The notes under the pieces were generated by a model. That model worked only from the letters and a program-made list of their open reading frames with translations. It searched no databases and was not told the DNA's origin. The translations under genes and the position numbers were made by a program. DNA of 64,000 nt from Solen grandis (taxonomy: Eukaryota; Mollusca; Bivalvia; Adapedonta; Solenidae): assembly GCA_021229015.1 (NCBI GenBank), contig CM037789.1:37572330-37636329 (forward strand). The letters are read 5' to 3'. Shown one piece after another: positions 1 to 64,000 of the stretch; the first letter of the stretch is position 1, and each line of letters opens with the position of its first letter.

Positions 1-1290
1 CTGCTGGTTTGTAAACGCAAATACGCACGAACTTTTTTTTTTTGGTGCAAATTCGGCCCCTTAACCCATAGCCTTAATAATTTCACCAGTCACAAAATTA
101 CGTTACTGTTCTTATGATCTTTTTATCAGAAGTATTTGTATTTGTGCATGCATCGTTAAGCTTTCGACTATTCATGGAATATTCAACTATTGTGTCACCC
201 ATTTGTAGGCGTCTGCGTCAGCGTTCGCGTAAATAATTTCTTGTCCGGACCATAATTTTTTTTAGCACAGATGAATTATGCATGTGTATATGAAATTTTG
301 TACATTGATAGAAGTCAATGTGAGATAGTACAGTAGCCAAAAGCGTTCGCGTAAATAATTTCTTGTCCGGACCACAACTATTTTTAGCACAGATGAATTA
401 TGCATGTGTATATGAAATTTTGTACATTGATAGAAGTCAATGTGAGATAGTACAGTAGCCAAAAACCATAACTTTTTCTGGTACAACTTTTAAAATGATT
501 TCCCGTTATTTCATTTTATCACGAATTTTTGTCCGGAGCATTACATTAATGAAGAAGGTACTGACTTGAAACTTTGAATATACATAAACGTGTGACTAAG
601 AGAAACGCAGTGACCAAGAACCGTTACTCTTCCTGGTCCATTTTTAAAATTAACTACCTTCATCATATTTTATATTGTCCGGAACATTTGTCAAAAGCTA
701 AACAATGTATTAACTTGAAACTTTATATATGCATAAATTTTTTTTCCATTTTTTATCTTATATTGCAATTTTGCCCGGAACTTTTCTCAAATATCATACA
801 ATGTGTTAACTTGAAACTTTAGATATACACAGATGGTAACAAGGAAAAGTGCATTGACTAAGAACAGTAACTCTACCTTGTCTTTTTTATTATCTCCCTT
901 CATTTTATAATTATTACTCAAAAACTGGAAAGGACTCCCTTCATTATTTTCATAATGATTGTTTTGTACGAAGCTTTTTTTTGTTTGTTTGTTTTTGTTT
1001 TGTTTTTAATAAAAAAAAGGGGGGGGGGGGGGGGGTTACTGACCTGAAACTTTGAATATGCATAGAATTGCAGTGACCAAGAACCATAACTGTACCTGTC
1101 CTTTTTATAATTGCCATTAATTTTATTTTATAGTGAATTCTTGCAGAATATACAAGGTATTGACTTGAAACATTAAATTTGCTTAGATTGTGGCATAAAA
1201 AATGGTCAAAACGGTATTTAGTACAATTAGACAAATAAAAATAGAAGTAGAAATTAGCAGTGTGGCCATACGACGTAGTACATAAGGTTA
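1..1290. repeat. GTCCGG-type tandem-core bivalve repeat region
   Basis: No coding region is supported. The stretch is built from diverged copies of a phrase containing TTGTCCGGA, 'acttgaaactttgaata' and 'agaaccataactttacctgg', recurring about every 120-150 nt. The same phrases return at 2.0-2.15 kb, 52.9-53.36 kb and 56.65-57.1 kb. A G-run lies at 1020-1036. This matches the abundant non-autonomous repeats of bivalves with tandem cores; the family name is inference. Confidence 0.6.
221..464. repeat. 122-bp tandem duplication
   Basis: Two nearly identical adjacent copies, 221-342 and 343-464, each starting GCGTTCGCGTAAATAATTTC. Similarity is high enough to suggest a recent duplication inside the older repeat. 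Confidence 0.9.
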
Positions 1291-2466
1291 TCATAAACTG
1301 TCACAAGTAGCATATTTTGCCTCGATTCGGAGAAGAGAACTGCAATTTTTGTTAGATGTACAGGATTACCAAACCTACTGGAAAAAATTCAGAGTTCGTG
1401 AGTACGTGTTTGCTGTCATGAAAAGCTCATCACTAATGATTTATATTCCCAAATTCTCTAAACTGTTATGGTCACACTGAATTAGAGACCTTTTCAGAAT
1501 ATAGAAGAGAATCTATCGATGACAAAAGAACTTGTGATTAGAAAAGATTTTCCGCACTGTCGTTCACATCCATGGTCAAACGAGAAACCTAACAACGGAC
1601 AGATTATTAGCAATCATTCAGTACATCTTTCTTTATTCAAAGGTACCAAAGACACCAGATGTGAGGGTTTGTTTCGAAAGAGTTATTTGATTGGTTAAGA
1701 GTAATTTTCCTTCTACTGATTGGTAATTTTTATGGGGTTTCTTTTTGATATCCAAAGCGCTCAACAATTGGGATTATCTGCATAAAAAAGTCACGCGACA
1801 GTAGTACCGCCGTCTTTCCAATATCTGGCCATGTTACAAGACATATATTGCACTGGCTTCACTCGTAATCTTGATTTACACGCCCACATACATTCGTGCG
1901 CATGCGCGCACTCATGTATAGTGTGCGGGTTAATCAAGCTCAGCTCGCGAATGCAACATATATTACAAAAATAATGTCTTGGAGAAGTACAGTGATCTAA
2001 AACAATAACTATATCTGGTCTCAGTTTTTATTATCTCCCTTTCTTTATTTTATAATGATTTTTGTCCGGAGCATTGATAAAACTATTGTACAAATATACG
2101 TAACAGTAAAGTGACCAAGAACCTTAACTTTACCTGGTCCCATTTTTTTATTTACATTACTAAATGAGAAAAGAACTGCAGGCTAAACTGATTATTTGAG
2201 GATATATTGATAATGTTACGTTTTCCACTTGTGCATGTTAATCATATTAAGGCGCTGGAATAATCGAGCGTCCTGTCCTTTGACAGGCCTACTTACTTAT
2301 CTATTTACATGTTCGAAACCTATTTCAGCATATGTCAGAAATTTGTGTCAATAATTTTTTTATAATATCCGTTTAGTATTTCATAATATAATCCCCGTGT
2401 TCAAAAGGTGGAAATAAACAGAAAAGATAAGACAGATATCTAACTACACGATTTCCAATGCATTTT
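1291..2466. other. No gene recognised; diverged repeat pieces
   Basis: No ORF with recognisable protein features. 1980-2160 carries diverged GTCCGG-type repeat. 2240-2285 resembles the terminal motif 'aatcgagcg...tttgacagg' that also ends the repeats at 7.1 and 59.75 kb. Confidence 0.5.
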
Positions 2467-3020
2467 AGCTCACCTGAGCACAATGTGCTCAAGGTGAGCT
2501 ATTGTGATCACACCTGCGTCCGGCGTCGTCCGTTGTGCGTCGTCAACAATTTTCTTTCAAAATGTTTAGTACAGATGTTCCTTGGGTAACCCTCTACCAA
2601 AATTGCTAAAATATTCTGATCCGTAAAGAAACATGGCAGCCAGTGGCGGGGCTAATTTGCCTTAAAAGGTATAGAGTGAAAGCTTTAAAAGACTTCTGTG
2701 CCAAAATTACTGGCCAGATTTTAAAATGCTTTGGCACAGATGTTCTATTGGAAACCCTCTATAAAGATGGTAATATTAATGACTGTTAACTTGGTATTGG
2801 ACCACTATATCCAATTATGGCCCTTGAATTATAAAAATGTCATATTTGACTTTGTTTACATTCTAGCATCCACATTTAATAAAGCAATATTGATAGATGC
2901 ATTTGAATTGGACCACTATCTCCAATTATGGCCCTTGAAGTATAAAAATGTCATATTTGACTTTGTTTACATTCTAGCATCCACATTTATAAAACATTCT
3001 TGATCAGATGCATAATGAAA
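2467..3020. repeat. AGCTCACCTGAGC palindromic-head repeat with tandem core
   Basis: Begins with the palindrome-rich AGCTCACCTGAGCACAATGT followed by its inverted half (caaggtgagct), then 'cgtccggcgtcgtccgttgtgcgtcg'. Two tandem ~130-bp cores follow at about 2745-3000. This head is typical of a very common bivalve repeat. An apparent 90-codon ORF here is only the translated tandem core. Confidence 0.75.
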
Positions 3021-3218
3021 TAAACCAAGGATTATTATGCCTTGTATGAAAGTTCTGGTCCATTATACTTAAGGTTCCCTTTAGAGCAGTGGTACTCAGG
3101 TGATCGATACAAGACCACCCTGGCCATCTTGTTTTTATATTTAGACGATTACAACTACCGGTATCTCAAGCAGATTTTGACACCTTTTAGAATAGAAATC
3201 CTTAAAATGTAAACAAAC

Positions 3219-3220
<2 letters not shown>

Positions 3221-3255
<35 letters not shown>
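3221..3255. repeat. (CT)n microsatellite
   Basis: About 16 uninterrupted CT units. Confidence 0.95.
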
Positions 3256-3256
<1 letters not shown>

Positions 3257-5361
3257 AAAATCATATTTCATAGTGTTGTAACTTTAAATTATCAACTCAT
3301 TTCTCAAGTATTTCTTTATTTAGTTTCCGGCAAATTTAAGGTCTTGTGTTGAAATGTTTATTAGTTGCATAGGAAGCTGTTAGCGTCATCGAGTCATCGA
3401 AATCATAACTGAATAAGATATCCAGATCGCCGACATATTAAATTGTGCCTCCGCTTTTTTGATAAGGCGCGGAAACCTGATATTGAAAGAACACAGAAAG
3501 AATGTCACATAATGCGTATATCGTCTACTTAAAATGTAGGTTATATCCTAAATAAGTTAGAACATAATGTGAAATCTTGATAGTTAAATGACCATTATAT
3601 CCAAAATGATGCAATTTTCATGAAAAAGAAAAGATAAAATAACAATGAAATGTTGTAGACAAACGCAAATGGAACATAACGGGCAAGTATCTTTAATAAA
3701 ACAACGTTTAATCGCACTGAAAATGTTGATCAAATTACGCAATTTCTTACTTTGTATGGATGTCAAAATACTCTCATTATTTACATTTTGCATTTGCGAT
3801 TATTCCCGAAGACGGTCCATAATCGGAACTAATTTAATTTGAAAAACCGTTGTTTATTTGCTACGTCATCAATTTATATACCGATTCGTAAACGGAGACA
3901 TGCGGAATGGCTATGGAAAACGTCATAAAATTGATGAAGGTATGCGGAATATGCAAATCAGGTATTTTTGTAAACAATTAAATGATCTTTTATAAATATA
4001 CTTTCTTATTTATGCATTGTAGTGTAACGTGTACTGCTGAACCTGGCTTCAACAAGAATATACCATTCTGTGTCAAACTACTATGTACAAAATATATAAC
4101 TAATCTTCCTCAAACTCCCACTTATAATTATAAAACAAACTAAAAGTCTCGACAGAAATATACAGACAACGCATACAAATTCCATTAATCGCATCTACAA
4201 AAATGAATAGTTTATTAAGGCCAGTTACTGTTTAAACAAAAACAATGTAAATAAAGTATGAACAAGATTCAAAACAATTATGTTACTACCATCAAATTAT
4301 TTAGGTCTATCCGTTTGAACCAACTAAAACAATGCTTAAAACCGCCAGAGTTATCAAACTGTTTCAAAACTGTCCCAGCTGAAACCCCTACTCAGCAGTC
4401 TACGACCCGGCAGACCGCATCAGCACCAGGGCACAGACATATACTATATATGAGGTGACTTTTAAACTGAATAAACATAGAAAATCATTGTTTACAACTA
4501 ATATTTTAGTATGTTAATAAACAATGCATATAAGTTAAAGGAATGGAAAATTAACTATAATATAATTGTGTTGAAATTAACAAAAATTTTTTTAGCAAAG
4601 AGCCATTTGTGTACGATTATCCTTTAATGTTTGAGGAAGAGGGAGAAACGAAATACGTACGCAAGCTAACTGTAAGCAGATTTTACATTAACAAACACTG
4701 TTTATGTCAACAACGCGATAAAAAATAATGTCAGGACCGAACTAAAAACACTTTAAATCTTTATTTAGGCGGATTATTTTTTTTTACATCAAAACTCACT
4801 CTTGCGCAATATTGCAAATGGCGACTGTTTCAAGCTTTACACATCTCACGTTATCTCGCGGTCACATGATGTAACACGCGCTTTATTGAGAGTTTCTCTT
4901 GACTGACTATTTACCTGTATGGAGTTGGGAATATTGGTTGTTGAATATGTCTATGACTAGAGGAACCAACAAGAATGGCCTATTCGTCGCAAACTTGAGT
5001 CTATACCTCCAGAGCAAACCCTGAATGACCAAAGTCCTAGAGGTACCAAACAATGATTTGAAAAACATACCTTCGATGGATAAGGCCGATAAGGCCGATA
5101 AGGTAGTTACGATTGATTGACCAAGCTAATTTGATAATTTCCTTCCCCTCAAAAAGTTTATAGTTTTCCTGTATGTATTAAAACATAGTAAACGCATTTC
5201 TCTGGTAAAAATAACATTGAAAGGACTGAAAATGAAATAAGTTTTAGACGTACGCGAAAAAACGAAATAAACAACAACGGGGGAAAATAACGAAACGGGG
5301 GGTGGGGGGGATACGAAGCGGAAAAATCATCACATTAGTAATGTTGTAGTAAACGAGCATA
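3256..5361. other. No gene recognised
   Basis: AT-rich non-coding sequence. The short ORFs at 3.6-3.8 kb and 4.26-4.46 kb have no recognisable domain. Seen here: short tandem 'gataaggcc' units near 5080-5100 and a G-rich patch near 5297-5310. Confidence 0.5.
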
Positions 5362-5545
5362 TATGGAAGATTATTTATGTAAATATTAGAACATTCTTTC
5401 TTCTAAATGCTTTATGAAAATTGAAATGTGCTTGCATGAATGTATACTTTATATATATGGAAGATTATTTATGTAAATACAAAATGTATTACAACATGCT
5501 TTCTTCTAAATGCTTTATGAAAACTGAAATGAATGAATGTATACT
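5362..5545. repeat. ~95-bp tandem duplication
   Basis: The segment with ATGGAAGATTATTTATGTAAATA, 'ctttcttctaaatgctttatgaaaa' and 'tgaatgtatactt' occurs twice in a row (5362-5452 and 5457-5545). Overlapping short ORFs are by-products. Confidence 0.85.
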
Positions 5546-6480
5546 TTTCCATTATTGCACGGCGGATCACCGCCGGGCATACTGTATTTGGTTCGTAGGT
5601 TGTCAATGGAACCGGATTTGGAGGTATAAATCCTTTCGGTTGCAGTTTCGACATATTTTCGTAATAAAACATGAACTTTTTGCCTAGAATTGGTGAGCAT
5701 GATTGAACTAAAAAATAAAGGGATAAAACGCAAAAGAATCCAGCAATGAATTGTATTCAATGCTGAAAATGAAGGCAAAATGTGTAGCATTGCGGAATTG
5801 GTCCTTTCATATCCCATTCTATTTTTAACATGATTAGAGATTATTTTATTAACATTATCAAAATGTCAATTTAAACATAAAAACACACTCTATCGATTTT
5901 AATTATAAACTGAAATTTACAAGCTCATGTCAATTTGATAAATATCGTTTTGAAATGGGAGTAGTACAAAACCATTATAAGAGTCGAGATTTTTCATATT
6001 CTCAGCTGAACTGAATCGGAGCATAGCGAATTGAAGCCCGACATACATTTTGATGAACAAAATTGAAATCTACAACTGCATTGAGAGTCAATAAACGGTA
6101 AGTTGATATTTATTGTAACTACGAAGCTACATAAGATAGAGGTTTATGAAATATTACATAAATATCCTTTTTCATGTTGTTGATTAGATCCCAGAAATGA
6201 AAGTACATTTCGGAAAGGTTCGGACTTTTACATTTCTGTAATTGTTAGCGATTATTTTTAGAAAAAACATTAAAGTTTTGTTTAATAATGCTATTATCTC
6301 CACATTAACTCAATGGATGTCTTCCGAACTCCACGCATGCCTCACATGCATTATCATCACACAAACTAGTAGAAATAGGGACAGTAACTTTTACAAATAC
6401 TTTTTTTGCAAATTTATAGCACTTTTTGAATTTAACTTTTTTTAAAGTTTTATTTAAAGTTTTATTTTACATTGCTATTA
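5546..6480. other. No gene recognised
   Basis: AT-rich sequence; nothing with protein, RNA or repeat structure that I can support. Confidence 0.5.
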
Positions 6481-7135
6481 TCTTCACTTTCACTCAATGG
6501 ATGTCTCTCAAAATTCACACATGTGTTTATCAACATCAGACCAACGAGTAGAAACAGGAATGTATGTCCAAGTAGTTACAGGAACAGTAACTCTTAAATA
6601 TATTTACATATTGTTGGGCCTTTTTGTACTTAAAATGTTAAAATTTGTTGAACATTGCTTTTTTCTCCAACTTCTTTCCATGGATGCCCCTCATAGCCCA
6701 CACATGAAATTGCATGCCTGTGTTGGAGGTCAGACTGTCATGAATTGTAAAACAGTTATGCCTGTTTTTGTTTTTAAGAATCTTGGTTAAAGTTTTCACA
6801 CCACCTCATTTTTTTCACTTAACCCGTTGAGGTATTGCTTTGAAACTTTAAATACCTGTTTATGACCATGACCTCTATTTGTACATGTCAAGAGTACATA
6901 ACTCTGTCTTTTGACATAATTATGCCCCTTTTCTGACTTGATTAATCTTTTTATACTAACTCACTTTTTCACTGAATTCTTTGAGATTTTGCTTTAAAAC
7001 ATAAAGCACATGTTTATTGTTCATGTGTATATTTTGATAATACAGAGTTTTTTATTTTGCCTTTAACTGCAATATTCTTTTATTGACAAGCATTCAAATA
7101 GTCGAGCGCGCGTTGTCTTACAGAGCCAGCTCTTG
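6481..7135 (+). repeat. Tandem-core repeat ending in TCGAGCGCG...CTCTTGTT
   Basis: Several diverged ~150-nt units with 'tggttaaagttttca', 'actttaaatacctgtttatg' and 'ataattatgcccctttt'. It closes with 'aatagtcgagcgcgcgttgtc' and 'cagctcttgtt', the same end seen at 59.75 kb. The 97-codon ORF at 6497-6790 reads through these units and is not a gene. Confidence 0.6.
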
Positions 7136-8129
7136 TTGAAAGGTAGTAATCTGTTTTTGTTCAGTAAAACAATATATTTTCTCATAATTTTAATTTGTAA
7201 TATTTTCATTTCAAATATTCACCACTCTTCTCAAAAAAAAAATGTATTTTATAAATGTGATACTAAAATAGTATATTATACATTGTATATCTGAAGCATC
7301 TTGAAAACAAATTTTCTATGCATTCCTATTTTTTTCATGCTGTATATTAAAATTACTTCTTGAAAAAATTACACAAAAATAAGATTTTCTTTTACAATGT
7401 TTAATCTTTTACCACTGTAAAACTCTATAAAACCTTCCAATCACGAACCATTTTTTAACTAACTTATGTAGTGCCAATAAGTAACACTTATCAGTCAGAG
7501 ACTTTTAAGTAGTCCAGTAACTTAACCAGTAGAACAATCACCCTTTAGGGGTCCAAGGCTGAAGTCTTGGTCTGGCTGCACATTTTTCTCTCTTAGTTAT
7601 TTTGCACCAAACAAGTGATCATTATAGTATCTCCAATGTATATACTGCCTTTTTGTTTATCAGGATCACTATAAATTTGATCTCTGTTATTCTGCAACAA
7701 ATTCCAAATTTGCAGGGAATATGTAACAGTTACCGGTGGGAGACTTTTGTAAGTGGTCTCGGGTTACTGTCCTGGTCTGGCTGCACATTTTTCACACCTT
7801 CTTGCACACCTTCTTGCCTTGAAATTTTTTGTGTCCTCTAAATATGTATATTAGGCCTTTGTTTTCATATTTAAACATATTGTGTGTCTTTCTTCATTTT
7901 AAGATTTACTTCAAGTCTTGGAACTTGCTTTTTATTTATGCAATTAAATATATATACTTATGTAAACAAGTTCACATCTCAATAAAAGTTATGTAAAGAA
8001 AAACAATTTGTTTTCCTCTTAACCCACATAAATTTTATTATCAGACAATTTTTTCTTTGTCGCCGTGCTTATTTCAATGTGCTGCCTCAGGCAGCACTTT
8101 TGCACTTGTGTCTCACTGCATTTCTGTCA
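7136..8129. other. No gene; short repeated phrase
   Basis: No coding evidence. A phrase containing 'tggtctggctgcacatttttc' occurs twice (about 7570 and 7775), each after 'agacttttaagt/gtaagt'. This suggests a fragmentary repeat. GCTGCCTCAGGCAGC at 8081-8095 is a perfect short palindrome. Confidence 0.4.
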
Positions 8130-8880
8130 GACGGTTTTTAGACGGCGATAGCCGTTTATGCTGAAAAACGAAACCAAGCCTTGCTAATTTGCATATTTTC
8201 CACAACATTTTTGACTGTACCTCTCCGCGCTTAGTGTGGATCCATGCAATGCGATTCTGCACTAACGAATACGAGTTAAATATGTTACACAGGCGTTTAA
8301 ATCATAACCGTAACCGCTTTTAGTGTGTTATTGTTTGTTAACATGTTTTCTTTTGCCATTATTTTGCACTGGAAGCATCAATTTTAAGCGTGAAAAAAAT
8401 ATACGTGACATTTCTTAACCAGAACAGCAACCCATCTTACGTACATGAAGATCGACTCCTGTAAAAAGAAAAAGTAGTGCTCCGTATGTATGTAATTGAC
8501 CTAAAGTAGTCCACACAATATTTTGCGTGATGGCGAGTTAGGTTCCTCCCAGGGCATTTCTTAACTTTGAAATAGATAGGCAAACATTCTAGTATCTTAA
8601 ATAATCAAATACCTGGTCAATTTCTACACATACAAAACAACAGATAGAATTCGCTAGTACTAGAGAAAGAGAATGGCCTACTAAGGTGTGCAGGTCTTTA
8701 TGAATGAAAGGTTCATGACCTTTACTCCGGATTATTATGTTACAACCAGAACCTCTGTAGCAACAGCGGGTGGAGTTTTTGTCGTTATGTGACTGCTTCT
8801 ATAACTTCAGAAACGCTAGGTTTAGAATGTTAATCCCGTTGCCGTCTCTCAGCGCATTGTGCGCTTTGATTAATGTCAAG
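8130..8880 (+). repeat. Left arm of a ~750-bp long inverted repeat
   Basis: Colinear in reverse complement with 47765-48512 across its whole length. Shared landmarks are 'ttagacggcgatagccg' (outer end), 'gtaaccgcttttagtgtgttattg', 'gtagtgctccgtatgtatgtaat' and 'gtctctcagcgcattgtgcgc' (inner end). A shorter, more diverged direct copy is at 37455-37700. No protein is encoded. It may be a dispersed transposable element or the two ends of something larger. Confidence 0.85.
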
Positions 8881-9892
8881 TGTGTATTGCTAAATGTTAT
8901 GTGCTTACTGACTATAATTTGCCAGTTAAGACCCATGTGCTAACTACCAAGTGATACATAACAAATGAGAAATGCAAGCATATATGTTTATAAAATTTGT
9001 AAATTACTGGCAATTGATTGCAGTTCGTAAAATGACTCGTACGTAAACGCAGAGTTAAAACAATAATTCATATACATGTACAAGTATATCAGCGCTTGCC
9101 GAAAACATATTGACATTTATCACTAGGCAGTAAGCATTAAATACTTAACATAATCTAAGCTGGGAACCAATTTTACTAGGGCCCATTTTTAGTTATGTGG
9201 CAAAGGTGGCTCATGCCTGAATTTGGATGGTGGATGTGCAGGTTTCGGTTAGTTAGTGGTGTCTCAATGGTCCATATAGAAAGCTTGAATTACGATAAAA
9301 ATCCGTGTAACCTCCTTATAATCACATCTAGATATCTCAGACACATCAGGATATCTCCAAGGGTTATTTGCTGCCCTATAGAATGGCTGATACAGGTGTA
9401 TATCAGCTATCCGAAGTTACTAAACAGTAAAGATACAATAGGGATCCACTCAGTTGCATCTATAAATAGAAACTGTGCCGTCGCTGTGAAGTACAAATCA
9501 AAGCACTGATAGTACTAAGAGAACAGTATTGTCTCATTTCTTTTGTTATCACAGTAAATTTAATAAACGGAGGTCAAATTTTCGCACAATGCCAATAACC
9601 CCGCTTTAACGCTGCGTTAACAGGGTCATTAGATGAACGCACCATTTGTTTCAATAGACTGATAACAAAGATAACAATTAGCACACTGCCACTCTTACTC
9701 CCCCTATATTTCTATAGCCTTTAATGAACATTTATTAATGATCTTAATATAAGTTAAATACTTGGAAAAACTAATTACATATTTGCAGCTTGTCAAACCC
9801 TCTTCCACATGAGACACGCAACTTCAGTGCCTTCAGCGCTTTGATTAATAAAAAGAGATCACTCTGACATTCTCTGTGCAGAATGTAAGATG
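8881..9892. other. No gene recognised
   Basis: The 104-codon ORF at 9195-9509 has no recognisable domain. I see no splice or promoter context for it. Confidence 0.4.
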
Positions 9893-10186
9893 AAGCATAC
9901 CATTGCACATGCGTACCAGGACGAATCGTATCAGCGTACCACCAACAGGTCAAAGGTTATTGTGATACGACTGATTATTTATTTAATACATATAAGTGAA
10001 CTCACAACTCCAATAAATATTATATTTGGAATCAAACTTTAATAAGAAAAAAAAAATGTGTTACGATTGACTATTGATTTAGATATAAGCATGGGTTTTC
10101 ACCCATGCACAGTTTTTCTTGTTCACTCACTAAATCATCCGTACGTGTTCATTTGATTTAATTAATTTTCATATTCACCAATAAAG

Positions 10187-10640
10187 CGCAATAGCGCAGA
10201 GAGTCCGCTTTGCTTTCGGGAGGTCCGGAGTTCGAATCCCAGATAGGGTACTTTTCTCCGGTGACCGTGTCAAACCAAAGACGTATAAAATTGATACCAG
10301 ATGCACCCTTGTCTGACACGGCAATATGGGGTTGTTGGGAACTCGGAGTACTCAATACTGGTTCTACCCAGGAACTTGTCTCCCGTATATCGGTGCTATA
10401 CACCGGGTACTTAAAAGAACCAAGGGGTCTATTCGTAACAGTGCTAGGGTATCGCACCCAGACTCCCTTGTATCCAATCACTGTCTCTTCCGATGCTGTC
10501 TCATCAGATCAACAAAAAAAAGGAACCCCCGCTTATGTGTTATCTTTGACCGCAATGTCTGATTATTGCCATAATAATCAGAAAATGTTTGCTAGCCATT
10601 ATTATACAAAAAGATAGAAGAAGAAGACGAAGAAGAAGAA
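10187..10640 (+). mobile_element. tRNA-derived SINE, family C
   Basis: The tRNA-like head has A-box-like 'agcgcagagagtccg' and a B box GAGTTCGAATCCC. A ~350-nt body follows, ending in 'gctagccattattatac' and an (AAG)n tail. Overlapping ORFs of 78-135 codons on both strands come from this SINE and are not genes. The tail recurs at 32058-32097. Confidence 0.75.
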
Positions 10641-10897
10641 GAAATAGTTCGCTATTTTAATTTCATGATGGAGAACATGTTCTCAAATTCATCATTTCAT
10701 TATATTCCTTTATTTTATCTTTTTTCGGTTTATTTTTTCATAAGTGTCGAATTTCGTCATTAATTATTACTCATAATAATTGTTTTGACTTTCAAAAATA
10801 AAAATCTAATAATCAGACAATTCTTATTGATTAACCCCACCCACCTCCCCTGGTTGCATTGCATTCGGTCTTTGGTTCAATTACTGAACGCGTCATA

Positions 10898-11051
10898 CCA
10901 AAGTGAAACATTGTACTTGTAGCCCCCTGCTTGGCGTTCAGCTTTTTAAAAATGGTTGGCCCTGTGTCAGGATATGGCATCATGTCACGTATCTACTAGA
11001 TGTTGCAGTTTGGAAGCAGTCTCAAAATTACTAAATTAAACCCAACAAAAC
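10898..11051 (+). mobile_element. SINE family A, degraded 3' portion
   Basis: Contains 'ccccctgcttggcgttcagc', 'ggttggccctgtgtcagga' and the closing 'aaattaaacccaacaaaac', aligned with the fuller copies at 45.9 and 58.3 kb. Confidence 0.65.
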
Positions 11052-11336
11052 ATTGCTTTCTGTCCTGTAGTTGGTATCTTTATAAATATTCCATGCAATT
11101 ACGTATAGCCTTTAGCGGATACTACCACAGAGAAATTGCGCTTTATTGGTGAATATGAAGAATAATTAAACACGAAGTTATTTTCCTTACTTTAAATTAA
11201 TCATCAATCGTATCACAATAACTTTTCTTTCGGGATTTGACTTGTAGGTGGTACGTTTCGTCCTATAAACTGTTACGATTCGTCCTGGTACGCGTGTGCA
11301 ATGGTACGCTTCGTCGTACATTTTGGGCAGAGAGTG

Positions 11337-11945
11337 TTAGAGTGATCTCTCTTCATTAAGAATGGGCCCTACTAGCAAAATGTAAATTTTCATTTTGGTT
11401 CCCAGCTTTAACAAGTAACTGGTGTTGCAGGCAACACATGGGTTCCCTACCGGTGAGGTACATAATTTTCCCATTACCAAAGCACCAAGAATTTTGGTCA
11501 GAAGAAAAAGAAAAAAATAAGAACACTGCATGTGGTGTTAATGTTTGTTGATAAAGGGCAACCACTATCATTATAACTTTAAAGGGGGCATAACTTCTAT
11601 AAGTATCGCTTTTATGATAATGTCTCTTGTCTTATGAAGAAGTCATCTCCATACAGCCATCTATCCATATTTTAAGTTTCATAAAAAAAAGTTTCAGTAC
11701 TTTATCACAATATATTGCTTTATTTGTCATATTTTAAGTCTATCTGTTGTCATAGCAACCAGATATTTCAACCTAGGAAGAAAAAAAGACGTGCATAATC
11801 TCCATACAGCCATCTATCCATATTTCAAGTTTCATAGAAATATCTTCAGTACTTTTTTAGTTATCATGAGATCCAGTTTTTGCGGGCGGACGGACAGAGG
11901 GCACACCTATAGTCCCCTCCGGTTACACCGGTAGGGGACTTATTA
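11337..11945 (+). repeat. GTCCCCTCCGG-ended bivalve repeat
   Basis: Two tandem cores share 'ctccatacagccatctatccatatttcaagtttcata' in diverged form. They are followed by 'gggcggacggacag' and the end hairpin GTCCCCTCCGGTTACACCGG/TAGGGGAC. This structure is common in bivalve non-coding DNA. No gene is supported. Confidence 0.7.
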
Positions 11946-13307
11946 TGTTAAGTGTATAATGCATACTGCTTGGTGCTTAGTGGCAAGCGCTAATATACTT
12001 GCAAATACATTATAGTTTTCACTCTTATTTTTTTCAAGAGCTGTAATTACTTGTCATTAATAAACAAATGTTAAAGATATATATTATTGTTGCACTTTTT
12101 ATTTGGTAGAAAGCACAAAGCATTGAGCGCTATAGACGTCTGAAAAGAATCTACATATACATATATGGATGCTTGCTTTTCTCATTCGAAATGTATCATT
12201 TGGCAGTTAGCACATTGGTCTTAACATACTGATATATTAATAGCCAGTAAGCATATCATATTTAGCACAGCACACTTGTCATTTGAAACAATCTAACAAA
12301 AATGCAATTAGGCAACATGAAAAAGTATACATAATGCATGCAGATGTCATTTTTCATAAAGCATTCGGTAGTAAGCGTTTTGCAATATTTACATAAATAA
12401 TCTTCCATAAGCATGTACAGACTGCATCTCTTAACAAATCTGTAACAACCATTTTGCTTGTCTGTCCGAAGAACTTACATTGCTTTTGGAAGCATAAAGG
12501 ACCTTTAAGGAGCTCGCTCGCTCCACCCTTTCTTATTTCACTTAATATGTTCTAACTATTACATATCATAGCCAGGGTAACACAGAGCGAACTACTCGTA
12601 GGCCGAGATTGATTACCAGAAGTTACCCTATTTCGCCCCAGGATATGATATATCGAGATTGGATATTCCAAAACATTAATGATTTATCGTAATGAGTTGA
12701 AATTATAATCTATTTAAATAAATAACTTCATGTTCATTTATTCTAAAGAAATCAATAAATGAGAATTAAAAAAAAAAACTTCGAGAACCCCAACGAAAGA
12801 GACTGAACTGAACCAGATAAAGTCCTGATTACGTCAGAAAAACACATCAGACAAACCAGTATAGCTTAATCCATATTTGGAAACAACAGAAATTATTTAG
12901 GTTTTTGTTGGTCTTCAATTACTCCGCCGAATGTTTTGCCTTCTGCGCTTAACACCTGAAAATTTGAATTATTGAGATTTAATCTGAGTTTTAAAGTTCT
13001 TGACACATTGAATAATATATGCATTACATGTATTGTATTTCGGTTTGGAAGCTCACTAAAATTTAAAAAAGTACCCAGTACGTTGCTTTGACGAAGAACT
13101 GACCATGAAAAAAATCAACAATAAAAAGGTAGGTAACGTCTCCCATTTACGTACACGCAGCCGTTTCAGTTGCCGTTACTCCTTTTAGAATTGGTAGGTT
13201 TTGATAAAAAAAAAAAAGTCTTATTTTGCGTGAAAGGGATGAATAAAGACATACAGACACAAAAACACCCATTGCCTAAGACTTGACTTGACTATTTGCG
13301 TTAGTAG
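11946..13307. other. No gene recognised
   Basis: AT-rich sequence without supportable coding or RNA features. It lies directly outside the inferred left edge of the Polinton-like element. Confidence 0.45.
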
Positions 13308-13515
13308 TATAGGGTGGCACTATGGTACCAAGGTACCATAATTTTTTTTTTTATGGTACCGTGGTACCATAAATTTTTATTTTTTTTGGTACTTATGGTA
13401 CCAAAATCTATAGTACCGAATGGTACTCTATATGAAAACAGAATCTATAGTACCGAATGGTACTCTATATGAAAACAGAATCTATAGTACCGAATGGTAC
13501 TATATATGAAAACAG
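13308..13515. repeat. GGTACC palindrome cluster and 37-bp tandem array
   Basis: Five or more GGTACC or near-GGTACC sites lie in 13320-13400, including GGTACCAAGGTACC. Three 37-bp units follow, starting at 13405, 13442 and 13479, each with CTATAGTACCGAATGGTACT. The position at the end of the viral-like gene block makes it a candidate terminal repeat. The 5' sequence starts 'agtataggg', and Polinton ends often start with AG; that link is inference. Confidence 0.6.
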
Positions 13516-13539
13516 ATTTATGTAAAATTGTAAAAATGA

Positions 13540-13595
13540 CAATTGTAAAATGTCCTTTCGAGACATTTGGGTTGGCCCTGAAAAGGGCCGTTTTG
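13540..13595 (-). terminator. Histone-type 3' module 1
   Basis: Read on the minus strand: CAAAAC, stem-loop GGCCCTTTTCAGGGCC (13574-13589), AACCCA, then TCGAAAGGAC (13552-13561) exactly 12 nt after the stem, then CAATTG (13540-13545). The stem begins 14 nt after the TAA of the 13604-13900 gene. It matches the metazoan replication-dependent histone mRNA end: 6-bp GGCYCT stem, UUUC loop, ACCCA flank and purine-rich downstream element. Confidence 0.88.
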
Positions 13596-13603
13596 TTTCT
13601 TCT

Positions 13604-13900
13604 TTAGATTTCGGTGACATTGTCCACATCGTGCTCGGTTTCGATGCCATCGTCACTGATTACGATGACATCGTTTTCATCTTGTAAGATCTGCTGTTGT
13701 TCTATGAGCATATGATCTTCATCTTCATCTTGTTTTAACCCATGTTCATCGCGTTGCAATATCATCTGATGTACCATGTTTGACAAAATCAGATGGTATT
13801 CTGCAATATGGTCTTGCTGTTGTCTCCACTCATTGCGTTGTCGTTCGATCAACCCCATCAATTCGTGGACAAATTCATTCAGTTGCTGAATTTGTTCCAT
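13604..13900 (-). CDS. Small acidic coiled-coil protein with a SUMO-interacting motif
   Basis: A 98-residue intact ORF of no family I recognise. Residues 1-70 are rich in Q, E, H and L with heptad-like spacing, consistent with a coiled coil or helical oligomer. The C-terminal third is strongly acidic. Near residues 77-84 it has VIVISDD, the classical hydrophobic core plus acidic run of a SUMO-interacting motif, followed by more acidic residues. The TATA box (13944-13950, minus) lies 44 nt upstream of the ATG within promoter repeat P1. The stop is 14 nt before a histone-type stem-loop. The gene sits at the outer end of the accessory block. SUMO binding is inferred from the motif only; a role in modulating the host nucleus would fit, but is unproven. 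Confidence 0.7.
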   Translation of the reverse strand: MEQIQQLNEFVHELMGLIERQRNEWRQQQDHIAEYHLILSNMVHQMILQRDEHGLKQDEDEDHMLIEQQQILQDENDVIVISDDGIETEHDVDNVTEI

Positions 13901-13941
13901 GGTTGTGCAGCGAGAATATGACCGAATGCTTGATGCGGTGC

Positions 13942-14090
13942 GCTTTTATAGCCTTGAGGTGGATTGACCTACTTTCTACTGTTAGCGTACACCAATCAGA
14001 GAACGTTAGTTCTATTCAAGTTTAACCTTGACCTGAGTTAGATAGCATTGTCTTCGGCCTTGACATTTTGGGTTGGATTGACCTACTTTT
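13942..14090 (-). promoter_or_regulatory. Promoter repeat P1 (TATA, CCAAT, AGGTCA half-sites)
   Basis: About 150 bp nearly identical to P2 at 15268-15427. It holds TATAAAA (minus strand, 13944-13950), a plus-strand CCAAT in 'gtacaccaatcagag', and repeated TTGACCT/CCTTGACCT, the reverse complement of AGGTCA nuclear-receptor half-sites. It drives the 13604-13900 gene. Unlike P2, no plus-strand ORF follows on its other side. Confidence 0.7.
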
Positions 14091-14155
14091 GTATTGACAT
14101 ATCAGAATTGCTGTAAAATTAAAAAAAATTCAAGCCGAATTTGTAGTAGTGATGA

Positions 14156-14213
14156 CTTTTTTTTGTAACATTTTTGTAACATTTTTGTAACATTTTTGTA
14201 ACATTTTTATAAA
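14156..14213. repeat. 11-bp tandem array
   Basis: About four to five units of TTTTTGTAACA between promoter repeat P1 and the next histone-type module. Confidence 0.9.
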
Positions 14214-14272
14214 ACATTGGATCATATTTTTAATGAAAGAAAATTTTGAATGGAACTTGAAAATAATGGTGA

Positions 14273-14330
14273 CAATTGAGGTATATTCTCTTTCGAGACA
14301 TTTGGGTTGGCCCTGATAAGGGCCGTTGTT
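14273..14330 (-). terminator. Histone-type 3' module 2
   Basis: Minus strand: AACAAC, stem-loop GGCCCTTATCAGGGCC (14309-14324), AACCCA, then TCGAAAGAGA (14287-14296) after exactly 12 nt, then CAATTG (14273-14278). The loop is UAUC rather than UUUC, keeping the U at loop positions 1 and 3 that histone loops conserve. The downstream CGAAAGAGA is close to the mammalian histone downstream element AAAGAG. The stem starts 23 nt after the stop of the 14348-14644 gene. Confidence 0.85.
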
Positions 14331-14347
14331 TTTTCACAGAGTAGTGG

Positions 14348-14644
14348 TTACTCTATTTGTCTATGAGTTTTCTTCAGCAGGTATTCAACATGTTCTATGG
14401 TGATGAAATGTGCTTCAATGATATTTAAGATATCATCGTAGTATAGTTCATGAAAGTAACATGCACTCAATTTGTCTATGATACTCCTGAGTGTTGTTGT
14501 TATTTTAAGCGTACGTTGGTATCGGGCTTGTAGTTTAAGCGAACGTTGGTGTCGGGCTTCTATTTTGTCCATGTCAGATATGCAGTCGATAGTTATATGT
14601 GACTTATCCATAGCACAGTCTGAAAACGAATGGCATGAATTCAT
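14348..14644 (-). CDS. Small helical protein of unknown function
   Basis: A 98-residue intact ORF, not recognised. It has a Cys/His/Asp-containing N-terminus (residues 1-30), a duplicated RYQRTLK/RHQRSLK-like stretch around residues 32-50, then predicted helices rich in I, L, H and E to the C-terminus. No signal peptide or membrane segment is seen. The upstream region is short: the previous gene's 3' module ends at 14676, and a TATA-like AAATAAAAG lies in the minus strand near 14655-14663. It is therefore packed head-to-tail behind the 14746-15231 gene with under 40 nt for a promoter. It ends before histone-type module 2, like its neighbours. Confidence 0.6.
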   Translation of the reverse strand: MNSCHSFSDCAMDKSHITIDCISDMDKIEARHQRSLKLQARYQRTLKITTTLRSIIDKLSACYFHELYYDDILNIIEAHFITIEHVEYLLKKTHRQIE

Positions 14645-14675
14645 TTCGTTTGATACTTTTATTTACTTGGTTTGA

Positions 14676-14735
14676 CAATTGTAAAAATATGTCCTTTCGA
14701 GACATCTGGGTTGGCCCTGAAAAGGGCCGTTGTTT
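14676..14735 (-). terminator. Histone-type 3' module 3
   Basis: Minus strand: AACAAC, stem-loop GGCCCTTTTCAGGGCC (14713-14728), AACCCA, then TCGAAAGGAC (14691-14700) after exactly 12 nt, then CAATTG (14676-14681). The stem starts 17 nt after the TAG of the 14746-15231 gene. Confidence 0.88.
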
Positions 14736-14745
14736 TTTTCTCTCT

Positions 14746-15231
14746 CTACTTCTTACTCTTTTTGCTATTTTGTATGTCTTTACAATGGGCTCCAAGTCCA
14801 TTCTTAGAATGGGATCCGCCATCAAGTGGACGTTTGTTGGATGCTTCCACATTTTCTGGAATGAAAGTGATAGGCACCACCAGTTTGTCTGTTTTCATTT
14901 TGATACGGCATTCCACTTCTACCATTCTCTTTTGCAATTTGATGAGGTTGTTGTTCACCTCTTTGAGTTCCCTCAGAATAGATTGTCCAACATTATTTAC
15001 TGGCTGCACTGCCGGTTGGTGTTGCATTGGTTGTTGCACTGGTTGTTGTTGCTGTACTGGTTGCTGCTGGTGTGGTGGAGGCTGAGGTTGATACGTTGGT
15101 TGGTAGCTGGGTTGGTATATCGGAGTCGGAGTGTACGACACTGATGCCTGGTTAGCAGCTGTAGTCAGCTCATACAAATCAGCAGCCTGTATGGCGTTGT
15201 TAACGATATCAGAAGTTACGTAGCTTTCCAT
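14746..15231 (-). CDS. Pro/Gln-rich protein with coiled coil and basic tail
   Basis: A 161-residue intact ORF, family not recognised. Residues 1-30 are helical and Ala/Thr-rich. About 33-80 is low-complexity P/Q/Y with YQP and QQPVQ repeats. About 85-115 is a Leu/Ile/Asn heptad coiled coil. The last 30 residues are basic and end in SKKSKK, a plausible nuclear localisation or nucleic-acid-binding tail. The TATA box (15269-15275, minus) is 38 nt upstream of the ATG in bidirectional promoter P2. The gene ends 17 nt before histone-type module 3. The modular layout would suit a nuclear regulatory or virion-core protein. I cannot choose between these. Confidence 0.7.
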   Translation of the reverse strand: MESYVTSDIVNNAIQAADLYELTTAANQASVSYTPTPIYQPSYQPTYQPQPPPHQQQPVQQQQPVQQPMQHQPAVQPVNNVGQSILRELKEVNNNLIKLQKRMVEVECRIKMKTDKLVVPITFIPENVEASNKRPLDGGSHSKNGLGAHCKDIQNSKKSKK

Positions 15232-15267
15232 GGTTGGATAGTAGGATTATGATACGATGCATGTGTG

Positions 15268-15447
15268 CTTTTATAGTCTTGAGGCGGATTGACCTACTTT
15301 CTACTGTTAGCGTACACCAATCAGAGAATGTAATTTCCATCCAATGAATCAAGTTCGACCTTGACCTAAGTTGGATAGCATTGTCTTCGGCCTTGACATT
15401 TGGGGATGGATTGACCTACTGACCTACTTTTTTCATAACTATATAAG
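15268..15447. promoter_or_regulatory. Bidirectional promoter repeat P2
   Basis: Lies in the 249-bp space between the divergent genes at 15231 (minus) and 15481 (plus). It has TATAAAA on the minus strand (15269-15275) and TATATAAG on the plus strand (15440-15447), 38 and 33 nt from the respective ATGs. The shared central part carries CCAAT ('gtacaccaatcagag') and several TTGACCT half-sites. About 150 bp are duplicated at P1 (13942-14090). Confidence 0.75.
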
Positions 15448-15480
15448 TGTTTTTTTTTTTAAAAAGAAGATGAAATCACA

Positions 15481-15744
15481 ATGTCCGAACAAAAACTCTG
15501 GTTCGAAAAGTGTGGTGTGTGTTTAGAGGAGAGGGAGGAGGATATATATCACATAAACCAGTGTCAATGTCAGGACATTGTATGCGTCAGATGCTTCGCA
15601 CGGCTTCAGAAGTGCCCGTTTTGTAGGGCACCCTATCAAGTGTATGCCTGGCCTGCCTGTGTTTTCGCTAAACATGGGCCTACAGTGCGCTCAGCCTATT
15701 ATGGCATATGGTTTGACCCTGATTATTCAGAGTTAGTAGGGTGA
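15481..15744 (+). CDS. Small RING-finger protein (putative E3 ubiquitin ligase)
   Basis: An 87-residue intact ORF. A RING-type zinc module fills residues 11-53: C11-x2-C14, then a Cys cluster CQCQDIVC with C-x2-C, and the closing CPFCRAPY. Spacing is that of a compact RING (C3HC4-like, with Cys replacing the usual His region). RING proteins of this size are common in large DNA viruses and viral-like elements, where they recruit E2 enzymes. The 34 C-terminal residues are Tyr/Trp-rich and unassigned. It is the only plus-strand gene of the block, fired from P2, and it ends 34 nt before a histone-type stem-loop on its own strand. E3 activity is inferred from the family. Confidence 0.8.
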   Translation: MSEQKLWFEKCGVCLEEREEDIYHINQCQCQDIVCVRCFARLQKCPFCRAPYQVYAWPACVFAKHGPTVRSAYYGIWFDPDYSELVG

Positions 15745-15769
15745 CTCCGAGTAATTCAGGATCACAAAA

Positions 15770-15829
15770 ACCAAATACGGCCCTTTTCAGGGCCATCAAA
15801 CTATATTCGAGAGGAATATATCACAATTG
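15770..15829 (+). terminator. Histone-type 3' module 4 (plus strand)
   Basis: Plus strand: CAAATAC, stem-loop GGCCCTTTTCAGGGCC (15779-15794), ATCAAA, then TCGAGAGGAA (15807-15816) after exactly 12 nt, then CAATTG (15824-15829). Orientation follows the RING gene, opposite to modules 1-3. This argues against a simple dispersed palindromic repeat. Confidence 0.88.
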
Positions 15830-15873
15830 TTAATGTGTAAGATAAACAACAAGAAATCAATCAGTTTTAGCCT

Positions 15874-15879
15874 TTTATT
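15874..15879 (-). terminator. AATAAA poly(A) signal of the protease gene
   Basis: Minus-strand AATAAA 82 nt after the protease stop, 45 nt from the end of the convergent module 4. No stem-loop lies between the protease stop and this signal, so the virion-gene transcript appears to end by polyadenylation. Confidence 0.65.
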
Positions 15880-15960
15880 GAACTCTATGAACATTGCAAA
15901 CAAAATATGAACAAACAATATGAACAATGCAAACACTATGAACAACAAGTACATAACACT

Positions 15961-16602
15961 TTAATGAAAGTAGAATGGGTCCAAACTATTCGTCAGTAAT
16001 TCAAAACACGCACGACCATCTCCAAACTTTGGTGGATGTTTAGCTGTGCATGTTTGTTGGTGCTGATTACACACTTGTCTTCTTGCACGTTTGTACAGTT
16101 CTGAATAGTTCTGGTAAAACCAACATCCCACATTGGAATCGTTCAAATTGAAGTGAGGTTGATCCTCTGTCCGGAATTTAGCTCTAAACACCCGTGTTAA
16201 ATCACATCCTCGAACAAGAAAATGCAAAGCAAACAAACAATATGCTCCACACACAAACGTGTTGTATCCTTGAAGTCTCATGAGATTCCATGTATAGGGT
16301 CCATGTCTTTCCAAGAAACGTTGAATGTCACAATGGAGTGGTTTTTGTCCATACGAATCAAAGTAGTAAGTCGATTTATCGTTGAAAAACACAACCACCC
16401 AATGTTCACCAGGTTGAGTCGAATTGTGGGTATTCACTATGTAAGCTTTTACAGTCTCTGGTCTACGTTGTGGTAGTTGATCTTTAGCACATACCACGGC
16501 ATTCAAGGGAGCTAGAATTGGTGAATGATCCAAAATATACTGCAACTCAATCGTTTCCATTTTCCCAATCTTGTTTAATGCGTCCTGCCCATTCGCACTC
16601 AA
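15961..16602 (-). CDS. PRO: Adenain-type cysteine protease (PRO)
   Basis: A 213-residue intact ORF of the adenovirus endoprotease/Ulp1-like C5 family used by Polintons and adintoviruses to process capsid precursors. Catalytic residues in order: His67 in GEHWVVVFF, Asp82 in YYFDSYG, Gln111 (oxyanion) in LQGYN, and Cys118 in TFVCGAYC. The length is typical for the family. The first Met is in the overlap with the upstream gene; Met15 (codon at 16558-16560) is an equally likely start, leaving a 14-nt overlap. It is the last gene of the packed minus-strand virion module. Unlike its upstream neighbours it has no frame break, and all catalytic residues are present. Family assignment is firm; activity is inferred. 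Confidence 0.92.
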   Translation of the reverse strand: MSANGQDALNKIGKMETIELQYILDHSPILAPLNAVVCAKDQLPQRRPETVKAYIVNTHNSTQPGEHWVVVFFNDKSTYYFDSYGQKPLHCDIQRFLERHGPYTWNLMRLQGYNTFVCGAYCLFALHFLVRGCDLTRVFRAKFRTEDQPHFNLNDSNVGCWFYQNYSELYKRARRQVCNQHQQTCTAKHPPKFGDGRACFELLTNSLDPFYFH

Positions 16603-16999
16603 AAGTTTCCAATGGTGTGATCTTGTTCGTATCTACACTAGCCTTTATATTTGCCCACATCTGATAAGCATCAGCTTTCTCAGCGCGTGTGAGATCCATG
16701 TTTTGTAGTTCAGCGTACCATCTTTCCATCACTTGATACATGTCCAGTTTTTTTAATGCACTGTTCAGAAACATCTCGACCCACTCACTTTTGCTGCTAA
16801 ACAAACATAGGGGATGTTGGGTCTGACTGGGATGATCAACAATGCAACCATAACAGTTTTCTTTCACGATATCAAAGAGGTGTGTCTGCAGTTCATGCAC
16901 CACATGCTGGTTCAAACTCTTTACCATATCGTTTCGCCTATTCAAGTTGTAGATTTCTTCGTACAGTTGTTTGGCCAGCTGTTGTCCTGATTTGCTCAT
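16547..16999 (-). CDS. Cys/His-signature protein of unknown function (NCYGC family)
   Basis: A 150-residue intact ORF between major capsid and protease. It is mostly helical and charged. Its hallmark is near residues 47-63: ENCYGCIVDHPSQTQHPLC, four Cys/His pairs in a tight cluster that looks zinc-binding. The same cluster occurs at a separate locus in this window (36732-37007). The ATG follows the capsid TAA by 2 nt, and its 3' end overlaps the protease start, so it must be expressed from the same transcript or by re-initiation. Two Trp-rich helical segments follow the cluster. The position suggests a virion-assembly or accessory role; no function is known to me. Confidence 0.75.
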   Translation of the reverse strand: MSKSGQQLAKQLYEEIYNLNRRNDMVKSLNQHVVHELQTHLFDIVKENCYGCIVDHPSQTQHPLCLFSSKSEWVEMFLNSALKKLDMYQVMERWYAELQNMDLTRAEKADAYQMWANIKASVDTNKITPLETFECEWAGRIKQDWENGND

Positions 17000-17001
17000 G
17001 G

Positions 17002-18297
17002 TTAATAGTCTGTGATGACTTCTCTGAACCCGTTAATCTCTATCTGACTGTCATATTCGGCATACACAATCACATGATGGGGTCACCAAGAGCTACACGA
17101 AACTGAACCTCGATTCGCAAGTTTCCCGTTTTTTATAGGATGCAGCTGTCCCTCTTCTGATCCTTGATCTGGCGTTAAGTCAATGCCCCACAGTGTGTAC
17201 CCCTGCATGTAATCGTCCATTGTCAGACCCATGGAGCGGTTTAAACCGAGTGATCCCGTGGCTTGATGCAGGGACATGTATGATCTCAAAATTTCTCCTG
17301 TGGGAAAGTTAGGCTGGAACGGCAAGTTGTGTGTCGTCTTTCCGTCTACACTGACTTCTAACTTAGACAAGTTGAAATGTTGAAATCAAATGGTTGTTGC
17401 CAGATCACCGTTCATGTCTGTATTCTTTACCAGCCTAAATGATACGTTTGGGTAACTGTCCTTGAATAAAATGATCTTCGATCTTTGATCGTTGGCCTGC
17501 AGGAATGGTGAAAGTTTTTACCTCAGCTCGGCGAATTGAGATCTTCATGCCATGTTGAGCGATGGTCTGGTTTAAGTTGTTGGCCACTACGGGTAACAGG
17601 TCAACAGTCCGAACATTGAATCCAGCTTGAAGTAACTGGATTTTTGCCTCTGCTCCAAACAGGCAAAAACTGACTGGGGTTCTGTTGATGCGCAGCCGTA
17701 TCTCTACACCATTGGGAAGGTACTTGTCTTGCAAACACAGATCTAAATGCAGACGTCCGCACATTTCCAGAACACGACTCCTGTGGATACGTGTTCTTCT
17801 TTTAGTAAATCCTTCATTATCTTCCGCAACTGTATGCTCTTGCATATGACCCGCCGTGTCAGGACTCCACATTTCCGTAGCGTAGAGCTGTGTTGATTTA
17901 CTGTCCGTAGAATAAGACAGCAAATTCTCAATGTAGGCCCTGTACGCATATGTGTCAGCATTATTGGTGATTCAGTTTGTTGTTCAGGTACACATAAATT
18001 TACTGCTAAACAAGCTGTGGAAGAAATTATTTCTGTGGAGGGTTTCTCCATCCCCAGCCAATTAGTGCCATCCGGTTTGACTACTTTGACTTTCAGGTAA
18101 AGTAGCTCGGGTTTTGATATCAGTCCACTTTTCTGATTGAGCAGGAATTACAAATTCAAGGGGGAAATGAATTGCTCAGTGCTGACACAGGATAATGTTC
18201 TGCCCACTGTGCATCTTGCATTGCTGTCATGGTAGGTGGAACATGTGACCACATCAAGTTCAGTTTTGCTACACTCACAAGAGCCGTGTTGCATCAT
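17002..18297 (-). pseudogene. MCP: Major capsid protein (hexon-like, double jelly roll), frame-broken
   Basis: Roughly 430 codons of Polinton/adintovirus major capsid protein. Recognisable blocks in order: an ELD-type N-terminus near 18270; a YLKVKVVKPDGTN strand near 18080; TYAYRAYIENLLSY near 17930; a LHLDLC..D segment near 17740; the KTFTIPAG and GQLPKR region near 17450-17520; a GY.LWGIDLTPD segment near 17170-17210; and an EIN-type C-terminal strand before TAA at 17002. The frame changes about eight times, several in homopolymers (G-run 18160-18164, T-run 18112-18115). ATG at 18297 follows the upstream stop by 5 nt; TAA is 2 nt before the next ATG. Family is firm. Whether the breaks are real or consensus errors near the gap is open. 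Confidence 0.88.
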
Positions 18298-18302
18298 GTT
18301 GT

Positions 18303-18661
18303 TCAATCAAAAATATCTGACGGTCGCGATGAGATTTTTCTTTTTTGTTGCGTCTCTTGCCGCGCTGAAAGCAGAATGGTGTCGACGTTTGAAATCTCGA
18401 AGCTTATACCTCTCAGAGTTTTCAGCCCCACATCTTTCAACAATGTTTTACCCCGTTTTGATCACGTTTTTAATTTTGGGGCCGACAGAAATCTTTTAAC
18501 GGCTCCTATACCTTTTTTTAAAACCCCTCTCTTTTCAGAGTCTTTAGTCCTGAGGTCACGATGGGTTTCTTCATGGGTAAGAGTTGCTGGCCTTTTCTTG
18601 AACATGGACCCCAAAAACCTATCCGACTTGTCGAGCTTGACCACGGTAAACGGGAAATCAT
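18303..18661 (-). pseudogene. Small basic virion-module ORF, frame-broken
   Basis: Between penton and major capsid lies about 120 codons of Lys/Arg-rich sequence. Different frames hold KKGIGAVKRFLSAPKLKT and a KKKNL/KRKISSRPSDIF-like C-terminus, so the intact product cannot be read directly. Its ATG (18659-18661) overlaps the penton stop as ATGA. Two candidate stops (18303-18305 or 18307-18309) lie just before the major capsid ATG. Polintons and adintoviruses often encode a small basic, Gly/Lys-rich protein here, compared with adenovirus core/minor proteins. That comparison is positional inference. At least two frame changes are needed to span it. Confidence 0.5.
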
Positions 18662-19500
18662 CGTGTCTTTCGTTTAAAATGAAGCTTCACCATCGACTTC
18701 CCGTGAGTGAAATGAACTGATTCCCCTGTGTCACGGTTAAATTGATTACTGATCTCACTGAAATATGATCTGCTGACGGGTATGTAGGTAGATTTAGAAA
18801 TTCAAAGGGGCATGTGTGGATTAGCCCCTGCTTTTGTTTTTGTGGCAAATGGCACAACGCGAAAAAAGGGGTGCTTCGACATCCCCTATCAAAGTGTGTT
18901 CTGCCAAATCGGTATATACAAACAAGTGGTTCATCTTCGTGAAGAGGTCCACACCGTACTTGAATCTGTTGTTGTCTCTGTCCGGAAACACCTCAGTACT
19001 TCCCTCTCCTCCAAGTTTCGTAAGGAGATTGGATGAATTTTCCAACCCGATCTTTGATCCCAGTATTTACCGGTAAACTTGCACGTTTTTGACAAGCCGG
19101 AAAAATCAAGTCCAAATGTGAGGTTTCTTTGAGTTAAAATTGTTTTAGTGGCTTGTTTAATAGCTTTGTCCAATTCGTCATGAGTGTTGGTGACGCATAG
19201 ATGCCTGCAGGAAACAAAGGGTTATTGCCCATTTTTTTGCCTTCTAATTCACACCCGTTTTTCACTTGTGAAAAGGCTGAAGCCATTTTCTGGATCTTTA
19301 GTCACGAAGTAGAATTTTCCTTCCTCCTCTTCAATGTTTCTGACTTGTGGGTGGGAACGATCTTTTCCACGAGAGCCACTTCCCAATTTTGTTTGTCGAC
19401 ATCAATTGGTTTTTGTCAGCTTGGTTCTAAAACAGCATTGTTGTTGTTTGGGTACAAGCCATCAAACATAAATGATGAGAGTGATGTAGAAAGAGTTCAT
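18658..19500 (-). pseudogene. Minor capsid (penton-like) protein, frame-broken
   Basis: About 280 codons of the Polinton/adintovirus penton protein (single jelly roll, vertex capsomer). Seen blocks: N-terminal MNSFYITL at 19477-19500; YPNNNNAVL near 19445; WEVALVEKIVP near 19360; FVTKDPENGFSLF near 19290; KYGVDLF and NHLFVYTDLAEH near 18910-18960; PHMPLNF-like near 18800; and the closing GKSMVKLHFKRK before TGA at 18658. Frame changes occur about six times, one in the A-run 18862-18867. The start codon sits 8 nt from the assembly gap. The stop overlaps the next start as ATGA. Length and block order are as expected for a complete gene. Confidence 0.85.
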
Positions 19501-19509
19501 GGTTTCTTA

Positions 19510-19609
19510 NNNNNNNNNNNNNNNNNNNNNNNNNNNNNNNNNNNNNNNNNNNNNNNNNNNNNNNNNNNNNNNNNNNNNNNNNNNNNNNNNNNNNNNNNNN
19601 NNNNNNNNN
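19510..19609. other. Assembly gap of 100 N
   Basis: Exactly 100 N, the conventional length for a gap of unknown size. The left side is coding DNA of the Polinton-like element; the right side is a SINE. So the missing part of the element, if any, lies here. Confidence 0.99.
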
Positions 19610-19866
19610 AGTATTTCAGTCATTTGGAGACGATGTCTACTTAATGCAGTTATAGTGCTGCCACACTGCAGTATCACGCTGTAGACATGTGGCATGATAC
19701 CACACCCAGTCACAAAATCCTGATACCGAGCCAACCAGTCCTGCAACTACCCTTATATGCTGAGCGTCAAGCAAGGGAGTTATACCAGTTCCATTTTTTA
19801 CGACTTTGGTATCGAACCCACGACCTCTCGCTCCCGAGGCGGACGCTCTAACCACTCGGCCACCGG
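19610..19866 (-). mobile_element. SINE family A, nearly full
   Basis: Minus-strand copy: tRNA-like head GTGGCCGAGTGGTTAGAGCG (about 19840-19862) with B box GGGTTCGATACC, body 'ctcagcatataagggtagttg', and 3' end 'aatgactgaaatact' at the gap. It is a relative of the copies at 45903 and 58263. A 72-codon ORF over it is not a gene. Confidence 0.85.
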
Positions 19867-22430
19867 GAACGGTACACTTGTTTAGCTAGTAATATCAATA
19901 TGATAAACGTAAAACGTTGTTGTTGTTTTTTGCAATTTATATGACTAATACATATCTGTAACCTAACATTTTCCGAAAATGCTTCTTAAAAAGCGAAAGT
20001 AGGATATTTTATGAAAATTCTTACAATTGGCTTTAAATTCGTATTTTTTATGTAACTTCCTTATTTTTTTATAATTTAAAAGGTGAAAATCTTAAAATTC
20101 TCTACATTCACTTTTAAATTCTAATGATTCTCTATAATCCGTAAAACTCTGACATGACGGCAAAATCGCTGAAATTATACATGTTTAAATTTTATTTTTG
20201 ATGAACTTCCTTTACTTGATCAATTTCAAAACTTTAGGTACCAAAATAATGTCTTAAAATTCTCTACATTTCACATGCTTTATCTTTGGGAATATTTATT
20301 GTTTTAAGATATAAGCCGTGAAACTCTTACATAACGGCAAAATCGCTGAAATTATACATGTTTAAATTCTTATTTTTGATGTAACTTCCTTATACTTGGA
20401 TCAATTTCAAAACTTTAGGTACCAAAATAATTGTCTTAAAATTCTCTACATTTCACATGCTTTATCTTTGGGAATATTTTTAATATGTTTTGAGATACAA
20501 GATCTTAAACCTCCTGAAAAAAAAAGAAAAAAATCAGCAAAGCTATATGCACGAATTTCGTTTTTTTCCCCATTACTCAACGAATCTTAGGTCAATCATT
20601 AAACTTTAAGCATCAAAAGAACGGCCAAACATTGCTTTACAAAAAATATTCATCATCATATTTTCAAATATCAAAGGTTTTCGAGATACAAAACTGTTAA
20701 ACACACTGAGGGTTACCAAGTTTTCGTTTTTCCGCCATAACTCAACCGATTCAACCCCAATCATCAAAAACTAAATATCATTTGAAAGGTCTTTCTAAAC
20801 ACTACAAATTATACGCATAGTGTCTCGATAGAATATATACAGTTTTTGAGATATTTAAGGCCGAAGAAAAACCCGATAATTGATATGTGACCTTGACCTT
20901 TGGAATTTTCCGGAAACGAAAGTTACATGGCTCCATAGAATCTAATACTGCATCTTCAGTCAAAATTTCAAGCAAATCATACAACAAATAAAGCCTATAG
21001 GGCTTAAAAACGGTTGAGTTTTAATACAAAAGTTTTATTAGCATTATGACGTCATGTGACGTCATGTATATGCCGTTCATCTTTTTAGAATGTATAGAAG
21101 ATCTGGGTCAAATTCCACCAACAATGCTAAGTAATACTTAAATACTTAGTGGCGAATTTTATTATTCTTGTTTCTCTTTTAAAAATGCCTAAATATTTCA
21201 CTTCTTAACAAAAATATTATTAGTTTTAAAGAAAATAATTAATTTCGGTTCAGTCATTTACTTAAATATTTTATAAAATGGGTATGGTGAAAAGTGTATC
21301 TACCTAATATAAGAATTTAAGTATTACTTAGCGCTAAGTATTGTTGGTGGAATTCGAGCCTAGAGACTAATATTTAGTCCAAATATAAGCTTCCTACCTC
21401 ATCTGGAAGCGATTTTATACGCATTTGAAATTTGACGTCAATGGTTCGAATCTTGGATTCACCATAAAACCTTTGCCTTTTCGAATTTGGAAAAACGGAC
21501 ACTGGGATGCACAACTAGAGCCTAATATACACATTCTGTGAAATTTTGATGAAAATCGGTCCAGAAATAATGGCTGTAGACCGCGTACAAACTGTTTCAC
21601 CTGACGTCAAATCTGATGTTATATGACGTCATATGAATATAAAATTCATTGCATTCGGAAGCTCATGGTGTGAAATATATGCTATAAAATTTTCATTGTT
21701 CTGGACCATTGGCAACACATCGAAATTAACACAAATATAATAGGAAGAAAAAAAGAACTAGATTTCGTTTGCACGGCAAACGATAGGACTTTCTGCAAAC
21801 CGTTTAAAACTCAATCAAACTGAAAATTTTAATACGGAATACGCAGAAAATATTAGGTATCTAGAGTGTAACCTATACATTCCTTGAAAATTTTCGAAAA
21901 ATTCATCAAATTTATTATGTTTTAGATCGCTTACAAACTTTTTGATCCGACGTCTATTCTGATGTCATATGGATGTGAATATAATTGCATGTGAAAATTC
22001 AGCATACTTAATATATGCCCTAAATTTGTTGTAGTTCTGGATCATTGGGATCAAATTGGGATCAAATCATTGGGATTAAATTCTCTACATTTCACACGCT
22101 TTATCTTTAGGAATATTTTAAATATTTTTTGAGATACAAGCTCCTAAACCTCCTGAAAAATGAAAAATCACCAAAGCTATATGCACGAGGATAAGAGGAA
22201 TAAAAAAAAAGAATAATAAGAATAATAAAAAAAAACACAAATTCCAAAGGGCAGAAAGTCGCAGAAAGGGCAGAAAGTCCTAATAATAATAAGAAGAAGA
22301 ATAACTAGATTTCGTTTGTCCCGAACAAAAGATAGGGCTTTCTGCTCTGCAAGCCAATTCAAACCTGATAGGTTGGGATGAATTTCTTTATATGTCATGT
22401 TACTTTCCGCTATTTACGTTTAATTGTGGT
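19867..22430. repeat. Repeated non-coding family, several diverged copies
   Basis: The segment with 'acggcaaaatcgctgaaattatacatgtttaaat' and 'actttaggtaccaaaataat' is duplicated at 20137-20300 and 20320-20480. Parts return at 22080-22190. 21.5-21.8 and 21.9-22.07 kb share 'ggctgtagacc/agcgcgtacaa', 'tgacgtcat' and 'ctggaccattgg' with 24.6-26.5 kb. It ends in 'gggctttctgc' hairpin pieces and (AAT/AAG)n. No protein is supported. Confidence 0.65.
21111..21354. mobile_element. 244-bp MITE
   Basis: Terminal inverted repeats of about 35 bp: AATTCCACCAACAATGCTAA at the left, the reverse complement at the right ending in TTGTTGGTGGAATT. The interior is AT-rich with no coding. A target duplication is not obvious. 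Confidence 0.8.
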
Positions 22431-24600
22431 ATGTTAAGATATCAACATTATACGTACACTGTTAATAGACTTTAAGTTTGAGTTGCACCTTTTTTCTAAG
22501 TTATGCTGCAGTCTCTGTCGGTATATGCAAATCACCTTTGCCATACTCTGACGCAGAAAATTCTTTAATGCTGTAGCAAATCCAACATCGTGAATGGAAC
22601 CCAACTAAATTCATTAAGGACCTAAATTTAACCACATTAAGTTTTAGTTTGTTGACAATAGTGAAAATACAACATCTTGTTCTTAATTTCTTGATCCTTG
22701 ACGCGTTGCTGTTACCGCTGTTGATGAGCATGACGAAGACTAACTAGTACCTACGTGAACCTTCCCATGATGCGATTTGAATCACTGATCCTGTCTCCAA
22801 ATTTAGCGATGCATGCATCAGAATGACGGGAGTATCCATTAAAATTTTATCAGTTTAAAATATGACTTCCTCATCAGCCTTATAAAGGATGTCGCTTTAA
22901 CACAGAGACGGTGGTAATTATTCACTATGGCCAATTAACTGTCAGGTGTCTGTGGTGTTCTCGATGTGATGCAAGCTGCTTATAATCAGATATCTAGCTA
23001 ATTTTGTTTTTTTTATATGTTGTACTTCCTTTTAATTGAGTACCCCTTTCAAGCAGCTTTGGCTCTTTGTTCTCTTAGCCGGACTTCGCAAATTTGGTCG
23101 TCTGCTTGTTTATGTTTAGCGTCCAACCGACAATATTAAATTATTGTTGGGACGTTTTCCTACATTAGACTGGTATATTTTATATTTGGTTTAACGTTCC
23201 ATTAACATTATATCAGTCATTTGGGGAGTCTTGTCTACATGAGAAAGATGCTAATATATCAAGCTGTTGTGACATGGTTCCTTAGTTATATCATTCTGGC
23301 ACTAGGCTATACAGTCCTAAAACACTTCTCTTATGATTAGCTTAGCGCCAGACGCAAGAGATATAAACCAGGCCAGGGATCAACTCAACGATCCTCCGTG
23401 CGTTTAATATTACCACTTGGTCACTGGGAACAGTTCGTCTGAAAAAGGGACATTTCCATCTTAAGTACAGTTGCACAAATCTTTTTTAACCACACTCTTT
23501 TGTCTTGGCAGTGTCCATTTAGGAGTGTGACTTCTTGTTGCAGATGACGATGTTCTCCTGCCATTTAACCATCGAGTTAATCGCCATTTTGACCGTCTTG
23601 GTCTTTTGTTTAGCTAAATAAGTACAATCGGCAGTGGCGAATTTAACGGGGGCTACTAGGGAGCCACTGTCCCAACCCAGAAAGTTATTGGGAACACATT
23701 TAATGATAGAACACTAAAAAATTTGGTAAATGATTACATCACACATGTAAAGTGAGCTACTTAGAAGCACCTTTGTCAGAGAGCGCAATGAGAAAAAAGA
23801 AGGTTTTCCTATGACATTAAGCTCGCTAAGTCCTTAAGTAACAACAAAACATGAAACTTATGTCCATGAATTATGAAACCGCGACTGATTGGATCTCTAC
23901 CCTTCTCGAAACTTTCTTCGATAAAGCACTTACCTGTCCTCAGCAACACCCTCTTATGAGTAGTCCCGTCATTTACGCTGGATAGTCCAGGTCACAGTAG
24001 AAACAGTAATTTATGTGTTTAATTATGTTCCAACCTTTGGGAGTCCCTTTTAATACTAAGACAAATATATACAGATGTCAGTAAAACATTCAGCTTAATG
24101 TAAAGGCAAATTATTGTGAACTGGTGCATCTCGAATGGTATCATAGTTTCACGTTTGAATGCGCAGAAATATGCTTTATGTCATTCTAAATGATATAAAA
24201 TTATACGCTTCTGAGGTTAATATGAGAAGGGAATATATCGATCGAGAGATACATATTTATCATGACTATGCATGTATACGGTCAAAAAACGTATTACGTC
24301 AAAGAAACATCTTAAACCGCAAATAAGAGAATAACTAAAATAGCTCGTGTATGAAAGCTACATCATTTCAGAGTATTTATATTTACCTGTTAAAATTTCA
24401 CGATACATAGGGAAATATAAAATATTTTTCTGGTGCCTCTGCAGATATTCTTTCTATACGTAGGGTTTACAGTGTTAAATGAAAGTTTCAGTTCACATAC
24501 TCGTTATCTAAACAAAAGCACGTATATAAGTGATTATGTCGATGCAATAATAAGATTTATTTAGCTTATTCGAATCTCCATTTTTGGAATTTTGAAAATT
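22431..24600. other. No gene; one degraded SINE
   Basis: A degraded minus-strand SINE family A lies at about 23172-23428 ('ggtttaacgttccattaac...tcatttggggagtcttgtctacatgag', tRNA-like head near 23400). The rest is AT-rich with no supportable coding. A minus-strand ORF of 76 codons at 22501-22731 has no recognisable domain. Confidence 0.5.
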
Positions 24601-26515
24601 TAAGAATATATGCATATCTACATCCTAACGTAACCTTCTGTGAAAATATCAAGTCAATTGGATCAGAAATAACTGCTGCAGAGCGCGAACCAAATTTGGT
24701 GGCTGTGTCAACTGTGACGTAACATGAAGATGAAAAATTTTGCATTCAAAGCGCCAAAGTCGCTCTGCATACTGTTAAAATTTCATGTTGCTGACGTATA
24801 GTCAACCTGTCGTAATTTGAACCTCAAAAGAAGAAATAATAATAAGAAGAAGAAGACACTTGAATCGCTATCGCGATATCATCGGTTTTCGCGAAAGCAA
24901 TTTCATTCAGTTCACGAGTCGCATAATTCGAAAAATATATTTAGTCGTTCACTGGCTTGTTGAATAGTGTTAACAGTGATCTTTCAAACATTTTTGTCGC
25001 AATGTTTAAGCAGATTTTTTACCTAATAGAATATTTTTGAGTTTACCTGTCAATTATGTAGTCGCAATTTTGATTTTTTTATGGAATTCGGTCAGAGCCA
25101 AGTTAGATGTGTGTGTTGCTTTATGATGGCGACAAACGACAATTGTAATCGATAAACAACAATTGAAAACGACACACAACATTATAAAATGACACACGAC
25201 AATGCGACATGACACTCGACATTATTACGAACTTATGTTGCATCGAATTTCTATCATTTTCATGAAATATCGCATTAATTTTTGAGTGTCGTTTCAAATT
25301 GATGTCACCAAAGAACAGAATGCAAAGAAAAAATCGCAAAAAAAACCAACAGACTTCGATTTTTTTACTTATAAAGAGTGATTTCAAGCCAATCGCCCCT
25401 AGGGCAAAATGAGAAAAAAATTAAAATTTTTTTACTAGCATGAGCAAATGGTTCAATCAAGTATACAAATCGCGCTAGTCATAAATTCTTTTTCTTATAT
25501 ATCACAATTTGTAAAAACTGTTTACAATTGTTCTTAAAAGGATCAAAACTTGGACTGCTGTAAAATTACAAAATCAAGTCCGAACTAAACATCACTGGAA
25601 AGAGCTCTTCAAGAACTAAAACTTTTTGTTCATAAACTCTCAATGAAATGTTTTTAGTTTTGGAGCTATTTGGGGCCGAATAAAAACACAATAATCTTAA
25701 TATGACCTTGACCTTTTCATTTGTTTTAACTTTTTAATTGTGAGGCCCTTTCAAACTTAACAATAGATAACGTGTGAATATTTTATTAAGAAAAAAAATA
25801 AATTAAAGTCAGGAGCGACAAAAAACATGTTTTTGAAATTTTATTTTTTCCTAAATTTTAGTGAAGTTTGACCGTTTCTAGAGGACAAACCATGCATTTC
25901 TTAAATTCGCCACCCCAAATATTTTGTGCGTATATGTCTTACAAATTGTATGCATTTAGCAGAATACTTCTATCTGATCTCTAACAAAAATGGACAGGTT
26001 TTGCAAAGACCTACCCTCATTTGCACATATTTTTTTTCAAGGTACATTTTCAGGTCCAAAGTTCGAAACTTGGTTCAGCCATAGGTCCTTGATCTTTTTG
26101 AATCTTGCAAAATGTATATAACCCTGCACAACTAAATCGCAATCCATACATTCTGTGAAAAGAATCAAGTCAATTTGTCAAGAAATGACGGCTGTAGAGC
26201 GCGTACAAGCTTTGGTAGCTTTTTTCAACCCTGACGTCACGTGACATCACATGATGAAAAAAATGCTGCAATCAAAAGCGCCAAAGTCTCTGTGCATACT
26301 GTTTAAATTTCATGCTACTGCCTAATCGGTAACCTGTTTTAATTTGAACCTCAAAAGGAAGAAAAAAGTAGAATAATCATAATAAGAAAAACATAACAAA
26401 CCCAATAGGTCTTTCTGCTTGAGGCAGAAAGCCCTAATAAAAAAAACAGTACAAACCCAATAGGACTTTCTTCCGAAAGGGCAGGAAGTCCAAATAATAC
26501 TACCATTCAAATTTC
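24601..26515. repeat. Second block of the 20-22 kb repeat family
   Basis: 24650-24860 and 26160-26400 are parallel copies sharing 'gcgccaaagtc', 'ctgcatactgtt/tgtgcatactgtt' and 'aatttgaacctcaaaag'. The 26.4-26.5 kb end carries hairpins TTTCTGCTTGAGGCAGAAAG and CTTTCTTCCGAAAGGGCAGG, as at 22.25-22.35 kb. No protein is supported. Confidence 0.65.
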
Positions 26516-26949
26516 ATATGATTAACATGTACGTGATAATCCTTACTCTATAGTCGTTACATGGCTGATTCACATGTTTCAAATTCCGCTTTGTGCGAAA
26601 ATATATTTTACCTTTTTGCATGTGATGGGACACATGTCTACTTATGCGATTCATCAGAGGATCGGTAACCCGGTGTAATGCGCTGATTTAAATTGACCTA
26701 CCAGTTATTGGGGTAAATCTCACATGTTTATTTCCCATTGAAAAAGTTGTGGAAGTATGCAGTAGAAAATAGATTTTAGATGTTCGGGAAGTGCTCGCTG
26801 GTTTACGTAGGTTACGCCTTGTTTCGGAGTGAAATGGCAAGTGTTTGAACATAGCTATATCAAGTTTCAAATTATGGCAAAATCGGCAGCATCCTGCCTT
26901 TGACAAAATACAAAGATATTCCACGAAAATAAAAAAAATGACGTCGTTA

Positions 26950-28215
26950 ACCATCAACCAAAGTCTATCCAACGTTGGATCCCTCGCGTCGATGCTACGT
27001 CAGGGTTAAAAGTTGGATCGACGTCGGATCAGCGTCGGATATTGGTCGCGACATTTAGTGACCATTATTCAACATCTATCAGAAGGTGGTTTACATTTTG
27101 CCAATGAGACAAAAACAAAAGATGCTCTTAGATGTTAGGAAAGCGTAGCTTTGCCACTCACGATCTCCACGGAAACATGTACGCATGAAAAGAATCATAG
27201 TTTCGAATTTTCACGCCATATTTTTAACGAACACTGCAAGAATACTTTTTTCTAACAATTTGAAATGTTCAATACCAGTCTCCAGCTGGTCAAAATATCG
27301 AATTGACTAGTATGATCATATGTTGTTACAGTGAAGTCTTTAGGCGGGATGTATGTGCAACAGATGTATACAAAAGGTAAAATAAAGGTAAAGTGTTTGT
27401 TTATTATAGTGTCACCCCTATTGAAAGAGCCAGCCAGTTTTGACTTATGAGACACCTCTTCGGTTTCACAATTACCTCCCCAGTTTCCTCCTATATGCCA
27501 TGCAGGCACAAAGCAGGAAGACAACCAGTAACCATTATTTAACTAGCTGGCGGCTCACCAACCGGCCACATCAGAACGATCCTCTGCCGGGGATTGACCC
27601 TTGACCCCCCGCTCCCGAAGCGGATGCCTTAACCACTAGGCCAAGATATCAAATAAAAATAAAGAAAATTAATCAAATTAATCAAAGAAACTGATTTTGT
27701 GAGTGTGTTCTTTCCTAATTCTCCTTCCTTGCATATTTTTTGTCTGAACAATATTACTGCAATAAAACCGGGTCTCTCTTTTTGGTTTATAATATTGAGA
27801 GACTCTGAATGAAGTTATATTCAAACTTATTTTACCTTGATTGAGAAAGTTATCACAACTTATACTAATTGCTCTCAGTGATTTCTATGTTGGACTAGTA
27901 CTTAGTGCGCTGAAAGGCCATGAAAATCATTGACGCAAATTGGGTTTTGGTTCTACAATCATTTCCGTTACCACTGGACCTAGGATAAAAATGATTGATT
28001 TAAAATGGTTGCATGTTGGTTGGAAAATTGTTGGACTTTGGTCATATTGGTGCCTGGCATTGGTTGGATATTTGTTGTGAATTGTCATGTCCTAACGTCG
28101 GGATTCTGACGTCTAGACAGTTTGCAAAACCAACATAAAGCCAACGTTGATCCAACGTTGGGGTCCGACGTCTATACAAAGTTAAATTGACGTCTAATGT
28201 TTGCTGGGATGTATA
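26950..28215. mobile_element. Possible inverted-repeat element with CAACGTTG ends
   Basis: The left side has CCAACGTTGGATC (26969) and clustered 'gacgtcgga'; the right side has GATCCAACGTTGGGGTCCGACG (28149-28170) and ends 'gtctaatgtttgctggga'. The ends are only partly similar, and other repeats are nested inside (tRNA-like head at 27545-27650, SINE-like piece at 27885-27990). The 90-94 codon minus ORFs here are unsupported. Confidence 0.4.
27545..27650 (-). mobile_element. tRNA-like SINE head
   Basis: Minus strand TTGGCCTAGTGGTTAAGGCA (A-box region) and 'gcttcgggagcg'. The B-box region 'gggtcaatccccg' is extended by an insertion, so it does not fold as a real tRNA. Confidence 0.55.
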
Positions 28216-28494
28216 TAAATAAGTACGGAACAGTTAAGTTACCCCGAGTACCATTACGAATGGGTTTGCTTCATATAACATTTAGCAAAATTATTTACTG
28301 TTCTAGCATGATTTGAAAGGAATGCCGCGTTGAAAAAGACTTAAATGTGGTATGGCGATACCGGGTGCTCCTTACATTTGTTGATGGTGTACTTTCACTT
28401 TTATAAGAATATAACAAGTGTTCATAAATAAGTTTTAATTATCTTAAAATGTTGATATTTGACTCAATTTTTGAAATTTAACAGAAAAAATGAC

Positions 28495-28725
28495 TTTGTA
28501 ATAAGCTGTAAAAGAACGCTTAATGGGTGCAGCCATTTTCGTATCACGTGACAAAATTTTGAACTTGTGACGTCACATTGTTCTCGCGAGATGGACCGCG
28601 CGAGATTTCCTCGACGCAATGGCGACGTTTCTGTTACGTTTGTAAAATATTGATAATTTTGGATATAAAACGTGATAAAGGCAACAAGAAGTGGTTCTCG
28701 TTGATTTCTGTTAACTAACGATCAT
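28495..28725 (+). promoter_or_regulatory. CpG-rich promoter-like cluster
   Basis: CACGTGAC (28545), TGACGTCA (28568), TTCTCGCGAGA (28581-28591) and a second GCGCGAG follow each other in 60 bp. An ATGGCGACG lies at 28619, and a GTGAGT donor-like site at 28726. TCTCGCGAGA is a known strong promoter element of housekeeping genes in animals. No downstream exon is recognisable. A GTG-started 74-codon frame at 28726 begins with a Cys pattern CQALNC that faintly resembles a THAP start, but this is not enough to call. Confidence 0.45.
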
Positions 28726-28959
28726 GTGAGTCGTAAAATACCACAGTGTCAGGCATTAAACTGCAATATTAGCCCAGGATATGACGTTTGCAAATTTGAC
28801 TATTCAACTATACTGAAAAAAAATTTTTTATTAAAATTCAACTTATTGCTTTCTTACTCGTGTGTGAGAGTGTCGGGAGCCCTTGTCATGACCTTTTTAT
28901 GTAAGAATTGTAATGAACGCTACTTCCAAAATGGAATCCTTGAGAACTAAGGTATGAAA

Positions 28960-30880
28960 ATTTGTGTGATTTATAATGCACGTGAGTCCATCTTAATTCC
29001 CAATAACTACATCACTTGAATTGCAAAAATCGCAGCGAACTATACTTTCTTTTTTACTACCTCCCTCAAAACTGATCTGTATACCTCAAGATTAAGTGAT
29101 CGAACTAAGAAAAGAGTCAAGTGAATAATAAATAATTGTATCATTACACGGTCCAGTAAGCGTGTTCTCACTTAAAACTCGTCGCATAAATTACACAAAC
29201 ATTTACAGTAATTACCCACTTACATGAAACAGATTAAAGGGGGAGATGTAAAGCTGCATTTCATAACAATGTCTGTGATACTAGAGAGAAAATTATAAAT
29301 CAAAATATTTATTGGCACATAAAGAGCAAACTGAAACTTATTTATCACGATGTGCACGGCTGCATTACGAAATATCATCATGCCTGGGTAAATGAGTTGA
29401 ATAGTGAAAGTGAAACCTAGTATAACCAAACATAGCCGAAAACAAACAACGTTTTTCATTATAATGTATATTATGAATTGTTATACCATGTTGTTGGCTA
29501 TGAAAGCTTATTGTGCTGTTTAATGCCAAATAAAGATTGTGTTATGTATACGACACACATCAGCTAATTAGCGAAGTAAGTTACACACCGATGCCCAATT
29601 GTTGCAGGGAATCTAAAGAGACCATCGTATTGTACACTCAATACATGTTAAGTACTGTTCTTTATCAAAATCACCATCAATGCTAAATACATCAATATAA
29701 TATCAATAAATGGATTTCGCCTTTCTGTACTTCATGCAACCCCATTATAAAAGTAACCTATGGATAACGCAAATACCTCATTATAAGTCGTTTAGATAAC
29801 GTTGATCTAATAACTAACAAATTTACATGAGCAGTATTTATACTCAATTTGCTTTAAATAATTTACAATGACTTGTGTAATTGTTTTATTTATTATACTT
29901 CATTAAAAGTTTTTCAATAGCATCATCTCTGCTATCTCTGGCCCATGAATTTCCGTGATATTCCGAATAATGTGTCACGCGTTACTGTCCAACTCCCCGG
30001 TGTTTTTTTTTTTTGTTCAGTGGAGGTAATTAAAATGGCGTCGCCAGCTAAGTGCCACGATTTTGCGTATTAAAACACAAAAAATCTTTGTCATGAAACC
30101 ACATATTGAGATATTCTTTCACTGATATCATTCTCAGAGTGCGATCTTCAAATTAAGATCAAGTTTATCTCAGAGTTGCGTTCTCCTTTAACAAACTAGC
30201 ATTTGTTTGACCTTCATTTATCGACCACACTGATAAGCGGTTACTTTCTATTGTTTTTTGACTGACTGCTTAAAACAGTTTTGACTGTATAAAGTACATT
30301 TTAGACTCTCATCTCATGATCTATCTATCGAAAAAGGTCGACATGAAGGAGTACCAAGAGAAAATAGGACATGTATACACTGTAACATGAATAAAATCGA
30401 AAAATCACTTTTTATTAATATGTCCTAAATATTATAACCTTAGGGAAACATTTTTAAAGCTATATTTTTGTCATTGGAGTACACTTAAAAAATTCGAATT
30501 TTTAATGGAAACAAAAAATCATAAAACTTTTAATAATTTATCCAAAAATTTGCATTTTGCTTTTATAGAAAGAAATCGTATTCAAAATGCATAACATTCT
30601 ATTATCATTACTTGAATTTTATTGTACATTACAAAATGTTTTATACAGAATCTTCTTTGTAAACGGACCTAAAATGAGAATGTATAAACATATATAAACA
30701 CATGTGTCATTTCCACATTGTCTTATGCTTTGTAATTGTTATACCATGCTGTTGGCTATAAATGCTTATTGTGCTATTTAATGTCAAATAAAGATTATGT
30801 TATGTCATGTTATTATGTATAAAGTACGTGTGCGGCCCCAGGACCAGTCAACACGGTGTGAGAATAATATGATAGAAGGC
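28960..30880. other. No gene; two LINE/SINE-like 3' tails
   Basis: 29480-29545 and 30735-30815 share 'ataccatg(t/c)tgttggctat', 'gcttattgtgct', 'aaataaagatt(g/a)tgttatg', a typical 3' tail ending in short TTATG repeats. The rest is AT-rich. ATGGCGTCGCCAGC at 30035 starts a 12-codon frame that I do not call. Confidence 0.5.
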
Positions 30881-30889
30881 GGTATCATG

Positions 30890-31205
30890 TCAAATGTCTA
30901 CGGAGTGATACCAATTTGATTCATTTAATTCAGCATATGAACCACAGACATGTATGTGCAGCAAATGTCTATGATATGAACAAAATACATGTTCATCGCA
31001 TTTCATACAATGACGTCGGTAACATACAACATGCGAAATGCATGAGCATTGCAACAACATCATCATCATCACTCGATGGTTCCTGTGTTGGACCAGTACT
31101 TTGCGGCTGGGAAGGTCATGAATAATTCTTGCCTCCAACGGGGTTCGAACCCACAACCTTCGAATCCGTAATAGGATTCGTTACCACTAGACCACGGCGC
31201 CCTCA
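30890..31205 (-). mobile_element. tRNA-derived SINE, family D
   Basis: Minus strand: GCGCCGTGGTCTAGTGGTAA head, B box GGGTTCGAACCCC, then 'atgaccttcccagccgcaaagtactggtcc'. The same phrase, diverged and on the same strand, is at 27885-27990. Overlapping ORFs on both strands are artefacts of the repeat. Confidence 0.7.
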
Positions 31206-33540
31206 AACGAATTGTAGAGGAAGACAGCACTGATTTCTCATTCGTAAATTATTTTTTAGACAGAGAAGCGGTTTTTGGCTGATAACAACTGTTGACTTAT
31301 TTTTTATTGTGTTTTTTGTATATTTTGACGCCGTCTTCCACACAGTCATTTGCACTTAATGTCTACAATAAAAATTGATTTGTAAATTGTGAAAATTATC
31401 AAATAGTACAAATTGAAATATGTTTCTTGTGTTTCGATATTCATCATAAGTAACGCAATTCTATATATAAAATAACAGTCTGCATAACTTAGTATTAGTA
31501 ACTATATGAAAGTCTCTGATGAATCATTAATACGTCAGAAAGATGGACTGATTAATCGACGATGTTTTTTCGTACAACATAAACATTGTAGAAATTTGCG
31601 TGGGCTAATAATAATGAAAAAGATTGCAATAATGGGCGTTGTCTACCTTTATATCCAAGCACAATCAGGCACAATGTATGGACATGTTGCAGCTATTGTG
31701 GCGATACTTTTTCTGTTTTAGTAGCCATTGTATCCAAATGACTGAAATACTGCCGAGGTGACGTCTCACAAAGCGGGTAGCTAAATATCGGTAAACACAA
31801 ACATTGTAACTGTCTCTGTGGCCATTTTCCCCCGCCTTTCATAACATGTGTTATAGTTATGTTATTAGAATTACAGGTTTAGGTAGAGATTCCAAGTGGT
31901 GTGTTTTTAGATATAATATATAGTTTTGATTAATACTTATTCTTTTTATTTTTGATATTTTTGCCTATTTCTTTTTCATACTCTTTCTTTGGTTTGCGTA
32001 CTTACTGTCTCTTTAGCAAAAAAAAAGATCCATTGTTGGAAAGTCTAAAATATACACAGGAAATGATTGCTAGCCATTACAAATAAAGAAGAGAAGAAGT
32101 AACGTTGGAAAAATAATGTAGGAAATGGAATGGAAAGAGGAATGAGAATATAATCGACAATGAACAGACAAGAAACAAACATACGATAATCTAACTGCAC
32201 AGACGGTGGCGTATAGCAGTGTTATTATAACAGGGCACCCGTGAACCCTGGTAAACCTCGCCCATCCGATCCATCGGGGCAAGAATCAAAACCCCAGTCG
32301 AATATTCGATCAACGCTATCTTGACCGGACAACAGCATTTAGAATAACAATCAGAAATAGTTGTATTTCTATTTTAAATATGATGAGAGAGAGAAGTCTT
32401 AAGTATTCTCATGACACATCATCTACTAAATATTGAAGATACGTGTATACGTTACTGTGATGTTTCAAAGATGAGAAAAACAAAACAAATAAAACATACC
32501 ACGCACATTATCCTGAAATCCTGTCAATAAGTTACACGTATGTATTTAAGTTTGTTTTCTGTCTCGTAAAGAAAACCAATATGCCCATCCAGTGGAAAAA
32601 TAACTGATTAACAAACATGAAAAAATGGATACACTACACTAAATTCTACGCTCACAAGCAGTGTATACATAGCTTGCGTTACCCGTCTATTTCACTCCGA
32701 AATGAGACGTAATCCTACGTAAATCAACGAGCAATTCCCGAAGACTTATTCTACATGCTGGTCTAAAATATCACACACTTTTTAACAGGAAATAAAAATG
32801 TACTTCAGATTTCCCCGGTCACTTATTTTTCTATTTAAATCGGGTATTGTCGAGCCTCTTGTAAATTAGTCTATTGATCAATTATAAGAAATTACTCAGT
32901 TGCTTTTTTACTAATGTCATCTCTATTTTGGCAATGGCGGTTTAATTCAATAGTTTGATGTCAATTACCAACAAGGAATAAAATCATTATTTTTTGCTCA
33001 GGAGCCATTCAAGTTGATTCCCTGCATGGTAGTATCCAACATTAGCCTATTCATTATATTATGCTTACTGATGAGTTACTGAAATATATCGGTGAGATAC
33101 AACTCGTATCTTACTGTTTGCAACTGAGTGAGATAATGAATAATGTGCGTATTTGTTATCGTTTCTATTTAATTTTATGGACGCAAAGCGAAGCGCTGCG
33201 ATAAGCCCATAAAATTTAAAAAATAAACGATAACATATTTACAGTTTGTCACGTACGCCATACAGCTTTGCATTTGGCTTCGCATTTTGGAATCGCCTTC
33301 CGTTTGACTGACAACACACGTGATGCTTTCAGTATGGGTTCAGAGTCAATGTTACTTGGTACATTTATATTTTTAGGTAACAAAACATGATGTTAGTAGT
33401 GGCTGATGTAGCTCGTGACACCGGTAATATTTTGGTGTAGGTAGTATTTTCATCCTATCCCTGATACATAGATTAATCATTTTGATTACAAGCGGTTAAG
33501 CGTGGATGGTTGTCACAGCTGTCAAGATAGCAAAATGAAC
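31206..33540. other. No gene; SINE pieces and a hairpin
   Basis: 31735-31790 carries the 3' end of SINE family B ('atgactgaaatactgccgagg'). 32058-32097 is the tail of SINE family C. 32690-32760 is an inverted, diverged copy of 26760-26830 ('cactccgaaatgagacg', 'acgtaaatcaacgagc'). ORFs of 70 codons or less are unsupported. Confidence 0.5.
33155..33234. repeat. 80-bp imperfect palindrome
   Basis: GTTATCGTTTCTATTTAATT and its near reverse complement flank a short GC-richer centre (ACGCAAAGCGAAGCGCTGCG). It could extrude as a cruciform. It may be a small MITE. Confidence 0.75.
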
Positions 33541-33544
33541 ACGA

Positions 33545-34440
33545 TTCGTTTCATACTCTATATATATATTCTTTATTTACGTCTCATCTTTGTACAAAGA
33601 CATATAATTGCACATATCATTAATACTTTATACAAGTACAAAGCCACTCAAAATGAGTTATAAGAGACACGAAACATAAAAAATATAATCAATCAAATAC
33701 AGATGTATATATGTACACGATACAAAACTAGAAACATATGCTAATCCTAACTTAAAAACTCATTAAGATACTACTTTAAATAAGATTCTGAAAGACAAAA
33801 AAGCACACTACTGCCTTACATTAAAGAATGGATGTAAAAAATCGATTATCACCCCTGTCAGACAGTAGATGAACTGATTAGCATCTGCTTCTAGTTTACA
33901 GATAAAAAATGTTTAACTACTACATACATAAAATAGAAGAGAAACATTACTTACATAAATAAAACAATCAAGTATTGAGAATACTGTTGCAGGTTTTGGC
34001 ACTTAATCGACACAGTGTTTCTTCGGATAAAATAAATGAAAGCTTATCAATATCAGGTAGTAGATTAAACGAAGGGTTAATGGAGATAACCTTTTCAATT
34101 AACTCTTTACGACAACTGTTATATAAATCACAATATAATAAAACATGTATTTCTGTTTCAATTACATTATCTCGACAGAATGGACATAGTCGTCCCCCCT
34201 CACTAATCCCCTCATACCTTCCCGTTTCTATTCTAATAGGCGCTACACCACATCTAAACTTGCTGACAGCAGCCCTGTGTTTCGGTGCCATGATAATCTT
34301 ACAATAACGTTCTGGCTTATACTCTGTTTTAAATTTGCAATAATTTCTTAGCTTATTACTACCCCTTCCAGATTTACCATTTGTTTTATTTATATTTTGC
34401 GAACAGATCAGACGAGGTTTCATTTCACAAGAAGAAATTG
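33545..34440 (-). mobile_element. 5'-truncated LINE 3' end
   Basis: A 151-residue minus ORF (34423-33968) is the C-terminal end of a non-LTR retrotransposon polyprotein. It has a basic stretch, FRCGVAPIRIETGRYEG, then a zinc-binding-type motif CPFC...HVLLYC (C-x2-C, H, C), as found after the reverse transcriptase in invertebrate LINEs. About 400 nt of AT-rich 3' UTR follows. No reverse transcriptase domain remains: the copy is cut off near 34440, directly beside the plus-strand nuclease-like gene whose N-terminus it may have displaced. Clade cannot be assigned. Confidence 0.75.
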
Positions 34441-34481
34441 TTTATTGTTACTCATGTTTACCATTTAATTGGAAACTGTTC

Positions 34482-35576
34482 ATGCAAAATAGGGGTAATA
34501 AAACGGAGTATCTTAAGTTAATGGAAAAAGAATTAATTCATCTAAGTCTGCATCTATTGCCATCGAATAAAAGTTTTGTAATTGGTGGATTACATGAAGC
34601 GGAGACTGATATGGTTAAAAATGGAAGTAATACTAAGCTCATTTCCCACAAAACAAAAATATAAAAGAAGCAGATAGCTTGGTTTGGTTTTATGCGAAAC
34701 TTAGTAAATTCAGCAAAGCCATAATATATTCTCCAGACAATGATGTTTATCATATAGGTGTTCCTAAAATGGATGAATTTAGAATCGCTGGCAAGGACAT
34801 ATATATACTAACTGATTTCAGTGATAAACATTACATTGGCATTTATAAACTCAAACAACTGATAAATCAGGATACAGATTTTATGTCAACAAGTGCAGAT
34901 TGTATGAACATTATTCAAATGTTATACATATGTACTGGTTGTGATTTTGTTTCATATTTTGTTGGACATGGCACATCCTCTTTTCTACAAACTCTTAAAA
35001 GTCATTTTATAAATGGTTGTAGTACACTAAATGACATCTGCATTGGTACATTAGGTTATTTCAAAGAAAATTACATGGACGGATTTCTGTCATTTATTCG
35101 TCTAGTTTGCACAGAATACTTTACGAAATACAAGTATGCTTTTTCAAACATATACATTTTTGAACAGTTCAGAATCTGTATTTGCTCATTTCAAAGTGGA
35201 AGATCTTTCACCTTATCTTTCACCTTATGCTAATCATGAATTATTTGTTGTCTTCGTTTTTCAGAGCAGCTTCAGAAGAAAAATATATCCCGTCCTTTGA
35301 GGCTCTCTTACTTCACTGGAAGAGGTGTTCCTGGGTAGTCAAAGTATGGGATCAGTGTCTCTCTTCTAATGTTATATACCCAGATCAATCATGGCTGGGT
35401 AATAAAAAGCAATGAATTAGAAATTGTATGGGACACACCTGAAAATTTTGAAGAAAAAAATGAATCCGTTAAGCGTTGGATTTGAATGTAAGAAAAGTTT
35501 CTGTGCATCAAAATCATATGGCTGTAGAAGAAAAAACAGGCATTGCGGACCGGCTTGTAATAAATGTTAAGGGAGG
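34482..35576 (+). pseudogene. PIN/XPG-like nuclease with CXC-type Cys tail, decayed
   Basis: A multi-frame plus-strand gene. First part (34482-34664): a helical segment then FVIGGLHEAETD. After a stop the next frame continues (34667-35170) with EADSLVWFYA, YSPDNDVYHIG (acidic D-x-D) and CTGCDFVSYFVG, the GCD signature of XPG/FEN1-like PIN nucleases. A third part (35262-35411) has PSFEALLLHWKRCSWV. The last frame (about 35484-35576) gives a Cys-rich tail with a GCRRK...HCGPACNKC pattern like CXC domains. Invertebrate genomes carry many copies of this architecture. At least three frame breaks and a LINE-disrupted 5' side argue for a pseudogene. Nuclease function is inferred from motifs; the parent mobile element is not known to me. 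Confidence 0.6.
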
Positions 35577-35589
35577 GGAGTGTAACCAC

Positions 35590-36294
35590 AAACTGTCAGA
35601 GTCAACCTCATACATAGCAATGATTGCGTTAGTGCAATTGAACAATTAGAAATTAAAATTACTATTCTGACGTCTTTAAGGTGTCGTAAACGTGCAGGAA
35701 TGTAATGCGGTGCAACTCCTATTGATCAGATAAGGTGAATGTTGTATTGTTCTTGAGTGTTATTGTTAATATCAGATAAGGTTAACGTTGAATTGTTCTT
35801 TTATTGACGGCATGCTATTGTTTTAAGTGCTTATAAAGAAAGGATTAGAATAGCATTGATCGTTTGGTGTTTTTTTTAATAAGATAAAGAGATGCGATAA
35901 GGCGTACGTTGCATTTTTTTTCAAGTGTTTGATGTGTATACAAAACGAATATTGTTTTGTTCTTTTATTACCAACTCAGTGACTTTAATGTTTTCAAAAC
36001 ATGTGGCTGTTTTTTCTGCGAATTGAAAATGACTCAAGCACAACTTTTACAAAAGAATAATGAGATGAATGAAGAGGGATTTGAAAAAATTACATGGCTA
36101 CCGGGGACTAAAATAATAACATGTATTTTAGAAGCCTGTTTTATGATGGTGTTAAAAAGAAAACAATATCAAATCAAAGTGTGTTTAAAAAAAAAGAACA
36201 AAAGAAGTTTACATTCAGTTAAGAAATTTTGAAAACCTTTGTGATTTAAAAGATTGTATTCAATTTTTGTCATCATTCTTAACGGACTGTCATC
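35590..36294 (+). other. Linker with a 91-codon unassigned ORF
   Basis: The ORF 35957-36232 (plus) has CGCFFCELK near its start and a Lys-rich C-terminus; it is not recognised. Two 'atcagataaggt(g/t)aa' phrases lie near 35720-35790. The region sits between the nuclease-like pseudogene and the BIR gene on the same strand. Confidence 0.3.
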
Positions 36295-36594
36295 ATGTCA
36301 ACAAAACAATTAATAGAGTTGGACTTTAAGTCATCACCCTTGATATTTTTTGAAGATCGTTTAAACAGCTTTGATTTGTGGCCGCCTCAAATGCAACCTA
36401 ACAAGTTTCAGCTTTCATCAGCTGAATATTTTAATTTACGGGTAAAAATGACACAGTGGGGTGTTTTTCATGTGCCTTAAGACTACACAAGGGGGGGGGA
36501 GAGGAGAGACGATCCATTAACAGAACACAAATTGCATTCACCAAGTTGTTTATTTTTAAAAAACATAGGACAGTTAAAAAGAATCAAAAAGTGA
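36295..36594 (+). pseudogene. Single-BIR (IAP-like) protein, frame-broken
   Basis: About 100 codons from ATG 36295 to TGA 36592. The first frame has FEDRLNSFDLWPPQM and LSSAEYF, the N-terminal half of a baculoviral IAP repeat (R..SF..WP....LS.A..). After one frame change, CFSC is read at 36462-36473. After a second change in or near the G-run 36491-36499, GDDPLTEH and a Cys six residues later are read (His 36526-36528, Cys 36547-36549). So all four zinc ligands (Cys, Cys, His, Cys) are present at normal spacing. No RING follows. BIR proteins bind caspases or other partners; many DNA viruses and viral-like elements carry one. The breaks may be decay or homopolymer error. Confidence 0.7.
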
Positions 36595-36731
36595 CCGTTA
36601 GAATTTGAAATTTGTGTGAAATATAAATACTGTAAATTTTTCAACGTTCACTCAGAACCTCTTCACCACACAAAAAAAGAGCACATCGTACATGTAGAAT
36701 TGCTTGTTTTAATACACTATCCGAAGATATA

Positions 36732-37007
36732 ATGAATGATGATAAAAGCTGTGATTCAATGACGGTCAATGTCGATGAAGAAGAATTTACAACCCCACCA
36801 GATGATCATTGTATTTCACCATCTGCAAATGTGATGTTGATGAATTTATATTTTGACTTTCTATATGAAACAGTGAGAAAGAACTGTTATGGATGTCATA
36901 CAAACCATCCTTCTCAACACCAACACGACTGTATTATAAACACTAATGATGAAGAATATCAAATTGATTTTTACTTTGAAGATATGTTGAAGGCAGTAAT
37001 TGAATAG
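36732..37007 (+). CDS. NCYGC-family Cys/His protein, second copy
   Basis: A 91-residue intact ORF with an acidic N-terminus (D/E-rich to residue 30), a helical stretch, then KNCYGCHTNHPSQHQHDC near residues 53-70 and a short acidic C-terminus. The Cys/His cluster matches that of the 150-residue protein at 16547-16999 in the Polinton-like element: N-C-Y-G-C, H-P-S-Q, Q-H, C at the same spacing. The preceding aromatic helix is also similar. It is shorter because it stops where the other continues. On the same strand as the BIR gene 138 nt upstream. It may be expressed, or a remnant of a second element. Function is unknown. Confidence 0.65.
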   Translation: MNDDKSCDSMTVNVDEEEFTTPPDDHCISPSANVMLMNLYFDFLYETVRKNCYGCHTNHPSQHQHDCIINTNDEEYQIDFYFEDMLKAVIE

Positions 37008-37034
37008 GACATTATTCAATCTTGAGAGGAGGTT

Positions 37035-37220
37035 ATGCACATTTCAAAACTTTCCCCAGCCATTATACAATTACATAAGCGTGTCATTGAAAGCAAAGAC
37101 TTTCTTTGTGTGATGAAAACAGAGCAGTGGAAAAACAAAATGAAGAGAATGGTATTGACGATTACACGCTTGGAGGACACACTTTTCCGCACATCATTTT
37201 CAGCGACAATAATATGTTAA
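37035..37220 (+). CDS. Small ORF after the NCYGC gene, unassigned
   Basis: A 61-residue ORF starting 27 nt after the NCYGC stop, rich in K, M and I, with a Trp-Lys helix (EQWKNKMKRM). The homologous protein at 16547-16999 also has a Trp-containing helical C-terminal half, so this could be a detached C-terminus. That is positional inference; similarity is too weak to state. Confidence 0.3.
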   Translation: MHISKLSPAIIQLHKRVIESKDFLCVMKTEQWKNKMKRMVLTITRLEDTLFRTSFSATIIC

Positions 37221-37454
37221 CAACATTTTAAAGTGACTTACTTATGTTCTCATTCAACTTGACAATTATTTTGTTTTTCTCTTATGATATGTTTTAAACT
37301 AATATTGTGTTTTCTTGTATTGTATTGTACTTCTTAAAATTGATATATCTTTGAACGTGTACCTTTGAAGATTGAAGTGTTCTGATTAATACATTAAAAT
37401 GAAATGCAAAGTATGTTTATACATTAAAATGAAATGCAAAGTAAAATAGTTCAC

Positions 37455-37700
37455 GCGTAATTTTGAAATAGAAAGAAACATTCAAGTATCTAAAACAATC
37501 AAGTACCTTGTCAAGTTTTACACTTAATTAACAGTAGATATAGTGTATATAAATCGGGTCTTATACTTCTGAAGTTCATACAGTCAGGTTCATGACACTA
37601 ATTCAGATTGATTTGTAATAAATAGAGTGCGAATTCGATTGTCTTACTACCGACTATAATTGCAGGAGAGAGTGTGGAGTTTTTGCGTCATGTGGCTTTT
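37455..37700 (+). repeat. Diverged third copy of the long inverted-repeat sequence
   Basis: Aligns with about 8560-8790: 'ttgaaatagaaagaaacattcaagtatct', 'aatcaagtacc', 'acagtagata', 'gttcatgac' and 'gagtttttgcgtcatgtgg' recur in order, with clear divergence. Confidence 0.6.
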
Positions 37701-38407
37701 GCCTCTATTGTATCAATTATTAAAATGTTACCGGTGTCACGAGCTACATCAGCTACTACTGATGTCATCAATACTAATCATTCGCCGCCGCATCAAGCTC
37801 CGCCCATATTGGTCTTGGTCACGTAAGCACCATATTTTCTCCATATCAAGATATCACAGTTCATTTTATGCAATATATTTTTCGAATTTTGAACGAAATA
37901 CAAGCGTAAATTGAATTATAATTTGTCCACCTTAATCCTTCAATGAAATGCTTGCATTTCGTTCAAAATTTGAAAATTATATTATGGATGTAGAGCTTCT
38001 GATTGGTCACATATTTAAGGTAACTTCTAAATTTTGTTTTTTGTTATGCATATTGATGAAAAGCGCGCGAATTAATGAAAGAATAAAGTCGACAACTGCC
38101 ATATGTTGAAATAAACATAACTTAATCGACATTCGGGTGAGTGGGAGATGCTAGACAGATTGGTAGTATAGCAATAATTTTATAAAAAAACAAACGTTTT
38201 TCCTTTTCGAAATTCCAACCGTTTTAATAAAAAAATTGAAACACAATAACAAAATAAAATATGGCCTTTATTGCCCTGCAATTGCACGTGAAGGGGGAAT
38301 TTTGTACGCTCAAGCGTCCGGATACAGGAATATATTGTATGGTCACGTGATATTTAAAAAAAAGTGCCTTTGATTGGACGTAAAAAAAATAGGTAGATAT
38401 TTGTTTT

Positions 38408-38475
38408 GAGTATGAAATATATCTCACTAAGAGTGAGAATTTTTAGATATTGTCAAGAGCGCGAATCAAGATTAA
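38408..38475 (+). repeat. ATGAAATATATCTCAC repeat
   Basis: 'agtatgaaatatatctcactaagagtgaga...agatattgtcaagagcgcgaa' is repeated at 63055-63135 (ATGAAATATATCTCACAAAG...). A short dispersed repeat. 37.7-38.4 kb otherwise holds no supportable gene. Confidence 0.6.
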
Positions 38476-38490
38476 TTATTAATTGTAATA

Positions 38491-38939
38491 ATTCTTTAAT
38501 TTGTTAAGTCTTTAATGTATACGAGTATTCTGAAAGTTAACAAGTCATTATTTAGTAACGAACCATATGATTGCAAAACTAAATACATTACCTTAAACAA
38601 ACGTTAAATTAATTGCCTGAAAGTCATTCTCTTTGATATGCTATAGTATATGATGTTTGTTGTTTTTCACTTCCTTTAATCTCTCTCTCTCTCCTAATAT
38701 AACTATATACTTCTTGTGTTTGACTGTTTTATTAATTCTTTAATTTGTTAAGTCTTTAATCTGTATACGAGTATCCTGTATGTTCATAAGTAGGTTCTCT
38801 ATCACTCCATATATTATTCATTGACGAACCATATAATTGCAAAACTAAACACATTACCTGAAGCAAACGTTAAATAAATTGCTTGAAAGTCATTCTCTTT
38901 GATATGCTATAGTATATGATGCTTGTTTTTCACTTCCTT

Positions 38940-38970
<31 letters not shown>

Positions 38971-38990
38971 CTTTATGTTTGTTTTTCACT
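38491..38990. repeat. ~244-bp tandem duplication with CT microsatellites
   Basis: Copy 1 starts at 38491 and copy 2 at 38735 with ATTCTTTAATTTGTTAAGTC. Both contain 'gaaagtcattctctttgatatgctatagtatatgat' in the same order and end in (CT)n, longer in copy 2. Confidence 0.9.
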
Positions 38991-39243
38991 TCTCTCTCTC
39001 TCTCTTTCCTGATATAACTATACTTCTTTCTCTTTCTGATGAATATACATATATCATGGCTATATCTGGATCTTTTACTTCTGGGTGGAGACACTGATCA
39101 TACTTCACCACTTTTGGGCCAAAGGTAGCTTCTTTCCCAAATATATTGCAGCCTCAATGTAGAACTTTTGCATCCTCCTGAACAGAGGCCTTCTTTTCCC
39201 CTCACTTAGTGTATCCAGGGCTTGCTTGCTCTCTCCTGTTTCC

Positions 39244-40664
39244 ATATCTCTTATTAAATCTAGCAGGTTCTATCTATTGTCCATATCTATGTGAATCAGT
39301 TTCTTACTGGTAGCATTCCTGACTAGGTCATCTTTAACAAATCGGTTCATGGCTTTCCTTAAAAGGTCTGTTAATTCAGAGTGAAACAGGTGTATCAATG
39401 ATTCTTGTTTCTGGAACAGAAGAAAGGACTGAACAATGTTCCACAGTTGAAGAGTAGCTGAATGTTCATCTCTTGAGAGGAGAGTCCTTGGCATATTTTT
39501 TTGTATCTATCATTCCTTTTTAAGAAGTAGCTGGTGTAGTTCTTTTCACTGTTTGTGAAAGATCCCTAAAAAAAATTGCTTACGTGCATCACAGTTTTTT
39601 CTGATGCGTTTTAAGGCAGTAATGAGTGTTAGCTAAAGGCACTGTATATGTCTAACAAAAGCATCTCCACTGAGATCCATATTTTGTAGCGTTTGTTCGA
39701 AATCTTCTGACACGGGTCGCTTTCAAATCAATAGTGAGCACCTCAACATCTTTATCAAATACATCTAAACCTTTCCTAAAAGCATTGTGCACAACATGTA
39801 AAGAACATGGAGGGGACTCAACAAGACCTTGGAGGCCATTCGACTTTAGGTGATGATCGAAAAGATTCAAAATTTTCTTGTTTACATTTGGTCCATCATT
39901 ACCAATTCTCATAAACTGATGGCTTGACAACCTGATACTATCCACTACCTCCAAACTGTTGATTATCATCTCAAACAGCATGTCCAAACATCACAGCTTT
40001 AAAAAAATGTGTCACAACTTCTCCCCTTTCTGCACTCCAAAACCTCAACAGGACTTCGCACTATTTATTGCCTTGTACATTTCCGAATCATCAAACTGTA
40101 TAGTGTATAGTACGTTACTTTCTATGATTTTTATTACAAATATTTGTTCGGAAAATGGTCCCAAACCATCAGAGAGAATGTAAGATATATTGGATTAGCT
40201 CATTGTAAATTTTCACTGATTTTTCCTGGAAACATAGCTGCAAATAATGTCATCATAAGAGCTAAATGTAAAGATGGCAGCTACTTTCATGGCTCACTAC
40301 ATTTCTGCTGTCATTACTTGATCTTTCTGAGGTTTAGATAACAAAGTAATCTGTTTTGATGACCCAGCGACATTCCCATCTCCTTGTGAAGTGGTGATTT
40401 TTTTTCTTTCGACACAATGAAAATCATCTGAGTGCTGCTTATGCTGGTCTTCAACTTTGCAATTTTCTCACGCTTTTGGCCCTCAGCATGGTGCAATATC
40501 TGTGAGGCATCAGTATTGCCACACTGAATTGTCTTCGTACACAAAAAGCAGTAACCAGCATAGTTTGAAGAGAAGTCTTTTCTACACCATGTTCTTAGTA
40601 GATATCCATTACAGTCTGTTTTTCCAAGCCAGGACTGGTTAAACTTTGTATTTCCGTTTGGCAT
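39244..40664 (-). pseudogene. hAT-like transposase remnant
   Basis: Minus-strand pieces in order. 40664-40314: an N-terminal zinc-finger-like region with WLGKTDCNGYLLRTWCRKD and GYCFLC...HHAEG (C-x2-C and His, TTF/BED-type). 39987-39652: QFMRIGNDGPNVNKKIL, then CSLHVVHNAFRKGL, typical of the hAT-like core, around a catalytic Asp. 39494-39270: a helical C-terminal piece. Internal stops and missing segments separate them, so no active enzyme is made. Terminal repeats were not found. Superfamily assignment rests on the GPNVN and CSLH..HNAF signatures. Confidence 0.65.
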
Positions 40665-42295
40665 TATTTCTGGTTAAAGTAAAAACAACCATGCATTCCA
40701 ATACCTGTTAATACAGTCTAGCTGAGAAATAAACCTAAGCAGGTGAGCTAGCTACCAGATGATGGTGTATTATGTCAACATGAAAATCAACTAATTTTAA
40801 ATACTATAATAATGTCATTAATACAGATAAGTTTTACATGCAGTCATCTTGACAAAATACACAACCATGTGATGGAAATTGATTACGCAATACCAATTTG
40901 AGAAAGTTTCTAGTTAGTGACATTGAATTGCCTTTATCCTGATTTCAGTTGATAATAAGTACACTGCTGAACTCGGTTCATACTTAACAGCAATTGGTCA
41001 GTGTACTGTTATAACCCACAGATACCATTGCTTTCGTTGCAACGAAATTTTATAATTCAAGTTAGATATAGATAATTTTTATTAGAGACAAATAGGTCAG
41101 CTAACAGAGGAAAAGTATGTAAAATTTCAAGACCAAACACCTGAAAATCTTTTAAATAAAAATGGATTTTTGAATCAATACAGAAGCATGGCAACTGTGG
41201 ATTCCCTCAGCTACTGTATCATTGGGAGTATCAGTGAAAAGGTTTAGCATTGTAAAAAAGCATCAACACATTTACTAGGAGGAACATGAAAGTTGTATGA
41301 AATATTTACCTGTGGGCCAGTATGCTACTGACTGACTGGCCAAGTTGCTTTCAAGTATGGACGTCACACGGACCGAACCATTTACTACTGATATCTTTTT
41401 AGTATTGTTTGCATATTTTTCTTTTAATTTTTAAGTGAAAAAGTGGAGATAAAAGAGCTATTTCAGAAAAGAGTAGGAAAAGATGGGCTCAAATGAAAAA
41501 AGTAGGAAAAAGTAGGAAAAGTAGGGACCAGCAAAAAGCCTGGGATTAGTATAAGTTGTAAGAACTTGTTTCCTAAGCGACGTAAAATAAATATATAAGT
41601 TTAAGATAAACCCAGTTTGGCGAATATTTCTTATGTTCATGTAAAAGATGTTCATATAAATGATGATCGAGCTAAGCATTTAGTGGAGTTTGACCAATAA
41701 GCATGCAAACTTGAACGATGAAAAGAAATCATCCCGATTAGTGTTAATGTTGATCAATAATCGCCGGTTGGATCTCTTAGTTACTCTTAGATCATTCATT
41801 GACATACTTATGGACAAGCTCTCAGTCATATTGACTGAAAACCGATCGAGGCGCGTGACAAAAACGACTGTAATACATCAAAGTAAATTTTGGGCCATTG
41901 ATAAAGATCGCGATCATTGGCGACGTTTCTATGCTCAAATCGTTTTACCTTTGCAGGCCTTAGTAACGTCACAGGGAAAGCGCATGATGTCCATCTAGAA
42001 GTATTCGATTGTTGAATCTCTTAAGAGAAAGTACGACAGATCAGCTGTACAGTACATAAACAATTCAGATCCCAATCGGGTCTTGTAAGAAAATGCCAGG
42101 ATCCTGTCAATGGAAACAGGTGGGACTATCTAAATGATTATGTGCAATAGATTGCGGTCATATCAAGAAACGCTTTATTTCTTTACAATAGATACATTCA
42201 TTACCAGCGTCCAATAACTGCAGCAGCTGTCTTCACAACGTGTTTCGTTTATTTTAACACACGCCGATTACACAAGCAACAAAAAGCCACTCAAA
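40665..42295. other. No gene recognised
   Basis: AT-rich. The 102-codon plus ORF at 41690-41998 shows no domain I recognise. The short array 'agtaggaaaa' near 41470-41525 is a local tandem. Confidence 0.4.
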
Positions 42296-43291
42296 CGGTG
42301 CATAACCATATCGGCGGGCTCTCTGCGGAAATCGCTATATCGGCAGGCTCCGTGGGTTCGCATCGGTCATTCTTTGTCATAAACACAAACACACGTTGGA
42401 CAGATGGCAGAAAAAGGAATCAATTTTCACTTTCAACAGGTGAATTGCTCAATATTAAGTAGTAGTACACGGAATATTAGAATATATTTACTATGTATAT
42501 ACGTGTAAACACTTTAATTATCAGCGACTGCGCTTTGAAACTCGGACAAACAGTTTAGTGATGTACCAACATGGAACACAATCTCGGTACTTCTTCAGGC
42601 TTTAGCGAGTTATTGCTTTGATTACGCCCATAATATGAACATCGTACGTATTCATTTAGGTATAATTTTCAAGGAGATACCGATAAATTGACCGATATTT
42701 ATGTAAATTTCTTGATTAGCCCCAACGTTCGGTTTTGTTCGTGCACGGGAGGTCTCTCTGCACATCATTTTTTGAAGCACAGGCAGACTCTCTGCATTTT
42801 TCACAGACAGGCTCCCTGCATTTTGCCAGCGATTGGTTTTTTTAAAGCATACTGCTAGCGTACTTTTTATTTTATTGCTATGAAGTAACATTTTCATGAT
42901 TCTGGCCCTTCATTTGTTTCAAAACAGACCATTCATTCTCCATTACACAAGAAGCAGGATAGCTTGTCAGTTTTGTGACGATATATGTCAACAAGTTAAT
43001 ATTACACATTCGATTGGTATTAACACTCTGTGGCTGCAAATATCTTTGAAATATAAAATTTTTCTTCCTCGCATGTACATGTATACTGTTCATTCAAACA
43101 GAAATAAAACTAAAATATCGGCGTAATCGCGTTGCTACGGCAACTGAAAGTGATATTGAAATAAATATCTATTTTCTAAAAAAAAAAAAAAAAAGACTTC
43201 TGTGACATTGTCTTCCTAGCAAACTTGTAAATTCCGTCAAAATAAAACATAGCTGCATAAATACTCTTAGGCTTTGAAATAAAAACGGTTG

Positions 43292-43357
43292 TTTGTAAAT
43301 CTAATGACTTTAGTTTGTAAATCTAATGACTTTAGTTTGTAAATCTAATGACTTTAC
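43292..43357. repeat. 22-bp tandem x3
   Basis: Three perfect units of TTTGTAAATCTAATGACTTT plus AG inside the foldback element. Confidence 0.95.
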
Positions 43358-44619
43358 GGTGATTTTTACTCGTAAAAAATAAATAACATCGGTATTGCAA
43401 GTTATATACATGGAATTTTCTTTAACATTTCGTTACCCATAGAACTATCCTATTTAAACGTCAAATTCTCACCTTTTTATCAAGAAGGGTGTAAGTTCTT
43501 TTTACTTATCAGAGCAGCATCTTTGAATTTTTTATTCATTGTCCTCACAAAACATTTACATGTAATTATGTTTTTAGTATTTTATTGACCATGGTTAAAA
43601 GTGGCCATTATTAGATATATTTTTGTCGTTTTTTTTCTCCAGTAACAATTAATGACAATTCCATCATTAAACCCAGTGTCTTGGTATTTTGTTTTTGTCA
43701 GTAATAACTTCCATTCACAACCACATGTAATTATGAAACACATTTGGTCTAGCTCTATTGCTGGTTCCTGATTGTTGCATCATTCTATAACGCGATTATT
43801 AGATGTCTCTGTTGATTAGCATGATTCAATTAAAAAGACCGAATACTGTTGATAATTCAATGTATGGTTTCACTTTCGTTTTGTCAAGCATGTTAATGTA
43901 TAAAATGATAACGTTAGCACCTCGTGTGCTTTAAATTAATGGACTTATTGATACATCATTTTTATTTATAGTTCAGTTTTTTAAGTAATATGTTAGTATG
44001 GCACTTATTTCTTTGGCGCGCGTTTAGGAATAAGCAATGCAATTAAAAAATATGAGAATTATTGTAATAACCTGTACTCGGAAATTTAATTTTTTTTTAT
44101 ACTTTTAAATTATTTCTGACTACGAAAACAATACAAATTGTATATAAAGTACGAAAAGTGAAAGTACAAAGAAGGGGTAAGGACCCATGAAATCATCCCT
44201 TTCCGTAAACAATAAGAGAACATGTCTCCCGTGCACCAACAAAACCGAAAGTAGGGGCTAATCAAGAAATGTACATAAATATCGGCCAATTGATCGGTAT
44301 CACCTTGAAAAATATACCTAAAAGAATACGTACGATGTTAATATCATGGGCGTAACCAAAGCAATAACACGCTTAAACCTATAGAAAGTACCGAGGTCGT
44401 GTTCCATGTTGGTACATCACTGAACTGTTTGTCCGAGTTTCAGAGCGCAGTCGCTGATAATTGAGAAGTTTACACGCATATACATAGTAAATATCTTCTA
44501 ATATTCCGTGCACTACTTAATATTGAGCAACTCATCTGAAAAAAGTGACCATTGATCCTTTTTTCTGCCAATTGTCTACCGTGTGTTTGTGTTTATGGCA
44601 GAGAATGACCGGTGCGAAC

Positions 44620-44824
44620 GCTGAGAGTCGGCCGATGTAGCGATTTCCGCAGAGTGCCCGCCGATATGGCGATTTCCGCAATTTCCGCAGAGAGCCCGCC
44701 GATATAGCGATTTCCGCAGAGAGCCCGCCGATATGGCGATTTCCGCAGAGAGCCCGCCGATATAGCGATTTCCGCAGAGAGCCCGCCGATATGGCGATTT
44801 CCGCAGAGAGCCCGCCGATATAGT
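44620..44824. repeat. 29-bp minisatellite with 58-bp higher-order period
   Basis: About seven units around GCGATTTCCGCAGAGAGCCC followed by GCCGATAT. Units alternate TATAG and TATGG at the junction, giving a 58-bp dimer. One unit is shortened near 44673-44683. The unit is not a multiple of 3, which explains long open frames on the minus strand that are not genes. Confidence 0.95.
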
Positions 44825-45216
44825 TATGTACCGTGATTCTACCACATACGCAAAAAAATCGACAAAGGAATCTTCTGTTCTGAAAAAAAAAAGTTGTAAA
44901 TTTTATGTACATGTCCATCTGATTTTCTGATTTAAGGTGCTCTAAAACATCGGGGATTCGTTGAATAATATTTTCCATTGTGGATATGTCAGTTTCTTCA
45001 CATGAGACTGCACTCAGAACAAATCTTGGGTTACGTTGAAGATGTTGATTCCACCAGAGATGTAAATACGTTAACTATAGCTTCGTGATTCCAGCAAAGC
45101 CATATTTTCGAAGGCATGATTTATAGATTCTTCATATCTTCAACTGAACTCCAAATATTCTCTGATTCTGGTGATTGAGAACATCTGTAACTGGTGTTTT
45201 TGTTTTTGAACACTTC

Positions 45217-45378
45217 TTAAGGTAAAGTCCCTGTAATGGTTCCGCTACGTCTTGGACCACTTAACCTCTACCAAGATAACCAAGGTATCCTAATGAAACA
45301 TTAGGACATCTTGGTTATCTCCGTGAAAGGCCATGAGGTCCGAAATGTAGCGGAACCTTTACATGGACTTTACTTTAA
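45217..45378. mobile_element. 162-bp palindromic MITE
   Basis: Almost fully self-complementary: ends TTAAGGTAAAGTCCCTGTAA and TTACATGGACTTTACTTTAA, inner arms 'tggttccgctac/gtagcggaacc' and 'accaagataacc/ggttatct'. Confidence 0.85.
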
Positions 45379-45584
45379 TTGGTAAATCATCTTCTAGACT
45401 TGAAACTCGCGGTTTTTGTTTCATCGTTCCGTATCAGTCTTGTTTTAGCGTTTTATTTCTTTCGGAATAATTTTGAAGTCCTTTGAATATGAAATTGTTA
45501 CCTGCCTTTTGGAATCAAATTTTAAAAATATTAATTTTTAGAATTATTTAATTTATGTGTTTCTTACTTATGATTTCATGTGAG

Positions 45585-45735
45585 GAAGCCTTCCAGCTGG
45601 CTTGCGGTAGGTCGGTGGTTCTACCTGGATGCCTCCGTGCATTCAGGGTCTTCCTCCACCTGTAATTAGCTGGGCGTCGCTATATGACTGAAATACTGTC
45701 GAAGCGACGGTAAACTCAAATAGTCAAGTCAAGTC
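45585..45735 (+). mobile_element. SINE family B, body and 3' end
   Basis: 'aagccttccagctggcttgcggtaggtcggtggttctacc', 'tcttcctccacctgtaattagc', 'atgactgaaatactgtcgaagcgacggtaaac'. A fuller copy with a tRNA-like head is at 61305. A well-known bivalve SINE type. Confidence 0.8.
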
Positions 45736-45902
45736 TAAATTGTGAGCTATAATTTTGCCAAAGTTAGTTGTCAGGAACTCGCAGTTTAAACAGCTGAAGA
45801 AGAATCTTTGAAAATACTCACAAGACAGGGTACAGATAGATTGCGATAACTCGCAAGTAAGGTTCGCCGACAAGAAACGTTCAGTAGACATATATTACAC
45901 CT

Positions 45903-46198
45903 TTTCTTTGCCTCAGGAGCGGGAGGTCGTGGGTTCGATTCCCGGCCGCGATATACCAAAGGCGTAAAAATGGTACTGTTATAGCTCCCTGCTTGGCGCT
46001 CAGCATATAAGGGTAGTTACAGGACTGGTTGGCCCGGTGTCAGAATAATGTGACTGGGTGTAGTATCATGCCACATGTCTACGGCGTGATACTGCAGTTT
46101 GTGACAGCACAATATCTGTCTCAAGTAGACATCGTCTCCATAATTTAATGACTGAAATACTGTCAGTGGGACGTTAAACCTAACAAACAAACAAACAC
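45903..46198 (+). mobile_element. SINE family A, nearly full
   Basis: Head B box GTGGGTTCGATTCCC, body 'gctccctgcttggcgctcagc', 'ggttggcccggtgtcagaat', 'gtgatactgcag', end 'actgtcagtgggacgttaaacc' and (ACAA)n tail. The A-box half is lost. Confidence 0.85.
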
Positions 46199-47111
46199 CC
46201 TTCCTTTAATTCTTGCATTTTATGTTATAACAACTGACTAAATAACCTTTTGTTGTTCAATACTATAGCGGTACAAACTCGAAACTACATGTTTAACTAA
46301 TTAAACCTTGCTAAATCCCTTTTTTCGTTCGTGTGTATCTGCTAATTGCTTCCTACCATGTGGCGAGTTTCGTATATTTTATTGTTGCATAAGATAGACC
46401 ATGAATAAAGCTCCTTTGGTACAATATACATACAGATTGACTTACTTAGCATTCAGCAGTGTCCACAGAAAAACCAGTTTGTTGCACAACTGTCACGACG
46501 CTCTTTAATGACTGAAACTGGCATCTGCTTACAAGATCCGGTTTGGATTCAAATAGTTTATATACTGTGAGCTTTAAATAATAGGGATTTTATCGAAATG
46601 ACCTTTGGAATATGAAAACCCAACTAGTATATAATTATCTAACCATGGTCACTTTGGAGCTATCTGTTTTGAATTACTCCATGCGGAAGAAGGAGAAATT
46701 GTTTCTTGTATTTGTAGTAAGAATGGTACATAGAGTCAATGATATCACTTTCCAACATTCAAAGGATAGAAGGGATGAAACAGTGTTATGTCCAAACATC
46801 TCCTTGTAAGGCTAAAATTAATTCACTGGATGTCACTATCTACTTGAATAGCAATCGTTATATTTATTTAGTGTACGGTTTACATCTGCCAAAGTTTAAA
46901 AGTAATCCTAAAACAAAATTTATATAACGCGGACAACAAGGAAAAATACGCTCCCGGGATAATGGACTCAAAATAACTATATTTCTGTTCTATTCTACCT
47001 CTAGGAGTTGTAACATGCGATTGAAGAAGATGGTGAAATGAAAGAGGACTGGCTAAAAGATATCTAATGCAAATGCAAAGGGAAAGGAATGCAGCTGATG
47101 ACAAGACAGCA
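46199..47111. other. No gene recognised
   Basis: Small overlapping ORFs at 46612-46927 (plus) show no domain. AT-rich flank of the mariner remnant. Confidence 0.4.
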
Positions 47112-47350
47112 CTACAATGATGCATATTCTGTTTGAGCTTTAATATACTTTAAAACAGTATGAATGACGTCATCATTACTTTGAAAGGAGCGATCGCGAA
47201 TGTGATATTTCAGTTTAAGGAAAATGTAGAAGTTGGACAGTACAAGACCCAGTGAGTAAGTGGCATGAGGCAACAGTTCAAAGCCACATATTTCAGCTTC
47301 TGTCACTATCACTTGTGCTGTGTTGACTGGGGCACTGTCCCGCAACAACA
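47112..47350 (-). pseudogene. mariner transposase C-terminal remnant
   Basis: About 80 residues on the minus strand match the mariner (Tc1/mariner superfamily) DDD catalytic end: RDSAPVNTAQVIVTEAEICG, then FELLPHATYS, then SNFYIFLKLKYHI and DDVIHTV. The usual HDNAPxH motif is altered (RDSAPVN). The final catalytic Asp of the SDYxLFP-type motif reads Asn. No N-terminal half or inverted terminal repeats are seen. The remnant is dead. Confidence 0.85.
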
Positions 47351-47764
47351 AGCGGTCAGTCAAGGAAACAAGAGATTGTCGCTCGATATGTGAGAAATGC
47401 CACACACACACACGGGCAACAAATATTTTAATTTCTCGCATCAAGTATTTATAACATAGATACATGTGTATAATAACAACACCAATAACTTAAGAACATT
47501 AAATCAATGGCTGGATCAAGGTTTGTAAGATTCTTACTCAAGCGTGTCTGGTTCTTGTCAGTGACGACAGTAAGGACACCCTGGGGACTCTCTCAATCTA
47601 ACGTCTACAGAGAGTTGGCAGATGTTCACAATACCGTTACCAACAAGAGACTCATAAACCAAGTAAAGTATACATATTTCACAAAGTTTGAACATGCTTA
47701 ATATATGTACATAGACTCTCTTGGGGATTTTTTTCAAAGTGCTAGGAACGATTAAAGCTATCAA

Positions 47765-48512
47765 GTGTTTAAAGATCAAAGCGCACAATGCGCTGAGAGA
47801 CGGCGACGGGATTAACATTATAAACCCAGAGTTTCTGAAGTTACTGAATCAGTCACATGACGACAAAAACTCCACCCGCTGTTGCTACAGAAGTTCTGTT
47901 TGTAACATAATCCAGAGTAAAGGTCATGAACCTTTCATTCATAAAGAGCTGCATACTTAAGTAGGTCATTCTCTTTCTCTAGTGCTAGCGAATTCTATCT
48001 GTTGTCTTGTATGTGTAGAAATTGACCAGGTATTTGATTATTTAAGATACTAGAATGTTTGCCTATCTATCTCAAAATTAAGAAATGCCCTAGGAGGAAC
48101 CTAACTCGCCATCATGCAAAATATTGTGTGGACTACTTTAGGTCAATTACATACATACGGAGCACTACTTTTTCTTTTTACAGGAGTAGATCTTCATGTA
48201 CGTAAGATGGGTTGCTGTTCTGGTTAAGAAATGTCATGGATATTTTTTTCACGCTTAAAATTGATGCTTCCAGTGCAAAATAATGGCAAAAGAAAACATG
48301 TTAACAAACAATAACACACTAAAAGCGGTTACGGTTATGATTTAAACGTCTGTGTAACATATTCCACTCGTATTTGTTAGTGCAGAATCGCATTGCATGG
48401 ATCTGCACTAGGCGCGGAGAGGTACAGTTAAAATTGTTGTGGAAAATATACAAATTAGCAAGGCCTGATTTTGTACTTCAGCATAAGGCGGCTATCGCCG
48501 TCTAAAAAACAC
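47765..48512 (-). repeat. Right arm of the ~750-bp long inverted repeat
   Basis: Reverse complement of 8130-8880 over its full length, including 'gcgcacaatgcgctgagag' at the inner end and 'cggctatcgccgtctaaaa' at the outer end. Similarity is high enough to align by eye without gaps over long runs. No target-site duplication is visible at either outer end. Confidence 0.85.
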
Positions 48513-48761
48513 ATCTCTTGGACCCTAAGTTTCTTTTTGCTTCGATAAATTATACAGTTTTAAGATCATTTTCGTTGGCACAGATGGGTCATCGGAAATA
48601 TTTATTTATAACGTGCGCACATGTTAACTATCAAGTGGAGGTAGGGTTAGTATTTCGATTAGTTTCATTGTTCAATCATCACGTGTATATTAAATATAAG
48701 TGGCGAATTACGATATGCGACGGCTTATTTGTAAGTCTAACACTTCGTTACGACATCGCAG

Positions 48762-48860
48762 TGTGGCAGCACTATGTCTGCCACGTGCAGACAAATACCC
48801 TCAATACAAATGACTGAAATACTGTCAGTGGGACATTAAACCAAATCAAACAACCAAATA
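48762..48860 (+). mobile_element. SINE family A 3' fragment
   Basis: 'gacatcgcagtgtggcagcac', then 'atgactgaaatactgtcagtgggacattaaacc' and a CAAA-rich tail. Confidence 0.75.
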
Positions 48861-49195
48861 ATAGTGATGTGCTGTATGCCTAAAAGAACTACTGAATGCA
48901 AATGGGCCCGGTTTTGGACTTATGGACATTTTTTTATCTAAAGTGCGGACTTAACATACTTCTTTTTTAGAAATAAGGAAACTGTAAATATCATATGTAC
49001 GTCATATCCTCTTAAAGAAAAATGATTCGCATTGATCATCGTTTAGAAATAAAAAGAAATAGCATTCGGTAAACAAATTATACGTGTTTAATGACTGTTG
49101 CGACTAACAAAATATTTGAAAAGACTTTTACCGAATGGTTTCTTTTCTAAGACATTTATTATACCGGGTAACGTATTTGTTATTAAACTTAGCCT

Positions 49196-49221
49196 TCTTT
49201 CTTTCTTTCTTTCTTTCTTTA
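49196..49221. repeat. (CTTT)n microsatellite
   Basis: Six TTTC units. Confidence 0.9.
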
Positions 49222-49504
49222 CTTATTTATTTTAAAAATGCATTTGAATTTTAATTGAAATTCAATCAGTGAGCAGAAGAACAAAACAACAACCAAAAAA
49301 AAATAAATAAACAGTATCTACTTCTCATTCAGAGACAGTCTGTTTTAAATAAAACTGTTTTTGTTTCTTGAATAATTTTATTGAATAAGGTATCATTTTG
49401 ATGGTAATGTATTGTTCTTCAACTATATATAATTAACTTTCACATATATTCAGTAGTGTAGTAGAGGTATAAAATGGCACTTGTACTATCTTGCCATAGA
49501 GCTA

Positions 49505-49575
49505 GCTTTTGTGGCGACGTGGTAGAGTGTCCGATTTGCAAACCGAGGGTCCCGAGTTCGAATCCAGCTCGGAAC
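49505..49575 (+). mobile_element. tRNA-like pseudogene or SINE head
   Basis: GTGGCGACGTGGTAGAGTGT, anticodon-loop-like TTGCAAA, and B box GAGTTCGAATCC. The anticodon stem and acceptor stem do not pair well, so I do not call a tRNA gene. Confidence 0.5.
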
Positions 49576-49699
49576 AGTAGGATTTTACTTGGTTACAGTA
49601 GAATAGGACATATTTGTATATCTTTGTACAAAATGTGACAAACTAAGGTTTTTGATCATTCTGATATCAATAACTAACTTACTCTCAAAGAAATGCTAT

Positions 49700-49787
49700 A
49701 CTCTAAGGGGGGTAACTACTGTAACGAGCAGCTGTTCAGAAACCGCGAAATACACTAATATTCCTCCAAATCAAGATGGCGGCGTCC
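49700..49787 (+). promoter_or_regulatory. PAAF1: PAAF1 5' end with YY1-like motif on the start codon
   Basis: The initiator ATG (49776) lies within CAAGATGGCGGCG, the classical YY1 core (AAGATGGCGGC), often found over start codons of housekeeping genes. No TATA box is seen just upstream. Confidence 0.6.
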
Positions 49788-49831
49788 ATGGAAAGAATTA
49801 TCATTCAAAGCGACTGGGAGTCGGCACTACG
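49776..49831 (+). CDS. PAAF1: PAAF1 exon 1
   Basis: 18 codons plus 2 nt; donor ACG/gtattt; encodes MAASMERIIIQSDWESAL. Confidence 0.9.
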
Positions 49832-52800
49832 GTATTTTGCTTAGCTGCTCTTTATTTCATCATTGTGTAAGGGAGATAAAAATTAAGGTTGAAAATCACT
49901 TATGAAATTATTTTGATGGCGTGTCATTAGACTCATTTATAGTTTATATACACTGTACCACTGTCTCATTTTTTTTTATTTCAGAGAGGAAGATGGCAAG
50001 TCTTGGATTACCTACAAACGCGCTGGTAAGAAACACTGATATTTTTTCATGCCTTGTTATTTGAATATTTATTTAATTTTGCTGAATAGTCATTTTAATG
50101 AGTACTGTTCTGCTCATATGAAGCATTTTGCAAATGACTCTAGACGAACAGAAAGTAGACGAAATTATTATCCATCATTATTTCATTTATCCTCGAGTGC
50201 CCAAACTGCGCCCCTCTAAGATTTAATTAGGAAATGCAACATAAATAAAATACATAGAATAAAAACTGTTCATGTACCAATTAATTCTATCAAATTCACA
50301 TTGATATCCCCCCAAAAAGACTTTTATACATAATTATTCACTCAAAAATAACAGTTAAAACCTTACGAGTCATATATTATGCCATCATTTTGTGTGGTCC
50401 TAACTCCGCCCCCTAGGTGACGTCATAGTAGTTGCGAATTGTACACATATGACCTCCATTTATAAATATGTAAACACAGCAGATGGAATTTCCAAGAAAC
50501 TTTTATTTTAAAAATTTGAGTTTAAAAGGGCCATTCTGCGTGGAAATCGTTTTGTATTAAGAAAAAAAACACATAAAAAGAATGGTTCGAGATAAAATAT
50601 GCAATATTTATCAGTTTGAATCAAAATTTCATACAAAAGTCATCTGACTTTCTGTACCAAAACATAGTAAAGAAATCTCACAGTTGCTTGCACGTGTGAT
50701 AAAATCTAGTGAGACTACGATAAAAAAAAATGAAGGTGGCGGAGTTAGGACAGGGGCGCAGTTAGGACCTCCGATGATATTACCTAGGTGAAGCCTGGAC
50801 CTTTATATAAGATATCTCCTGGTTTAGCAGGCTTCATTAGAAGTCACTGCTGTCATTCACTTATACAGACTGTAGCTTTCTGTAAGCACATGGAACTCAT
50901 TTTTAAAGGCATTGTTTATTTATTAAGAGTGACACAGAAAGTTTTAAGTAATTGCACAATCCATTAATAAGAGCACAGCATTCTATAGACTTACCAAAAT
51001 AAGCAGATGGTTTCTTAATAATACCCCAAAACAAAATATTGAGGTGTCTTATAAATTCAGAAGACCTTTTAAGTAGAGCTTGCTTTATACTTAAAAAGTA
51101 TTCCATAATCACATTTACTTATTTTCAATACCAATTCAATTATAATGGAGAAACCATCCATATTTTCTTACAATTACCGAATGTTGCATATGGGTAATTT
51201 TCTTAAAAATTCTTAGTCAGTGACTATCTGTGAGCGATCTGCTTTACAGGCCTGACCAATGAAATGTATTTACAATCTGGTAGCTATCAAGATCTTTTTC
51301 TGTTGTCATTCATAACCTGAAAAGCAATTTCCAACATATTTTTTTGTTGTTTACAGGGAAATGTTGGAAAGTGACATTTACTTTTTCCCTTGACAAAGTG
51401 TCAGACACATTTTTCTTTTAAACCAGTATTTCATTTGGGAGAAGATATAGGTATCCAGCAAGTGCTTGTGGACTTTGTTTTCTTTCTGATTCTGGAATGA
51501 AATTATCTGTATATTTGTGGGGGGAAAAAATCATGTACAAATGTTTCAGAACTTGACAGAAGTTAAGTGTTTCCAATTATAAAGATTTCTTTCATTTGAT
51601 GTTTCTTGCGTTACCGGCATTCTTTTGTTTCCTTCATTAAATGATAGGAAAAGAGACGATACACTCTGAGCTGAAAACTGTCGGAATAGCAGGGGAAGGA
51701 ACTCCGTATGTGTCTGGAGATGATAACTTCGCTGTGACAGGCATATCACAGGTAGACAATTTTCAAACTTATTGGGGATATAGGCACGGATCCAGCGGCG
51801 AGGCCGAGGCCCCCCCCAGCTGCCCTGGTCATACATTTTTTTTAGGCTATAAAATCCCTTGATTACATCATAGTAGTGTTGTCTAGAGGAACCACCTGAC
51901 AAGCCAGACTCCTATTGTCTTGTGGCCCCCTGCTGTTAATGTGTAGTTAATCCGAATCGGCAGTCGTCCATGACTGTATGATAAGCATGTGTTTAGGGTA
52001 CTGCGGACACGTTCACTGATTGAGAGAAATTTACATGTCGTCTGCCCAGCGATTTAACAATAGGGAAGAATTGGTAATAACCAAATGTTTTTATCAGTTA
52101 CAACTATAAACTATTCTAGACAAATGCAGTTTAAGAATAGCATAAAATAGTTAAGCATAAAATTAGCCACAAAAAACAACAACTAAGCTGGACATTAAAA
52201 TGTATTTAGCATCGAAACAATTTCACTAGAGCCCAAAGGAATTAATGAAAAAAAAAACTTCTTAGCTAAATCTACTCAACGAATTTTTCAATTCACTTTT
52301 CTCTACATGTATAAAGTTTTAAATCTTGCTTTAAAAGCGAGCTACTTAGCTGCCAGTTGATGAACTTTCAGGTATGAAAAATTGTCGATTTCTTTCTTGA
52401 AAAAGTTAAAAAGGTAATGATTTTTTTTTTTTTTGCTGTAGCAAAATTTTTGTAGTATTCTGCAGAGTAGATGCATACCTATCGCTAGCCATGCAAATTA
52501 AACTTATTCAGAAATGGTTGTGTTTCTACATGTCATCATCTTTACAATTTATACATAACTTTTTTGTATTATTTTTATGAAACTTATAAGTACTGATAAG
52601 TCGATGAATACGAAATACTAATGCACAAAAAACACAATTCATGTGCGAAAAATAAAACGGATATTAAAGATTTTATATTAGATATCAACATCTTTTATTA
52701 CTGAATATTGTTAGTTTTGTCACTGATTTAACATTTAGAAGAAAAAAATCGACACGCAGAAGGGACCCAAACCTTCTGCAACCGTCCGACCATAAAACGT

Positions 52801-55800
52801 GTGCCTGATTTATTTTTTATACCCCCGAAACGAAGTTTGGGGGGGTATATAGGAGTCACCCGGTGGTCGGTCGGTCGGTTGGTCGGTCGGTCCAGCGGTC
52901 CGTTGCATTTTCCTTGTCTGGAGCATAACTTGAAAACCACAAGTTGGAATTCAGTACAACTTCATGCAATGATCAAGCACATGGAGAGGAAGTGCAGTGC
53001 ACAAGAACCATAACTCCATCTTGACTTATTACAGAGTTATTGCCCTTGTTACTTTTCCTTGTCCGGAGATAACTTGAAATACGTTGGATTTCAAAACAAT
53101 TTCATACAATGGTCAACCACAATATGAGGAAGTGCAGTGCACAAGAACCATAACTCTATCTAGAGTAATTACAGAGTTATTGCCCTTAGTTACTTTTCCT
53201 TACAATTTCATACAATGGTCAACCACAATATGAGGAAGTGCAGTGCACAAGAACCATAACTCTATCTAGAGTAATTACAGAGTTATCGCCCTTTGTTACT
53301 TTTCCTTGTCCAGAGTATAACTTGTAAACTACTGGTTGGATTTCAAAACAATTTCATACAATGCAGGCCTTTCCACAGACGCAACAAGCGCCCCGGGGCC
53401 GGGGCGACTGAATTTTGAAATCAGAGTCACCGGGGCGCCTAAAATCTCAATCAGAATCACCGGGGCGTCTGAATTTGTCTGCTTACCAAATCATACCTTG
53501 CCTCGGTAACCGAGAACCACGCTTTCGCGTCTTGTCTCGCAACTTCCCAGCATGACACCAGTACACACACCTACACGATGCTGTCGGACAGTGTCGTGTA
53601 TATGATGCTTATCAGTACCCTCCAAAGTGTGAAGACAGTGGCCTAAGGAAACAAGTTGAGGGTTGAAAGTGAAACTATGCTAGGTACATAAGAACATACC
53701 AGCACTTAGCATTGTTTTGCTCTTAACCCTCGATGTTTACGCGCCATATGTCGAAGTCAAGTTGGTTTAGTATGAGGAGTACAGTCCAGATATCGGTTTT
53801 GCATTTAACGATGAAATATGCAAGTCACAATACATAAAACATATTTCTAACTGTTAGAAATATTATTTGAAATGAATGTTTGGCAATCGTGCATAAAAAC
53901 GTGATGAATCATGAAAATCTGAGTAAAGGAGGAACGCATGTACTTTGATCGAATTACAAAGACATAAACGTAACCCATGGTTATAGCATTAAGGAAAAAA
54001 AAAACACCTTCCCTCACGTTATTTCATGAATTCAATGCAAGTTGAAACCTATCATTTATATCTATTCTCTTTTTTTCTTCTGCAGTCACAGACACAACAT
54101 TTATTAATGAAACTACTCATCATAAACATCGTATTACAGCTCAGGTTAAAGATGCTTATTTTGTGTGTTAACTCAATAAATGATAATATCATAGAGGTAT
54201 TTAATATGGATTGAATTATGCATATAAAAGGTGCACTATCAACTATGCTTATGTAAGTAAATTATATGCTCGCCAAACTCTTCAGAAACGAAATGCATAA
54301 TAATTATCATAATTTGACTTTAAAACTTAAGTTGTAAAGATTTTTTTTCAAAACACAAGAGTCAAGTAAAAAAATAAATCAGATTGAGCAGCCCCTTTCG
54401 AAAATATCTGTAGAATTAGAACTGTGTTTATAAGAAATATGATATGGCTGTAACGCAAGTGAGTCAACTCGTTGAAGATTATGCGTGAAATTGTGAGCAA
54501 AACACTTTTGTACGAAAACTTTGAATTCAAATAAAATTCGAAACACGAAATAAAATTCATATAACAAGTTGACTTTTAACCAATTATCTAATATATATAT
54601 TCTCCCCCTTCTGTTATATAAGTAAATGGAGAGGAACATTATCTACCAGTCAAGTTATAACTTTCGATTTATTAATGACAGCATTTAAAGTGAAAATTAA
54701 ATAAAATATATTTGTTGTTGTTTTTTTCAATGAACCAGTAATGGTAATAAAAAAGTCACTAAAATCATGAATAAGTCAATGCCACCCAGTGTCCCCCTAG
54801 ACAGACTTTGAAAGGTGCGAAAATGGGGGACTTCGGCCCTAATCAAGATTAATTGGCGCCAATATGTAACGATGGCAAACTGACACTTCCCGTTGTGTAC
54901 CGGGTACTATGATGTTCACATGACATTCGGTACTCGAAAATGTATATAAATTCAAATGAAAAGGTAAGCAATCGTCATTGTGCGTTATCTTCCGAAAATT
55001 AAGTCAATTTCTTCTCCGCTCTTTTGGATAAATTATTAGTGCTGGATTATCTGATTCGATATTGTGATTGTGCATGATTAAACTTGAAAAGTGTTGCAAT
55101 GGCTGCCCCACGGGGTAAAAAGAGACATTTCCCTGACTCTGGAACTATCACAAGGTTTTTTAGTCCAAGGACTGTGGAAGTTCCGTGTTCAAATGAGACT
55201 GAGAGTGTTAGTGCACGTGACAATAAAGGTGATCGTGTTTCGGAGCCTCCTGCCAAGATTCAAGGACTTCCAGACAGGAAGGAGAGGCTTTCTGGTTTCG
55301 ACCCAGCATGGGAACGGTGTCACAAAAGCAAAAGACGTGCGCTGGCTGTCCCATGACAAGGCAACAACAACACTGAGGAAGTGTCTTCCATCTGTCTACA
55401 CTAGTTTGGAGAGGGAGGCATCAGAACGAAATGACGTGAAAGCTGTCGGCCTGTCCGTCTTCACCCAAGACTTCAGGTTTGTGTTGTCTACTCACATGAT
55501 GTGCGACATATTGCCACACCTGTCCGAACTGTCGAAGGCCATGCAAACCCGAGACGCGGTGTTTACAACTGTAAAGCCACTAGTCCGCGGAACACTGGCT
55601 GTCCTGCGAGGCCTAAGAAGTGAGCCCGGTGAGCACTACAGATCCGCCGTCAGCCAAATTGAACAAATCAGCAACGACGGCTCCAAGGTAAAGATACCAA
55701 GCGACGGACAGATTGAGGACTACCGCGCAACTGTCTACAAACCATTCCTGGAAGCTGTGATCAGAAACGTTGAGGACAGATTCCCTGACCTACCGCTTCT

Positions 55801-58800
55801 CCAGAAGTTCCAAGTATTCAGCGCCAGAGACATGCCTGACGGAGATATAGGAACTTGTGGAAAGCCCTGTCCTACACCTAGTCACATTATCCTGACACTG
55901 GGCCAACCAGTCTTGGAATTACCCTTATATACTCCAAACAATTCTATTAAATATGCGAAACAATAGTAATGAGTTGTTGTTATATTCTATTCCTAATTCC
56001 CTTCTCATCCCATTGGCCATGAAAGGAACAAAGAAGGAAAGAACAAGCATATACAAAACAAAACAACAACAACTTTACACGAAAAGCATTTAATTTTCTT
56101 AGAGGACATTTGTCTATATACTTTTAATCTGTATCAGCATCGAGTTAAATAACAGTAATTTTTATAAAACGTGAACTGTGTTCAGCCAGAGTGACGCAAC
56201 TTAAACACGCGGGAGCCTGGCATATTTTCAACACAGTTCAATGTCATTTCCGGTAAAATGATACTCAAAGATACCGTCTCCGAGTAAGATAAAAGGATAC
56301 GGTAATGTGCATTTCAAACAGAAAGAAAACTGGTCAATGACATTACAAACAAAAGCATTAGGTTAGTGCGAAAGTTAAACCGGAACCGTTAAAATGTGTA
56401 ATGACGTCGGCGAGAAGTGAGCATACATAACACTTTCATTAACAACCTGAAAAAAAATAAAATAAAAAAAAAGAAAGAACAAAAAAGAAAAAAAAAAAGA
56501 AACAGAAGAAGTCTAAAAAAAAACTTGTCTCAATATAAATAATGGTTATAGTTACGAAAATGATTATCATTCTTAACGTTGGGTTGATATACATCCCCGG
56601 AAATATTGAGTTACCGGGGCGCCTTACCAAAATCCTGTGGAAAGCCCTGCAATGGTCAACCACAATATGAGGAAGTGCAGTGCACAAGAACCATAATTCT
56701 ATCTAGAGTAATTACAGAGTTATTTCCCTTTGTTACTTTTCCTTGTCCATAGCATAACTTGAAAAGAACTGGTTGGAATTCAAAACAAATTCATACAATT
56801 GTCAACCACAATAAGAGGAAGTGCAGTGCACAAGAACCATAACTCTATCTATTGTAATTACAGAGTTGTTACTTTTCCTTGTCCGGAGCTTAACTTTAAA
56901 ACTACTGGTTGGAATTCAAAACAATTTCATACAATGGTCAAGCACAATAAGAGGAAGTGCAATGCACAAGAACCATAACTCTATCTGTAGTATGTATAGA
57001 GTTATTGCCCTTGCACTTACATACAATAGTCAAGCGCAATAAGAGGAAGTGAAGTAATCCTAATAACTTCATCATTTCTAAAGCAGTATTGCGGGGGTAT
57101 TAATCACATTTAGTGATAGTTCTAGTTTTATGTTGTTTTTTGTTTTATCTGAGAAGTCTGTGTGTGATGGCTGCTTCCAGGTTGACAGTTAGACAGTCAA
57201 GATTATCAAGTTCGAACCTAATACAGCATATACCCGGTATTCCCTTCCATATATTTGACAAAATATGTTTAAACTGATTTTTTTCCTCAGACTTAAACAG
57301 AACTGTCTTTTACACTGTTGAGTCTAAAACTGATGATTATTCAAAGCATTCATTAATTGATAGGGTACACAAGAAACTTTTTTTACGGGGGGGGGGGGGG
57401 GGGGGGGGGGGTTCCAGAAAAAACACTAATTAATTTGTTATGGCAGTTGATGTTGAAAATGAACGAGAAACCTATATTTATACCCTATCCCCAAATACCG
57501 GAGTAAATGCCCTTTCAGTAATGTCAGTATCCTAGTCTGACCACCCCCCCAACCCACCCCCACCACTATGTCATTTTTTTTTATTTTTTTAACACAACTG
57601 TAGTCAAATAGTAGTTATTCAATATCCCCTAATCTATGGAGATATTCCCCCCCCCCCCCCCCCCCCCCCATACACCGCCATTGCACCATAGCCAAAACAT
57701 CAGTGAACGTTTCACCGGATCATTCCTGAAGCTTCTCATGGAACTGCTCCGTCTTTTTTGCCCAAACATCTGATGCCATCGGGAGAAAATCTAAGTATTT
57801 CCACATCGCCAATGGTTTGTCTCCAGTGGGACTTAGGCATTAAATCCATGGTCTTCAAGTTTAAAAAAAAAACAAAAAAACTTTGCTTTTATCCCCAGAT
57901 ACCCTTCAGAATGCATCGTAGTCACACTAAAAACTTTTTTCCGGGGAGCATGCCCCTGGAGCCCCCCCCCCTCCCCCATCACATTCAAATTTTGGCCCCC
58001 CAGCTGAAAAATTCTGGATCCTGACCTGGGATAGTTAATATCTTTGACTAATACCTTGTAACCAACCTACACATGTATTCATGTTTTTGTTTTTTTTCAA
58101 GTGATGGGAAAAGGACCTATATGACCAGTTTTTGGGGGTGGGGGCGGCAGATGTTGGGAGGTCAGATACCATAACTTAATATTTTGGAAAGAAAAATCCT
58201 GAGGCAGTTATCAATTTTTTTTAAAACTTAATTTAATTAATTTAAAGAAATTAACAGACCAACTTTGGTGGCCAAGTGGTTAAATTACCCACCTTGTGAG
58301 TGGGAGATGACTCCGGTCATGGGTTTGATCCCTGGCCGCAACATATCAAAGTCATAAACAATGGTGCTGGTATAGGTCCCTTGCTTTGTGCTCAGCATAT
58401 AAGGGTTGGCCTGGTGTCAGGATGTGACTGGGTGTGGTATCATGCCACCTGTCTGTGGTGTGATACTGCAGTGTGGCAGCACTATATCTGTCTCAAGTAG
58501 ACATAGCCTCCAAATAACTGCAATACTACTAGTGGGACATTAAATCCAAACAAACAAACATAAAGAAATTTACAAAGGTAAGATGCCTGATGTAATATGA
58601 AAGATAGGTATTATATTGATTTCAAAATAAAATGATTTAAAAATAATTTTCTGTTTTTCTTCTTATTTTTTTTTTTTTGGAAATTATGAACACATCTATT
58701 TTTAGCTCGACTATTCGAAGAATATGAGATCTATTGTAGTCGCCCTGGCGTCGGCGTTGGCGTTGCAGCTTTTGGTTAAAGTTTTGCGTGCAAGTTACTA

Positions 58801-61800
58801 TCAACCTTGTATCTCACTAACCATTTATGGTATTGACTTGAAAGTTTATAGATATGTTCAGGGGCATCAGACAACCAAGGTAGATAACTCTTGACTGAAT
58901 TTAATATGAATTATGGCCCCTTTTTAACTTAGAAATTTTGGTTAAAGTTTTGCATGCAAGGTACTTTCAGTAATATCTCAGTTCCAGCATGATTGATTTA
59001 AAAAATCTTAAATATGTTTATGGGTATCATACTTTCATTGTAGATAACTCTTGATAGAATATGTAACAAATTATGGCCCCTTTTTAACTTAGAAATTTTG
59101 GTTAAAGTTTTGCATGCAAGGTACTTTCATGCTAATATCTCAGTTTCCAGGCATGGGATTGATTTGAAACATCTTTAATATGTTTAGGGGTATCATACTT
59201 TCATGGTAGATAACTCTTGATGGAATATGTTACAAATTATTGCCCCTTTTTTAACTTAAAATTTTTGGTTAAAGTTTTGCATGCAAGGTACTTTCATGCT
59301 TATATCTCAGATCCAGGCATGGAATTGATTTGAAACATCTTTAATATGTTTAGGGGTATCATACTATAAAGGAAGATAACACTTGATGGAATATATTAAA
59401 AATTATGACCCCCTTTTAACTTAGAAGTTTGGTTAAATTTTTGCCTTTAAGCTACTATCCAGCTTATATCTCAGAAATTGCTTGTGGGATTGACTAGAAA
59501 GTTAAGGAGTGTCTTCAGGGGCATCAGAAAACCAAGGAGGATAACTTTTGGACTGAATTTTATGCAAATTATGGCCCTTTTCTAACTTGGATTTTTGGTT
59601 AAAGTTTTGCATGCACAGTGTTATTGTGCTTATGTCTCAGTAACTAGGCATGGAATTGATTTTAGACATCATAAAAATATTAAGGGTTATCAGGCTATCA
59701 AGGTATATAGATTTCATTTGATTTACCAACAAGCATTTTGAATAGTCGAGCGTGCTGTCCTCTGACAGCTCTTGTTTTTTATCTAATATAAGATTACAAA
59801 TATAAAAAGAGAGTCAACATGTTTATGGATAAGTAGGAATCCCAGCTGATAAAGGAGTATTAATGATAGTTTTGCTTATTGCACCATTTATCAACAACAC
59901 CAGACTATCTCTGACTGAGGAAGTTTTACCAGCATGCATATTAACCCCCTGTAGAGGGTTTAATGATAATAATGAAATGTTCAACTTCATAGGGGAGGAA
60001 GTTTAAATCATAAAAATAAAGAATTTAAGATGTTGGGGTCAATTTTATGAGGTGAAATGAGTGCCAGGCTTCATCAATGGTGAAGTCGTTGTTTTAGCGT
60101 GATTTTGACATTTTTTTTTACTATTACAGAATGTTGCATAGGGTGACCATGTGTGTGTAGATGGGTGTTGATAGACATGATACACACAGATGGTTAAAAA
60201 TCAAATTCCTAGTCAACCACCATCTGTGAACAAGTTGCTTTAATGATGATTACTCGCAGGCTGATCTGGTTTTATGCTGTTCGCATAGATCTTTTCATGG
60301 TGTCCTATATGAGGGGAAGGGTTAATAGCATTGTCAAGTATTGTTGATAAAATTAATATGGTTTCTAGTACATTTAATAGTTGTTCTCTCTATAATCATT
60401 CAAGTTTATGTCATTATGATATGCTATTGATAGACATCTTCCCCTCTGAAACTTTATTTATACATTTTTTTTCAGTTTTGCATTGAAACTTAAGATTTTC
60501 CCTTCCCCAATGTAGTAAAAATGGTTCTTTTCTCCTGAATTAAGGTATTATGGCACCCTCCACATCTCTTGAAAGAAAAAAAACTATAATTTGCTCTCTA
60601 ATTGACAGAACCACATTGATGTGACATTTTCTAATGAGAACACAAACTGCATGAGACGGTTTGTTGCCCCATCAACCACATTCTCCAGTATTCATGCAGC
60701 TAGGAAGATGGTAAGTCTCTACTTCACTGCTTCTTCTTTCAAAGTGGTTTGAAAGAGTGGAAAAAGCTTTAATAAGAGTTTCAGGTTTTGTTGGGTTTTC
60801 TTAAACCCCGCTTCAATTGTGTGCTAAAAAGGAAGGATGCTCATCACATCACATCAGGTTTGTCCCATCATGCCATGTCCCATCCTCTTCTACTTTAACA
60901 TTACATGAAGACATTGTATGATGCGAGGATATTAATCAACAACGTAATAGTGCTTATTTTCCTGAAAGGTGGTGTTTCTTCATTTTTTGGACAGTTTTTT
61001 CATCAAAAAATTTTGTCCTTTGAATTGATAATGTCTGGGGGTTAATGCCTGATTTGCTCTGTTCCTATGGCCTTTACCAATTTGGCATCCAGTTTATAGT
61101 ATGCATTTTTAAGTTTCTTACATTTGTGTAATAATTCAGCTGTTCAATAATTTACAGGTGTATTGCTTAGATGTGACAGCAGGGGGTCTGGCAGTCTCCA
61201 GCGACTCAGAGGGACATCTGAAAGTGTGGGAGACACAGACAGGCGACGTAAGGGTGAGGCATCTATGGTCTTATGTCAAACTTATACATCTCTCAGTAGG
61301 TGCCCTAAGGGGGCAAAGCGGGTAAAGTCTTTTACTTTACATTACACAACCCCTCACAACTGTGGGTTCAAATCCCAGCAGGGCCATTCTGGTGTTCTAT
61401 TGTGAGAAAGCCTTCCAGCTGGCTAGCGGTAGGTCAGTAGTTCTACACATACGTTGTCTTCTTCCACCTGTAATTAGGAGGACATCGCTCAGTTTCTTCC
61501 TCATACTTACTTACTTACTTACACAGCCAGCAACACTGGTCCCTTCCTCACTCTGTAAAGTATGGGCTGTACTAAATTAACCCTTTACCTCATGAATATT
61601 CATGATCAAATTTATGACTTCATGAATATCAAATGCCTGATCTTTAAATGGTTAATGTTTTTTTGGCTTTTTTTTGGTACAGATGACTGTGTAGAAACTG
61701 AACTACTCTATTGTATGAGCAAACAGAGGAGACCCTGATCCAACAGGAGCTGTCTGATCTGGGTCTGCTCTGTTTGCCAATGTGTCAAAATGAGTCTATA

Positions 61801-64000
61801 CTTAATACATGTGCCATCCAAGCGTGTTGTTTATTTGCCTGTGATGTCCACATCACCTTGACTTCTTCAAGTGAAGCTTCTGGTTCTACAGTGGAACCTG
61901 GGACAGATCATCTTTGGAAAATAACTGAGGAGTCCATCTATCCAGTCTCTTGTCAAGATTATTTCTCAGCAAACACCGGCTGGAGTTCATTGAAACTTTA
62001 TGGGATGGCTCCCTATCAGGAGGACTGCCTATATTTAGCGTGTTCCAATTTGAAATTTAAGCTCCACTTCTCAAAGAAAAAAGTAAAGCTATTGTCCTGA
62101 CCCCCTTGTCGGTGTCAACATTGGTTAAGGTTTTCACTCGGGTCCATTTCTCCATAACCATCAAACATATTCACTTCAAACTTGGTATACTTGTTCAATT
62201 TCAAAAAAGAAACCCATTTCAAATAGGGTATACTTGTTCACTATCAAAAAAGGAACCCATTTCAAACAGGGAGGGGACCCTAAAGTTAATTTTTTAACAG
62301 TTTTACCCCTTTTCAATTTTAATTTCGATTGATTAAGATCAATTCCTCAAAATTTGTCAAACATATTCACTTCCAGGTTGAAATATTTGGTCACTTTCAA
62401 AGTTGAAAAAAGATAACAAAAGGGCATGTAAACTTTAAGTTCATTTTTGTCAGTAATGCCCCTTTCAACTTAGATTTTTTTCTTTACTGTTCATTTTAAG
62501 TGGAATGTTTTAGGCTAATGTTTTCCAATTTCTTGTCTCAGTAAGTACTAAAGCTAGGGGATTGAAACTTCCCATATGTGTTATGGTTCAATAACTTATG
62601 TCATATATTTTTTTTTTAATTTAACACTTAAAATAGTAACAGCTAACTATTTATCCAGCACTCAGAAAGATGGAGCACACTGTCTTGGGACGCTCTTGTT
62701 TACAGAGTTATAGCCCTTTTGGTTTTTGAGATGTGCATGTTCTGTATATTTTGTAGAGAAAATTGGAAGGACATTTTGGGGATGTTTACACGTGCCGATA
62801 CTTCCCATCAGGTGTGGTCATTCTAAGCGGAGGGGCAGACATGCGGCTCAAGATCTGGTCAGCAGAAACGGGGCAGTGTGCTGCAACTTTAGTGGGTCAC
62901 ACTGCAGGTAATGAGGACCTTTCATGTATCTTAAGTTTACTAATAGTTACTAAGTATTGGCATTTATATGCATTTATCTGTAATGAATTCTAGCCTAGTT
63001 TGCTACTACTGTGTATTACAGTTCTGATTAAAAGAGGATATTTGTTTGTTTTGAGGGAATATGAAATATATCTCACAAAGATGTGAGACTTTTTAGATAG
63101 TTTCAAGAGCACAAAGCATGAATGAAAATATTTTTAAAAAAACTCAATCAAAGTGAGATATACTCCATAGCTTCTTTTCATCTTTAGTCATTTTCTATAG
63201 TTTCTATAGCCTAAAGGTAATTAAACTAGTCAGACATTACCAAAAATGGCGCCAAATCACATCAAATTATATGACATAACTGTGACATCATGGAAATCTT
63301 CATCCGTTTTAATTCTACCTTGCTATATTTCAATGTACAGAACAGGAACCAAAATTCTTCATCTCACTCAGACAGTTTCAAACAATTAGATATGAATTAT
63401 ATCTCAGTGATATATTTCAATATGTCAATGAAAATCTTAAGATAAACTGGTATATTGCAATAAGCTTCTACAAAAATACATGCAAGAGAAAGACTGTATG
63501 GTCTATTCAACCAAAACCGTCTCTCAGATATACATATATATATATAATGAGACTACTAGGGGGATGGGACTTGTTTTTTTGTAATTTCTTTTAAAATATC
63601 ACATGTGCAACTATCACAAATGGAAGGATCATGATTCTTCAGTGTCAGAAATAGAGATGCTTTGCAAGACTACTTTCACTAAGATACTGAAAATGGTTGC
63701 AAATGATTTTACTCACTGAGTGCATACCTGAACTCTGAATTAAGAGTCAGTCAGATAGTTGAGATTGTGTTTTGGATTGATGGTGTCAAGGTCACTGTTA
63801 CTAAAAATAGAAATCTTTTAAAGGAATACTGGACACAGCGGTAGTGGACAAGGGTCGCAACATTGTTTCATGTGGAGTGAGGTTCAGCCAGACTGTGGGA
63901 TTTTGGGTCACAGTGGTGTCTTGGGAAGATTGACACAAGGGGGGCTGGTAAAATTGAGTTGGGTGTTGGGGGGGTGGTGGGGTGAAAAAAGTAAATGGGG
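49776..64000 (+). CDS. PAAF1: PAAF1, proteasomal ATPase-associated factor 1 (5' part, 7 exons)
   Basis: A WD40-repeat chaperone that binds the Rpt ATPase base subunits and restrains 26S proteasome assembly (yeast Rpn14). Seven exons with GT-AG borders join in frame: 49776-49831, 49985-50025, 51648-51751, 60609-60710, 61158-61253, 62757-62907 and 63824 to the end region. They encode about 183 residues before exon 7. The N-terminus IIIQSDWESALR, the linker RFVAPSTTFSSIH, and WD blades with HLKVWETQTGD and RLKIWSAETGQC match the family in order. The usual protein is near 390 residues, so about half is outside the window. Intron 3 (8.9 kb) holds a hAT-like element and SINEs. The frame breaks inside exon 7, close to the low-quality-looking window end. 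Confidence 0.93.
49985..50025 (+). CDS. PAAF1: PAAF1 exon 2
   Basis: Acceptor tttcag, donor CTG/gtaaga. Completes an Arg codon, then EEDGKSWITYKRA, and leaves phase 1. The alternative acceptor 2 nt later would break the frame. Confidence 0.9.
51648..51751 (+). CDS. PAAF1: PAAF1 exon 3
   Basis: Acceptor gatag, donor CAG/gtagac; 104 nt; phase 1 in, phase 0 out. Encodes KETIHSELKTVGIAGEG and DDNFAVTGISQ, parallel to the vertebrate pre-propeller region. Confidence 0.88.
52820..53358. repeat. Tandem-core repeat in PAAF1 intron 3, left part
   Basis: Head ATACCCCCGAAACGAAGTTTGG...GGTCGGTCGG, then about four ~110-140-nt cores with 'aagtgcagtgcacaagaaccataactc' and 'attacagagttattgccctt'. Continues after the inserted hAT-like element at 56655-57115. 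Confidence 0.8.
55084..55870 (+). pseudogene. Internally deleted hAT/KIAA1586-like transposase
   Basis: Two overlapping frames. The first, from the ATG at 55099, begins MAAPRGKKRHFPDSGTITRF, a Lys/Arg-rich start followed by an FF-type motif as in SUMO-ligase-like hAT-derived proteins. Near 55250-55350 the frame changes, and the rest reads DVRWLSHDKATTTLRKCLPS, SLEREASERND and MMCDILPHLSELSKAM, the C-terminal helical part after the catalytic core. The zinc-finger and DDE core are absent, so this is a deletion derivative. The 3' end is fused to reverse-strand SINE sequence at about 55865-55940. It lies inside the element with intact terminal repeats and would be mobilised, if at all, only in trans. 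Confidence 0.7.
55865..55940 (-). mobile_element. SINE family A fragment
   Basis: 'cctagtcacattatcctgacactgggccaacca' and 'attacccttatat' are the reverse complement of the SINE A body. It supplies the last codons of the overlapping ORF. Confidence 0.8.
56655..57115. repeat. Tandem-core repeat, right part
   Basis: About three to four more cores with 'gaagtgcagtgcacaagaaccataactctatct', continuing the repeat interrupted at 53363. A 73-codon ORF over it is not a gene. Confidence 0.8.
57389..57669. repeat. Poly-G and poly-C tracts
   Basis: An uninterrupted G tract of about 22 nt at 57389-57410 and a C tract of about 20 nt at 57650-57669, with C-rich stretches between. The G and C tracts could pair. 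They are also hard to sequence, so lengths are uncertain. Confidence 0.9.
58263..58556 (+). mobile_element. SINE family A, full length
   Basis: Head TGGTGGCCAAGTGGTTAAAT, B box GGGTTTGATCCC, body 'tgctcagcatataagggttgg', 'gtgatactgcagtgtggcagcac', end 'agtgggacattaaatcc' and (ACAA)n. A 66-codon ORF over it is not a gene. Confidence 0.85.
58705..59775 (+). repeat. ~175-bp tandem-core repeat with TCGACTATTCG/AATAGTCGAGC ends
   Basis: Starts AGCTCGACTATTCGAAGAAT and ends 'gaatagtcgagcgtgctgtcctctgacagctcttg', an inverted pair. Between them are five to six diverged units with 'attatggcccctttttaactt', 'ttggttaaagttttgcatgcaagg' and 'taggggtatcata'. The same family occurs at 6.5-7.1 kb. Intronic in PAAF1. 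Confidence 0.85.
60609..60710 (+). CDS. PAAF1: PAAF1 exon 4
   Basis: Acceptor gacag, donor ATG/gtaagt; 34 codons. Encodes NHIDVTFSNENTN, then RFVAPSTTFSSIHAARKM, the conserved lead into the first WD blade. Confidence 0.92.
61158..61253 (+). CDS. PAAF1: PAAF1 exon 5
   Basis: Acceptor ttacag, donor AGG/gtgagg; 32 codons; first WD repeat with VYCLDVTAGGLAVSS and LKVWETQTGDVR. An upstream in-frame GTAAGG could be an alternative donor but would drop two conserved residues. Confidence 0.92.
61305..61510 (+). mobile_element. SINE family B with tRNA-like head
   Basis: B box GTGGGTTCAAATCCCAGC near 61362, then 'aaagccttccagctggctagcggtaggtcagtag' and 'cttccacctgtaattagg'. It sits 50 nt after PAAF1 exon 5; overlapping ORFs are artefacts. 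Confidence 0.8.
61711..62715. repeat. Intron sequence with a tandem-core repeat
   Basis: 62110-62715 has diverged cores with 'ccataaccatcaaacatattcacttcaaac' and ends 'gggacgctcttgttt', like the repeats at 7.1 and 59.7 kb. The 129-codon ORF at 61711-62100 lies in this intron and has no recognisable domain; I do not call it. Confidence 0.55.
62757..62907 (+). CDS. PAAF1: PAAF1 exon 6
   Basis: Acceptor ttgtag, donor CAG/gtaatg; 151 nt. Second WD repeat: KLEGHFGDVYTCRYFPSG, SGGADMRLKIWSAETGQC, LVGHTA. Confidence 0.95.
62960..63820. other. PAAF1 intron 6
   Basis: Contains a copy of the ATGAAATATATCTCAC repeat (63055-63135) and AT-rich sequence. No further exon is seen before 63824. Confidence 0.6.
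63824..63955 (+). CDS. PAAF1: PAAF1 exon 7 (frame-broken, end not seen)
   Basis: Acceptor taaag; phase 1 continues as ILDTAVVDKGRNIVSC, the next blade. The frame then changes at about 63883-63892, where a conserved Asp-Gly pair is missing, and continues in another frame with SARLWD. The exon end is uncertain because following sequence is G-rich and irregular. Confidence 0.8.

Follow-up and report, generated by a model that had tools for sequence, protein, structure and literature searches.

Histone-type promoter words and 3' ends on the accessory genes of a virus-like mobile element in Solen grandis

Metazoan replication-dependent histone mRNAs have a 3' end of the SLBP/U7 snRNP type, in which a 6-bp stem with a 4-nt loop lies just past the stop codon and is followed, at a typical spacing, by a GAAAG/GAGAG box. 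Polintons (Mavericks) and adintoviruses are known by a different set of features, namely PolB, a packaging-type ATPase, an F54H12.2-like capsid protein, an adenain-like protease, terminal inverted repeats and 6-bp target-site duplications. The locus described here lies in a 64-kb window (the whole stretch of DNA that was analysed) and resembles both systems. Its element shares the Polinton/adintovirus features just listed, and the modules behind its small genes have the stem, the loop and the box of the histone end, at about the histone spacing and just past the stop. Unlike Polintons and adintoviruses, the element has histone-type signals at the promoters and 3' ends of its accessory genes. 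A retrovirus-like integrase (rve) gave no match in the 28 ORF pieces scanned (29 scans; the copies are partly broken). Unlike metazoan histone ends, the modules are placed on non-histone genes of a mobile element. No report of histone-type 3' ends in Polintons or adintoviruses was found in titles and abstract openings, most subscription journals being outside the scope of the search. The search also took in passages of PMC11071296, PMC6210712 and PMC5011920, and PMC11071308 gave 0 matches for the terms sought.

The element is a virus-like mobile element with many copies in the host genome. In the window copy, the left terminal inverted repeat (13303..13601, inner edge approximate) begins with AGTAGTATAGGGTGGCA, the same terminus as in other sampled copies, and TGCGTT (13297-13302) stands where a 6-bp target-site copy would be. 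By reading, a 6-bp target-site duplication is present in all three copies with both ends available, and in another copy the ends match each other at 259 of 265 columns. No right end of the window copy was found in the window, which fits with the lack of long inverted repeats between 10000 and 36000. The adenain-like cysteine protease is an open frame of 199 aa (15961..16560, minus strand) with 52 homologues and a Peptidase_C5 match below cut-off (E 0.0046); its alignment conserves GEHW, D and C columns, which we take to have a catalytic role. The best 150 protease copies in the genome are 97-100% identical. Beside it lie a virion-side open frame with no assigned function (16547..16999, minus) and a major-capsid-like gene (17083..18147, minus), split over several frames in this copy and recognized by by-eye comparison with L157, another piece of the element, whose positions 1060-1917 match F54H12.2-like proteins of Mercenaria and Crassostrea. 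The DNA polymerase B of the element (PF03175, 107.6 bits) is presumably of the protein-primed kind, and the A32-like packaging-type ATPase reaches 26.6 bits with Pox_A32 (cut-off 22.8). The large strand formed by PolB, ATPase, capsid and protease runs leftward and ends at AATAAA (15874..15879, minus), 81 nt past the protease stop, likely the poly(A) signal of this virion and polymerase strand, in agreement with the original prediction that the virion genes use poly(A) rather than a stem-loop. The CCHC gene of the element likewise has AATAAA. Upstream of the PolB ORF and of the protease, no shared word exceeds 9 nt.

Accessory genes with a 3' module number six (A to F) in the fuller element copies and four in the window copy, all four being open frames: A (98 aa, 13604..13900, minus; no Pfam family over cut-off), B (98 aa, 14348..14644, minus), C (161 aa, Gln/Pro-rich, 14746..15231, minus) and D (87 aa, 15481..15744, plus), which is RING-finger-like (matches to RING models have E about 2e-4 and do not reach the Pfam cut-offs). 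The ending of four small genes in coding-strand stem-loop modules, which had been predicted, is real. The sequence GGCCCTTTTCAGGGCC occurs at 13574-13589 (minus), 14713-14728 (minus) and 15779-15794 (plus), and its loop variant GGCCCTTATCAGGGCC at 14309-14324 (minus), each behind an ORF of the same strand. The distances from the stop are 14, 23, 17 and 34 nt for A, B, C and D, exactly the anticipated range, with three modules on the minus strand and one on the plus strand. The stem has 6 bp and the loop 4 nt, in the form GGYYCT...AGRRCC, and TCGARAGR follows at exactly 12 nt in the four modules, also as foreseen. The gap from this box to CAATTG had been given as 6-9 nt and is in fact 8-11 nt. 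Module A (13536..13594, minus) thus consists of the stem-loop at 13589-13574, 12 nt, TCGAAAGG, 8 nt and CAATTG; module B (14269..14329, minus) has the loop TATC, 12 nt, TCGAAAGA and a gap of 10 nt; module C (14672..14733, minus) has 12 nt, TCGAAAGG and 11 nt; and module D (15774..15833, plus) has 12 nt, TCGAGAGG and 9 nt, the last three also closing with CAATTG.

The comparison with histone genes was made in the window's own genome and rests on this one genome, since public collections gave no relatives with the full module. The clustered host H1, H2A, H2B, H3 and H4 genes (PF00125, 37 matches) end in an arrangement like that of the element modules. R1, a covariance model for which the 3' ends of 11 host histone genes were the sole training set, picks exactly the four module sites in the window, with 56.3 bits for A (E 1.6e-10), 52.6 for B (1.2e-9), 56.2 for C (1.6e-10) and 46.7 for D (2.7e-8), the next best match having E 0.28. 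The Rfam Histone3 model (RF00032) gives 31.0, 28.8, 31.7 and 31.4 bits (E 1.7e-5 to 1.4e-6). These values fall short of the model's gathering score, 34, which is passed by 10 of the 15 host histone cluster sites and failed by five, including all three H1 sites. The CAATTG part had been regarded as extra to the histone signal, which is wrong: a CAATTG-type block occupies the equivalent position downstream of host histone genes, as exact CAATTG in 5 of 11 ends and as CAGTTG, AAATTG or CATTG in the other six. Signal E is GGTCCTTTTCAGGACC, identical to the host H1 stem-loop, with a compensatory C-G to U-A change; all 102 stem cells are paired across the 11 host and six element modules, with one compensatory pair. 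Differences from the host core-histone ends are found in the loop, TTTC (as in H1) or TATC in the element versus TTTT, and in the distance from the stem end to the GAAA/GAGA core, 14 nt in the five element modules measured versus 12-13 nt in six host modules.

The likeness extends to the promoters. The word GTAGGTCAATCC lies upstream of TATA in the clustered host H2A and H2B genes, one H2B copy having one mismatch, and together with TATA it forms the promoter of five of the six accessory genes, B being the one without (the motif is absent from the 220 nt upstream of it), while the 3' module is found in all six. For A it lies directly before TATAAAA (13961..13972, minus), with a second copy at 14075..14086 (minus). 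In the divergent C/D promoter it precedes TATAAAA on the C side (15286..15297, minus) and lies in reverse orientation relative to D on the D side (15408..15419, minus); near E it is reversed as well. A 12-mer is common to the element promoters and three of the five histone promoters of one cluster, a number reached in 0 of 2000 shuffles. The motif is absent at clustered H1 and H3 and at three dispersed H2A loci (L154-L156), in one of which (L156) no stem-loop was seen. The element ORFs scanned match no histone family, unlike the host H1, H2A and H2B genes. The sharing of the GTAGGTCAATCC promoter with histones is new here and favours the histone-coupling idea.

Both signals are abundant in the genome. 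There are 1245 exact stem-loops, 1005 of them followed by the box at exactly 12 nt (0 in the reversed control in both cases), and 2082 copies of GTAGGTCAATCC versus 55 in the control; among the matches listed, 89 of the first 100 GTAGGTCAATCC sites have a listed stem-loop no more than 2 kb away, a zone that makes up 0.44% of that stretch. Applied to 10 of 30 element loci, R1 found 26 sites in eight of them, none weaker than E 5.6e-9; the other two loci, the polymerase-capsid pieces L157 and L158, gave no site. With the six modules pooled, variation among copies is lower in the box and CAATTG than in the spacer and flanks, and in module E taken by itself the stem and box are not more conserved than the flanks; conservation among copies is weak evidence in any case, as the copies are young.

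Could such modules arise otherwise? A GC hairpin by chance, or a look-alike of an intrinsic phage-type terminator, might be suggested by the bare stem-loop without histone context that occurs in 101 IMG/VR viral-contig stretches. The full pattern, however, occurs at four places in the window and in none of the 905,813 bases of those stretches. A search of the window with up to three mismatches gave five bare stem-loops (one being the opposite strand of the 14309 site) versus 0.16 expected, 0 of 100 shuffles reaching five, and the four module sites are the only ones that the host-histone model picks, so that we regard chance as ruled out for practical purposes. Two matches to the module in bacterial MAGs of genome_contigs have no CAATTG in the 60 bases downstream and were taken as chance, and no protease relatives were found in viral_contigs with single-sequence or alignment queries. 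It is also very improbable that the modules are a DNA-level signal of the element, such as a replication origin or a packaging or transposition site, with a coincidental hairpin. Modules A and F do sit at the inner edge of the terminal inverted repeats, but B to E are internal, the modules lie, by reading, behind genes and on their coding strand whichever way the gene points, and their sequence is that of host histone 3' ends, box and CAATTG-type part included.

A relic of capture deserves more consideration, although we think it unlikely. On this view, histone flanks would have come from the host cluster together with the accessory genes, or with a single ancestral gene that later duplicated along the element, the signals being now largely passive and the genes polyadenylated or read through. 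The downstream flank is indeed common to A, B, C and F, which leaves about three independent contexts (A/B/C/F, D and E) rather than six, and A, C/D and E/F have their promoter in common. Coding constraint is clear by the codon-position test in D only (third positions hold 13 of its 17 shared variable sites) and little in A (4 of 18, constraint not clear), B, C, E and F. AATAAA lies near C and E (82 and 9 nt past the stop) and 222 nt past that of A, and ATTAAA is found behind B and E at 113 and 122-125 nt; polyadenylated ends of the transcripts of A, B, C and E are therefore possible. Against passive remnants, the spacers of D and E differ while their spacing is the same, a compensated stem is kept in E, the pooled diversity of box and CAATTG is below that of the spacer, and the box is held at 11-13 nt in 58 of 63 sampled modules.

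As to the host machinery, an SLBP gene is present, PF15247 matching two stretches of C9, each above cut-off. A whole-genome scan with the Rfam U7 snRNA model (RF00066) found nothing, its controls being silent too; a CTTTCGA..Sm pattern gave 14 places versus 23 in the control, none U7-like by eye and fold; and a looser pattern gave 130 versus 441 in the control, the best of eight chosen from the 100 listed reaching 16.4 bits of the 34 of the Rfam U7 gathering score. The predicted histone coupling of these genes is thus supported in part, strongly as regards the match to the clustered host histone signal, the presence of SLBP and the AATAAA end of the virion-gene strand, and it fails in treating CAATTG as an addition.

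It is established that the DNA signals of the accessory genes match those of the host, with their spacing, strand, copy number and gene assignment; their transcription, cleavage, lack of poly(A), timing and benefit we infer from sequence. Histone-like start and end signals suggest that the accessory genes are tied to the host DNA-replication machinery. The best explanation, which we consider probable, is that the element copies the host histone-gene cassette for its accessory genes, whose transcripts would be SLBP-bound, U7-cut, poly(A)-less and made mainly in S phase. There would be two gene classes, a large virion and polymerase strand with a conventional AATAAA and small accessory genes with host histone signals at both ends. 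For the accessory transcripts, binding of host SLBP and cleavage by the U7 snRNP of the host a few nucleotides past the stem would most likely yield poly(A)-less mRNAs, made and translated mainly alongside histones, either in S phase or in embryonic or germ cells that divide rapidly. With less assurance, we find it rather likely that the accessory regulon mimics replication-dependent histone genes of the host both in its promoter word and in a 3' end made up of stem-loop, downstream element and CAATTG, with SLBP-dependent, S-phase-locked mRNAs devoid of poly(A) and perhaps made at the histone locus body, poly(A) being used by the virion and polymerase genes.

If this is true, there is a viral, non-histone class of mRNAs that ends in the histone stem-loop. 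Mobile-element genes with the host histone 3' signal and part of the promoter would be a second user of the histone pathway, and this would be a simple route by which a virus-like element could couple its accessory genes to the replication of host DNA. Poly(A)-selected RNA-seq would miss such accessory mRNAs. As a natural experiment, the element would also help to show which parts of the histone signals are sufficient, and the CAATTG-type block and GTAGGTCAATCC emerge as candidate parts of host histone regulation.

Four histone-type stem-loops stand in the window at 13574-13589(-), 14309-14324(-), 14713-14728(-) and 15779-15794(+), the places originally predicted, each 14-34 nt behind the stop of an ORF on the same strand. 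These ORFs are the accessory genes A to D of a Polinton/adintovirus-like element; fuller copies add two more, E and F. With up to three mismatches, the 16-mer has 5 matches in the window for 0.16 expected. Its distance to the purine-rich box TCGARAGR is exactly 12 nt at all four sites, also as predicted, and the gap from this box to CAATTG measures 8-11 nt instead of the 6-9 nt proposed. The Rfam model Histone3 finds no match anywhere in the window at gathering level (34 bits); at a relaxed threshold it retrieves from 13400-16000 just the four element sites, at 28.8-31.7 bits.

A second covariance model (R1) was trained on the 3' ends of 11 host histone genes and on zero element sequences. With E 10 as the limit it has 14 matches in the 64-kb window: E is 1.6e-10, 1.6e-10, 1.2e-9 and 2.7e-8 at the element's four sites and at least 0.28 at the ten remaining ones. 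Applied to 10 of 30 element loci, it gave 26 matches in 8 loci, every one with E <=5.6e-9, and zero in the interior polymerase-capsid pieces L157 and L158. When the 11 host and 6 element modules are aligned, 102/102 stem cells are paired. One stem pair is changed on both sides, C-G having become U-A, in two copies of H1 and in the signal of E, whose stem-loop is that of H1. Of the host cluster sites, 10/15 pass the Rfam gathering score and five fail, the three H1 sites among them; in element loci L102 and L104 every site stays below it.

Host histone genes were located by PF00125 in the 1.32 Gb genome (37 matches), in which the window occupies C13:37572330-37636329, with tandem clusters on contigs C3 and C1; two cluster pieces (L152, L153) and three dispersed H2A loci were compared. 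Clustered core histone genes end in the stem-loop GGCCCTTTTTAGGGCC and clustered H1 genes in GGTCCTTTTCAGGACC, followed after 12-13 nt by a GAAAG/GAAAAG core and after 10-17 nt more by TTGT. The original prediction regarded CAATTG as extra to the histone signal. Among the 11 aligned host ends the block is exact in 5 (H3, H4, one H2B), and the other 6 carry variants: CAGTTG in 3 (H1, one H2B), AAATTG in 2 (H2A) and CATTG in a dispersed H2A variant. Since host histone genes end in the same block or its variants, CAATTG is part of the host's own arrangement. The conserved CAATTG/CAGTTG/AAATTG block in L152 and L153, which ends in TTGT 12-17 nt behind the HDE core, is possibly an extra 3' element of the host that might signal termination or lengthen the pairing with U7. 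A stem-loop is present in 2/3 dispersed H2A loci; none of histone type was detected behind the open H2A-like gene at L156:897-1274(-). In the bivalve Lucina, the stem-loop occurs in histone mRNAs, and purine-rich elements for some genes only and partly elsewhere (PMC6210712).

The module is abundant in the genome. The stem-loop GGCCCTTTTCAGGGCC has 1245 copies (613+632; reversed control 0), and 1005 (497+508; control 0) are followed after exactly 12 nt by TCGARAG. For the H1/E-type stem-loop the count is 472 (227+245), 9 of the 100 listed lying inside the two histone clusters; the host core type is present at 72 places, and these clusters contain 38. In 27 element loci (L103 and L105 were dropped for overlap), 63 modules were anchored on six gene ends, with the box at 11-13 nt in 58/63 and CAATTG within 55 nt in 58/63. 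Because loci were chosen by the exact stem-loop, A, C, D and F give a biased measure of stem conservation; the box and CAATTG are free of this bias. By reading, every stem-loop among those listed lies behind one of these six ends and may point either way, except that of L123, which is a chance match. The element copies are young: the best 150 of 1042 protease candidates, the ones that were scored, match the window's protease at 97-100% identity, and 22 of these 150, including the copy in the window, match it at 100% and represent a very recent burst. Pooled over the six modules, site diversity is 0.017 in the box and 0.031 in CAATTGT, a modest gap from 0.076 in the spacer and 0.052 and 0.056 in the flanks. 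When E is taken by itself, no clear drop from the flanks (0.064, 0.082) is seen in the stem (0.110), the box (0.042) or CAATTGT (0.067).

The likeness extends to the promoters. Two copies of GTAGGTCAATCC lie upstream of A, two in the divergent C/D promoter and two in the divergent E/F promoter; at A, C and F, one copy is immediately ahead of the TATA box. In the divergent promoters, both copies are oriented toward C and F, and are thus reversed as seen from D and E. With up to one mismatch, the window holds 4 matches, all in accessory promoters, for 0.19 expected; L157 and L158 have none. Among clustered host genes, H2A has GTAGGTCAATCC about 10 nt ahead of its TATA-like box and H2B about 20 nt ahead, the C1 copy of H2B with 1 mismatch. 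Host and element promoters have words of up to 15 nt (H2B), 14 (H4) and 13 (H2A) in common; for the sequences preceding the PolB ORF and the protease, not proven to be promoters, the maximum is 9 nt. As the motif had been found by looking, a shuffle control was needed: 3/5 histone promoters of the C3 cluster contain a 12-mer also present in element promoters, and 0/2000 dinucleotide shuffles reach 3; for the longest word alone, 1/500 shuffles is longer. Genome-wide, GTAGGTCAATCC occurs 2082 times versus 55 reversed. Of the first 100 listed, 89 are at most 2 kb away from a stem-loop on the list, in zones that make up 0.44% of the genome stretch concerned; of the stem-loops in this stretch, 56/58 have the motif within 2 kb. 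The H1 and H3 promoters share no such long word with the element, and the three dispersed H2A loci are without GTAGGTCAATCC.

The gene map was assembled from pieces of several copies. Inward of the left terminal repeat, A, B and C read leftward, followed by the RING-like D, reading rightward. The protease, an unknown ORF, the F54H12.2-like capsid (closest named homologues from Mercenaria and Crassostrea, which makes a bivalve host probable), further ORFs, the A32-like ATPase and PolB (PF03175, 107.6 bits) all read leftward. AATAAA lies 81 nt past the protease stop in the window copy and 90-96 nt past that of the CCHC gene at the right end, behind which come E and F with stem-loops 19 and 49 nt past their stops. 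A and F are the two outermost genes (L102:1246-1528 (-) and L105:1489-1772 (+)) and read outward, each ending at the inner border of a terminal repeat, so that one repeated 3' signal is common to two different genes. The termini start with AGTAGTATAGGGTGGCA, and the 3/3 copies with both ends (L102/L105, L112/L113, L118/L119) have, by reading, 6-bp target-site duplications, which are typical of Polintons. We keep the name "Polinton/adintovirus-like" instead of full membership because 29 scans of 28 ORF pieces brought up no integrase; the element may use one in trans. In the window, the copy is hard to trace at 18150-19650, behind the broken-up capsid gene, where it runs toward a stretch of N, and its right end was not found within the window.

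In histone pre-mRNA, SLBP binds the stem-loop and U7 snRNP the downstream element, the cut falls after the stem, and the processed mRNA is poly(A)-less and bound to S phase (in part PMC5011920). With signals of the host's own kind on the accessory genes, the simplest reading of the sequence is that the host machinery would handle these genes like histone genes and process their transcripts accordingly. The host SLBP gene is present (two matched stretches). Counting against this reading, U7 snRNA was not found in the genome with sequence patterns or RF00066, whose controls were silent too. Also against it, AATAAA lies 82 nt past the stop of C, 9 nt past that of E and 222 nt past that of A, and ATTAAA 113 nt past that of B and 122-125 nt past that of E. 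Moreover, host core histones have the loop TTTT, whereas the element has the H1-type TTTC, or TATC. The flanks are common to A, B, C and F and the accessory promoters are paralogous, so independent acquisitions may be as few as one to three. D alone shows codon-level purifying selection (13/17 shared variable sites at third positions), which was not seen for A (4/18), B (6/24), C (9/25), E (3/10) or F (6/19). ORF B has a stem-loop and no GTAGGTCAATCC-type, histone-type promoter, its upstream region at 14645-14745 being the 3' end of C; module B may be the end of a real gene or a back-up 3' end for C.

In the part of the open-access literature covered, no report was found of Polintons, adintoviruses or other mobile elements whose genes have histone-type 3' ends. 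The histone 3'-end machinery is already known; what appears to be new is a mobile element as its user, with mimicry at both gene ends.
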